From: Patagioenas fasciata
Lineage: Eukaryota; Chordata; Aves; Columbiformes; Columbidae
Direction of reading: 5' to 3'
NCBI RefSeq assembly: GCF_037038585.1
Contig: NC_092541.1
Location: 381,445-445,444, forward strand
Length of the DNA stretch: 64,000 nt
Position numbers and translations under genes: made by a program. The number at the start of each line of letters is the position of its first letter. The first letter of the stretch is position 1. Of this stretch, positions 1 to 64,000 are shown piece after piece. The notes below the pieces were generated by a model, which did no database searches, was not told the DNA's origin, and worked only from the letters and a program-made list of their open reading frames with translations.

Positions 1-87
1 GGCAGATGCGGTGCCCTGTTCCAGCACTGTCCCCAAGGGGGCAGCCCTGACCCCCATGGCCCTGGCCATGCACCGGTACCCCCCCGG

Positions 88-272
88 TGCCACTGACCTC
101 GAAGGTGCTGCCCCCCCGTACCCCCCGGTGCCACTGACCTCGATGAAGGTGCTGCCCCCCCGTACCCCCCGGTGCCACTGACCTCGATGAAGGTGCTGCC
201 CCCCCGTACCCCCCGGTGCCACTGACCTCGATGAAGGTGCTGCCCCCCTGTACCCCCCGGTGCCACTGACCT
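88..272. repeat. 44-bp tandem array copying the exon-22 donor site
   Basis: Four extra units start at 88 (41 bp, 3-bp deletion), 129, 173 and 217 and run into the true exon end at 261-286. Read on the minus strand, each full unit contains the last 16 bases of ITGA3 exon 22 (CAGCACCTTCATCGAG) followed by its donor GTCAGT, then a GGTAC/G-run spacer. The array sits in the first part of intron 22. Confidence 0.95.
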
Positions 273-3200
273 CGATGAAGGTGCTGTTCCAGACGCGGGC
301 GCGCACGCTGAGGCTGGCGGGGTGCTGGCTGTGCAGGAGGGGACACTCGAACCAGACGCAGCGAGCGGTGCCCTTGGAGCAGCTCTGGGAGACGGGGGGG
401 TCAGGGGGGAACCAGAGTCCCCAACACACCGGTGTCCCGGTGGGGGTCACGTGTGCCAGACCCCCCACTCACCAGCACCACCTCCGACTTAGTTTTCTTG
501 GCAGTGGCCAGGGTGAGGGGGGGCTCTGCCGGCGGGGGGGCCTCCAGCTCCCGGCGCTGCCGGGACGGAGCCTGCTCCTGCAGCAGCTGGGGGGACGAGC
601 CCGTCAGTGCCCTGCAGCTCTGCCCCCCGCGGCAGTGGGGCAGGGACGCGGCAGTGGGGCAGGGACGCGGCAGTGGGGCAGGGGCGCGGCAGTGGGGCAG
701 GGGCGCGTCTGCGCACAGCAGCGGGGACGAGGTGACTCACGGTGAGGTTGAGCGGGTTGATGACCCCCCCGGGGGGCTGGCAGGTCTCGTTGCCGTTGAT
801 GAGGATCTTGGTGGGGTACAGGAGCCACTTGCCGTTGGGGACCTCGTAGGGCCACTCGAAGCCCAGCAGGATGGTGCCCAGGTCGCCCAGCGACTCGCCC
901 TTGGTGGTCACCTGCGGGGCAGAGCGGGGACGGAGACCGGCGCTCCCAACCCCCCTGCGGGGCAGAGCGGGGACGGAGACCGGCGCTCCCAACCCCCCTG
1001 TGACACCAGCCCCCCAGCTCACCTGGAAGTCGAAGGCGAGGGGGCTGCCCACGTCCTGCTCGCGCTGCATGGCCGACTCCCCCACCACGATCCCGCTGAA
1101 GTGCGACTGGGCGTGCGGGGGGGCTCTGGGGACAGGATGGGGGGACAGGCATGGCAGGGGTAGCGAGCAGCTCTGGGGCTTCCCCTGTCCCATTTATGGG
1201 ACACAGGGGGCTGTACCCCCTCATACAGCCAAGCGCGGGGGGACAGGGGCGCGGGGGGGCCGGGGGCACAGCCCCCGCACTCACACGCTCAGCGAGGACT
1301 GGATGCTGTACTCCACCAGCAGCCTGGCCAGCACCGGCCGCAGCTCCTCCTGGGTGCTTTGCCTGCCGAGGCTCCGGGTCAGCATCCCCCACCAACAGCC
1401 CCCTGGAGCTGCAGGAGCCCCGTCCTGCCCCCCAGACCCCCCCGCCTTCCCAGCCAGCGCCGCTGTGGACACGAGCCCGACCCCCCGCCGCAGACACGAG
1501 CCCGAGCCGGTGCCGCGGACACGAGCCCGAGCCGGTGCCGCGGACACGAGCCCGACCCCCCGCCGCGGACACGAGCCCGACCCCCCGCCGCGGACACGAG
1601 CCCGACCCCCCGCCGCGTCTGCCCCGGGCAGAGCAGGACCCGCGCCAGGCCCCCAGCCCACTCACGTGGACAGGTCCAGCCACACCGGCACCTCCCGCGT
1701 GTCCAGCGTGATCCCGATGGCCTCGAAGGTGATGATCAGCTCTGCCTGCGGCACGGGGACCGCGAGCCGCTCAGCCCAACCCCACCGGCTGCCGGGCCCC
1801 AAAAATGGCTGAGGGAGCCGGGGGGACACTCACCCTCTGGTTCCTCTTAAAAGGGTTGCCCAGCTCGCACAGCACCGTCTCTGCAAAGGTGCAGGCTCCG
1901 CTCTGGGGACAAAGAACGGGAGGGTGAGGAGCGTCCTGGCAAAGGCCGCCCCGGTGCTGGGGGACGCCGGGGGCGCCGGCGCGTACCGGGCGCACGGAGG
2001 AGGGCAGCAGGCTGGGCGGCGCGGTGACGTTGAGCAGCGCCTCGTGCGCGTCCTCGCCGTTGGCGGGCGAGCTGGGCGCGTTGGTGATGTTGATGCTCAG
2101 GTGCAGCTTCCGCACGTCCCGGCTGTACTGCAGCACCTGCGTCCCGTTCAGCCTGCGCAGGGACGCCCGCTCAGCGCTGGGGGACGCCCGGCGCGACGGG
2201 GACCCTGGGGCTGCGGGACGGGCGGGGGGGACCGGAGGGACCCGCTGTCACCTGGGCAGCGGCTGGTTCTGCTCGGTGACGAAGCTGCTCTGGAGCTGCA
2301 GGTTGCTGTAGCACTTGTTGTCGGAGCCGCACTCCTTCTGGAACTCGATCTGGAGGGACAGGGATGTCCCCGTGAGCCCTGTGCCGCTCCAGGCCAGGCC
2401 CGGGGGGGCCTGCAGCTCCGTGCTCCCCACCTTGGTCTCGTTCTGGTGGGACTGGTCCTGGTTGAGGACGGGGAAGGCGTCGAGTGAGTGGGGACCCAGC
2501 TGGAACTCCCTGCTCTTCTCCAGCAGCGAGTAGTTCATGGAGAGCACGATGGGGTGCAGCTTGTCACGGATGTTGTCCTGGGGGGGCAGAAACCACAGCA
2601 AAGCTCTGACCCACAGCACACCCCCCAGCTCCGGCCACGGCCAGGCACCAGGACCCAGCAATCGCTACAGGATGGGCGGGTGGACGGACAGACGGACTGC
2701 CGCCGCGCACAGACGGACTGCCGCCGCGCACAGACGGACTGCCGCCCCGCACAGACGGACTGCCGCCTCTGCTCCTGGCCCCGCTGTTCCCAAGACCCTC
2801 AGCACCCCGCACCATCCCTCTCCCAGCAGCTCGGACACACACACACAGACACACACACACACGCAGACACGCAGACAGACACGCAGACAGACACGCAGAC
2901 AGACACACACGCAGACAGACACACACGCAGACAGACACACACGCAGACAGACACACACGCAGACAGACACACATGCAGACAGACACACACACACGTGTGC
3001 ACTTGCACACTCACCAGCAGCAGCAGCTCCTTGGATTCACAGCGGGTCTCGGGCATGGAGAAGGTGCCGTGGTAGGTGGCAGAGTGGGTCCCCAAAAACC
3101 GGACCCGGGGGGCGTGCCGGTCCCTGTCTGCCTCCAGTGTGTACTGCAGGGCTGGGGGGACGGGGTGTCGCACACGCGTGTGCCTCCAACACATCCCTTG

Positions 3201-6200
3201 CACACGCACACCCCTTGTGTGCACAATGTGCACGTGCCCACGTGCCAACACGTGTGTGTGCGTGTGCGCCCTCCCCAAGTGCGTGCTCGCACCCCACGCG
3301 CGCGCCCTTGCATGAGTGCTGGGCCCCCCCCAACGTGCACATGAGCGCTGGGGCCCCCCCCGCTGCACCCCCGGGCACTCACTGATGTTCTCCCTGTAGG
3401 CGGGGTCCCCGGCGCTCTGGTTGTAGGAGAAGCAGACGGTCACCGTGATGCTGGGGGGCAAAGGGGCCGTGAGCGGAGCCGCCAGCACCAGCACCGCGGC
3501 GCCACGCACGGGCCCGGCGGGGGGGCTCACCAGGAGTCAGGGGTGCAGCGGGCAGGGTCCACCTTGCTGGGGGTCACCGCGAAGGTCTTGTTGAGGATGT
3601 TGATCACGGGCCGAGCCCTGGGCAGGGATGGGGGTCGGCTGAGCCCCCCGCGGCGGCGCGGACCCCCCCGCGTGAGGAGGGCGGGGACGCAGGGGGGGCC
3701 GCGGGTCCCACCTGAGCAGGACGACCCTCTCGGCCAGGCTGCCCACCAGCAGGTCGGGGTACGAGTTCCCGTCCACGTCCAGCCCCCCGCTCAGCGCGTA
3801 CCCGAAGGTCTGCAGGCCCAGCTCCGACCCGCTGATCACCTGCGGTTTGGGGGGCGCCACCCGTTGCTCCCAGCCCCGCGGACCGGGGGTCACCCGCCCC
3901 GCGGAGGGGCCCCGGGGGCCGTTACCTGCCGGGGCTGGGGCAGCAGCCCCCCCGCGCTGCTGTGGTAGATGTAGACCTTGCCGGGCCCCTCGAACGGCGC
4001 CCCCACGGCGATGTCTGCGGGGACAGGAGCGGGTCAGCCCCTCGGCGTGCCCACCCCCCCAGCGCCCCCCAGCGCCCCCGTACCCTGGAAGCCGTCCTGG
4101 TTGATGTCCCCGATGCTGGCAACAGCGAAGCCGAAGCCCGAGGAGCTGGGGCCGGTGAGGACCAGGCTGGGGTGCGGCTGGAACCCCCCCACCTCGTTCA
4201 TGTAGACGTACACGGCGCCCCCCACCTCCTGCTTGCGCTCGAAGTAGTGGGGGGCCCCCACCACCAGGTCCTGCCACCTGTGGGGCCAAGGGGCCAGCTG
4301 GGGCTGGGGGTGCAACACGACCCCCCACCCCGACACACTGGGAGCAGTGGCGACCCCCAGAGCCATAGAGACAGCTCACCCCAAAACTCCCCCATAGCTG
4401 CGCCCGGGCCCGTGACCCACAGACCCCAGAGCTGCGGGCGCCCCAGCAGAGCCCCCCGCACCCCGCAGAGGCCCGAGCCCCTCACCCATCACTGTTGAGG
4501 TCGGCCAGGGCCACGGCGCTGCCGAAGTAGGAGCCGACCTGCGGGCCGGGGAGCAGGAGGCTGCGGCGCAGCGTCTGCTGGGGGCTGCGGCTCAGCAGCA
4601 GCACGGCCCCCGTGTGCCGGTACCGCGGGGCGCCCGTCACCAGCGTCACCGCGTCCTGCTGCAGCACCGCGCGGCCCACCTCGGCCGTGTACCCTGCACG
4701 GCACGTGTCAGCCGCAGCGCCCGCGCCGCCAGACCCCCCAGGACCCCACAGCCCCCAGCCCACGCTCCCCGCCATGACCCCACAGCCCCCAGCCCACATT
4801 CCCTGCCATGACTCCACGTCCCCCCAACCCATGTTCCCCGCCATGACCCCACATCCCCCCAACCCATGTTCCCCACCATGACCCCACGTCCCCCCCAGAA
4901 CCCATGTCCCCTCCATAACCCACATCCCCCCAACCCATGTTCCCCGCCATGACCCCACATCCCCCCAACCCATGTCCTCCCCCCAGACACCACGGTATCA
5001 CCACTGCACCCCTGCTCACACCATCCCTGGGGGGCTCGGAGCCTCCCTAAACCCCACCCCCCTTTAACACCCATCCCCAAAGTCCCCCCTAAATCCGCCC
5101 CCCAAACCCCCCCTGCCACCCCCACCTATGTAGGTGTTGCCGTTCTTCTCGTTGGGGTAGGAGAAGTCGTGCAGGTCCCACATCTCCCGCTGCAGCATGT
5201 AGTTGGTGCCTACAATGGGGGGGTACCCGCGTGGTGGGGGGCAGCCCCTCGCACGCCCGCAGCACGTGTGAACACACGCGGCCGCAGGCGTGTGCACGCA
5301 CGCGCGTGCCCGGGCACACGTACCCTGCCAGTTGTACGCGCCGGGCGCCCCGAAGTAGATGATGTTGGCGGTGAAGCCGGCGCTGGCGCCCATCTGGCAC
5401 ATGCCGCTCTCGTCGGTGTCGGTGTTGGCGTTGCACATCTCGTGGTGGTACGTCTGCCACTCGTCGCCCAGGTCCAGCCGCAGGTCGTTGCCGCGCACGA
5501 AGCACCGGCCCACCATGCGCCGCTGGTCCTCGCTGCCCGACCACAGCACCCGCGTGTAGCGGTGGGCACAGGCCTGCGGGACCGGCCCTGAGCGCCCGCC
5601 GCGCCAAAACGGGGCCGCGGACACCCCCCCCTCCCCACCCCCGCCGTGTGCCGCAGCGCCACCCCGGCTGCTGCGTCCACAGGGGAGGACGCTGTCCTGT
5701 CACCGCGGAGCTCCCCACGGCGCCAACCCATCCGCACCCACCCGGAGAAGGGTCCCTGCACCCGTCACCCCACAGCTGCTCCAGGGACAGGGGTGACAGG
5801 GGGGTGACGGGGGAAAAGGGGGTGATGGGGAGCCCCTGCCCAGTGCCCCCGCACCGGGGACGCGCGCAGGGCCCATGTGAAAGCACAAGCTGAAGGTGCC
5901 AGCTCGGCACCGCGCACACGAGTGCCGGGAGCCAGGGCAGCGCGTGTAGCGGCGTGCGCTGCACTCACCAGCACCCTCCCCGCCGGCTGCCGCTGGCTGG
6001 CCACCGTCACCCCCAGCCACATGCCGTCGATGATGGCCTTGTCCGGCTCGCCTGGGCGAGGAACAGACAGCGTGAGAGGACGGACCCCCCACCCGAGCCC
6101 GCGTGCTGGGGCGTTCGGGGGTGCCCCGGGGCGCTCACGCACTCTTCAGCTCGATGTCGAGGCGCTGGCAGTCGCTGGTGGAGCCGGTGAGGGGACAGGC

Positions 6201-9200
6201 GTAGACGGCGCCCGTCCGCGTGCCGTTCGTCAGCTCCACATCCTGGGGGGCCCCGACCAGCAGCCTGGGGGGCAGGGGAGGGGGAGGTGGGTGGGCGGTG
6301 GGGGAGCGGCGGGTCCAGCCACCCCAATGCCCTTCGCACCATTTTGGGGGTGCAAAGATACTCAGGCTGCTGCAGGGAGGGGGTGGAGGGACAGACCCTG
6401 TGTGGGGGACAGACAGACGGACATGCTCCTGGCCGGACCCGAGCCCAGCCCGTGCCCACAGCTGGGACCCCCGTCCCGGTGCGGTGGGTCGGGCTGACAC
6501 CCCCAACCCTCGCACGCGGCCCCACGGGAGCCGCTCGGCACAACCCGCTGCGCCAGCACGGCCCCCCCGCTCCGTAAACAGTCCCGGCCAACCTTTGAGC
6601 CGCAGCGAGCGGGCAGCTGCGCCGTGTCCCCGGCGGGCTCAGCCCCCGCGCCAGGAGCGCGTCCCGGGAGACACCCGGGAGCAGGAGCTGGGACCCGCGC
6701 CGGGGGGCACACGGGCACCCCCTGCCCAGCAGGTCCAGGCTTGTCCACCCCCAGGCAGCACCTTCCGGGGTGACTCAGGCTCCTGGGGGGGCACAGGCAG
6801 CCCGGCTGAGTCACGGCGGTGCCACGTGGGGGAGGACACTGGCATCCTGGAGGGGTGCCCAGGCCAGGGATGTGGCACCCACAGCTACACGTGCGCTCAG
6901 CCCCCGGGGGCTCCAAGGAGATGCTGAAGGGACCCCAGCACCCACCTGGATCCCCACCCCAAGGGGAGAGGCTGGGGACCCCTGGGCAGCGGTGATCGGC
7001 GTGCCCGGGGGGCTGCGGAAGGACCAGCGTTTCCACCGGGAGTCCCTGGGGACAGCGGGGACAATGGCGCGAGGAGGCACGGCCATGCGGTGCCAGCGGA
7101 GGAAGCGCGGCCCCCCGGGCAGCGGGATGGGGGCACCAGCACCCAGGTAGCTGCCGCAGCCCCAGGCCCGGCTGCGGGGCACCGGGCAACGAGCTGTGCA
7201 GCTCTCGGCAGTGACAGCCCCGTCCCCGGCGAGGACAGGGACAGGGCGGCCGCCCCATCCAGCGCCGCGGGGCAGGGAGCGCTGGGAGCGCGGGGCCGCG
7301 GGCGCGTCCGGGCAGCGCCGGGCGGCTGAGTCAAAGCCCAGGCGCAGCAGGAATGTGGGGCCCCAGGCGGCCCCCGCCCCGGCACGCCGGGCCCCCGCGC
7401 CCGCCCGGTGACGGGCACCGCCGGCGGCACCGCGCGCCTCAGCCAGATGCGGCAGGTGGGGCGGCGGCGCTGAGCCACAGAAGGGCCCCCGAAGGAGCGT
7501 AACGGGGGGTCCGCGCCCCCCGGAATGCTGGGCTGGGGACACCCAGGAAGCCCAGCGTGCGGTGCGACGGCTCTTCTGACCTGCCCAGCCTGGCACGCAG
7601 CCACCTGCCCCCCAGCCCGAGTGACACGCGGTGACTCACCTGAAGGGGAGGTGACTCAGTGCAGCTGCTGGGACCCAGGGCTGGGGAGAATCGGGGGGTC
7701 CTGCCCCCACCCCGAGCCCCAGCAGGACCCGCAGCCCGGGATGCTGCCCACCCCAGCTCCTGGGGACAGGGACAGGCACGTGGCCCTTCCAGGGGCTCCC
7801 TGGCCAGGATGGGCCCCCAGGCTGCCCGGGTGGTCCTGGCTCAGCCGGACCCTGGCTCCCGGCAAAGCTCTTCCCAGCCGCCATGGCTGCTCAGGGGTCC
7901 CACGGGTCCTGGGGGAAAACGGGCCCGAGCCAAGCGGCTCCGGCGGCTCCTGGCTCCGGCCAAGGCTCCCGGCATGGCAGCCCACCCGCAGGCTCTGCTC
8001 CTGGGGGGCCACGGGATGCCGGGGGCTTCTGAGCCCCACTGGAGCGGGGGGGACGTGCACAGGCGTCCCCACACCCGCGTGCGCCTCAAGGTGCCACCAG
8101 AGCCCAGCTGCCCCGGGACACACAGGAGCCGGGATGCCGGGGCTCCCGCCGCGGGGACGGCTGCACCGGTTTATGGCACCGGTGCTCCCCGGGGGGCACA
8201 AGGAGATGGGCTCAGCCCAGGCCTTGAGCTCGGGCAGCGGAGGTGGAGAGCGGGGGGGCGGGAAGAGAGGCAGGAATGCAGGAGGCCTGGCAGTGCCAAT
8301 GTGCCCCGGCTGGCCGGGGGGGCACGGCGGGGAGCACCTCATCTGCACCACATCCATCCCCCCGTGCTCGGGGGGCGAGCACCAAGGCAGGAGGGGGCTC
8401 CGCACAGCCCCCCGGCCAGCCCTGCCCGCAGGCAGAGCCCAGCTCGGGTGGTTGCGTTGGCAGCGGGGGGGTCCTGACGATCGATCCCCCCCGCCCTGAG
8501 CAGGCAAAGCTGCTGATGCCCACACCAGGAAGGAGGCGGGAGGGGAGGAGATGGTTCCTGGGAGCAGCGAGGGATGGACGGACGGATGTATGGATGGATG
8601 GACGGACGGATGACCCCCCGGGCGCTGGCCCCACATCCGTCCCCCCTCCGCCTGCCAAGGAGCCGCAGCCCCGCAGGACCCGGCCAAGGCGGGGGGGGTT
8701 GGCCGGGCGGGCTCTGGCAATTGGCACAAAACCAGGCAAGGGGGAGGGAAAGACAGAACCCAGCTGGCCCTGCTGCTGGCCCCTCCTCCCACCAACACGC
8801 TGTGCCTCAGTTTCCCTGCGTCTTTCAGGGACCCCCAAACCCGCATGGGTCAGGATTTCCCGGCGCAGCCGGGTCCTGCTAACGCAGCCAAAAGCCAAAC
8901 CCCGCCGTGTCTGAGCGCGGCAGCAGCCAAACCTGGCTCCGGCAGCCAAAGCAGTTTCTTAATCTGAGGGCGGCAGATAAGGCTCCCACCTCACCCTCAC
9001 CTGGCGCGGGGAGGAGCGAGCAAACAAACCTTTGCATGGGCACAGCTCCGGGACACGAAAAACACCTCCGGAGCCGAGGGTGGGGAACGCGGGCGTCACG
9101 GCGGCCGTGCCAGCCCGGCCGGGAAGCAGCTGCCCCCCGGTGCTGCTGAGCATCCCTCCCGCCCCCCAGCAGAGATCATGGGACACCCCCAGTGGGACGA

Positions 9201-10623
9201 TGGCAGCAGGAAGCGTCCCCTTCCTGTCCCACCCGGCTGCGGTGGGGCCGAACCTGCGAGGACGTGCCTGGTGAGCAAAGGGCACGGGAGCTGCCACCGG
9301 GGCTGCGGGGAGCGGGTTTGCCCCCCGCTCAGCACCCTGTCCTGTCCCCGTCCCGATGGGCTCCCAGGGAAGGGGTGCAAATCCCCCGGGGTTTCACGCT
9401 CCGAAGCCTCTCGAGCCCCTGCAGCGCAGCCCCCGCTTCGCCAGCGCCGCGCTCGGACACGCACGGCCCACGTGGCCCACGCCGGGGAGCACGAGCTCCT
9501 GCTGGGCCAGAGCCCCCCAAAACCCCCGAGGCCAAGGAACCTGCGCTGCCAGCGTCTCGGGAAGATGCGCGAGCTGCTCTGTCCCTGTGCCAGCCAGGAC
9601 CTCGACGTCGATGTCCCCCGCCAGCGGCTCCGACACCCCCGGAGCCGGGGAAACCGGCCGTGGACAGGAGCCAGCGCGTCTCCGTGGGGAGGACGGTCCC
9701 CGGGCGCCGGGCCGGCTCCTGCACCCCCGCAGCTGCTCCGCGGGAACGGCCTCGCTCCCGGACCGAGCAACAACAGGCGGGCGAGCGGCCGAAATGCATC
9801 TCTGGAATGCGGAGCAGCAGATGCCCCCGTCCAGCAGCTGCCGCGGGTCCCTCTGCACGGCACAGCGGGCAGGAGGGAGCCCTGGGGTCCCCGCAGGACC
9901 CCCGCAGCCGGAGCTCCACGGAGGCCGAGCCCGCACAAACCTGCGCCCCCCGGGCGAGGAAAACCCGGCACGGCCCCTGCGCCTGCCCCCCCGCACCGAC
10001 ACGCACCTCGGCATCGCACCTCGGGCCGGAAGGGACCGGGGATGCCCGCGGGGCCAGCGGCGGGAGCACCGGAGGAAAAGGGCTTTGTGGGGCTCCGCGC
10101 GGCTGCAGGAACCACAGCTCAACAGGTTCCCCCGGGCCGGAGCTGCCGGAGCCGGGCAGAGCTGCAGGGGGGACACGAGGGGCTGCGCAACCGCCCGGGG
10201 ACATCCCCGCATCCTGAGCTCGGGGCTCCGGGGCCGCTTCCTCCCCCGAGAGACCCCCCCGCACCCACCCCCCCGGCCGCCCCCTCCCCGCAGCTCCTCC
10301 CCCGGCGCACCCCGGGACCTTTGTCCTGTCCGTGGGACCCGCACTCCCCAGGGATCCCCCCCGGCCTGAGACCCCGCTCCCGCCGCAGGGCCCCCCCGCA
10401 CTCACAGGCTCCGCTCCCGCTGCTCGGTCTGCTGGTGCAGCGCTACCGAGAAGCCGAAGAAGCCGCCGGGGGTCGCGCCCTCCTTGAGCACCGGGAAGGT
10501 GAGGTCCAGGTTGAAGGCGGCGGCGGGGAGCAGCGGGAGCAGCGCGGGGAGCAGCGGGAGCAGCGGGAGCAGCCGCCGCAGCAGCCCCGGCAGCGGGAAC
10601 AGCAGCCGCCGCCCTCCCGCCAT
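271..10623 (-). CDS. ITGA3: Integrin alpha-3, 22 exons, 3' end beyond the left edge
   Basis: Laminin-binding integrin alpha subunit, partner of beta-1, at the basal surface of epithelial cells. Coding exons in transcript order: 10406-10623, 6143-6264, 5969-6051, 5324-5573, 5126-5209, 4486-4693, 4084-4277, 3926-4014, 3712-3839, 3531-3617, 3383-3450, 3015-3151, 2431-2577, 2252-2349, 1987-2152, 1834-1902, 1666-1745, 1285-1362, 1023-1125, 741-911, 473-586, 271-384. All have AG/GT borders and the phases close to exactly 936 codons. Residues 1-36 are a Leu/Pro-rich signal peptide before FNLD. Then follow FG-GAP propeller repeats with calcium-type loops DLNSDGWQD (about 318), DINQDGFQD (about 380) and DVDGNSYPD (about 437), the leg domains, and a furin-like site RQRR|ELE (869-873) matching the human heavy/light chain cut. 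Blocks such as [20 protein letters not shown] and [12 protein letters not shown] identify ITGA3 rather than ITGA6 or ITGA7. From recalled human length (about 1,050 aa), about 100 C-terminal residues (membrane span and tail) are missing. Confidence 0.96.
629..708. repeat. 19-bp minisatellite, 4 copies, ITGA3 intron 20
   Basis: Units GGCAGTGGGGCAGGGACGC start at 631, 650, 669 and 688, the last two with A-to-G changes. They lie within the 154-bp intron 587-740. Confidence 0.93.
912..1000. repeat. 43-bp direct duplication carrying the exon-20 acceptor
   Basis: Two near-identical copies begin at 912 and 955 and fill most of ITGA3 intron 19 (912-1022). On the minus strand each copy ends with CTCTGCCCCGCAG, the acceptor of exon 20, so a decoy acceptor sits 43 bases upstream of the used one. 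Confidence 0.93.
1468..1617. repeat. 25-bp minisatellite, 6 copies, ITGA3 intron 17
   Basis: Units begin GACACGAGCCCGA and have CCCCCCGCCGCG or GCCGGTGCCGCG tails, at a regular 25-bp spacing. They occupy half of intron 17 (1363-1665). Confidence 0.93.
2690..2997. repeat. 21-bp minisatellite plus ACACGCAGACAG microsatellite, ITGA3 intron 12
   Basis: Four 21-bp units (AGACGGACTGCCGCC core) at 2690, 2711, 2732 and 2753 are followed by a CA-rich array at 2832-2997 made of ACAC and ACGCAGACAG units. Both lie in intron 12 (2578-3014). Confidence 0.92.
3165..3330. repeat. Alternating purine-pyrimidine CA/TG/CG tract, ITGA3 intron 11
   Basis: Long runs of alternating purine and pyrimidine (GCACACGCGTGTGCC, ACACGTGTGTGTGCGTGTGC) in intron 11 (3152-3382) make a candidate Z-DNA-forming segment. 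A second, shorter tract of the same kind lies at 5265-5322 in intron 4. Confidence 0.7.
4770..4985. repeat. Degenerate C-rich minisatellite, ITGA3 intron 5
   Basis: Six to seven copies of a unit of roughly 31-36 bp contain CCATGACCCCACA and CCCCCAACCCATGTTCCCC. They lie within intron 5 (4694-5125). Confidence 0.88.
6265..10405 (-). other. ITGA3: ITGA3 intron 1 (4.1 kb)
   Basis: GC-rich intron between the signal-peptide exon and the first propeller exon. It has no supportable gene; its open frames are uninterrupted only because stop codons are rare at this GC content. It contains five AP-1 motifs (6771-7658), a GGAT/GGAC microsatellite at 8571-8611, and a rising CpG content towards exon 1. 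Confidence 0.85.
6771..7658. promoter_or_regulatory. ITGA3: Cluster of five AP-1 motifs in ITGA3 intron 1
   Basis: Perfect TGA(C/G)TCA sites lie at 6771-6777, 6807-6813, 7327-7333, 7632-7638 and 7652-7658. The consensus is expected about once per 8 kb in unbiased sequence. AP-1 is a standard activator of epithelial adhesion genes, so an intronic enhancer is a reasonable inference. Confidence 0.5.
10515..10600 (-). repeat. ITGA3: 9-bp repeat encoding the LLP-rich signal peptide core
   Basis: The plus strand shows iterated GCAGCGGGA units inside exon 1. On the coding strand they give repeated Leu-Leu-Pro triplets (residues about 18-33), the hydrophobic core of the signal peptide. Confidence 0.8.
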
Positions 10624-11060
10624 GTCCCGCACCGGCCCGGACCCGCGGCCGCGCCCCACCGGGGCCGGTGCGCTGCGGGGCGGGGCCGGGCGGAGCGCGC
10701 GCCCTTCCGGGCACTCCCCTTAAAGGGGCCGCACACCCCCCGCACCGGGCACCTGCGGGAGGGCGGGGGCCGCCCCGCGCGTGCGCACGGGGGAGGCGTG
10801 GCCACACCTGCGCGTGCACAGCGGGCGGCGGGAGCACGCGCGGTGGCGCAGGCCCCGCCCACGCCCATACCGGGTCGCCCGCCCCGCCCACGCGCGTGCG
10901 CGAGCGCGGGGAATTCCGCTCGTGGGGCGGGTGTGCACGCGACGGTGCGGGCTCCCCCAACCCCGCCCCCAGGATCGGTCCCCACGGGCGGGGAAGGCGG
11001 CGGCAGCTGCAGCATCACCGCGTCCCCCCGGGAGGCGGCAGCGCCGGCCGCCGCGGTCCC
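10624..11060 (-). promoter_or_regulatory. ITGA3: ITGA3 CpG-rich promoter and 5' UTR region
   Basis: CpG-dense sequence immediately upstream of the ITGA3 start codon contains a GC box (GGGGCGGGGCC, about 10676-10687) and no TATA box in a suitable place, so a CpG-island promoter is inferred. An upstream in-frame ATG at 10657-10659 would add 12 residues before the chosen start. The chosen ATG at 10621-10623 puts the hydrophobic core at a normal signal-peptide position. Confidence 0.55.
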
Positions 11061-13530
11061 CAGCCCGACTGAGGTCACCGGGAGCCAGCGTGCCGCTCCC
11101 ACCCGTGCCAGGAAACCCGTGGGTGGGCGGGGGGGAAGTGCCCGCAGGATGTCCTGTGTCCCCCACCCCGATGTCCCCGTGTCCCGGCACAATGTCACTG
11201 GAAAGAGTGACGGCACAGGAGACCGTCCCAAGCGCAGACCTGCCACAGCCGGCACAGCGCCCTGGCACCCGGCCCTGTCCTCTGACCCTCGTCCCCGTCC
11301 TTGTCCCCAGCACGGGCTGGCCCCGATCCCGGCCCGGAGCACCCCAAACACCCGTCACCTCCCTGGGGACCGGTGGGTTTTGTCTCTGACACAGCGCTCG
11401 CCACCGGCACAAAGCGCCCTGGCCAGGTGACCACTGTCCCCCCCCATCTTGGGGACATTTGGGGGCAAAATGGGTCCCTTTCTGTGCCCACTGGGCTGTC
11501 AAGTGTTTCAGAGCCTTGCCCTGTGGCCTCGGCTGCCACCCAGCAGGGCATTAACAGCGGGGGGGGGGCCGGAGGGGGGCGTTCACACCTCGAGAAGGGC
11601 GTTTGCACCCGGCGGGTGGCAGCACCCACGGGAGTGTCGTGGCCCCAAAAGGCCACTAGGTGGTGACGTCCGCCCAAGGATGCTGGTGGGGGGGGAGGGC
11701 TCGTCCTCCGGGTCCCCCCGCGGCTGTGGCAGAGGGGGGGACACGCGGGGATCCAACCCGGCATCTGGGGACCCCCCCCGAGCCTCGTGCGGGACAGAGG
11801 CGGCGGGGGCGTCCCTTGTCCCTGGCTCAGCCCTGCCAGCCCCCCGTGCAGGGACCCGCGGGCGCCCCGATACTGCCCCCCCCATCCCAGTGCACCCAGA
11901 CCGGACACCCCCCCGGCCATTTCCCTCCCCCTGGAAGCTCCCGGGTTTTGGTGCTTCAGCAAGCGCCAGCCTGGCCGAGGAGCCCGAGGCACCAGTGCCT
12001 CCCAGTGCCGAACTGGTTCAGGACTGCACAGACCTGCTCCCTGTTTGTGCCCCGCTCCCCTCCCGGCCTGCAGCTCCCGAACCGGCTTTTCCTGCTGCAG
12101 AAACCCTCTCGCAGCAGGAAGCAGCGCTGGTGACGGTCCGGCTGGAGGGACCGCCGCGCTGGGGACCCGGGGATGGCCCGGCGGCTCCGCCGGGGCCTTG
12201 GGAAACCTCCCCGGGGAGGACCCGCGGAGCTCCCGGCGGGACGGACGGCGGCGCTGGGCCGGCCCGGGCACTCCCGCCCATCTGCGTTAATTCCTCCAAT
12301 CTCAAATTGCATTTCCCAGGCGGGGGGGCAAACCCGTCACCCCCGGCTGCCGCTGCTGCCCCCTGCAACCCACCTCGAGCTCGTTTCTTTCTATTATTTC
12401 TGTTTCTATTTCTGTTTCTATTATTTCTATTACTACTTCTGTTACTATTTCTATTATTTCTATTTCTAATTTCCATTTCTATGATTTCTATTTCCATTAT
12501 TTTTATTTCTAATTTCCACTTCTCCATTCCCATTTCCATTCCGCTCACATTTCGATTGTTCAATCACGTTATTCGTGTCCCGGCGCTGTTGTCAGGGCCG
12601 GGACTCGAACTCGAGGTCCGGAGGGGCCCGGCTCCCCCCTGCGGCCGTCAGGTGGCGCCATCGCACCGCACCGCGCTGCGGGGGGTTCGGGGGACGGTCC
12701 GGGGGGGACACGGGGCGACAGGAAGGGAAGAGGCCCGGCCAGGCCCCAGGATCGGCCCCCAGCGCCCCAGCCCCTCTCGGGGTGCGGACCCGCCGGCAGA
12801 GGCAGAGACCCCCCCACCAAAATAAAAGTCCCCTCCCAAAGCCCTCCTACCCCTCCCAGTGCTGGGCTCGGGGGTGGCTGGGGGCAGCGCTGGGGACAAC
12901 GCTGGGGACAGCACTGGGGACAGCACTGGGGGACAGCGCTCGGGGTGGCGGGGGCCCCGGGCTGGGTGACACTGGGGGGGGGCTCTTAGGGCAGTGGGGG
13001 GGTCAGGGGTGGGAGGGGGCACAGATCCCCCCGGGGGTGTCCCCACAATCAGCGGTTGGCGCTGCCCCCAAGTCCCCAAGGGGCAGGTGGAGGATGGCAA
13101 CTTTTGGGGTACATGAGGTTCCCCCACTCATGAGGCTGGGGGGGCTGTGCCTGGGGGACGGTGTTGAACTGGGAGACACTGGGAGCTGCTGGGAGAAGGT
13201 GGGAGCTGCGGAGGGAGGGGCGCATCTAAAACATGTCCCTGTGGCCACCCAGCCCGGCGCCCGGACCCATCCTGCCCCCCAACAGCAAACACCCGCACAC
13301 TCCAAGTCCCCCCTCAGCACCAGGAGTCACCCATCCCCGGCAAACGAGCCCACCCCTTCTCATATTGTCCCCAGAGCCCCCCCGGCCCCCTCCCGCCCCT
13401 GCTCCCACAGGCAGGACCTGCGACCTTTATTTATTCCTCTCCCTCCTGCGCCCACTCTTTGTTGTTCTTGAGAGGAGGAAAAAACCCGCAGCCGAGGAGG
13501 CAGGAGCCTGTTTTGCCTCCCAGGCAATAT
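11061..13530. other. ITGA3-DLX3 spacer, no gene seen
   Basis: Head-to-head intergenic DNA. It holds a pyrimidine-rich hexamer microsatellite (12383-12541), a short 15-bp CTGGGGACAGCACTG-type repeat (about 12888-12940) and GC-rich DNA. I find no splice-supported or homologous coding segment. Confidence 0.7.
12383..12541. repeat. TTTCTA/TTTCTG hexamer microsatellite
   Basis: About 160 bp of TTTCTATT, TTTCTG and TTTCCATT units, almost purely pyrimidine plus A on the plus strand. It is the only strongly AT-rich stretch between ITGA3 and DLX3. Confidence 0.93.
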
Positions 13531-13534
13531 TTCT

Positions 13535-13774
13535 GGAGCCAATCGGAATGCGCACCCACCCTGCCCGCTCCCTAATTAAAGGCTTTAACCGGGGCCGCGC
13601 CGAGGTTTGGGCACAGTCACTCCTGCTGCTCGGGACGGTGCGGAGGAGCCGCTCTGGGGACACGGGGCTCTGGGGACTCCGGGCTCTGGGGACACCGGGC
13701 CTGACGCTTGGGCAGCCGCCGGACTGGGGGGTCCTCAGCCAGGTGGGCAGCTCCCACCCCCCCCGGCTCCCGCC
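13535..13774 (+). promoter_or_regulatory. DLX3: DLX3 core promoter and 5' UTR
   Basis: A CCAAT box (13539-13543, in GAGCCAATCGG) is followed about 34 bp later by an AT-rich TATA-like element TAATTAAAGG (13573-13582). Transcription would then start near 13605, giving a 5' UTR of about 170 nt that contains a short GGGCTCTGGGGACACC-type repeat (13655-13700). A CCAAT box bound by NF-Y plus a TATA-like element is the described architecture of vertebrate Dlx3 promoters; the exact start site here is inferred. Confidence 0.65.
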
Positions 13775-16392
<2,618 letters not shown>

Positions 16393-17430
16393 CAGCCCGG
16401 AGCCAGACGAGGGACAGAGACAGAGACAGCGCACGACGACTTTGCCTCCTCCTCGTTTTTTCCCCCTACTTTTTGGGTTTTCTTCTTTATTTTTGTTTTT
16501 CTTTTGAAAAGAGAAAAGGACAGCCCTGTACGCCCCCCGCTGCGCTCTGCGCCCTCCCCAGCTCGGCTCAGGAGCTCGGGGGCTGCGAGGGGCTGCACTC
16601 GGTCGCTCCGGCCAGGCAGCCAGGGAGAAGGCGGCAAATTCTTCCTGTGCATTCCTTTTTCTTCCTTTTTCCACCGCCCTCTAACAAAATTGGGCCCTGA
16701 GGAGCCGCGTCCCCCGGGACCCTCGCCAGAGCACCGGGGCCACTGCAGCGAGCTGTCCCCGGGGTCCCCGCGCTGTGACCCACGGAGCCCCCACAGCCGG
16801 GGGATGGAGCCGCAGCTGCGGCGAGGAGGACGCGGCACCGCGCTTGGTGGGAGCCCCACGCGGGGATTGCGTCCCCACAGCCGGGAGCTCCAAGGCCGGG
16901 AGCCCCACGCCGGGGGATGCCTCCCCACAGCTGGGGGCGTTTTGGGGCCACGGACGCTCCGCGGGACCCCAGCGCGGCCGGTGCCGGGGCAGCCCCGCCG
17001 GGCCCACCTGGCACGGTGTCGGACAATCAGGTTGTGATTTAAAAAAGAAATAAAAAGCATGGGGGCGAAAATATTTGACTATTTAAACAGTTCAGGAATG
17101 GCTTAAGTTATTTCTAAAGACAAAACTCGTGCTGTGTCCGTTTTCTGGCAGTGCCTCCGTCTGTCTCCGTTAAGCTAATGGCGAAGCAAAGTGCCTATTT
17201 TTTAAATAAATCGACAACACATTTTAAAGGAAAAGAAACCTCTTCACTATTTTTTAAGAGAATGATGCTATTTTTTTAAAAGCAGAAGATGCAGTTTTGA
17301 GCAGTGTTCATATGTGTTGTACAGTCCCGAGGATCTTATTTATGTTACCTTATATAAATAGGGGTGTAAGGGGGAAGAGTGTACATAAGGTTCGTTTGTA
17401 TAAAGTTGATCCAAACCAACCCGGGTTCCG
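16393..17430 (+). other. DLX3: DLX3 3' UTR
   Basis: Sequence after the DLX3 stop changes at about 17.03 kb from GC-rich to AT-rich with the look of conserved UTR. AATAAA hexamers occur at 17049-17054 and 17205-17210. The AT-rich block TTATTTATG...TATATAAATAGG...TGTACATAAGG (17336-17390) resembles the far end of mammalian DLX3 3' UTRs, so the longest form may reach about 17.43 kb. The end point is an estimate. Confidence 0.6.
17049..17210 (+). terminator. DLX3: DLX3 polyadenylation signals
   Basis: Two canonical AATAAA hexamers, at 17049-17054 and 17205-17210, lie 660 and 810 nt past the stop codon. The second is followed by AT-rich sequence. Which one is used cannot be told from sequence. 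Confidence 0.55.
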
Positions 17431-17960
17431 TCTGCTTTTTGTTCACCTTCTTTTCCAAGGAAAAAACCCCTGCGGTCCCTTTTCCGCTCTCCTGGGGCAC
17501 AAAAGCTGCTCTAGAACCGGCAATACGAGCGCTTGGAGCGCGACGGCCCCAAACGCCGGATTTTGGGAGGATTTCGGTGAGCGGGAGGAGCTCGGGAAAC
17601 GCGGGGTCGAACCCCGTGTCCCCGCGCCCTGCTCCCGGGGCGGCCGGGGGGAGCCGGGGATGGGGGCACCGGGTGACGGGCGCGGCCGCTGCGCCGGGGC
17701 CCTGGGACAGTGGCGGTCCCGGGGCTGAGCCGCGCGGGCCCCGTCCCCGGTGCCACCGGCGGGAGCAGCCGCAGCGGGGGCCCGGAGCCCCGCGGCCCGT
17801 CCTGGCGCGGGGGGGCACGGGGCCTGCCCGGGCTGGCGGCTGCGCACACCAAGAGTGCAGGGGCAGGCGGGCCCGGGGGCGGTGCTGGGGGGCAGCGGGT
17901 TGGGGAGGGGGAGCAAGCGCTGTGACCTGGAGCGAGGAGCGGGGCACGCGCTGGCGCCGC

Positions 17961-18014
17961 TTTATTTTATACTTTATACTTTATTTTGTGTTTTATTTTG
18001 GTTCGGGTTTTATT
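17961..18014 (-). terminator. DLX4: DLX4 candidate polyadenylation signals
   Basis: Four AATAAA hexamers on the minus strand (17961-17966, 17980-17985, 17992-17997, 18009-18014) sit in an AT-rich tract that stands out from GC-rich surroundings. They are the first canonical signals I see after the DLX4 stop, giving a 3' UTR of about 1.5 kb. Use of a variant hexamer near 19.15 kb cannot be excluded. Confidence 0.5.
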
Positions 18015-18152
18015 TTTTCATTCGGGGGGGAGGGGAAAACGCAAAGAGGTTACATATCCGCAGATTATATAAACGCCGGGTGCACCGCGGCCGGGGCCGC
18101 GCTGGTCCTGCCCCCCACGCCGCCGGCGCCGCCGGCCCTGCCGCTCACACAG

Positions 18153-18183
18153 CGCGTCCGTCCGTCCGTCCGTCCGTCCGTCC
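18153..18183. repeat. (GTCC)n microsatellite
   Basis: Seven consecutive GTCC tetramers lie in the DLX3-DLX4 convergent spacer or the distal DLX4 3' UTR. Confidence 0.95.
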
Positions 18184-18829
18184 TGCCCCAACCACCGAGC
18201 GCGTCCTGCAGCCCAGGGGGGCCGGGGGCTCCCTGGGGTCACCACCAGCGTCACCTGCTCCTCCTCCAGCCCACAGGTGCCCAAGAGCCCCCAAAAGGGA
18301 CTGAAGGGCCCAGATCGCCCCCCCGGGGCCGACCCTCCCCGCCCGCGGCCGCTGCCCCAAAGCAGAACGGGGCCCGAGGGCCGGGGCAGGAACCCCGGGC
18401 GGGGGCATCGCCCCATTGCCCCCTCCCCCCGCATCCATCGCCCGGCCCTGGCACAGGAGCCGAATTAACCGGCCCCGTGCGACACGGCACCGCCGGCCCC
18501 CCCGGCCCCCCCGGCGCTCCCAGCGCTCGGCCAACCCGGTGCGCGGCTGCGGGGCCGGGGAGCCACGCCGGGCAGCCAGGGCACTGCCACCACCGGGGCT
18601 TTGTCACCATGGCCGGCGCTGCAAAATGGGACAGGAACGCTCCCGAGTGGCCTTGGAGGCATCATCTGTGCTCCCCATCTGCCCTGGTCCGTGTCCCCTC
18701 ACCCGGGCTCCTAAATCCCCCTGCTCCCCAAACCCCCCCGCTCCGAAACCCCCGTCCAGGACCAGGACTCCTCGGGCTGCGGGTGACCCGGGGCAGTGAC
18801 CTCGGGCCCGACCCGCCCACCCCCGGTGA

Positions 18830-18960
18830 ATGAGACTCCTTCAACCCCTCCAAATCGCCCGCAATTACCCCAGGAGGCGCAGAAGCCCCCACCACGGGCC
18901 CGGGTCCACAATCATTATAATTGCGGCTCCATGTCGGGGGAGCAATCGCCTGTCTGAAAA
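18830..18960. promoter_or_regulatory. Candidate DLX3-DLX4 intergenic enhancer
   Basis: An isolated cluster of homeodomain-type sites in GC-rich DNA: CAATTA at 18862-18867, the palindrome ATTATAAT at 18914-18921 and the DLX-type TAATTG at 18918-18923. Dlx bigene pairs are known to carry intergenic enhancers between the convergent genes. Assignment here is by position and motif only, and the block may also lie in the DLX4 3' UTR. Confidence 0.4.
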
Positions 18961-19137
18961 CAGCAGCGGGTCCTGCACAGACATGGGGGGACGCGGCCTC
19001 AGCCCCCGCTCCAGCGCCCCCAGCCCTGTTTGCCCGGGAGCTTTTGGAGACCAAACCTCTGAGGGTCAGAACCAAAGCGTCTCCTCCGAACCGGGACAGA
19101 CCCCCCGACAGGAGCGGCAGGTACGGAGGAACAGCCT

Positions 19138-19510
19138 TTACAAGTGTACAGCCTATTTATACCGGGGGGGCACACAATCACGGACGTATTTATAAATAAA
19201 ACCAGGCTGGGGGGTCCAGGGACGCCCCAGTCCCCCAGGGTCCCCCTGCCCCAGGTCCATGGCCGGAGGCCGCGTCCTGTCCCACGGGACGGGCGCACGG
19301 GCGACGCGCCGGAGCCGATTCGCTCCGCGATGGAGCGGGCAATGTCCAGGTCCCTGCGGAGCACGGCCGCCTTCCTCCTCCTCTTCCCCCTTCTCCATTT
19401 GCTGGCGTCCCCCAGGGCTCTGCTGGGCTCCCCGGCCCCTCGGGGGTGGCACAGACCATCCCCCCTCACCATCCCTCCTGGAGCTGGCGGGCGCTGGAGC
19501 CGCGGCCGTG
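19138..19510 (-). other. DLX4: DLX4 proximal 3' UTR
   Basis: Sequence after the DLX4 stop (TGA at 19511-19513, minus). It contains TTATTTAT (19192-19199), TATAAATAGG (19152-19161) and TGTACA (19145-19150) in that transcript order. The same short motifs occur in the same order near the end of the DLX3 3' UTR. Confidence 0.55.
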
Positions 19511-21734
19511 TCACATCATGGGGGCGCGGGGGACGCTGTCCTGCGGGTGCGGCTGGTACCAGGCGCCGAAGCTGTTGATGTAGCTGCTGGGGGTCAGGGG
19601 GGGCCCTTTGCCCGGCATGGGGATGTCCCAGAGCGGGGGGACGCCGGGCGAGCAGGGGGAGAGGGCGGTGGGGTGCAGGGGGTCCCCGTCAGGCGCGCTC
19701 GAGCTCTGCTTCATGATCTTCTTGTACTTGGAACGCTTGTTCTGGAACCAGATCTTGACCTGGGGAGAGAGGGGAGGATGGGGTCGGTAATTACATGGAC
19801 AATTACAGCCCCTGGGGTCCCCGTCTCCCCCACCTACACCTGCCCCTCCCGGGGCACAGCCCACTCGCTGTGGGGGCCTGGGAGATAAGCCGGGCTCTGA
19901 GCCCAACCCTTCACGAGCCACCAGGGACCCCACTAAGGGCAGGTGAAGGGGAGTGTGGGGAGAGGCACAGGGAGCCCAGGGAAACGGGCTATAGATGGAG
20001 CCCGAGCCAGGAGTCCCCAGCCGTGCACGTCCCCATGTGTCCCCATGGCCCCCCCCGCCACGGGCTGCGGCCCCCCCAGCCCAGCGGGTGCCGGGGCTGG
20101 GCCGGGCGCGGCGCGGTGGGGCCCTGGGGTGGTGGCCCCGCTCATTCCTCCCCGCGGTCCCCCCCGCGCTGCCGGCAGGTTCCCACTTGTCTCCTCTTCC
20201 CCGGCTTTATGAGTTCGCTTCGCCCCTGGCTCCGGGCTGCACCGCTGCCGCCTGCCTGTCTCTCCCCATCGCCTTCAAAAACCCACTCGCCCCGTCCCGC
20301 GGCCCAGGGCCGCCCAGCGCCGGGCACGGCTGGGCCAGTAGCCAGGCTCCGGGGCTGGGAAAGTCCCGCTGCCGCTGGGAGGTGCAAGCAGGGGCGCCCC
20401 GAATCCGAGCCCCGGGGGCCCACCGGCGCCAGCTCCCCCGCCGCAGCACGGCACGGCTCGGCACGGCTCCAGGTGCGCCCCGGCATCGTGACGCAGCCTT
20501 CATCCAGAGTCGCTCCCGGAGCCGCGATGGGCACGGGACCCCGCGTGGTGCGTCCCCGGGGCCGGGACCGTCCCCTCGCCCTGGCTGGGCCGTACCTGGG
20601 TCTGGGTGAGCCCCAGCTGGGCCGCCAGCTCCGCGCGCTCCGGCAGCGCCAGGTACTGGGTCTGCTGGAAGCGCTGGTTGAGCGCCTGCAGCTGCAGGCT
20701 GGAGTAGATGGTGCGCGGCTTGCGCAGCTTCTTGCCCTTGCCGTGGGCGCGCAGGTCCCCGTTGGCGGCGGCCGGGGGCTTGTCGTGCTCTGGGGTGGGA
20801 GAGGAGCAGAGTTAAACCCACACGCTGGGAGGTTAACAGCGCCCAGACAACCCCAAACCGTCCCCCCGGCCCTGGGTTTTGCTTTTTGGAGGGAAGCGGG
20901 AATAAGTAGGGGGGGATTTGCTTTTGCTGGGCTGGTTTGTTTAACCTCAGGTGAAGCAAAGGGGCAACAGGAGCAGGGAGGGATGGGATCATTCACCCAA
21001 TATCACTGAACAAGCCCAGGAGCGGGCAGGCTGCACCCCATGGGGGGCCAGGCGGGACCCCACGGGGCAACAGAGGGGGTGGCAGGGCAGACCCGGCCCG
21101 GGCAGCCCCCACGCCGAGGTGGGTGCCCCCACCCGCACCACCTCCTCCACGCTCCCTCCCTTCGAGCATCCCCGGGCCCACGTGGCTCCCGCGGGGCAGA
21201 AACGCAGCGAGGGGGCAGCGGGGCCGGGGGTCCCGGGGCAGGACGGGCAGCCAGGGCTCTGATGGCCCCTGTCCCGGGGCTTCTCGCGGCCACGCAGCCG
21301 CCCGTCCCCACGGGGCTCCGGGAGCGGGGGCATCGCCCCGGCCCCGCGGGTCCCATCGCGCTTCCGACGGCTCCGTCCCGGCGCTTCCCGGGGGGTCCCG
21401 GCGCGCCCCGCGGTCGGTGCCCGGACGGGGGGCAGCGCCGAGCACCCCGCGCCCCCTTACCTGCGTCCTGCAGCCTGGGGCCGTGGGCCAGCGCGGCCGG
21501 GGGCGGCTGGGGGCCGGGGGGCGGGTAGGGCAGGTAGGGGCCGCCGTGGGGCGGCGGGGGCGCAGCGGGGTAGGGGTAGGGCCCGGGCCGGCCGTACGAG
21601 GCGAAGGGCGGCGGGTCGTGCTGGGGCAGCCCGTGCAGCGGGTAGCGCGGCGGCGCGGGGCGGCCGAGCTCCAGGAACGCGGCTTTGGCGGGGCCGGGCC
21701 CCAGGAGGCTCTCGGCCGCGGAGCTCATGGTCAT
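19511..21734 (-). CDS. DLX4: Homeobox protein DLX4, 3 exons, complete, 238 aa
   Basis: Distal-less homeodomain transcription factor, tail-to-tail partner of DLX3. Exons in transcript order are 21461-21734, 20596-20789 and 19511-19759. Splice borders are canonical, phases 1 and 0 are identical to DLX3, and the total is 239 codons including TGA. The homeodomain is about residues 113-172, with [20 protein letters not shown] at its start and [11 protein letters not shown] in helix 3. Asn-Lys-Arg instead of Asn-Arg-Arg, the [10 protein letters not shown] helix and the C-terminal NSFGAWYQ...MM ending are diagnostic of DLX4. The N-terminal 110 residues are Pro/Tyr/Gly-rich and diverged from mammals, and the SVKEE motif of DLX3 is absent. 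The start is MTMSS at 21734. An in-frame ATG at 21857 would add 41 Arg/Gly-rich residues without family support and is not used. Confidence 0.96.
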
Positions 21735-21860
21735 GTTGGGCCGGGCCGGGCCGGGACCCGCCGCCCCCCGACGGGCTCCGCGCTGCGCGCCCCGCGCGGG
21801 GATCCCCCGGGCCCGCCCCGCCCCGCCCCGCCCGCGTGACGTCACGGCCCGGGGCACCCC
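21735..21860 (-). promoter_or_regulatory. DLX4: DLX4 promoter with full CRE and GC boxes
   Basis: The palindromic cAMP-response element TGACGTCA lies at 21837-21844, about 103 bp upstream of the start codon. It adjoins tandem GC boxes (CCCCGCC repeated, about 21813-21833). No TATA box is evident. CREB/ATF and SP1 regulation is inferred. Confidence 0.6.
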
Positions 21861-24160
21861 CTGGCTGTGCCCCCCCGGCAGCCCCCCCTGTGTTCCGCCC
21901 CCCCGGAGCCCCCGTGTGCCCCGGCCCGGAGCAACGCGCCCCCTCCCCGGAGGGGAGACCCGGGCGGGGGGTCCCCGGGCCCCCGCATCCTGGCTGAGCC
22001 TCCCCGGGGGGCGCCTGACCCGTGTGTGGGGGTCACCCCTTCCCAGGGACCCCCCTCCATGGAGGGCACAGCGGGGGGGTGGTCAGGCGGTTCACACCCA
22101 GCTCACCAGTGCGGGGACAGCGATAGGGATGGACACGGGACAGACGGACACCAGCCCGAGGGACAGACAGCAGCCCGAGGGACGGACACAGAGGGTGTCG
22201 CGGTCCGGGAGGAGCGAGGAGGTGACGCGGCTGGGGATGCTGCCAGAGAGGGTCCCTGTCCCACCTCAGAACGTGTCCCCGTCTGGCCGTGGTGCCGGGT
22301 CTGGGTCACTCCGAGCAGGGCCAGGAGCCCCGATATAAATGACCGAGCCCCGGGTGACCGGGGGACACATCGGGGTGCGTCCTGCCCCAGGTCCCCACAG
22401 CCACCTTCCTCCGACCCTCCGTACCTGACGGCTTCTGCCCCCGCCCCATCCCACCCACCTCAACCTTCGCTCCCAACCCCACAGGGACCATTTCCAGCCC
22501 AGCCCCTCAGTGCTGGGACAGGTTGTGGTGTCCCCATGTCCCTCCATCCCCACACGGAGCTGGACAAAGCACCAGTGTCCCTGGGACTGTCCATGGGCTC
22601 AAAATCCAACGTGAGCCCAAAGTGGGCGCAGGGAGCTTTCCTGCCACCCCCCCGGGCCACCAGACTCCAGGGGCTGGAGCGGAAAAGCCCCCAACCTGGC
22701 CAAGGAAGCGGGGGCCGAGCCGCAGATAACGAGAGAAACGCGGATGATCTGCAGGCGTCCCGGGAGCCCCGCGGGGCCGGCGCCGAGGGCGAAGCACCGG
22801 AGCAACCTCCGGCTGCCGCCGCGCCGGGCCCTCGCCCTCCCGCCGGTGACTCAGCTCTCACCGCGACGGGTGCCGGCTTCCCGGGATCGGCTGCCGGCGG
22901 CTCCGCTCCCGCCGGTACTGAGGGTGGGGGGTGCTGCCCCGGCCCGTGGGGGCTGCCTGGGGTGGGGGGGTGGGGGCTCTCGGGGCTGGACCCTGAACCC
23001 CTTCCCAGCCCCTGTGCTCCCCACCCCTCTGCTACCTGATGGACAAAATACACACCCATCATTCAATATGAATACAAGTACCCCAAAACGTCCAGCGGGC
23101 AGCAGAGGAGCCGGGGTCCCTGTGCCGCGTGGGGGTGGGGGGACAGTGTCCCCAGGGGTCTTTTGGGGCAATATTTGACTTATGGCAAGAGGAAGAGGAC
23201 CCTCCTGGTCAAATCCTCTCCTGGAACAAGTGGCTCTGTTTCCTGGGTGATGCCAAGGAGGGATCGGCCCCATGCCCAGGGCCAGAGAGCAAGTGGATCC
23301 CTCCACCTGGGGATCTCCAAGCAGCTCGCACAGCGAGGATGAGCAGTGACACCAGGGAGGCAGCGGTGACACCAGGGAGGCAGCGGTGACACCAGAGAAG
23401 GGTCAGCCCATCCCACCCACCCCATCCCATCCCATCCCACCCCATCCCACCCCACCCCATCCCATCCCATCCCATCCCATCCCATCCCACCCCATCCCAC
23501 CCCATCCCATCCCACCCCACCATCTCCTCCTCCCGCCTGCACAGCCGCCTGGCTCGGGTGGGTGTTGGGCTGGGGGTTGAGGGGTTGGTCTCAGCACCCC
23601 CAGCCCCATTGTGCTGAGGGGACGCCCCGCCTCTGAGGCCACCGGGGCGGGCGCAGGGACAGCGTCACCTGCTCCGCGTTCCCTCGGGAGACGGGGCGAG
23701 AAACCGGCACCAAACCTCGGGGCTGCACAAAACTCCGGGCTGTTCAGCGGCTCCGGGGCAGGAGCTGGTGCCACCGCGGCACCTGCCCGGGGCCAAACCC
23801 GGGGCTGGGTCCGGCCCTCCCGTGCGTGTCGGTGTGGGCTGGCGGGGCCGGAACGCGCTGCTGGAGCAGCACTTGGGGTTTGAGGGCTACCCCGCTGCCA
23901 AAACAAACACATCAAGCCAACTCGTCTTAAATTAAGAAAATAAATCAAGGCCACGGCGGGAGCCAACTCCGCGTCTCGGCCGGGTGGCAGGTGCCGACAG
24001 CGGGGAACGCGCCGGCGCTGCCGTCCCTACCCGGCGACGCTCCCGCCGCGCGGGCGCTCGGGATGCGGCTTCGCCGGCACAGAGCCGCGGCGACGGAGGC
24101 TCCAGGTCGCTACCTGCCGGGCTGATGCAAGCAGGAAGGATTAAAGGGGCGCAGGGAGGG
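21861..24160. other. DLX4 upstream flank, no gene seen
   Basis: GC-rich sequence with a perfect AP-1 site (22847-22853) and the 5-bp C-rich satellite at 23407-23521. No coding exon can be supported. Confidence 0.65.
23407..23521. repeat. (CCCAT/CCCAC)n microsatellite
   Basis: About 23 consecutive pentamers, C-rich on plus and G-rich on minus. Confidence 0.95.
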
Positions 24161-24164
24161 GGGA

Positions 24165-24355
24165 GCAGAAATGCATGTGCCAGGTAACAAACCTACAAGA
24201 TCCTCCAAGATAAAGGGAGATCCCAACAGCTGTAATTACGCGCTGCAGATAGAGCGGCGCGGGGAAAGCCTGCAGCCAGGCGCAGGAATTCTGGGTTAAT
24301 GGCAGCCCAAGGAGAAGTTAATAACAAGCCGAACAAAGTGGGAGCAGACAGGCTG
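24165..24355. promoter_or_regulatory. Candidate enhancer island
   Basis: Balanced-composition island in GC-rich flanks with packed transcription-factor cores: AGATAA (GATA type, 24208-24213), CAGCTG E-box (24227-24232), TAATTA (24233-24238) and AACAAAG (SOX type, 24332-24338). It lies about 2.5 kb upstream of the DLX4 start. No alignment was possible; the call is by composition and motifs. Confidence 0.35.
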
Positions 24356-25279
24356 GCGTCGGCCCTCCCACACTCCAGCGCCGCCGCTAACGAACCCGCG
24401 CTATCGCCAGCCCGCGGGGATCCCGGGGGACGGGACGGTGCCAGCCGGGCCCTGCGTGCAGATGCAGGGGGGTCTCCTGGGGGTCTCGGCCGGAGCTGGA
24501 GCCGTCCCGGGGACGGGAGGATGAGGGACAGGAGAACCAGGGAACAGCTCAGGCCGGGTGCTCCTCTACAGGGACAGTGACAGCGCAGGACAGGCTCTGC
24601 CCCACGACACCCGCCCGTCCCAGGGCCCGATCCTGCCCCCCGGGAGCAGCAGCACAGGTGGGAGTGGGACCCGCCCCCGGGATGGGCTCAGACACCCGGG
24701 ACCTGCTCCCGTGTGACGAACCAAGGCCAGGGCGACCGGAGCTGGAGGTGACCTGAGGATGCAGAGTGGCCCGGGGGACACACGCCCGGAGGGGACGGTG
24801 ACGGTGGCACCGCAGGAGGGTCCGGACCCGGCTTCGGCGGGAAAGTTTCAGAGGGATGCAAGAGAAGAGAAAGTTCCCATTGATATTTTCCCCCTTTCTG
24901 TTTGCAGCGCTCGAGCATCTCCAGGAGGGATTTGAAAGGGTTTTTCTACAAAAGTTGCTCAAAACCGCTTGTCCCCGAGGCTGCAGCCTCAGCAGCGCCT
25001 GGGCCGGGGCTCCGCAGCCGCTGCGGGTCGGACGGGGCCACCACGGCCACCGCGGCTTAAATCAGCACAACCCATAGCACCGCCAGGACTTGTGCCCCGC
25101 GCTGTCACCGCTTGGGCTTGGGGTGAGACCACGTGTAGGTTAAAAGTCCTTAGAACAAGTGGTCATCCCCTTCCTCCTTCCCGCTTCGTCCCCCAGTAGA
25201 GCAGAGGTTTGGGTTAGGACTCTGGAGAGAAGCAAAAGGGGCTCCAGCTCTCAACGCTGAAACGTCCCCTCCCGCGCCC

Positions 25280-25736
25280 TTGCTGTCCCCGTCCCCGCTG
25301 TCCCCGTCCCCACTGTCTCCGTCCCTGCTGTCCCTGTCCCCGCTGTCCCCGTCCCTGCTGTCCCCATCCTCGCTGTCCCTGTCCCAACTGTCCCCGTCCC
25401 CGCTGTCCCCATCCCCGCTGTCCCCATCCCCGCTGTCCCCGTCCCCACTGTCCCTGTCCCTGCTGTCCCCGTCCCCGCTATCCCCATCCCCACTGTCCCT
25501 GTCCCCGTTGTCTCCGTCCCCGCTGTCCCCATCCCCACTGTCCCCGTCCCCACTGTCCCTGTCCCTGCTGTCCCTGTCCCCGCTATCCCCATCCCCACTG
25601 TCCCTGTCCCCGCTGTCCCCGTCCCTGCTGTCCCCATCCCCACTGTCCCCATCCCCATTGTCTCCGTCCCCGCTGTCCCTGTCCCCGCTGTCCCCATCCC
25701 CACTGTCTCCGTCCCCGCTGTCCCCGTCCCCGCTGC
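25280..25736. repeat. 15-bp minisatellite, about 30 copies
   Basis: Unit CTGTCCCCGTCCCCG with C/T changes. It reads as Leu-Ser-Pro-Ser-Pro on plus and a Gly-Asp-Arg-Asp-Ser type repeat on minus. Period 15 is a multiple of 3, which explains the long open frames; not considered coding. Confidence 0.95.
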
Positions 25737-25844
25737 TCCTCGGGGTGCTCATCCAGCGCTCGGAGTCATCGCAGGAGCGATTCTCTGCCGTCTGAACACC
25801 CCGTGTCACTGTTCCTCCCCTGCTGCCCCGGCGTGCCGAGCCCC

Positions 25845-26015
25845 TTTGGGGGATAATTATGCCCCATCTGGAAACCTTTGGGAGGGTGTGAAGCTGCTGG
25901 GCAGAAAGACGACATATTTAATCAATTATTCCATTCATTAGCCCCGTCCTCAGCGCCTTGCCGCACTAACTTGACAAGGGCAGCAGTTAAAGCGGCTCTT
26001 TAACCCCATTCGCCT
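25845..26015. promoter_or_regulatory. Candidate enhancer island
   Basis: AT-richer island directly beside the 15-bp satellite. It contains the palindrome ATAATTAT (25853-25860), TTAATCAATTATT (25918-25930) and CATTCATTAG just after. Dense homeodomain-type cores support a regulatory role by inference only. Confidence 0.35.
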
Positions 26016-27446
26016 CCCGTCAGCCTCGACGCGGAGCTGGGGAGGGGATGGGCTGTGGGGTCACACGCGGGGTGCTCAGCTCCTCTGCGCCACAGCCAAA
26101 CCCCGTCCTGCTGGGGTTCATCCAAAAGTATGAAGAACACAGACAGATTTATTTCCAGTTAAAAAACGGGCGACGTTGGTGCAGATTTTGCTTTCCAGAT
26201 AACCTGAATTTCCTGTGTGTTTAACCCTCAGCGCTGCGGGTTCGACTGCTCTGCGATAACGCGGGGAGGCTGGTTCGCCCCGGTGAGCCGCACGGTCCGG
26301 GTCTGGCCCAGGATGTCTGCAGGGCTCCGGGGGACCCCCCTGCACACACGCACCCCGTGGAGCTGGGAAAGGCCGGCGGCTGGGGCGGGACCCCCTGGGA
26401 CCCCATCCTGGGGACACGGAGCCTGCAAACCCCATCCTGGGGGCAGGGACCCACACCTGAGCCCCACGGCAAACGCCCGCGAGCAGGTGAGCAGAGGAAG
26501 GGGAGGGAGTCACTGGGGTGTTACTGGTGGAACAGGAGCTTTCCAACAAAGAGAGAAAAAGATCAATTCTGTTGCCATTGCCCATGTTCGGCAAAATCCC
26601 AATCCTGCCGCCAGAGCCCCGAACGCAGGCACAAAGCCCCTCAGCGCTCAGTGAACCGCAGCGTCCCACAAGGTGCTTTTCCTTATGTGGTTAACACTCT
26701 GAAAAGAAATGATTTCAGTGATTCTTAAGAGGGAAAGGAGCAGTAAGTCAGAAAAGCTTCAGCACCTCTAGCAATGGGCGCTCTCCACCGCGTCCCCGGC
26801 ACCGGACGGCGCCGGGCCGGTGCTGCGGGCGCCCGCGGGCACGCGCTGCCGCTGCGCTCGTTTGCTGACTCTGGTTTCTTGGGTTTCTGGTTTGCTTGTT
26901 TGTTGTTGTTGTTTTTGTTCTCGGTGTGTACCGGGAGGAAGGATCCGTGGAGCCTCTGGGGCCAAATTCCCAGCTTGGACTTGAGCAAAACTCCCCGCGT
27001 GGGTTTTTGCCGGGACAAAGGAGCCGGGTCTTGCAGGAGGGAGCGCGGGGAGGACCCTGCACCGCGGCCCCTCCGGGACAGCCGGAGCCGCCGTCCCTCC
27101 TGCCGAGCCCGAGGCAAAGCCCCGGGGGCGCAGGGACAGCGTCACCCGCGTGTCCCCACTCCGGGTCACCGGTGCCGCTGACGATCCCCGTAGCGCGGCC
27201 GCTGTTTACATCTCCGGGGAAGCTGCGCTCAAGAAGGAGAAGAAAATGGTGCTGGTACATGTATAATTAACAACCTATTAGGAGGCGCCGAGGAGTCTCC
27301 GGGGAGCAGGGTGTACGAGATCGCTGCCTCCCCGACGGCGCTTGGGCACAAGTGTCCCCAGGCATGGCCTGGAGGGCCCAGGGGACCTGCCCTGGGGGAT
27401 GTGGCATGCTCAGGGTCACTGTGGCACGGGGACGTCCACCCCGTCC

Positions 27447-27520
27447 TGTCCTGTTCCGTCCCATCCCGTCCTGTCCCGTCCCATCCCGTCCTGTCCTGTC
27501 CCGTCCCATCCCGTCCCTGC
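27447..27520. repeat. Pentamer microsatellite (CCCGT/CCTGT/CCCAT)n
   Basis: About 15 consecutive variant pentamers. Confidence 0.93.
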
Positions 27521-28529
27521 AGCCGTGTTCCAGCTCCAGAAGGACGAGCTGGGAGCCGCTGGGCTCGCGGGACACGCGGCTCAGCAGAGCCGGTGCAGGG
27601 ACAGCCATGGGCTCGGGGTTCACCATCTCCTCCCGCTCCATCCCTCGGCCCTCTGGGCGCCCTGTCACCCGGCGGAAGGTCCTGGTCACCCTCAGCGACC
27701 TGCCCACGTCCCACCACGTGCTGACACCGTTCACGGCCCCAGCCCACAGCGACCCACCTGCCCGGCGTCATTGTTCCTCCCCCTGGCACCGTCCCCTCCA
27801 GCGGTGACACGTGAGCCTCCCTGCCCCGTCACCCAGGGCTCTCCCCGGCTGCCCTATTCAAAGGGCAGAAGAGCAGGCTGTGGCCCGGGTTGAGGGTAAA
27901 TCACAGGATCTCGCACCGCCCGCTCCCATCTCCCTCCCCGCAGGTGCGTTTCCCACCCCTGGCCCACACTCAGCCCCCACATCAGTCGCGGTTCGCTGGG
28001 CGCTGAATGGGGCTGGGATTCCTTAATCCACCTGCGGAGCTCTCCCCGTAACCCAAGCCCCCGCACAAAGCCGGCGGCCCCGCCGTCACCGCCCCGCGCT
28101 CCCCGGCCGGCAGCGGCTCGGCCGCGCTTTTGTCTCAGCACCGGTTTGGAAAATTCCACCTGGTCACAGCTGGGCGTTCCAGGGATCCCGTTTCATCCCG
28201 GTCACGGCCCAAAGCGTGGGGGGGTTGGGTCCAGATGCCACCTTGCCCTGAGCAGCAAAGGTGACGGGGGGGCTGGGAGTGTTTAACAGGAAAGCGTCGA
28301 TTCACTGCAAATAACAATTCCTGCCAGGAACGCATCTGCTCACTTTGATCTGGGCAGAATATTGCAGGGGTGCATGTGTCCATCCCATAATAAGCAGCAT
28401 CTTGGGCATTCATGTGGGGACAAGGGACCTCCCGGTTTCCCCACCAGCTGGATTTGTCCCCACTCTGAGACCTGGAAGCACGGGGGTCCCCGTCCCGCAG
28501 CCCTCGCAGTCACGGTCGCACCGGTCACG

Positions 28530-28951
28530 CTGACACCCGGTACCAATGACACTTGGTATTCTGCTGACACCCGGTACCCACTGACACCCGGTACCAATGA
28601 CACCCGGTACCCGCTGACACTGGGTGCCAATGACACCCGGTACCAATGACACCCGGTACCCGCTGACACTGGGTGCCAATGACACCCGGTACCAATGACA
28701 CCCGGTACCCGCTGACACTGGGTGCCAATGACACCCGGTACCAATGACACCCGGTACCCGCTGACACCGGGTACCAATGACACCCGGTACCAATGACACC
28801 CGGTACCCGCTGACACCGGGTACCAATGACACCCGGTACCCACTGACACCCGGTACCAATGACACCCAGTACCCACTGACACCCGGTACCAATGACACCC
28901 GGTACCCACTGACACCCGGTACCAATGACACCCGGTACCCGCTGACACCCG
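28530..28951. repeat. 16/17-bp minisatellite, about 25 units
   Basis: Two alternating units, GACACCCGGTACCAAT (16) and GACACCCGGTACCCGCT (17), form a 33-bp higher-order repeat of about 13 copies. Nearly every unit carries the KpnI palindrome GGTACC. Confidence 0.95.
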
Positions 28952-30423
28952 GGGCAACAAGAGCTCGTCACAGGGTGCATGGGCGAGCTTCGGCCTCACG
29001 GCCCAGGCAGCCGCATCCCATCCTCTCCCTCAGCAGCTCAGCCCCCGACCCCAGCTGGCCGAGGAGCAGAGGAGCAGAGTCCCCAGCCCTTGGCAGGCAG
29101 AAGGGAGCTGCCCCCAGCCCGAGGGCAGAAGGTGGAGTTCTGTGTCAAACGTGACAACACCTCAGCTCCCCGAGCTGCCAGGGCTTGGTGACGGTGGTGA
29201 CATCGCAGCCGCCTCTGGATGGTACCTGATGGGCAGGATTCCTGCAGAGCATCTCTCTGACAGAGCCAAAGATCAAAGGCGATGGGGCTGAGCGCGGGTG
29301 CAGCCGGACCAGAACGGCCCCGGTGCCAGCCAGGACCAGAGCAGGGGACACGGGCAGCGGGGCGGACGCTCACCCACCGCGGGACAGACCCGGCACAGGC
29401 TTCCTGCTCTCCTCAGCTCTACCTGGAGGCCAGAGAAACAGGGACACAGGTCCCTGTCCTGTGCCGGAGAGTCAATCCAACGTTGCCACTGAAGATCCCA
29501 CACAGGACAACAACTGCAGCCCGAGACTCCGCCGGTTCTGCCCGGGAACCCCGCGGGAAGTGGTTTGGGGATCACCTGGCCCCAGAATAAGCTCCCACCT
29601 GCCCCTTTGTCTTCCGTGCTGCCATTTATGTGCTCGCATGAAGATTCTATCTGTGACACACACCTTTATCTGTTCGTAACTCACTGTTTAAAACTCCTGC
29701 TGTCCCAACACCTCTCCAGGAGCTTTGCTAGCCCAGCGGAGCCGTTGGCAGCCACAGCGTCACGTGGCAGCGAGCTCTGCAGATCAACCGCACAGCGCTT
29801 CGTGTCACGTCCCTGGCTGGGGACGCGGGGACGGGCGGGAGCTGCTGCCACGGCTGCGCTGGCCACGGCGCTTGGCGCTGCCCCCCGCCCCCCGCGCCCC
29901 CCGCGCCCGCACCGCGCGGCATTCCTCGCGTTAGTCACCCTGTTTGCCTGGGCTCTGTCCCTCTCGGTTTCTCCTGCTCCGGCGCACACACCCACGGAAG
30001 GCGGCGCCTCCTCGGTGCCGTCACCTGCCGCGGCACACGGGACAGGCAGCGCGATGCCGCCTGCGACTGGGACGAGGACGCAACGGCAGGGTGTTCACCT
30101 CGCTCGGGATCCTTATCTTGCCGAGGGAGAGAGGAAGTGCAGGGCACTGAAACTGGGAGCTGGGAATTGGTTGGGGAGCACGGTCACCCCGCACAGCCCT
30201 GCAGCGGCCGCGGGTCCTGGATGCTGCGCCAACCCCTCCGAGCATTCCTGCACGGGCCAGCCGGCGGAAACCCTGACCAAACCCACGCTCTGGGTGAAGC
30301 GTGGCTCCCTCCACCCTGCTCCATCGCTGCCATCGCGGGTGCCGGTGGAAAAGGCCACTCAGCACAGGAGGAAGGTGGAGCAACCCCGGCAAACTGGGAC
30401 GGCCTCCCTGGGTCCCTCCCGTC

Positions 30424-30509
30424 ACTCAGCTCAGCTCAGCTCAGCTCAGCTCAGCTCAGCACAGCCCAATTCACCTCCGCTCAGCCCGGCTCAGCTCAGC
30501 CCAGCCTCA
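30424..30509. repeat. (AGCTC)n microsatellite
   Basis: A run of CAGCT pentamers is uninterrupted to about 30460, then decays into related pentamers. Confidence 0.93.
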
Positions 30510-31009
30510 CAGCTGGAGCCGATGGTGGATCCTCATCCCGCTGTGGTTCTGCCCCCCCAGGCTCGTCCCCGGGGGGTGCAGACGCAGCCGTGGAGCCGCT
30601 GGCAGCGCGGGGCTGTCACGAGTCCCGGCCCCCCCGCAGGCTCTGCCCTCCTCCAGGTCCTGGCTTAGACCTTGCAGAGCGCCAGGCAGCCTCTGCGCTG
30701 ATGGGATGAGGCTGGCGCCCTTCAGCCCGTCACGCACCCACCGTTATGGTCTCATGGTCTCCTTGGGCTCTCCAGGAGGTATCCACTCATTTTTTCTTAT
30801 TTTCTATGTATTCAATCACTTTTTCTCATTTTCTACCAGGCTGCAGGGCTCTAGGAGCACGAATCGCCTCTCGTTCCTGCGCTGCCTCTCCTGCGGGACA
30901 GGGGCTGCACCAGGGACTGGGGCCGCTCCAGCGCCTCCGGCACATCAGGGACGTTCATTAACTACAGCAAGGGCACCTTCCCTTGTGGCACCTACAGCCA
31001 AACTCGCTC

Positions 31010-31235
31010 ATGGCTGATAACCCAAAGAATTGAAACTGGAAACGGCGCATCCATAAAGGCCAATGGCCGAGTTAGTTTTGCCGTGCGATAACCAGAAAAG
31101 CACCTGTCCGAGACAAACAAGGTGACACGGTCACGCTTTCCACGCAGGCTGGGCTGTGATTAATCCCCGGAGCGGCAGGGCAGCGCGGCCAAGCGCAGGC
31201 GGCCTTTGATGTGCAGCGTGGGGATTGCTGAAAGC
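31010..31235. promoter_or_regulatory. Candidate enhancer island
   Basis: Balanced-composition island with TAATCC (bicoid/PITX type, 31161-31166, in TGATTAATCC), CTTTGAT (TCF/LEF core, 31204-31210) and GATAACC. Flanks are GC-rich. Call by composition and motifs only. Confidence 0.3.
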
Positions 31236-34065
31236 AGGGGCGAGCTGGGGCTGCGGGGCGGCCGGCGGAGCGGGAGCGGCGGGCGGATGGCCGACCTGCC
31301 CGCGCAGCGCGTCCTCAGCTCCCCGCCACCCAGAGCGGCGCCTGAGGTGCTAACAACAATAAAAAAAGATGCTACAGAAATTTAATTTAATTTAATTAAA
31401 AAAGAAAAGAAAGGCTGATGAGCAGAAAGGGTTGTCCCAGGAAACTTCCCCTTGCAAGGCCCTGGCTTTTCTAAACGCAGCTCCTCCGGGGGGAGGCGAG
31501 GTGGGGAAACCCAACACAGATCCGGCCATTCCCCCCGTGTGGGGGGCAGGACAGCTCAGCCCCCGCTCCCACCCGAACCTCCGGCCCAACCTCGCTGCTG
31601 AGCCCGAGCCCTGGCGCCCTGGATCCAGCACAGCGCAGGCACAGGGGCAGACGGAGCCCGCAGGACGGGTGACCCGGCCGGGGAGCTCCTTCAACAAGCT
31701 CGTGGAAGGAACCGCGGCAGCTCCATGATTGGGGTTTAGCGGAGATGAAGCAGGGAAAGCAAACTGCACCTGTGCTTCACAGGGAGACGCTGAACCCCGG
31801 CTGGCTCTGCGATCTCCATCCTTCCCTCGATGTGTCCCAGCGTCCCTCGGCCGTCTGAGCCTCTCTGGTGGGATGCTCTTTAATCTGGAAAAAAGGAAAA
31901 AAACCCAAAGTATGAGACTGTGAGGATTCCAATCCCAAACAAAACAGCGAAACCTGGTATGAGCTCTTCACAAGCCCCACACCCGAGCCGGGGGTGCTTG
32001 ATGGAACAGGGAGGATGGGGCTGGATGTGGCTCGTCCGTCCCGGACGCTCCCACGGAGAGCACGGCGGGACCAGGACTCGGTTCTCCATGAGATGACCTC
32101 GACTCTCCTCCTTTGGGGGCGGGGGGACACATTCGCCAGGATGGTGCAGACTGGTTCAAGGAAACAAACTCACCCCCACCCAACACCCAGGGCCCGCGCC
32201 CGCTCCCAGAGCAGAGCCTCTGCGGTTCTACAGAGACTGATGTCCTCCGGATTTCAAACGTTCTTCCAGTTCCCTTCCAGGACCAACAGGAAATGTGCTG
32301 AAACACCGTGAGAAAGCTTGTTCTGTGGTTACGTCTGGCCTTAACCAGAAACAGAAGCGCCAGGAGGTGGGATGAGAGTGCTTGAAATCCCTCCAACTTC
32401 CCGTTACAAACGCTGAAGGTCTGCGCGCTTCAGATGAACTTCTGGATGCTCCCATCGGGCTTTTGATGTCTGCCCTTCCCTCCCCGCTCGGCGCTGAGAA
32501 CAGCGGAGCATCGGCGCGGCCGGAGCGGCGGCCCCGGGGCGGTGCCGTGTCCCCTGTGCCGTGTCCCCGTGCCATGGAGCCCATGCCATGTCCCCCGCGC
32601 CATGGAGCCCATTGCAGCCTGGACGCGGCTGTTCCTGCACGTGGCCAAGGGCCGAGCGGTGGGGCCGTGTCCCCGCTGAGCGCTCTCGGCGGTTCGCGCG
32701 CTGGGGACCCTCATCACGGCCAGCAGGATGACACCCAAACCAGCGCCCATCCCTCCGCTCTGGGCTCTGATCATCGCCTCTTCCTGCGCCAAAGGGCTCC
32801 AGGAGGTTCAGTCAAGAGTTCACCTCTTGGTTGGGTAAGGGAGGAAGCGCAGAGGAGGGAACCCCGGAGCGGACAGTCTGAACGCACATGGAGTGGCGCC
32901 TCTAGCGCCTGCGGTCACCCCATCTGACCCTCTGCGCCCGCACCGTGAGACGTGGCGGGGAGAGCCCAAAGGCCTCGCGAGCGGCTCCGAAAGCCCGGGC
33001 CATGGGGGTTTCGGCACCGGCTCTTATGTAAGCACCGAGGCCGGGTGATTCCAAGCACCAGCAGCTCCCTCTGCGGGCTGGGGACAGCAGCGGTGACCTC
33101 CCCCAGGAGGGTGGCTCAGAGCCCCAGCGCCGTGACTCATGCTCTGGAATGGCTGCTCTCCCCATCTGCCCAGGAGGAAGGCTCTGGTGACCGTCCCCTT
33201 CCTTTGGCAGCTCCAACGCCCCGTGCTGGTGGGGTGAGCCCTGGCCCCGAATCCTGCAGGGCTGCCGAGAGCGAAGGAGGTCAGCGCTTCTGTGGATTTA
33301 ACCCCCAAAACCTCAAGTAATGACGCTGTCCCCAAAGCAGAAGGTCCATCAACGCTCCTGGAATTTCTCGTTCAAAACAATGCGTCACCGGCGGAGCAGG
33401 AGAAGGACCAGCTCCGGTGACTCGTCACCTGCCCGGCACCCCGGGCACAGGTGGGGTGGCCGTCCGTGGTCCGTCCCTCGGCTTCCTGTTTGCTCTGCCC
33501 ACAGCGCCGTCCCGGGGCGCCCAGAACGGCCCTTTCCTGCACACCCAGGAGTCCTGTTTGATTAGGAGAGGTTACCTGGATACGGCGCCTCATCAAAGGG
33601 AATCCTGCGCTGGTGGCATCCCGTAGATGTTTGGGTAATTGCAGGTTCCTGCTGCTTGGAGCCAGTTCAACCTCCGGCCTCGGCTCTGCTGGGAGGTTTG
33701 GTGAGAGCAGCGCTGCACGCAGAGCGCAGGGGGAAGAGCAGCGACCTTCCCGAGCTCCACGGGAGCGGTGCCAGCACAAAGCTGCTATGAACGGGTGGCC
33801 CCAAGAGCCGGTGTCCAGGGCCAGCAGCCGCGCGGCTCGGGAGCTGCTGGAGCCACGTCCGAGCTCCCGTGGCCCCACGTCACCCCCGCCAGAGCCCGCG
33901 CCCCCGCGCCGGCAGGTCCGTGTGCGCCGCACCTCGGGGACGGCGCTGCCAGAGCCACCGCCGCGCACCGGCCGCTCAAGCTCATCGGCTCCAATTCACC
34001 GGTCACAGGCTTTCCCGGGTGACCCTTCCTCCTCCTCCCCTGAACGTTACTGGTCCTGCTACAAG
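31236..34065. other. Gene-free segment 31.2-34 kb
   Basis: Contains a short (TTTAA)n A-rich tract at 31377-31400 and an isolated AP-1 site (33133-33139). I see nothing coding. Confidence 0.55.
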
Positions 34066-34440
34066 AAAAGAAAGTGAAATCAATCTGACTTCACAGTTTG
34101 GAACAGCTCATGCTGCCTTGTCTAATTTTACTCTTTCCCAGGCCAAACCTCCCCAGCCAAAGTACTTATTTAATTACTGTATTTTCTATAATCATCTGCT
34201 AGCAGCCCATAAATGCAAGTAAGGCACCAGGCTCCAGTTAGCAGTCACCAGCGAATTACGATGCACTTGAAATAAAGAATCACTTAAGACCAGGACGGCT
34301 GGCACCCTTGAGACATCGCCTATTATCTAATTTCAACCTATTTGGTAATAACCTCAACCTTTTCTATGAATGCAGGGAAAGCGCTAATGCTCGAGGTCTG
34401 AGACACTAATAGCTCGATCCGGCTCTTATTTACACCGCTA
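34066..34440. promoter_or_regulatory. Candidate enhancer island, 375 bp
   Basis: One of the longest unbroken AT-balanced stretches upstream of DLX4. It contains TAATTA (34171-34176), CATAAA (HOX/CDX type, 34208-34213), an octamer-like ATGCAAGT (34213-34220) and several further TAAT cores. No ORF of note crosses it. Confidence 0.4.
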
Positions 34441-37400
34441 TAAACGGGAACCAGTGGCCTGGAGTCCACGCAGGTGAATAACGGGGGCTGGGGGCAGCTG
34501 TGACCCTGCTGGGGACGGCACCTTTAAGCGGCCGAGGGAACGGGATGTGCTTTTGGCAGGGCCGGGTTCAGGCAGGATCGAGCCCGGCTTAGGGAGAAGG
34601 CGCTGGAGCGGCCCTTTCCAGCACCTGGGGATCAGCGCGATCCCGAACGTCACACCCCGCGCATAACTCATCGGGAGGGCGGAGGTGGGAGCAGAAACAT
34701 TGAGCAAGAACCAGCTGTTCCATTTTGGGAAGAGTTTCAGGATTTTGAAATTTCTACCGCTTTCAGAAGGGAAAGAAACCAGAAAACGAGGCTGACGCTT
34801 CCCAGGCCCAGAGCTGAACGAAGAGCAGGGAGCGGATCTCGCAGAGCCCGCTGCCCCGGGCTGGCAGCCCAGGTTCGGCACCGTCCGGCCGAATGCGACG
34901 CCTGTTCCACTTGACACCATGACAATCGCTTTTCTGGAGCGATTTCTGCTCAAAGGTCAGATGCTTTTGAAAAACCTTTTCTTTCTGGCTCCTCAGCACA
35001 TTTTTTCCATCGAGAGGTTCTTGGAGACAGCGCTGGAGTCGGCCGAATCCTGGGGGTTCTCCATGGCTCGCTGGGTGACTCTTGAGATAAGGCTTCCCAG
35101 CTGGAGACAGGTTGGGTCGGAGGAAGACTGAGCGCTCCAGAGGGGGCAGAACCGCCTTCAGCAGAAAGAAACGCCCCTGTGCGTTATTCAGCCCCGGGAC
35201 CCCCGGGACCCGCCCCCGTCGTCCAGCAGCACACGTGGTAACGTCACCCCAGGTCACCAGGCTCCGTGCTTCCAGCAGGAATCGAGGAATATTCCCTCAA
35301 ATGGCTTTGGGCATCTCCTCTGGAACACAGCGGCTTCTTTTAATCGCCCTTGATCGAGAAACCAGGCGGGGAGGGCTCGGAGGGCAATGAAGGAGCGGAG
35401 AGCCCTTCTGGCGAGGACCTCGGCTCCACAGAGACAACAGGGACCGAGCAGCCAGGCTGGAAAGCAGCGTCGAGTTGCAGGACAATGTTGCTGCGAGGCC
35501 AGGATTGTATGAATTGGGCATTAATAAGTTCAGGCTAGAATCGAGCCGGTTCCTTATCAGGCTCTGAGCCTTTAATGTATGTGAGAAACACGAAGGGTGG
35601 CGGTTGTTTCACCTTCAGAAGTTCAGAGGAGGGATGTCTGCACCCCGGGCTCTGTCTGCGCAGACAACGGGCTCCGGCGCCTCCCCGGCCGAGCGCGGGG
35701 ACAGAGACCCTGGAGACGCCGGTGTCTGCGAGGACAGAGTCCCCAGGCAAAGCCACGTCCACGCACGGGAAGCAGCACGGGCTGCGCTGTGCCCGAGCAC
35801 GTCGCCGAGTGCCCCGGTGACACCCCAGCCCGCGACAGGCGACACGGGGGGATAAAAGGCAGCGGAATGGCCCAGGGCAGAACACAGCAAGGAGCAGAAA
35901 CAGCGAGGGCTCCTTTAGCTTCTAAGGAGAAAAAGGAAGGGCCTGGAGCTGCAGGGACGAGGAGCCCTCATGCGCGTGAGCTGGTGTCCGCTCAGACCCA
36001 TCTCATCTTCCCAGCTGGAGAACTGGAACAGTCACAGACACCTGGGATGGGGAATCGTTCTGCCGAGCCCCACAGGGGCTGTGGGCCATCAGCCCACGCT
36101 GCCGGAGGCCAGGGCCAGGACAGGCACCACCTCCCCTCCCAGCCCGCGGTGACCAGCCGCCCCCAGCAGTGCCACATCGCACACGGGCGGGTGTCACCAC
36201 GCCACCCCATCCTGTGCAGAACGAGTTTGCGGGCCTGACGCAATCCCAGCGGGCGGCGGGTCCTGGGCAGCATTCCTGGGCACGCAGCCACGCCGTGCGT
36301 GGGGCAGCGCACCCCGGCCACAGCCCCCCCGCTGCGCACAAAGGGGCCGTGGGGCCGGGAAGGGGCGTCCGGCCCAGCTCTGCCCCGCTGCCCTCGCGTG
36401 GGCACAGAGGGTGCTCGTGTGGCCCGAGATGTGCGGCTCGCCGGGGAGGGGGTCGGGACACGGACCGGCTCGGGTGCTGCGTCAGAGCCCTTTCTGCAGC
36501 CAAGTGCAGGACACCAGAAAACTCCCATTTCAAGGATTTTGGAGGAGTGGGAGGCATTTTCTTGGTCCTCATTTCAGAGCATCACCATGTGCATAATAAT
36601 CTGAATTCGACCCCTAATCCACCCCAGTTCAGGCATAATTCCCACAGACGGTACCGGAGCTGCACCCGCAGATACCACCAAAGAGCTGAATCCAACGCAT
36701 CAGCTGCTCTCTGCAGCACAAGTGTCATCGGTTTTGTCAACAACAGCGCGCCTGGTCCATCTGCAGAGGGATCACAGAGCCACCAGCAGGTCGGAGCAAC
36801 ACGCAGAACACCCGGCCGGGAAATCAGCACCGGCTCGCGGAGCCACGGCGGGAGCTCCACCTCCACGCTTCATTCTGCATGACCACGGGGTCCCGGCGCT
36901 TTCAGGGATTTGGCTCCCACCAAGGTTTCAAAGAAGTGGCTGCAACTCATCAGGTGCATTTTCAAAAACATGATGGGAGTTGCCAGGACCCAAGCCCTTT
37001 GGAAAACCTGGTCCCACCTTGAAAAACCAGCTCCCATCTCTTGAAATTCTGGTCCCCACAAAGCACGGATCCCTTCTCCCCCTGCGCGGCGGAGCAGGCT
37101 GTCTGCCCCCATCGCCCCGCCGCAGTCAAACCTTCAAAGCTGATCTGAAAAAGTGAGTTCTGGGCTGCCAGATAAGGAGTGCGAAACGCACGGGGAGCGA
37201 TGGGCCGGGCTGGGCACCGGGGCGCTGGTGGCGGCTGCTGGCGGCAGCGCCCGCGGTGACTCAGCGCCGCTCTCCCGTCCTCTCCCCGGCTCCTCCATCG
37301 GCTGCTCGCTGGCTCTCACCCGGCAGGCACTGAGTCACCCGCGGAGCCTGCAGAGAGCAGCTCCTGGTCCACCTGACGCCCCTGTCACGCAGCCACCAGC

Positions 37401-40400
37401 TCTGCCCGTGGAAACGTCCCGGCCGAGGAAACTGAGGCTCGTGGAGGGGGAAAATAGGAGAGGAAGGAGCGTGCAGTATTTAAAAAGCAATGAGAGGAGT
37501 TTCTAGCCTGAAATAATACAACGCACAGATTCCGAGGGGGAAGAACATCCCTGGGACGGATGGGCAGTTCACGGCACCGCTGCGGAACGAACCACTGAGG
37601 GTTCGATGCCTGTGTGAGGTTCTGCAGCCTCCGATCTCAGCGCTGCCGTCACTGCTCTGGGGTGGGTTTTGCTCAAAGCCTTCCCGTGCAGCTCCCGGCC
37701 ACGCCATCCAAACGGGCACGGGGCAGGGACAAGGTCCCGTCAACCGCAGGGAAACGGGAGTGATGTTTGTTTGCAACTCTCATTTCAGAAAGAAGAAAAG
37801 GCACCGATGGAGGCAAACATCAGCCTACATTAGAAGAATAAGCTAAAACAGCATAGGAAACGGAAACTGGTTTGTGTGACGCTTTACGTCCCTCGCTGTG
37901 GAAAAAGCCCACTGTGCAAGCCCATGCACTGGAAAACCACCGGGTCCCTGCAGTTTATCGAACGCTGAACAACCTCCCCTTCCTACTCGAGCTGGCAGCA
38001 AACATCTCCTGAGTGACCCAAGGCCAGAGCAGCGGGTCTGAACTGAGATTAACGAGCGCCTGTCCAGCAGGTGCCTTGGTGGGGCGAGAGGGACCGCGAG
38101 CTCCCGCAGCCCCAGCGGCACAGCCAAGGGCACCAGAACGGCCTCCGGTGCCGTTCGCCATCCCGCCCCGCGTGGCAGGTGCTTTACGGGCACGGTCGCG
38201 CTCCCCGAGGCTCTGGGCTCTCCCGCCGTCTCCCGCCCGCCCCTTCGGAAGCTGCACAAGCGACTGAGGCGGTTGCCGAGGCGGCGAGTCGGGCGCACAG
38301 GCTGCGGGCGGGCGCGGTGGGAAGCGCCACCGGTGCTCCGCGTGCCGTGCCTCCCCGCGCTGTGCTGGATGCGGAGCGCGGCCGGCGCAGGAGGCCATGG
38401 GTCAGCGCTCTGGCATCTGCCCACAGGTGGTGTTCAGGAATGTTTTAGGCCAACACAGTGACACAGATCTCCAAGTACCTGACCTATTTCCCCTTCGGTC
38501 CTTTGTCAGAGTCGCCCTAAGGACCAGCAAAGATGTTTAACCTGAATAGCTTCGGCAATACCCACACAACACCTGATCTAAGTGGGTCGCACTGTGGAAT
38601 GGGTCTGCATCGGGACCTTCAAGCCACTTGCCCCGATGCCAACGCAAAATGGGGCTCTGGCTCCCCACGTTTGCCGTTGCAATAAATAAGTCTCCCCTGA
38701 GGAACCGGGAGGCAGCCAGAGCAGTGATCTAACGCAGCAAAGCCCCGTCCTGCGGGGCCGAGGGCCGGCGGCAGCTCCGCGCTCCCCTCGCCGCTGCTCC
38801 CAGGACACGCGGCTCCTGCATCGGGATGCGAGGGGAGGGGCGGGCGCGACAGCGAGAGGGGAGCAGGCGACTGAGAGTTCAAACACAGCATCTTGCATTT
38901 GGCAGCGCCGATCCTCCGCTGCGGGGAGCACGGGCGCAGCGTCGAGCGGGGGACCGGAGGAGGGCCGGCCGGGGGCTGAGCGGGGGCTCTTTGCCACGAA
39001 CAGGCACCGGGTCCTGTCCACACCGACATCCAGGGGTCCCAGGGGAGTCCTTTGATGTGAGCCAGTGACCCCTGGAGATCTGCTCGCTTCAGCGCGATCT
39101 CTAACAAAGAACAAGGAATCCCTTAGACAAGCCTCGGACTCGGAAACCAGGAGCAGCGATGGAGTAACCGGCTCCGGTGCCGCTCCCAGAGCAACAGCCA
39201 CTGCCCACGGTGGGTCCGGCACGCGGTGCCACGGGCAGCAGCCCGGCCTCGCCGCACCGGGAATCGCCACATCTGAGCAAAACTCCCGCCCGCTGAACTG
39301 CAAGCGATGCCAAGAGCTCCCGTCGAGCAAACTCAGCTGTCCGGGCTCCATCCTCCAGCCAAACCCGCACTGAGCACTCGATGGAGCTCCCAGGTCGCCA
39401 GGATAACACAGGAACGCGGCCCGCAGCAGCACAAGTCAGCACCCAAACCGGTGTGTCAGCACCAGGCGGCTCCGCGGCGCTGCCGGCGCGAACGCGGCTC
39501 CGCGGCCCCGGTGGCCCTGGCAGCCCTGGCAGGGCCGGTGCTGCCGGCGGCGGGCAGAGCCGGGCCCGGCGTGCCCGGCGCGCTGTGCTGCCCGCGTGAC
39601 GCGCGGCTGTGTCAGCACGAGCGTGTTGTGGCGTGAGGCGACATTGCCACGTCCTCCGTGACACCGGCCGGGCCGAGGCCCCCGGAGCAGGCGTGCCCTG
39701 AGTCCCAGGGATCACAACACGCCCGCCAGAACAACCCCCACGTGCCAGCGGTGGGACAGCTCAGCTCAGACCCCAGCCCAGCCCAGCCCCCTCCACGCTC
39801 AGATAATCGCCCCAACCCCAAGCGCACCGCGCCGCTTCGCTCCCGGTCAACCCTTCTCAGCAGCTTTGCTTCCTCCCTCAAAGTCCAGAGGGGCTCTCAG
39901 GCCAGGGGGTGCTGCTCAAGGGCAGCGCTGGAAAGCCGGGGCGACAGGAGGGACCGAGAGAGGCCTGCGAGGTTGATCTTCCCGCGCCCTTACGCACACA
40001 GAAGCTGCACAACAGGTAAAAACCACCAATGGGACACGGACACCTGCAGAGTCTCCAGGCCCCAGCTGAGCACTCGTAATGGTGCGATGCTGGGTAGAAC
40101 CTCACACCCAGGGACAGACATGAGCCGCCCCGGCTGCGGAGACGGAGCAGAGGCTTCGGGACACGAGCAGCACAGGGTCAGCTCGGGCTCCGGACCGGGC
40201 GCTGAGCGGGGTCCATCCCGGTGTGCGGAGCCCCTGCCCTGCCCTGCTCCGGGGGTGCTGCCGGCACCGGAGCCGGGCTGCCTGCCCCTTGGTGAGGGTG
40301 CCCAGAACTCCTGGGCTGGGACTCTCATCAAGGATACGGTACCCGTGGGGTTCGCCTGCTTTATGGGCAATTATCGCCATTAAAGCGCAGTACTCGCAGG

Positions 40401-40924
40401 TGAACCACCTTGGTTTGGACTCCAGGCCTTCCAAGGAGAGCTCAGCAACACCAAACCCAAACCCCAACTGTTAAAGCAAAAACCAGAACAGAATAATGGA
40501 CAAAACCAGCACGAGGACCCTTCCCCTAAACAGAACTGCAGCTGGGAAACGTCCTCCAGACCCCGCGAGCAGCGCAGGGAGGGCTGGATCCCGCTCCTCA
40601 GCGAAGGTGCTCCCAGAGCAGCCGCCCCAGCACAGACACCGGGACCCAGCAGCGCCCGGACCCACAGCCGCAGCCAGCGAAGGGTTAAGAGCGGATGGTG
40701 CCCGTCACGGCGCCCTGGCTGCGCCCCAAGTCGCGGCTGGGGCCCGGGCGCCTGCCGGGGCTGCGGGTGGAGCCCTCTAACCACAGGGCAGCCTCGCCTC
40801 ATTCCTGCCCAGCCCCAGCGCTGGCAGCCGCGGCGCTGCCGCCTGCCGGGCCCGGCCGCGCTGGCCGGGAAATCTCCTTACGGAGGAGAAACGGCTGCGG
40901 CGCCAGCAGCCAAGGGCTGGGCAC
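34441..40924. other. Gene-free segment 34.4-40.9 kb
   Basis: Mostly unique GC-rich DNA without large tandem arrays. AP-1 motifs occur near 37257 and 37331. No exon with splice sites and family resemblance was found. Confidence 0.55.
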
Positions 40925-41100
40925 CGGCGGCTGTTTTGCTGGAGATGTTTAGGAGCGCGTTGAAATTGCCAGCTTGCATCTCCTTAGATGTCTGAGCAAT
41001 ATCCTAGCACGGAATTAGGCAGGTAATAAGGGCTTGAAAGCAGGAACAACCACAGCTGGATTAAGATACAGGCACTCTGGGCCTTTGCTCAGCGCCCTGG
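40925..41100. promoter_or_regulatory. Candidate enhancer island
   Basis: AT-balanced island containing GGAATTAGGCAGGTAATAAG, AACCACAGC (RUNX core) and GGATTAAGA. Call by composition and motifs only. Confidence 0.3.
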
Positions 41101-42329
41101 CTCATGGAGACTCGGGATGACATCAGACTTCGCTTTCGCTTAGCACAAGCGTTTCTGGCACTGTTTGCAAAGAGAAGCTGGAGGGAGAACTGTGCACTTG
41201 CCCAAGTTCAAGGGCAGGGTCCAGCAGAGGGACGAGCAGCAGCTGGCATTGCTGCGGCCAGGAGAGGCCCACGGGCGCGGGCCCACAACCCCGTGTCATG
41301 GGGGGCTCTGGGACAAGCCCAGGAGGTCTCAGGGGTGCCTGATGGTTTCCATCAGCCCCAGGAACCACCAGAGGATGCAGGGCTGGACACCCCACCGCCA
41401 TCCATCAGCCTCTGCCCTCAGCTTCCATCTGCTCGGTACCAGAGCCACAGGGCTGGCCCTGAACCTTCCACCCTGGCAGAGCCTGGAGGGTCCAGCCCAC
41501 AGCAGCCAGGGACGGTGCCACAAGTGCCACAAGTGCCAGAGCACGGTGGGCAAGGCCAAGGGACCCACGGCACCCGGGGGCAGCTGAGGGCGCGGACACG
41601 CGCGGCACCGGGCAGGGGACGTTCAAGGGGCACAGACGCGCTCGGCTCTGGTGCTCCCTGCGCTCCCCAAGGTGGGGTTACCGCACACACACTGGGCTGG
41701 GGGCCGGAACGCCTCACCCGCGCGCTGGAACAAGAGGTGCTCTCCTTGGTGTCCCCCAAACGCCGGCTCTGGGAGGGTCCAGAGGAGGAGAGGGCTCAGC
41801 AGCCCAGGCCTGCAGGACCCCACTGGCTCCAGGTCCCTGTGCAAGCACAACAGGTGAAGGCTGGTTATAATCGACCCCAATTGCTCAAACAGCCCCAGCT
41901 GTGGAGGAGATGGCTGAATAGCCGCCTCTGAACCTGCTCCGAAGGGACCCAGGTGTCCTGGTCCCCGTGGCTGGGACACAAACCAGGAGCAGCTGCGTTC
42001 CCCCCAGGTCTCAGTGCAGTCTCAGTGCGAGGGGCTCAGCAGCTCCGGACCAGGCTCCCAGTTCCCCTGGATGGACACGGGAGCGGCTGCCGGCACAAAC
42101 TGCGCAGCCCCGCCGGTCGAACCGCGCGGTGCCGGAACGCACCCGGCTGGGGGGGGACCCGGCCGCGGGGGTCCTGGCCGTGGGGGGACCCGGCCGCGGG
42201 GGTCCTGGCCGCGGGGGGACCTGCTCAACTTCCTCCCTTCAGAAAATGGTTAAAACCAGCTCAAACTTCCTAAGTGCCGTCTCGGGGATGATCTGGGCAC
42301 CCGCAGGAGGCAATGAGATCTGTCTCGTT
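41101..42329. other. Gene-free segment 41.1-42.3 kb
   Basis: GC-rich DNA ending in a small ~31-bp G-rich tandem repeat at 42150-42222. No gene seen. Confidence 0.55.
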
Positions 42330-42600
42330 CATGAGTAACTGTACATTTGTGTTGATCACAGGGTTGTGTGGCAATTCCGGGGGATTGCTGTCATCAGAAC
42401 CATAATGCAAAATATGACAATATCTTATTTACGATATCCAGCTCTTCATAGTTTCTTTCCATCTCGGATCACGTGTCATTAGAAGGTTAATTTTGATTGT
42501 ACGTAGAAATGAGAAACTCCACTAAGTCTTTGTTTTAAAAAGGAAAGTTTCAGTCAGCACCTCTCTTTGCTTTTAGTCCCACAGAACATTCACTTTGGGT
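42330..42600. promoter_or_regulatory. Candidate enhancer island
   Basis: AT-balanced 270 bp with CATAATGCAAAAT (octamer-like), GGTTAATTTTGATTG and GATATCC. Flanks are GC-rich. Call by composition and motifs only. Confidence 0.35.
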
Positions 42601-43006
42601 TCACCCAGAACAACGGGAAAGGCCCTGAACAGAGTGAAATCGCCAAGCGTGCCGAGCTCTAAGCCGGGCTGGCTCGTCCGGAAAACCGAGCCCGCGAAGG
42701 GCGCTCGGGTTTAACCTGGCCGGGGTTTGTTTCTCGGTCTGCTGGCGGCTCTGAGCTGTGGCTCCTCTGCACTTAAAGGGGAGGAAGTTTTTACCTCTGC
42801 AGTCGTCCATATAATCGCGGTCTGGTTATCGTTACCGCGGTGCACGCACCTCAGCCACCGCGGCCTGTTGGTGCTCCCTGAGCAGGGCCACCGCGGTCAC
42901 AACGCGTCCCTGCCACCGGAGCCGTGCCACAGCCGCCGGGCCCCGCTCGCGACAGCGGAGCAGCGGAGCCGTGCCGGCCGCCCCACCGCGCTCCCCGCGT
43001 TCCCGC

Positions 43007-43079
43007 TGGAGCCGGAGCTGGAGCGGGAGCTGGAGCAGGAGCTGGAGCGGGAGCTGGAGCGGGAGCTGGAGCGGGAGCA
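43007..43079. repeat. 12-bp purine-rich repeat GAGCGGGAGCTG
   Basis: Six consecutive units with one A-for-G variant. The GA-rich strand is plus. Confidence 0.93.
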
Positions 43080-43989
43080 GCGCGTCGCTGGGCGCCCGCC
43101 AGGACACCCCGGCACCACGAGCCCCCGCGCTGGTTCTGTCCAAGCCCCACGAGCACCAGGGCACACGCGCGAGTGGAGCCGCGTGTCCCCAGCCACACCG
43201 GTGTGGCGGCACGGCCGTGGTCCCCGGCAGCAGGGAGGGTGTCCCGCCCGCCCGCGGTCCCGCCGGTGCCACCGTGCGGCCCCGTGCGCCGGTTCCTGCT
43301 CCCGGCTCGCCCCTGCGCTGGTGCTGGGCCGGACGCGGTGCCGGCGTCGCCCTGGTCCCCGAGATGGTGTAGGAGAGGTTGTCCCGCTGGCAGCCAGAGA
43401 TCTGCCACGGCCCCAGAACTAACAACAAAGACAAATGGGCCCATCACCAAAATGGCCCTTAATGGGCTGCAGGAGGGAGCCGGTGTCCCTGCTGGCCCGG
43501 CACCACATGTGAATTCTTCACTAATCACCCCAAATTGGTCCAATTTGAGAGCTGTGCAGGGGGTGTGCACCAGCAGCCCTGGAGTTTCAACGTGAGCACA
43601 GCCCCACATGGAAATAATTTTGCACTTGTGTGGATGCTTCCTGGGGCTCCAGCAAAAACGGGGGGAAAAGAAGCAGCAAAGAGGGAGACGGAGCTTTCAG
43701 CTGCGCGACTGGGGCTTTTCATTGTTCTTCACGTAATGCTGCTTGTCTTGAGCAGGAAAAAAGACAGGGGTCTAAAGAGACTGGGTGTGAATGAATGAGA
43801 CAGCGAGGTTCCAGGTGAGGGCTGACGGTAGCCTTGACCTGGCCCTGGAGACAGGCTGAGCTTTACTGCCCGCAGAGCGAGACCCGGCCCGCGGCAGCTC
43901 CCGTGGGAGCCTGAGGGGGAGTCGTGAAATAGGAACATTGGGGCAAACGAGCCCTGAGCAAGAACTTTCATGGGCACGAGGACGTCTGA

Positions 43990-44108
43990 GGGGACAGCGA
44001 GGACCTTCTGGGGACAGCAAGGACCTTCTGGGACAGCGAGGTCCCTCCTGGGACAGCGAGGACCTCTTGGGACACTGAGGTCCCTCCTGGGACAGCGAGG
44101 TCCCTGCC
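43990..44108. repeat. ~20-bp tandem repeat, 6 copies
   Basis: Units of the form GGGACAGCGAGGTCCCTCCT, with ACCTTCT and ACCTCTT variants. Confidence 0.9.
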
Positions 44109-44159
44109 AGGGTCCCCGCAGACCTGGGGAGGGCGGTTGGTGCCCAGAGCCCCCGTCGC

Positions 44160-44460
44160 CCGCCCAGAGATTAAGTCGCACCTGCAGCCTGAATGGCACG
44201 GGAAGGTAACAACCAGCTTCCCGCACCCTTTATTCAAAAATAAGCTCCTTAACCCCTTCTAAAGGCTCCCACCGCCCAGCGCCCCGCGCAGCGTCACACC
44301 CGCTATTGAAGGCCCCTTTGTTCTGCCCCCACCTCGCCCTCACCTCTCTCCTGTGATCAGAGCTGTGGCTCTAATTATCCCGCTCCCTGCCTTCTGGACT
44401 ATCAGGGCATTCAATCAAAGGTCACCTGGGTCATCTTTCATAGGGAAGAAGAGATGTCAC
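44160..44460. promoter_or_regulatory. Candidate enhancer island
   Basis: Contains TAATTA (44372-44377) and ATCAAAGG (TCF core, 44414-44421) overlapping AGGTCACCTGGGTCA, a nuclear-receptor-like pair of half sites. It lies just before the 22-bp satellite. Confidence 0.35.
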
Positions 44461-44649
44461 CAGGAAGGTAAAGTTTCGGAGCATCCTTTGATGCGGAGGG
44501 AGCAGGAATGAAGTGCAGCCCTGCTGGGCTGTTCGCTCCTGGCTGCTGGAAGTCGCTGACGGCTTTCTCTGCATTCTTCTTGGTTTTAACTTTCTTGTTA
44601 ACTGCCAAACCACTGAGGACTCTGCAGGTCCTGCAGGGACCAAGAGTGC

Positions 44650-45258
44650 TGTGACGGCACGGACAGCACTGCAGACGGCACGGACAGCACTGCAGTGACG
44701 GCACGGACAGCACTGCAGACGGCACGGACAGCACTGCAGACGGCATGGACAGCACTGCAGTGACGGCACGGACAGCACTGCAGTGACGGCACGGACAGCA
44801 CTGCAGTGACGGCACAGACAGCACTGCAGTGACGGCACGGACAGCACTGCAGCCGGCACGGACAGCACTGCAGTGACGGCACAGACAGCACTGCAGACGG
44901 CACGGACAGCACTGCAGTGACGGCACGGACAGCACTGCAGACGGCATGGACAGCACTGCAGCGATGGCGTGGACAGCACTGCAGCGATGGCGTGGACAGC
45001 ACTGCAGACGGCATGGACAGCACTGCAGATGGCATGGGCAGCACTGCAGTGACAGCATGGACAGCACTGCAGCGATGGCGTGGACAGCACTGCAGTGACA
45101 GCGTGGTCAGCACTGCAGTGACAGCGTGGTCAGCACTGCAGTGACAGCGTGGTCAGCACTGCAGACGGTGTGGTCAGCACTGCAGTGACAGCGTGGTCAG
45201 CACTGCAGTGACAGCGTGGTCAGCACTGCAGTGACAGCGTGGTCAGCACTGCAGCGCA
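44650..45258. repeat. 21/23-bp minisatellite, about 27 copies
   Basis: Units GACGGCACGGACAGCACTGCA with or without an inserted GT. In the last third the GGCACGGAC portion drifts to AGCGTGGTC. Many units contain the perfect palindrome CACTGCAGTG. Confidence 0.95.
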
Positions 45259-45789
45259 GGCCGGCGCCTCCCGGCTGGAGCGCTGCTGAGGTCCAGCCAG
45301 CCCTGGCCACCTCGCATCCTCCGGCTCTTCAGAGCGAGATGCTGAGGTCTCCACTGCGTCCCAGCCCCTGGCTTCCACAGCCCAGCCGTGGCCAGCTCGG
45401 GGCTCCATCGCCACGGGAGGAGCTGCTGCACCCCGTGTCCTGGCAGGAGATCGTCCCAGAGGTATCTGAGCTCTGCAATCTCGCTGCACCCGCCCCGAGC
45501 GCTCTGCTGCAAGACTCTGCATAAGCGAATCCGAAAGAACACCACAAACAACAGAGAGGATTAAGAAAACACAATATACGAGGAAAGATTCTGTGTCTCC
45601 TCACGCCAGAAACTGCCATTCAGCCTTGGGCAAAGAGGCTGAAAAGTGCTATTGCTGCAGAGGCGCAAGAAAGTGAAGACTCGTCCACTCTGCCGAACGA
45701 GCGGGCTGACGCGCCGAGCCGGGCCAGGAGCGGGGGCAGAAACAGCCCCGGGAGAGCTGCAGTCCCACGGGGACCAGGGTCTGGGTTCC

Positions 45790-45910
45790 GCATCCCAGCT
45801 CCGCAGCCGATGATGCTCCTGTATCCCAGCACCGCAGCCGAGGATGCTCCCGGATCCCAGTTCCGCAGCCCAGGATGCTCCTGCATCCCAGCACCGCAGC
45901 TGAGGATGGT
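45790..45910. repeat. ~30-bp tandem repeat, 4 copies
   Basis: Units ATCCCAGCACCGCAGCCGAGG followed by ATGCTCCTG, moderately diverged. Confidence 0.88.
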
Positions 45911-47048
45911 CCACACGCCCCGGGCACCCTCATCCCCGGAGGGCCGTGCTGCAGATCTCTGCTGACGAGAGGGGACACTCACTTGTGCCCCTTTGCTCAT
46001 GCAGAGAAAACTGGAAAACGTCCCAGGGAAGAGAGAGGTACTAAAAAAAGACCAAAATCTTCACGTTAATAAGCCTGGAAAGGGAGAAGAGACAGCCTTA
46101 ATCTGATTGTGTGGGAGAGCGTAATCACAAGGGACTTGGCGCCGGGGAATCGATAGCAACCGTGGCTGCAGGGGCCGGGGTTTCAGCACAGGCTGGAAAA
46201 GCTGTTAAATTGTTTAGTTCCTGATGGGTTTTGGGAACGGGGGAGCAAAGGGAGCGCGGGATGGGATCCGGTCGGTGGCGATGGGGGAAGGAAAGGCCGC
46301 CTGTGCCTTTAATTTCTGCAGCCCAGGTTTCAGAAATGCAGCTCTGCTTGGAATGCTGCTGAGTGTGTAGCCCTGGGACAAGTGCGATGCCTTTGATTTG
46401 GCAGACTGGAGCCTCGGCAGGTTGCTTTGTGGGTGTATTTCATAAGAAAACAGAGGAGGCAGCAGTCCTGCCCTGTAACAGCCTCCAGACATTCTGGCCG
46501 GTGCTGCCGCAGCAGCAGCCAAGAAAGGCACCGCCTGGAAGAGTGGAGTTTCAAGAAAGCCTCCTCTGGTCGGGAGCTCTGCCCAGCTTGCAGAAACCTT
46601 GGCTGCGCTCGGGTTTCTCCACCGAGCGCAGGGGCAGAAAGGTTCCTGCAGGTAATTACATAAACTCTGCCTCCCTGCCCCCTTCCCGCTCCCTTCGCTG
46701 CTCAGCGCCGCTGCGATGGAGCAGGAACGCACGGTGTGGGAGCTGCAGCTGCAGTTCGGCTCCTCAGCTCCACCACGAGGAGCGGCGCTGGTGGCTGGGA
46801 ACGCGCGGCGCTCGAGGCCCGAGCCCCGATGTCCGTCTCCAAAAGTGCTTTGACACTAACGCCTGGGAGAACCTTAAATGGAGGCCCTGGGGTGGGTAAA
46901 TACAGAACGCGTGGGATCTCCCGATTGCACCAGGGCTACAGAGCAGGGTCTCACGGGCTCGTCTGAGGATGCACAGAGCCCAGCCTAAGAGCAGAGCGGG
47001 GCTCTCAGGGGCTTGTCCTCCGATCTGGGCCAGGGGTTGGGCAGGAGA
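45911..47048. other. Gene-free segment 45.9-47.0 kb
   Basis: Mixed-composition unique DNA between two minisatellites. No exon recognised. Confidence 0.5.
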
Positions 47049-47807
47049 GCACAACCGCAGCACAACCGCAGCACAACCGCAGCACAACCCGCAGCACAAC
47101 CGCAGCACAACCGCAGCACAACCCGCAGCACAACCGCAGCACAACCGCAGCACAACCGCAGCACAACCGCAGCACAACCCGCAGCACAACCGCAGCACAA
47201 CCCGCAGCACAACCGCAGCACAACCGCAGCACAACCCGCAGCACAACCGCAGCACAACCCGCAGCACAACCGCAGCACAACCGCAGCACAACCCGCAGCA
47301 CAACCGCAGCACAACCGCAGCACAACCCGCAGCACAACCGCAGCACAACCCGCAGCACAACCGCAGCACAACCGCAGCACAACCGCAGCACAACCCGCAG
47401 CACAACCGCAGCACAACCGCAGCACAACCGCAGCACAACCCGCAGCACAACCGCAGCACAACCGCAGCACAACCCGCAGCACAACCGCAGCACAACCCGC
47501 AGCACAACCGCAGCACAACCGCAGCACAACCCGCAGCACAACCGCAGCACAACCCGCAGCACAACCCACAGCACAACCGCAGCACAACCGCAGCACAACC
47601 CGCAGCACAACCGCAGCACAACCCGCAGCACAACCGCAGCACAACCGCAGCACAACCCGCAGCACAACCGCAGCACAACCGCAGCACAACCCGCAGCACA
47701 ACCGCAGCACAACCGCAGCACAACCGCAGCACAACCCGCAGCACAACCGCAGCACAACCCGCAGCACAACCGCAGCACAACCGCAGCACAACCGCAGCAC
47801 AACCGCA
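47049..47807. repeat. 11/12-bp minisatellite, about 66 units
   Basis: Two units only, CGCAGCACAAC (11 bp) and CCGCAGCACAAC (12 bp), in irregular order, with one variant (CCACAGCACAAC) near 47565. Mixed unit lengths shift frame at every change. The long open frames on all strands (46764-48548) reflect absence of stop triplets, not selection. Confidence 0.96.
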
Positions 47808-49715
47808 GCCGGGCCCCCGCCGTGCCGCGCCACGCCGTGTCAGCTCCTGCGCTGTGCGCAGCACCGGGCCGGGCCCACGCAGCAGCGCGTCCCGGGTGAC
47901 TCAGCCGTCCCCGCTCCCAGCACCGCTCCGGCGGGCGCAGCCCCGTGCCGCACACACCAGCCCGTGCCCGGGCGTGCGTCCCAGCGCGCCTGCGATTCCC
48001 CCTCTCGCTGGCAGACGTTCGGTGCCGGACGCGGCAGGATGGCGGTGCCGGGCGCCGTGGCGGACGCGGCTCGTGTCGGGAGGCAGCGGCCTGAGCTCGG
48101 CACGGTGCAGACGCAGGCGTCCGTCCGCGGTGAACCACCACCCGAGCGGACCGGGCTGGGAGCGGAGCTGAAACAAAACACCGTCTGCAAACACCCGAAA
48201 AAGCTGGGAAAGGTTGAGGCTGGCTGCGGAACCAAAGGCTTCGCCCAAAATATGTCAGTGTTCATGGAGAGACCTCCATGGAACGCCTGGGTTTCCCATC
48301 AGGTGTGCAACACTCAGGCCTCGCTCTGCACCAGCCCAGCTCTTGCTCATTCAGGCTTCAAAAAGGATCAAGAAAAGACTGTGCGGAAGGTGCCGAGGAC
48401 AAAGAGCCGCCAGCCCGGCGAGGCCTTGAGACTGCGACCTGTCCCTGCTCTGCGGGCGCGCGGAGGGCCCTGCAGAGCCAGCAGCGCACATGTCCCCAAG
48501 CCCCAGCTCCTCCCCGGGCTCCCAGGGCCCTTCCCAAACGTCTGCTGAGGTTCCTGCCAGGTCGCTTTTCCTGCTCGCCCGCAGACCCCAGCGGAGCCAG
48601 GAGCCTGGAGCCGTGTGGCACCGGGAGCCTGGAGCCGGGAGCCTGGAGCCGCGCGGCACCGAGCGCGGGATGCGCAGCGGGGCCGGGGACGGAGGGCGAG
48701 GGAGGAGCCGGGATGTGTTGTACAAGACGAGTTACACAACACGCACCTGGCGCTGAGGCTTCTGCTCCCCAGCGGGTCCCCGAGACTTCAGTAAGGGGGG
48801 TGCCCTGTGAATCCTGCCTTTCCTGGCCAGATGATCTCTGACTCAGATCCAAGGGGAAATCGTTAAGCCAGAGGCAGAGGAAGGTGTCCTGTGAGAATAA
48901 GAGCAAACGTGCGGGCGGGAGGGGAAACCAGCTGCCCCCGGGGCAGGCACAGGGACCTCCTGGGCCACCACCAACAGTGAGCAGATGTGGCCGGGTCCTC
49001 CCTGTCCCGAGCGCCACCGCGGGGCTTTGCCCCCGGTACAGACCGGGCCGCGGCTGCAGAGCCCAGCGCTGGGTCGGTCACCCGCGCTTTGCTGCCGCCA
49101 GCTCGTCTGCCGGACGGGAAACAACAGGGAGATCCCAACGCACACGGTGACCGGGACACCGGTCCCTCGGTACGGACGCCCTCCCTCACCGCGGGGACGG
49201 CTCTGCCCGGCAGCTGCAGGAGCCGCAGCGGCTCCGGTACAACCAGTTTTCCCCGTGGCAAGCCCTCCCGCGCGCTCCGCTCTGCTGGTGGCGGCGGCAC
49301 TCTCTGCCAGGCAGTCTGGGTCACACGAGCCCTCCGCTTCTGTGTCCCCAGACATGCGGGTCGGCCCTGGAAGGTCGGGGAGCAGGGACCGCGCTGCCGC
49401 AAAGGGCAGCAAAGGGCTCGGGGTCCTGTGCGGGTCACCCGGCAGCTGGTGACGTGTCCTGAGGAGCCGCGGGTCCCAGCCACACGCGGGGGACGGAGCG
49501 GAGCGCGGCAGGGACGCGGCCACGTTACCGCTGCCGCCTGCTTCGGCCAGAGCCTTTTTGGGACATCTGCATCGGACTGGCCAGAGCAGCGTGACCCCGG
49601 CCCGCGGCCGAGGCTCCTGGTGCTGCCACAGCACAAATCATAAATAATAATTAAGCTGGGCTCAGAGCAGCTGACGTAGGAGTGGCTTGGCTGGAGTCGG
49701 CGTCCCACCCGCGCG
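47808..49715. other. Gene-free segment 47.8-49.7 kb
   Basis: CpG-rich at its left end (47.81-48.15 kb), otherwise unremarkable. No supported exon. AP-1 motifs at about 47897 and 48838. Confidence 0.5.
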
Positions 49716-49719
49716 GTGC

Positions 49720-50238
49720 AGGCCGGGCTTATCCCTGCGGAGGCCGGGCTTATCCCTGCGGAGGCTGGGCTCATCCCTGCACAGGCTGGGCTCAACCGTG
49801 CACAGGCCGGGCTCATCCCTGCGCAGGCCGGGCTCATCCCTGCGCAGGCCGGGCTTATCCCTGCACAGGCCAGGTTTATCCCTGCACAGCCCAGGTTTAT
49901 CCTTGCACAGCCCAGGTTTATCCTTGCACAGGCCAGGTTTATCCCCCCACAGGCCAGGTTTATGCCCCCACAGGCCAGGTTTATCCCCCCACAGGACAGG
50001 TTTATCCCTGCCCAGGCCAGGTTTATCCCCCCACAGGCCAGGTTTATCCCCGCCCAGGCCAGGTTTATCCCCCCACAGGCCAGGTTTATCCCCGCCCAGG
50101 CCCGGTTTATCCCCGCCCAGGCCAGGTTTATCCCCCCACAGGCCAGGTTTATCCCCCCACAGGCCCGGTTTATCCCCGCCCAGGCCCGGTTTATCCCCGC
50201 CCAGGCCAGGTTTATCCCCCCACAGGCCGGGCTCATCC
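49720..50238. repeat. 21-bp minisatellite, about 24 copies
   Basis: Unit AGGCCAGGTTTATCCCCCCA plus C, with CTGCACAGG and CCGCCCAGG variants. Period divisible by 3 gives long open frames in all three plus frames and one minus frame. It is flanked on both sides by AT-rich homeodomain-like sequence (49640-49665 and 50398-50450). Confidence 0.95.
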
Positions 50239-50389
50239 GGCGCGGGAGGAGGAGCCGAGGGAACCCACTGCAACACCCGCCCTCCTCCTCCAGCGTGGGC
50301 GGCAGCGTGCGGAGAGGCCGCACCAGCTCCTCTTTCTTCTGATACGTTGCCAATCGCTGCACTGGAGCTGCTCCTGGGATGAATCTGGC

Positions 50390-50765
50390 CCGGTGCTTAC
50401 ATGAATTATTATTATTCATTAAGATTATCTTGTGGTTAAAACACAGGAGCGGGAAGTGAGCGATCTGTTCCTGGCGCTGCCGCCACTCTGAGCGTGGCCC
50501 TGGGCAACTCACTTTCCCCCATTACTTTCCGGAAATACATTTTCAAGCGAACAAATACTAGCATTGAAATGAGGGAAAATGACACAGATTATGAACATCT
50601 GCATAAATACCTGATCGACATCCAAATCCTACTGAGAAACAACAAAACAATCATCTCAAAGTTCACCGGGAGCTGCTTTTGTTTCTTTTATTTGCTAATA
50701 TATTTGTGAATAGAGCTTGGTTTAAATGTTACAGCAATCGCTGGGGGCCTAAATTTTCACCTCGT
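50390..50765. promoter_or_regulatory. AT-rich candidate enhancer island between two satellites
   Basis: Contains ATGAATTATTATTATTCATTA (imperfect palindrome, 50400-50420), TTGTGGTTAAAA (RUNX core) and a 71-codon open frame at 50494-50709. The frame shows no recognisable protein family and no coding-like bias. I treat the block as non-coding and possibly regulatory. Confidence 0.3.
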
Positions 50766-50780
50766 TCCTAACTCTGTCGG

Positions 50781-52601
50781 GGAGGCCGTGGAAGGGAACG
50801 GGCACGGCTGCTCACAGGCCTGGGGGGGCCATGGAAGGGAACGGGCACGGCTGCTCACAGGCCAGGGGGGGCATGGAAGGGAACGGGCACGGCTGCTCAC
50901 AGGCCTGGGGGGCCGTGGAAGGGAACGGGCACGGCTGCTCACAGGCCAGGGGGGGCCGTGGAAGGGAACGGGCACGGCTGCTCACAGGCCAGGGGGGGCA
51001 TGGAAGGGAACGGGCACGGCTGCTCACAGGCCAGAGGGGGCCATGGAAGGGAACGGGCACGGCTGCTCACAGGCCAGGGGGGGCCGTGGAAGGGAACGGG
51101 CACGGCTGCTCACAGGCCTGGGGGGGCCATGGAAGGGAACGGGCACGGCTGCTCACAGGCCTGGGGGGGCCATGGAAGGGAACGGGCACGGCTGCTCACA
51201 GGCCTGGGGAGGCCGTGGAAGGGAACGGGCACGGCTGCTCACAGGCCAGGGGGGGCCATGGAAGGGAACGGGCACGGCTGCTCACAGGCCAGGGGGGGCC
51301 GTGGAAGGGAACGGGCACGGCTGCTCACAGGCCAGGGGGGGCCGTGGAAGGGAACGGGCACGGCTGCTCACAGGCCAGGGGGGGCCGTGGAAGGGAACGG
51401 GCACGGCTGCTCACAGGCCAGGGGGGGCCGTGGAAGGGAACGGGCACGGCTGCTCACAGGCCAGGGGGGGCCGTGGAAGGGAACGGGCACGGCTGCTCAC
51501 AGGCCAGGGGGGGCCATGGAAGGGAACGGGCACGGCTGCTCACAGGCCTGGGGGGGCCATGGAAGGGAACGGGCACGGCTGCTCACAGGCCAGGGGGGGC
51601 ATGGAAGGGAACGGGCACGGCTGCTCACAGGCCAGGGGGGGCATGGAAGGGAACGGGCACGGCTGCTCACAGGCCTGGGGGGGCCGTGGAAGGGAACGGG
51701 CACGGCTGCTCACAGGCCAGGGGGGGCATGGAAGGGAACGGGCACGGCTGCTCACAGGCCTGGGGGGGCCGTGGAAGGGAACGGGCACGGCTGCTCACAG
51801 GCCAGGGGGGGCCGTGGAAGGGAACGGGCACGGCTGCTCACAGGCCAGGGGGGGCATGGAAGGGAACGGGCACGGCTGCTCACAGGCCAGGGGGGGCCGT
51901 GGAAGGGAACGGGCACGGCTGCTCACAGGCCAGGGGGGGCCATGGAAGGGAACGGGCACGGCTGCTCACAGGCCAGGGGGGGCATGGAAGGGAACGGGCA
52001 CGGCTGCTCACAGGCCGGGGGGGGCCGTGGAAGGGAACGGGCACGGCTGCTCACAGGCCAGGGGGGGCATGGAAGGGAACGGGCACGGCTGCTCACAGGC
52101 CAGGGGGGGCCATGGAAGGGAACGGGCACGGCTGCTCACAGGCCAGGGGGGGCATGGAAGGGAACGGGCACGGCTGCTCACAGGCCAGGGGGGGCATGGA
52201 AGGGAACGGGCACGGCTGCTCACAGGCCTGGGGGGGCCGTGGAAGGGAACGGGCACGGCTGCTCACAGGCCAGGGGGGGCCGTGGAAGGGAACGGGCACG
52301 GCTGCTCACAGGCCTGGGGGGCCATGGAAGGGAACGGGCACGGCTGCTCACAGGCCAGGGTGGGCCATGGAAGGGAACGGGCACGGCTGCTCACAGGCCT
52401 GGGGGGGCCGTGGAAGGGAACGGGCACGGCTGCTCACAGGCCGGGGGGGACCATGGAAGGGAACGGGCACGGCTGCTCACAGGCCTGGGGGGGCCGTGGA
52501 AGGGAACGGGCACGGCTGCTCACAGGCCGGGGGGGCCATGGAAGGGAACGGGCACGGCTGCTCACAGGCCGGGGGGGACCATGGAAGGGAACGGGCACGG
52601 C
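50781..52601. repeat. 40-43-bp minisatellite, about 43 copies (1.8 kb)
   Basis: The largest repeat in the window. Units contain GGAAGGGAACGGGCACGG, GCTGCTCACAGGCC and a run of six or seven G, with CCGTGG/CCATGG/CATGG variants. Units are nearly identical, so expansion or homogenisation is recent. Open frames over 600 codons in all three plus frames are artefacts of missing stop codons. Confidence 0.97.
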
Positions 52602-52679
52602 CAGACGCTTCCCACCCGAAACGCAGAGAAACAGGGCTGGAAACACCAAAGGGGGCAGGAGAAGCAGCGCTGCAGTGAA

Positions 52680-52928
52680 ATGGTGAGCGAGATGATGGGT
52701 GAGATGATGGGTGAGATGGTGAGCGAGATGATGGGTGAGATGATGGGTGAGATGGTGAGCGAGATGATGGGTGAGATGATGGGTGAGATGGTGAGCGAGA
52801 TGATGGGTGAGATGATGAGCGAGATGATGGGTGAGATGATGGGTGAGATGATGGGTGAGATGATGAGCGAGATGATGGGTGAGATGATGGGTGAGATGGT
52901 GAGCGAGATGATGGGCGAGATGCTGCAG
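52680..52928. repeat. 12-bp minisatellite, about 20 copies
   Basis: Units GAGATGATGGGT and GAGATGGTGAGC are arranged mostly as 36-bp trimers. It begins 80 bp after the 43-bp array ends. Confidence 0.96.
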
Positions 52929-53394
52929 TGAGGACAGAAAGAGGACGGGGAGCTGCCATCCCGCTGTGGCCCGGCTGTTCCACAGCACCACGGCCCCGAG
53001 CTCGGCCGGCCGGGCCCCACTGGGGACGTGTCCGGCGCTGGGGGCGGCAGAGGGACCTGGGCACGGGAAGGAGGGGGAAGGAGCCGCCTTCTGCCCCCCA
53101 GACCCGAGGGCCCTCACAGCTCACGCAGGGCACGGGCTGCCTTTCAAAGCCGAAAACAATCAAACCCAACTATTTTAATTGACTCTCCCTCGGGGGAGGG
53201 AGGAGAAAGGTGCAGCTGGAGCAGGGCAGGGGGTGGGAGGGTGATGGGCCAGGGCTGCGAACCCGGGGCTGCCAGCGTCCCCAGAGCTGCCTGGCACCAC
53301 GAACCGGGGCGACCCCTCCGCGCGCCCCTTCCCCGGGATCCCCGGGGATCCCCCTGAGCCGCTTCCAGCACCTCTTCTTGCTCAGCTGGGGCAG
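52929..53394. other. Gene-free segment
   Basis: GC-rich DNA without a recognisable feature. Confidence 0.5.
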
Positions 53395-53600
53395 CCTTTA
53401 ATTATCCTGTTTGTAAATTTGCCATTAATTAATTAGCCTGTGTCTGAAAGGGCTTAGAAAATGTAAGTGTGGCTGAGTATTGTTACTGTCAAGTTCAATT
53501 ATTATCATTAAATATTTATCTAGCATTGTAAGCAGTGGCTGGCGTTTTAGAGAGATTAAGGCAGATACTGTTTCTGCCTGGAAGGGCTTGTCATCCAAAT
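53395..53600. promoter_or_regulatory. Candidate enhancer island rich in TAAT cores
   Basis: TTAATTAATTAG (53425-53436), then CAATTATTATCATTAAAT (about 53497-53514) with adjoining AT-rich cores, in a block far more AT-rich than its flanks. This is one of the strongest homeodomain-site clusters in the window. Confidence 0.45.
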
Positions 53601-54374
53601 TAGACACCGAGGGAACGTGGAGACTGACAAAAGGACGGAGCTGGGAAGGATTGAGACACGGTTGTGAGTCACCGCGCGAGCAAACACCTGGAGCAGAGGG
53701 ACGGGACGAGCCGAGCGGGGACGGCGGGACCGGCCTGGTCGGAGCTGCTCCTGGAGCGGGGCTGCGGTGCCGGGGGTCCCACCCGGCTCGGCCACGCGGG
53801 ACGCTCCCCGCGGGACGGTCCCCGTGTGACGCTCCCCGCGGGACGTTCCGGTGCAGGAGCGCGGCGGGGAGCGCCCTCCCATCGCCCGGGAGGATGCTCT
53901 GCGCCTGCATCCGCCGGGACACTCCCTGCGACACCTGCCCAACCTGCTGCGGCGAACGAAAACCGAGCAGGAATCTCGTGCTCGTTATTGCGCGTTACCG
54001 AGTGACATGGTTAGAAAACCAGCAGAGCACATTTGCCAAGCAGGGAACGGCAGTGAGCAGCAGAGGAGCTGGTTGCCTCCATGTGTTCACTCCCTGGCCT
54101 CATGCAAACCCAGGTAACATCCATTTCTCATTCTTTACAGCCAGAAAGGAGCGCGGTGCCCTGGCCCTGGCCGCTGCCCAGCCCGGTGCGGCTGCACCAG
54201 AGGCACCGCAGGGCTCGCTCGAGCCCGTTCGCTCGCCAGCCCTGCGGGCAGCGCTCACCTGAGCGAGCCCGGCCCTGCTGGCCCGACCCCCGCGCAGGGG
54301 ACCCCCCAGTCCTGTCTTGGGGTTTCGATCCCTTTGGGACAAAGAGAGCCGGGTGGAAAATCATCTTCAGTCCT

Positions 54375-54560
54375 CTGGTCTTTGCTCCCGATGTCAGCAT
54401 TAAACTACCTGGAGTGCTCAGAAATCGTACGAAGTGATAAGTAACATTAAAGTAAACCAGGTTATAATAATCCTTAATGATTATCTGGTGCTTGCTAATC
54501 CCAAAGAACTCAGCAAACATTAATTAATTCATATAATGGCCATCTAAATGCTATTTCCTC
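54375..54560. promoter_or_regulatory. Candidate enhancer island rich in TAAT cores
   Basis: Contains CCTTAATGATTATCTGG, GCTAATCCC (bicoid type) and TTAATTAATT (54521-54530), the same core seen 1.1 kb earlier at 53425. Confidence 0.45.
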
Positions 54561-55039
54561 TCTGGAGATGGGGCAGCTGGTGCTGGAGCCCGTCACACCG
54601 TGTCCCCGTTGGGTCGCTGCCCGTGTCCCCCACGCCGTGACCCACATTTCCCAGCGCCGGGGCTGCGGGCCGGGGCGGTCGGCACCTCGGGGAGCCTTGT
54701 GGAGCTGGTTATGGGAGCAGCCTCCACGCAAATGCCACACGGGCACACGTGGCGGCGGCTCGGCCGCGACGCCTGCCCTGCGCGGCCCTGGGCTGGCAGG
54801 AACGCCGGCGGCACCAGAGCGCGGTGACTCCTCCGGATTTAGACAAAAGGGAGAAAAACCTCAAAATGGGCAAAACAGGCTCACAAAATCTGCTGCCAGC
54901 GAGTTCCTGCAGGGCTCCTCCTGCCCCCGCGCTGCCCACACGGGATCAGAGGACGTTTCCCTAAATACGTCTGCGTTCTGGGGCAGCTCCAAACCCCAGC
55001 AAACCAGCGGCCTGGCCAGGCTGCGCGGGCTGGCGGCGC

Positions 55040-55272
55040 TTGGAGCACGGGCTGGATGCTGGCCCCATGCTGCTGGCCCCGGGGACGGAGCACGGGCTGG
55101 ATGCTGGCCCCATGCTGCTGTCCCCATGCTGCTGTCCCCACGCTGCTGGTCCCATGCTGCTGTCCCCACGCTGCTGGCCCCGGGGACGGAGCACGGGCTG
55201 GATGCTGTCCCCACGCTGCTGTCCCCATGCTGCTGTCCCCACGCTGCTGTCCCCACGCTGCTGTCCCCACGC
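55040..55272. repeat. Compound CTGCTGTCCCCACG repeat
   Basis: 14-bp units CTGCTGTCCCCACG are interspersed with three copies of a longer segment containing GGACGGAGCACGGGCTGGAT (first copy truncated). Confidence 0.92.
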
Positions 55273-55404
55273 GGGAGCCGCCGGCCCCAGCCCCGCTCGG
55301 CTCGGTGCCTCCCCCACCGCCGCTCCCGCAGGTCGCACACGCGATCGCTCAGAACCCAACGGGGTCTCTGTGGTTTCTCTCACCCTCAGCCCTGTCAACA
55401 TGGA

Positions 55405-55640
55405 GCCACTCCGGAAAATTAATTCAAATTAATTAAAAGTATGAATTTGAAGTTGATCAGTTAAAGCCCGTTAAACTCATGATTCAGATTTCAGAATTAA
55501 AATGTTTTTAATTTAATCTAGTTCAACACACTCTCAAAGTAAATTAAACTAAACCACATTAAAGCTATTTTAATTCTCAATAAGCATGTTTAATGTGGTT
55601 TAATTTCTCCACTTTCAAAGTGAATGCAGATCATCCTGCC
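55405..55640. promoter_or_regulatory. AT-rich island with inverted RUNX sites
   Basis: About 235 bp with many TTAA/TAAT cores. A perfect 14-bp inverted repeat, TAAACCACATTAAA (55550-55563) and TTTAATGTGGTTTA (55589-55602), places two RUNX consensus sites (AACCACA) head to head across a 25-nt loop. A regulatory role is inferred. Confidence 0.45.
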
Positions 55641-55795
55641 CGATGTCCCCAGGTAGACAGCCCTGCTATCGGAAGCAAAGATGCAATGGTGTCCACCACC
55701 AAACCCGATCAAGAGGTTTGATCTGGACCAGGGCCAAGCCGGAGTTTAACGCGGGCTCCCCGATGGGTCCGGGCTGTGGCTCCAGGTCTGGCGGC

Positions 55796-55992
55796 AGCTC
55801 CGCCCGGTGCCCGGCGCTGTGACCCCGGCCCTCCCAAGCTCTGCTCTGACACCGGTCCTGAGCGCTCAGCTCCCGGTGCCCGGCGCCGTGACCCCGGCCC
55901 TCCCGAGCTCTGCTCTGACACCGGTCCTGAGCGCTCAGCTCCCGGTGCCCGGCGCTGTGACCCCAGCCCTCCCCAGCTCTGCTCTGACAGCG
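55796..55992. repeat. 69-72-bp tandem repeat, 3 copies
   Basis: Copies start at 55796, 55868 and 55937, each with CGGTGCCCGGCG, GTGACCCC and CTCTGCTCTGACA. Confidence 0.95.
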
Positions 55993-56084
55993 GGGAGGGT
56001 GAGGGACCGGGGGCACCGTCCCCCCGATCTCTGCCACGCGGGCACCCCTGGCTCTGAGCGGCGCAGCCGAGGGCTCTGGGGGTT

Positions 56085-56255
56085 AGTCCCTGCTTATATT
56101 CAGGCTGGGCTTAGGGCCAAGGTGTTTTCTATGCACACAAGATTCACCATGATTTTGTGCCAGTGTATACTTAACCCCACACATAAATAATAGCTCTGCA
56201 TTCAGCAGCTAATGCCATTAATTGCCCTCACATTACCTTTCCCTTTCGGGCTGCA
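56085..56255. promoter_or_regulatory. Candidate enhancer island
   Basis: AT-balanced block with CACATAAATAATAG, GCTAATGCC and ATTAATTG (56217-56224). Call by composition and motifs only. Confidence 0.38.
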
Positions 56256-56366
56256 CAGAAGGAATCCCAGAGGGGGAACGTCAGCTCACGTCAGCACAGA
56301 ACCAGAGCGGCCCCCGAGCTGCCCCGTTCCTGACCCGAGCGGGAGCGCTGGTGAAGCTGCAGCGTC

Positions 56367-56430
56367 GCAGGCGTCACCCGGCGCAGGTGTCACCCGGTGC
56401 AGGTGTCACCCGGCGCAGGTGTCACCCGGC
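56367..56430. repeat. 16-bp tandem repeat, 4 copies
   Basis: Unit GCAGGTGTCACCCGGC with single-base variants. Confidence 0.93.
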
Positions 56431-58528
56431 CGGGCTGCACCGCACACGGGCTCCAGCGCCGCCCGGTCAGGTCCGCCCCTCGAACGCTCCATGCAGGGGT
56501 GCGGGGACAGGCTGGGGACCGGGAGAAGAGCCAGCCCAGGTAGCTCCTTCTCAGGGGCTTAACCACGGCTGGATTTGTGGGCTGCTGAGTAATTAGGAGG
56601 GAAGATCTTTATCGGCTCAGATCTGGGGCTGGCTGGTGGTTCCACTGCTGATGTTGTGGCAAAGTGGTTAAGAGTGGGTGAAGAAACGAGTCTGATTCCC
56701 GCAGACACTGTCCCTGCTGGAGGCTCCTGTCACCCTCACCCTGCAGGGTCTGCCACCGGGGAGGTGGCCCCTTGTCCCGGGAGCACACTGCACTGTCCCC
56801 AGCGCCAGCCCGGGCCGTGCACTGACCAGAGAGACAACGCACGGGGGTGACGAGGACAGAGGTCAGGACACGCAGGACACGGCTCGAGCGGCAGGAATCC
56901 CCGTGCCCCGGCGGGCGCGCAGCGGGCGGGCGAGCCGACACGCTGCTCCTCATTCCAGCGGGATGAGCGTCCTGCGCGTTTCCACGGCCTGGCCTTGCAT
57001 CACCGCCAGGGAATTTCTCCGCGGCACCTGGCTGGCAGCAGCAAACCAGCCCCTGGTGCTCACCTGATCCGTGCTTTACTTCCTGCCTCCCAATCCGCGC
57101 GGGCAGCGTGCCCCGCAGGGCGCTGCCGAGGGGGTCCCGCACGCGCTGCCCCGTGCACAAAGCAGCCCCAGGCGGTGCGGGAGCACCCGGCACCGGGCTG
57201 CAGGGCGCTGAGCTCCCCGGCTCCGCACGGCGGGAGGTGCCGTGTCAGCACTCGCCGGAGCGCCACTGATCTCCACCTCCGAGCGGCATCTCCGGCAGTG
57301 GCGCGCAGAGGGTGGCCGGGCTGCCCAGACCCCGGCGTCTGCAGCTCCCGGCCCCGCCAGAGCTGCTCTGCCTGGGAGGGCTCGGCAGGAGCTGCCGCGG
57401 CACCGCGGGCGGCGGGAGCCAGATCAGCCGCATTCCAGGGCAGGAGATGCCCTGTGAAGTGGGAAGGCCCCGGGCCAGACCGCTCCTCAGAGCCAGAGGT
57501 GCCAGAGCCGTGTGGGTTGGGAGAACAGGTCGGGGCTGCCGCCCGCGCGGGGCGAGGGCCGGGCTGGGGTTGCGAGGCTGTCAGGAGCCTGTTGGTGTGG
57601 GACTGTTGGTGTGGGGCTGTCATGAGGCTGTTGGTGCGGGGCTGTTGGTGCGGGGCTGTGCAAGCGGCCGACCCCGTGGCTGGGAAAGGTGCGAGGGTGC
57701 GAGGCGAGGGGAGCAGGGGGTGCTGGGGCTTGTCCCCAGGTTGTCACCTCCGCACCGTCCCCTGGCCTCGCAGGGCTGGGAGGAACCACAGGGACTCGGG
57801 AAGGAGATGGACGTGTGACAGATGGCTGGTGCGTTTGGCAGGGGACACGTGCGCCCTGGTGACACCAGTGTGGGGCTAAGCCCGGACTAGCTGGCCTGGG
57901 TGTATTTATTCCATCTCGGAACCACACTGACCCACCTACCCGGCTTTGGGACCGAAGTGACTTCGGGGTCATCCACACCGGCACACGGGTACGGAGAAGA
58001 CCCACGTTTCTTCACCAACAAACTTGAAAGCATTAACAGAAAAATAAAACGCCAATAAAACGCCACCTTCCAGGCAAGCGAGGGTGCCGGGAGCGACGCG
58101 GCCCCTGCTCCTGCTCCTCCTGGCCGAGCAGGCAGCCCATCCTTGGGGCCTTGCCAGGGTGTTTCGGTTAGAAGGGGAAACCGATGATATGAGTCAGGTG
58201 TTTCTTTGGTACAATCCTGGTAATTTGCAGAGCTCCCGGAGCTGCCTCCTTCAGACACCGTGCCTGCTCTGGCAGCTGTGCTGTGCCCTCCAAATACGGC
58301 TTTCCCTTGCTCCTTCCCTCGCCCGAACAAGCGCCATCCTCTCTGTGTGCCCAGCCGCGCCACGAGCCCTCCAGCTTAGCCCTGGCCACCCTGTCACTCC
58401 GGCCGCTCCTGCCCCGGGAGGCCGTGGGTCGTTTCTTCCAGCATCTTTGAGTACAGGATGGCCAGGAGCCCCCTCCGCTCCTCCCCATCGCAGCCCGTGC
58501 GCGGGATTCACGTTTCTGGCTGAACACA
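56431..58528. other. Gene-free segment 56.4-58.5 kb
   Basis: Unique DNA with a short GTTGGTGTGGGGCTGT-type repeat at 57588-57658. No exon recognised. Confidence 0.5.
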
Positions 58529-58532
58529 AAGG

Positions 58533-58604
58533 AGAAATGTAGAAATGTAGAAATGTAGAAATGTAGAAATGTAGAAATGTAGAAATGTAGAAATGTAGAA
58601 ATGT
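58533..58604. repeat. 8-bp microsatellite (AGAAATGT)n, 9 copies
   Basis: Nine uninterrupted AGAAATGT octamers. Confidence 0.96.
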
Positions 58605-61600
58605 CCTGTGCTGGAGCACAGCCCTCAGCTCAAGTTATTGTATGGTGTTTTTCACCTTGAAAAAACCCAGATTAACTTGAAATCAAAACTCTGCTTTGAA
58701 CCCCCAAAATTAATTTAATTTCTGATCTTTTTGAAACAAAGCAAACATCTGAACTTCCTCCAGGTCTGCGCCCCTGCCTTCTCCAAACCAAACTGCCAAA
58801 TCCAATCCAAATTCATGAGTAGTTCTGCTCTCTTTTGATCGTCATGCCCTGAAACATCACTCCTGGTGCATTTGCTTTCACCAAAGGGCTTTGTTCAGTT
58901 CTCAAGAATCCCCCGTGCCGCCTGCTGCAGCGACGCCGCTGGACCCACGGCGTCCCCAGCACAGTGGCACCCGCGCCGGGGGTCAGGAACACGGCACCGG
59001 GGGTCATCCCGCCTGGGGCTCCGGTGCCCCCCACGGGCCCCGTGCATCGTCCCCTCTCTGGCGTTCGGCTTCACTTCCAGCCGCGCTTCACTACCATCCA
59101 TAGGAGGCTGGTGCAGACAGGGCCCTGCGCCCAGATGGAGGGGACGGCCCCATCCCGCTGCCCCACGGGGCAGCGTTTGCACCCCCAGCTCGTGCTTCGC
59201 TGCCTCGCGCTGAATTCCCGAGTGGCCGAATCTGTCGTGATCTCCTTGCGCTGAATGGATGTCACGAGCCAAAATGCCCCCCGTCTGCTGCTCCAGAGAA
59301 AACGGGAATGCGGGACAAGCACCCCACCCAAAGCCTGCTAAAGTCATGGAGCGCTCAGGTAAGCCTGGCTTGGGTCTCTGATAAACCCTGGGTAACCCTC
59401 ATGCCCATCGCGAACTCCTCGGTGACTCAGTTTCCCCCGCACGAAGCCGGGCCCATGTGCAGCGCACAGCACGGGCTGCGCTGGCGCCAGCACGGGCAGA
59501 GGCAGCGGATGAGATCACCCAGGAACGTCCTGGGAAGAGGAGGACTCCGCCGGGATGTCTTCATCCTCCCCAGGAAGGAAGTGGAGGGGGCATAAATCAC
59601 CACGGCTTCACCTTATCGGAAATCCGAATCTCGGCAGCCGATCCAAGCCCAGACTGCCGTGGGCATCCCGATTGCTTTTCTTGTCAGTTCCCTTGTTGTT
59701 AGAAAGGCAAGTACAGAACAGCACATGCAAACAACACAATTAGGGTTGTATGTGCTAATGAGGGTTTCGGCACCGCGCAGCTTCGCCGTGCAGCAGTCGG
59801 AGCTCTCCCCGGCTCCCCTCCTCTCGGGTTCCTCGCCCGGCTGCCGGGAGCTCTCAGCACCTCGCTGGCTCCAGCACCTCCCTCCACCCCACGGGGCCAC
59901 CTGGCGAGGTTCTCCCCACGCCGCTGCAGACGCAGCCCAACTGCAGCCGCTGATGCAGCTCAGGGCCGGGGGGTTCGCCTCCCGAAGGGGCTCCCTCCCA
60001 CACGCCCCGGCCGTGCCCCCCGTGCCACCCCCGTCTGCCGGCACCACCTCCGGCAAGGTGCGAAGCGGCAGCAGCCAAGTGGCACAGCAGGATGGTGCAC
60101 CGGCCACGCTCCGTGACAACCTCAGCACCTGTGGGTCCGCGCTTCCCTGCCCACCTCTACGAGGGGAGGCCACAGTGGCTGCCAGGTGGGGACACCCACA
60201 CCCTGAGCAGGGACAAACGTTGAGAGCTGCCCAGAGGTCACAGCACAGCACTCCAGGGAGGTGTCCCCGAGGGTCACCTCACCCTTTGCAATGCTGTGGC
60301 TGGTGCTGCTCTGCCGTGCCTCGGGGCCTCCGGGGTCTCCGGGGTCTCTGTCCTCGCGGCTCCGCTCAGCGAGAAGCAGGAGGATGCTCCACAGGAGCTC
60401 TCGGGATGCACAAAGTCCTATCAGGTGCTCACTCACAGCAGAGGCGGCACACGCAGAACCCACCGCCTGCCTCCTGCCACACAACGTGGTGCTCCCCGTT
60501 CCCCCAGGGACCTCGTCGTCTGGTGTGCCCCCCCGTCCCCCGCTGCGCTGCTCCTGCCACCCGCCCGCGCCGCGGCAGAGCCGGCGCCGTGACACAGCCC
60601 GCGGCCCCATGCCCGTGGCTCTGTGCCCACGGCTCTGTGCCCGTGGCTCCGTCCCCGCACACGCTGACCCAGCCGGGCCCTCTTGGGGTGACGGTCCAAG
60701 CAGCCCAACAGCGCTGACAAACAGCAACACGCCAGGTGCTGCTTCGGGACTGTCCCCTCACCGGGGCACCCCTGAAAGCAAAACAGGGGACCAAAACCTT
60801 CCACCCTCCTGGGTTTTCACCTTGTTCCTGGGAGAGGTTTGTGTCCAGAAACAGGCTTTGCTGTCCCCTGCCCTGGCTCTTGCTGGTGGGACCTCGTCAC
60901 CAGAGCTGGTGGGTTCACCGCGGCTCCTGCAGCGTCGAACCGCAGCCCTGGCGTGGGGACAGGACTTGGGGACCCCAAAGCTCCTGCGGGATGAGCACCA
61001 CGTTATTCTCACTGAGGACCCGCGGAGGGGTGATCTGAGCCCAGGCGGGAGCTCTCCGAGTCTCTCAGACATGGGGGATGCAAAGGTGTCCAGAGTGTGT
61101 GACCCCCCCAGCAAAGCCGCTTGCTCAAGGGCTTCAGGAAAGTCTTTCTGGGGGAGCTTCGGGGGCTCCGAGGGGGCTGCAGCCAGCAAGGGGCTCAGCC
61201 CCGCACACGAGAGGGGACACCGGCGGGACCGGGGGACAGATCCCTGGGGAGTCGCTGAGGTTTTCTACCCGAATTCCCTGTGAGCCGAACAAGATCTCCC
61301 TCACCTGGCCGCGGCTGCCGCGGCTCCGCCGGCGCTGGGCAGCTGAACAGAGACATCTTGCGGTAACCGGGGCGGGAAGGAAAGCCGCCCTGGGCCAGAG
61401 CCCAGCTGAGCGCGGGGGAAACCCCGCAGGGCTGCGCCCCACACGGTGCCAGATGCTCGTGGGGTGAGTGCTGACAATCGGGAGCGGCTCCTGTCGGCTG
61501 GGTCCGCGGTACCTGCAGAGCTGCCAGCGCGGCCGGGGCCGCCGGCGGGGCGAGGAGGAGCCGGCACGGGAACTCAGCGCTGCTGCGAAGGGACCGGGCA

Positions 61601-62085
61601 GCCGCGCCACCGGGCCGGCGGACCCCGCGCCCAGCGCTGTGCCGGGGCCAGCGCCCCCGAGCCGCCTCCTGCCGCTCCGGCTCCCTGCGGAATCCGCTCC
61701 CGCGCCGCACAACAACCGCGGCGGGCGCGGGCCGCTCGGCAGCGCAGAACGGAGCTGCCAGACACAGCCCCGGTGACAGCGCTGACGGCTCCAGGGAACA
61801 GGCTCAGCTCCCAAAATCCCTGAGGATGCCAGGGACTCCCCTTCCCCACGCAGACAAGCCCCCTCCACCCTGCTGCGCTGCCAGCAACGCCCAGCTAAAT
61901 GCTCGCAATTAATCGTAAGAAATCCCGAGGCACTAGAACCCCAAAGGATCATTTCCAGCAGCTGCACCGGAGCAGCTCTACGAGCTCTTGTGGCACAGCG
62001 GTGAGACGCTGGGCTTTTCTGCACCCAGTGTCGGTGGCACCGGGCAGCAGCAAACGCTGCGTGTGGAGCAGAGCGCTCAGAGCCC
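58605..62085. other. Gene-free segment 58.6-62.1 kb
   Basis: Starts with an AT-rich block (58640-58870, with CAAAATTAATTTAATTTCTG) and then becomes GC-rich, CpG-dense near 61.3-61.75 kb. No supported exon; the CpG-dense part could be an unannotated promoter but no gene body is visible. Confidence 0.45.
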
Positions 62086-62089
62086 GCTG

Positions 62090-62640
62090 CAGCCTTCTGG
62101 ACTGAAAAGTAAAGATCTCTTAATACTACAGACGCTGAAACCAACAACAAGAGAAGGCATTCCAAATATTTTCCTACAAGCTCCTCTTTTTCTTCCCTAT
62201 CATCTCATATTACTTACAAGTATTATTGCAGTGACCAAAACCCCTTATCAGAATATAGATCCCATTGCTCTAAGTGCTGTGTAAACACAGATGGGAAGAT
62301 ACATTCTGCTCGGGGCCTGAGGGTGTCTTTAAAGCATCACAATTGTTATTATTATTATTTAAAAACATGCGAGCGGAACGTCGGCTGCCAATAACCAACA
62401 ACAGATCCATGGCAGCGCGGCCGCGTGCATCGCATCTGCTCAAAACCTGCTTTCCAGTTCAGAATACGGCATCAGAAGCAGGAACATGAACTATGAAATA
62501 ACGCCAACAGATTTTGGTTTAAGCTTCTGTTGTTGCAGAAAAGGTATTTGTAAAAACGACTGTTCTATACTTTATAACTAATCAGGAATTCCTTCGCAGC
62601 CAGATCTCCTCATTCTCAGCGATTTCCTTTTGCTCAGATC
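62090..62640. other. AT-rich block with ATT microsatellite
   Basis: AT-balanced DNA with (ATT)n at about 62347-62360. The segment CCCATTGCTCTAAGTGCTGT (62262-62281), followed by GTAAACACAGA, faintly resembles an old interspersed repeat common in reptile genomes. I cannot name the family with confidence. Confidence 0.3.
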
Positions 62641-63004
62641 ATCCGTGTCTGAGTCCCCAGAGCCCCTGGGCGGACACGCGTCTGCGGGAGCTGAACTGCT
62701 CCCGTGTCACAGCGCCTGCCGTCACCTGGCTGGTGCCACCTCCTTGGTCACTTTGACGGTTTGAAGGCTTCTCCCACCCAGCTCTGGTCCTTTCCCAGGA
62801 GGCCGCAGACACGGGACGGGACGTGTGGAAGCGCTGGGGACGCTGGAGGGGACGGCGCAGGAGGCTGAGCCGCCGTCCGCCCATCCCCGCGCTGAGGGGC
62901 CGTCCTGCCCGCTCGCCCTTCCGTCGTTCGTTTTCTCCATGAAAACAACGGGCTTTTTCAGCCCTGTTTGTTGGGCAGGAGCAGAGTGACGGGCGAGCGG
63001 CCCC

Positions 63005-63080
63005 GGCAGGCTCAGCGTCCTCAGGCAGGCTCAGTGTCCCTGGGCAGGCTCAGTGTCCCCAGGCAGGCTCAGCGTCCCTG
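63005..63080. repeat. ~19-bp tandem repeat, 4 copies
   Basis: Units GGCAGGCTCAGTGTCCCC with C/T changes. Confidence 0.92.
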
Positions 63081-63754
63081 CAGCCCCTCCTCTCTGTCCA
63101 GCTCCTGGGAGCCCGTGTCACTGCTCCGTGAAAGCGCCGCCCCTGCCGTCCCTCTGCCCCCCGCTGTCCCTCTGCCCCCCCGATTTGGCGAGAGGGGCGC
63201 GACAGGCGCGGGGGGGCTGCGATGGCGGCGATGGCGGCGATGGGGCGGCGGGGCAGCTCCCCGAGCGGGCTGTTCGGCAGCGCCTGCTGCCCATCCGAGC
63301 AGCTTTGAACCAGGGAGGAAAGGATTTCTTTACAAACCTCAGCCCAAATTACTGCTCCCCAGGCCTAATCAAACCCAGTTCCCAAGAGTATTGGCTGGCT
63401 GGGGGCTAAGTTTAGGAAGGTGTTTCCTTCCCCGCCTCCATGTTCAAACTAACCAGGAGGAGGAGTTCAAAGACCTCAGTTGTTTGCGGAACACTTTGAA
63501 CACAGAAGGGCCCTGGGCAGGCAGAGGGATGCGGCTGCAGCACAGGCCCAGCAGGCAGAGGCCTCGTCTGCGCTCCCCACGCAGCCGCAGGATCAGCATA
63601 TGGCCCGCGGTGCTGCGCCTGCCTCGGCCTCCCCGCTGCAGACGCCAGGCGGAGGGTCGGGCTGGCTGCAGCATCCCGAGGGCTCCGCGCGGCCCTGGAC
63701 GGGGGACGCAGCCCGTGCTGTTCAAAGGCTCATTCCCCTCATTCCCTGCCCCAC
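63081..63754. other. Gene-free segment
   Basis: GC-rich DNA with GATGGCGGC triplication at about 63221-63250. No exon recognised. Confidence 0.45.
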
Positions 63755-64000
63755 GGCCGGTGCTGCCCCACGGCCAGTGCTGCCCCATGGCCAGTGCTGC
63801 CCCACGGTGTCCCCAGCAAACCGCCATGGAGTGACCCCGCTCAGATGTCCCCTGCAAACCCGCCATGGAGTGACCCTGCTCAGGTGTCCCCTGCAAACCC
63901 ACCATGGAGTGACCCTGCTCAGGTGTCCCCTGCAAACCCGCCATGGAGTGACCCCGCTCAGGTGTCCCCTGCAAACCCGCCATGGAGTGACCCCGCTCAG
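63755..64000. repeat. 18-bp and 39-bp tandem arrays reaching the right edge
   Basis: Three copies of a GGCCAGTGCTGCCCCACG unit are followed by five copies of a 39-bp unit (GTGTCCCCTGCAAACCCGCC plus ATGGAGTGACCCCGCTCAG) from about 63807. The array continues beyond the window. Confidence 0.94.

Follow-up and report, generated by a model that had tools for sequence, protein, structure and literature searches.

A tandem array with a 44-bp unit spans the border of exon 22 and intron 22 in a putative integrin alpha-3 gene (ITGA3), where it lines up five 5' splice sites in a row. The array is probably a GC-rich minisatellite that came to span a splice junction by happenstance, an instance of what has been called exon stuttering, and the native donor of exon 22 (donor 1) is probably the one that is mostly used. 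This kind of repeat is already described, both in birds (PMC12954441) and in the human CBS gene (PMC2630376). The features on which our analysis draws are collected in Table 1, and all positions refer to the window, by which we mean the whole 64,000-nucleotide stretch of DNA that was analysed.

Table 1. Features at the two duplicated splice junctions of the putative ITGA3 gene, with their positions in the window.
Feature	Position	Strand	Remarks
ITGA3 exon 22, source of the copied exon end	271..384	-	gene model; 114 nt, phase 0 at both ends; Integrin_A_Ig_3
44-bp tandem array across the exon 22/intron 22 junction	80..286	-	Tandem Repeats Finder; 16 bp exonic
Donor 1, native exon 22 donor	269..270	-	G of GT at 270; GAG/GTCAGTGG, predicted U1 pairing -7.7 kcal/mol
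Donor 2	225..226	-	G of GT at 226; +44 nt, stop in exon 23
Donor 3	181..182	-	G of GT at 182; +88 nt, stop in exon 23
Donor 4	137..138	-	G of GT at 138; +132 nt, frame kept, 44 residues inserted
Donor 5	96..97	-	G of GT at 97; +173 nt, stop in exon 23; exon copy minus 3 bases
Junction duplication, 43-bp unit, copies the exon 20 acceptor	911..1000	-	Tandem Repeats Finder; intron 19; extra AG ending at 955

Gene model

Most of one integrin alpha gene lies within the window, encoded by the minus strand. With exons counted from the start codon, 22 of them could be modelled between positions 271 and 10623, all with GT donors and AG acceptors, and together they encode 936 residues without a stop. 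Exons 23, 24 and 25 (99, 126 and 111 nt), taken from the adjoining 10-kb stretch of the same genome, extend this to a 25-exon model of 1047 residues that is open throughout and ends in ...QPSETKRLTDDY, a tail of the GFFRR type. The membrane span is located in exon 24, while exon 23, with 33 extracellular codons, sits between it and exon 22. Exon 22 itself matches the Pfam family Integrin_A_Ig_3 (E = 4.8e-10) over profile positions 140-178 of 222 and, since the match ends at position 178, the calf-2 domain extends past this exon. The gene product is an integrin alpha chain with a calf-2 domain, a membrane span and a GFFRR tail.

The top PDB match of the joined gene model is integrin alpha-6 (E = 4.7e-126, residues 37-626), and integrin alpha-3 is absent from the best 60 of its 62 PDB matches. 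When aligned to part of human ITGA3, using an approximate human query, 131 of 229 positions are identical, and we take the tail QPSETKRLTDDY to be similar to that of human alpha-3A. The alpha-3 name, as against alpha-6 or alpha-7, is used here as a tentative one, and it rests on the tail and on this 229-position alignment. The 22-exon model counted from the start codon upholds the exon number, 22, that a preliminary description of this DNA had given, along with the probable gene, ITGA3. Two other features of the locus were seen along the way. A separate tandem array (10523-10609, periods 9-30) lies wholly within coding exon 1 of ITGA3, in its leucine-rich N-terminal stretch, and beside the integrin gene there are two homeobox coding stretches in opposite orientation, at about 16057 (plus strand, near 16.06 kb) and 19759 (minus strand, near 19.76 kb), which are presumably DLX-type.

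The array and its five donors

Tandem Repeats Finder assigns the array at 80-286 a period of 44, 4.8 copies and 97% matches, a call that contains the repeat first described at 88-272. On the minus strand its units start at 286, 242, 198, 154 and 110, and the unit is made up of the final 16 coding bases of exon 22, followed by GTCAGTGGCACC and then by two G-runs. Units 2-4 are identical and unit 1 differs by one base, while the exon copy of unit 5 lacks 3 bases, after which the unit merges into dissimilar intron sequence. The terminal 16 coding bases of the exon are therefore present in three exact intronic copies and in a fourth with a 3-base deletion; the preliminary description had units that carry these 16 bases and a GTCAGT donor, and such copies are indeed found, with the fourth intronic one short of 3 bases. 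We propose that a segment comprising the exon 22 end together with the native donor was locally duplicated in tandem to give the array. The copied donors would most likely be by-products of that process, and copy number may vary among individuals.

A chance origin of the 44-bp repeat is ruled out by 97% matches across 4.8 units. An error of assembly would mean that copies, up to the whole set, are absent from the DNA of the animal; in its favour, units 2-4 are identical and avian GC-rich tandem repeats are difficult to sequence (PMC6792250). We nevertheless regard such an artefact as very unlikely, given that the units at the edges of the array are unlike the inner ones, that the gene is open on both sides of it, with 25 exons and no internal stop, and that the stretch matched one place in the genome, in a search whose repeat counts are lower bounds.

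All five donors share the 11-mer GAG/GTCAGTGG, in agreement with the five near-identical 5' splice sites reported at the outset. They are spaced 44 nt apart, except for 41 nt before donor 5. Of the added lengths proposed earlier, 44, 88 and 132 nt stand for donors 2-4, whereas use of the fifth would lengthen the exon by 173 nt, which is no multiple of 44. No acceptor was seen within the 44-bp unit, whose CAG is preceded by G-runs and not by a pyrimidine tract, and an Rfam scan gave 0 matches at the gathering score. Among the matches listed in a search of the literature on ITGA3 donors and repeats, titles and abstract openings contained nothing on this array.

Consequences of downstream donor use

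Joined to exons 23-25, the +44, +88 and +173 forms reach stops in exon 23 after 958, 970 and 1001 residues, and these stops precede the last exon junction by 200, 208 and 200 nt. Under the 50-55 nt rule of nonsense-mediated decay, the distances of 200-208 nt predict that all three shifted forms would be degraded. Judged from the placement of these stops, decay would be likelier than a secreted protein. The secreted or truncated alpha-3 envisaged earlier would require an mRNA that survives, which the stops in exon 23 argue against, and the placement of exon 22 directly before the transmembrane exon was mistaken, as exon 23 intervenes.

The +132 form is the only one of the four downstream-donor forms that keeps the frame. 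As anticipated for an addition of this length, it is free of stops through exons 23-25, and it yields 1091 residues with the normal end and 44 residues inserted after E936. An extension that stays open to the normal end is what one might expect of a selected regulatory element, in which the array or the +132 form serves to produce a functional isoform of ITGA3 whose calf-2 domain carries 44 inserted residues. This seems to us extremely improbable, as just one of the four downstream donors preserves the frame and the insertion would fall within a conserved domain, at profile position 178 of 222. Most of the extra donors, if used, would merely ruin the message.

Given that three of the four downstream donors lead to stops in exon 23 and that the 1047-residue frame is open, the gene should rely on donor 1. 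In this reading, donor 1 would take nearly all of the splicing, and low-level use of the downstream donors would produce mostly decayed transcripts. That donor 1 wins is something we infer mainly from the need for an intact message.

Predictors of donor choice

The predicted U1 pairing is -7.7 kcal/mol for each of the five donors, which places them at the top of the 24 GT sites scanned between positions 12 and 381 and at rank 13 of 22 among the donors of the gene in the window. Equality of the five donors in core sequence and in predicted U1 pairing would count against a preference for donor 1. Where duplicated donors are equal, minigene work is reported to show that the intron-proximal copy may be preferred and, by analogy, this precedent may also count against the use of donor 1. 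Donors 1-4 have a predicted accessibility of 0.33, as against 0.48 for donor 5, and this higher value would tell slightly against donor 1. The predicted RNA structure is unaltered when quadruplexes are allowed. As a selector among the donors, RNA structure proved uninformative, with accessibility equal for the first four and higher for the fifth.

The donors also differ in the G-runs that surround them. The exon part that would be added holds 0, 2, 4, 6 and 8 G-runs for donors 1-5 respectively, and the following 100 nt of intron hold 4, 4, 5, 6 and 6. By published accounts, a G-run is a silencer when it lies in an exon and an enhancer when it lies 3' of a donor (PMC12062376); the exon counts therefore favour donor 1, while the intron counts mildly favour the later donors. 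It is plausible that the G-runs assist donor 1. Five donors with an equal core in one transcript provide a compact natural series for asking which 5' splice site wins, and why.

Comparison with known junction repeats

Exon stuttering, or sequence stuttering, was described in chicken by Hron et al. 2026 as the copying of an exon edge, together with its donor or acceptor, through the adjacent intron, and it creates potential alternative transcripts (PMC12954441). The ITGA3 array resembles it in having an exon edge with a splice site in tandem through the neighbouring intron (PMC12954441): the copies reach the final base of exon 22 (query 99-114 of 114) and include the donor. A published class of the same anatomy would, by analogy, count for the interpretation of the array as a minisatellite. 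At 16 nt and 32.2 bits, the exon copies fall below the cut-offs of the published screen (at least 20 nt and at least 42.1 bits), which are detection limits and not the verbal criterion of its authors (PMC12954441). They are nonetheless the top among 640 matches, the best other, non-adjacent real match having 30.2 bits and the best shuffled-intron match 26.3 bits. This suggests that exon stuttering is under-counted, as copies this short escape the published screen.

There are also differences. At 80-286, the ITGA3 array is shorter than the median span of 1,751 bp given for stuttering arrays, and stuttering introns prefer dot chromosomes, with 190 of 236 located there and 46 of 236 elsewhere (PMC12954441). 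The contig that carries the ITGA3 introns measures 9.48 Mb, in a genome of 1.45 Gb, and their repeat coverage is not dot-like: across the 21 complete introns, the median tandem-repeat coverage is 0, and arrays occur in 8. That the gene looks less repeat-rich than dot-chromosome genes would count against the preferred interpretation of the array. A literature search for "exon stuttering" and "sequence stuttering" returned PMC12954441 alone.

The human CBS gene offers a second parallel in its 31-bp VNTR, c.1444_1467+7, which is present in 16-21 copies (PMC2630376). By its name, the unit comprises the 24 last coding bases and 7 intronic ones, so that a donor is expected in each copy and the architecture is that of the ITGA3 array, whereas the gene, the unit and the copy number differ (PMC2630376). 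Human CBS junction repeats may belong to the exon-stuttering class; the terms "cystathionine" and "CBS" are absent from the main text of PMC12954441. Tandem genomic duplication also doubles splice signals in the intron gain of a potato RdRp gene, but there a new intron arises, while none is indicated for the ITGA3 array (PMC4974935). Work on internal tandem repeats within segmental duplications of the human genome was set aside as a parallel, since the repeats concerned are coding and UTR ones, with donors untreated in the outline and section 10 of the source (PMC2812944).

These known systems bear on a different reading of the array, as a splicing rheostat in which the downstream donors are used appreciably and the copy number of an allele governs what part of the ITGA3 message decays or contains the in-frame insertion of 44 residues. 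Length variation is seen in 183 of 192 chicken exon-stuttering introns (PMC12954441), and the CBS junction VNTR is variable in people, with more repeats reported, second-hand, to lower activity (PMC5188458). The identical 11-mers and the equal predicted U1 pairing, the best in the stretch scanned, are likewise compatible with a rheostat. We consider it unlikely all the same, as three of the four added forms are frame-shifted with early stops and the G-runs of the added exon parts may act as silencers of donors 2-5.

A second junction duplication and the placement of arrays

The interpretation of the array as a minisatellite with mostly native splicing gains from an independent second junction duplication in the same gene. 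Intron 19, of 111 nt, holds a 43-bp duplication that provides an extra AG; if used, this would add 43 nt and shift the frame, with a stop after 906 residues, beyond the normal junction at residue 803. When the introns adjacent to 22 donors and 21 acceptors were scanned for copies of these splice sites, allowing at most 4 mismatches, the exon 22 donor copies were exact and the exon 20 acceptor copy had 1 mismatch. A match of the exon 2 acceptor with 4 mismatches, in the 4.1-kb intron 1, was taken as chance. The exon 20 duplication has its own counterpart in CBS 844ins68, a duplicated intron/exon junction of which one copy is strongly favoured; the two are alike in bringing two splice sites close, and differ in that 844ins68 has 68 bp and affects another gene (PMC2630376). 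The same source terms the 844ins68 sites "splice donor sites", yet the site where intron 7 meets exon 8 is an acceptor (PMC2630376).

Overall, splice junctions are spanned by 2 of the 11 merged arrays in the ITGA3 region, the average over 20,000 random placements being 3.84. The fraction of placements with at least two junction-spanning arrays was 0.945, and that with at most two was 0.188. Arrays do not seek junctions here, and junction-spanning is no commoner than array density predicts; special targeting is therefore not needed.

A broader generalization would hold that stuttering extends beyond dot chromosomes and below the published cut-off size, as at two junctions of ITGA3, a conserved adhesion gene, that copy number is an inherited dial which tunes the functional ITGA3 message through decay of the out-of-frame products, and that human CBS junction repeats are of the same class. 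Taken as a whole, we consider this unlikely. Elsewhere in the window there are two large minisatellites, at 47048-47809 (11 bp x 67.3) and at 50779-52601 (43 bp x 42.7).
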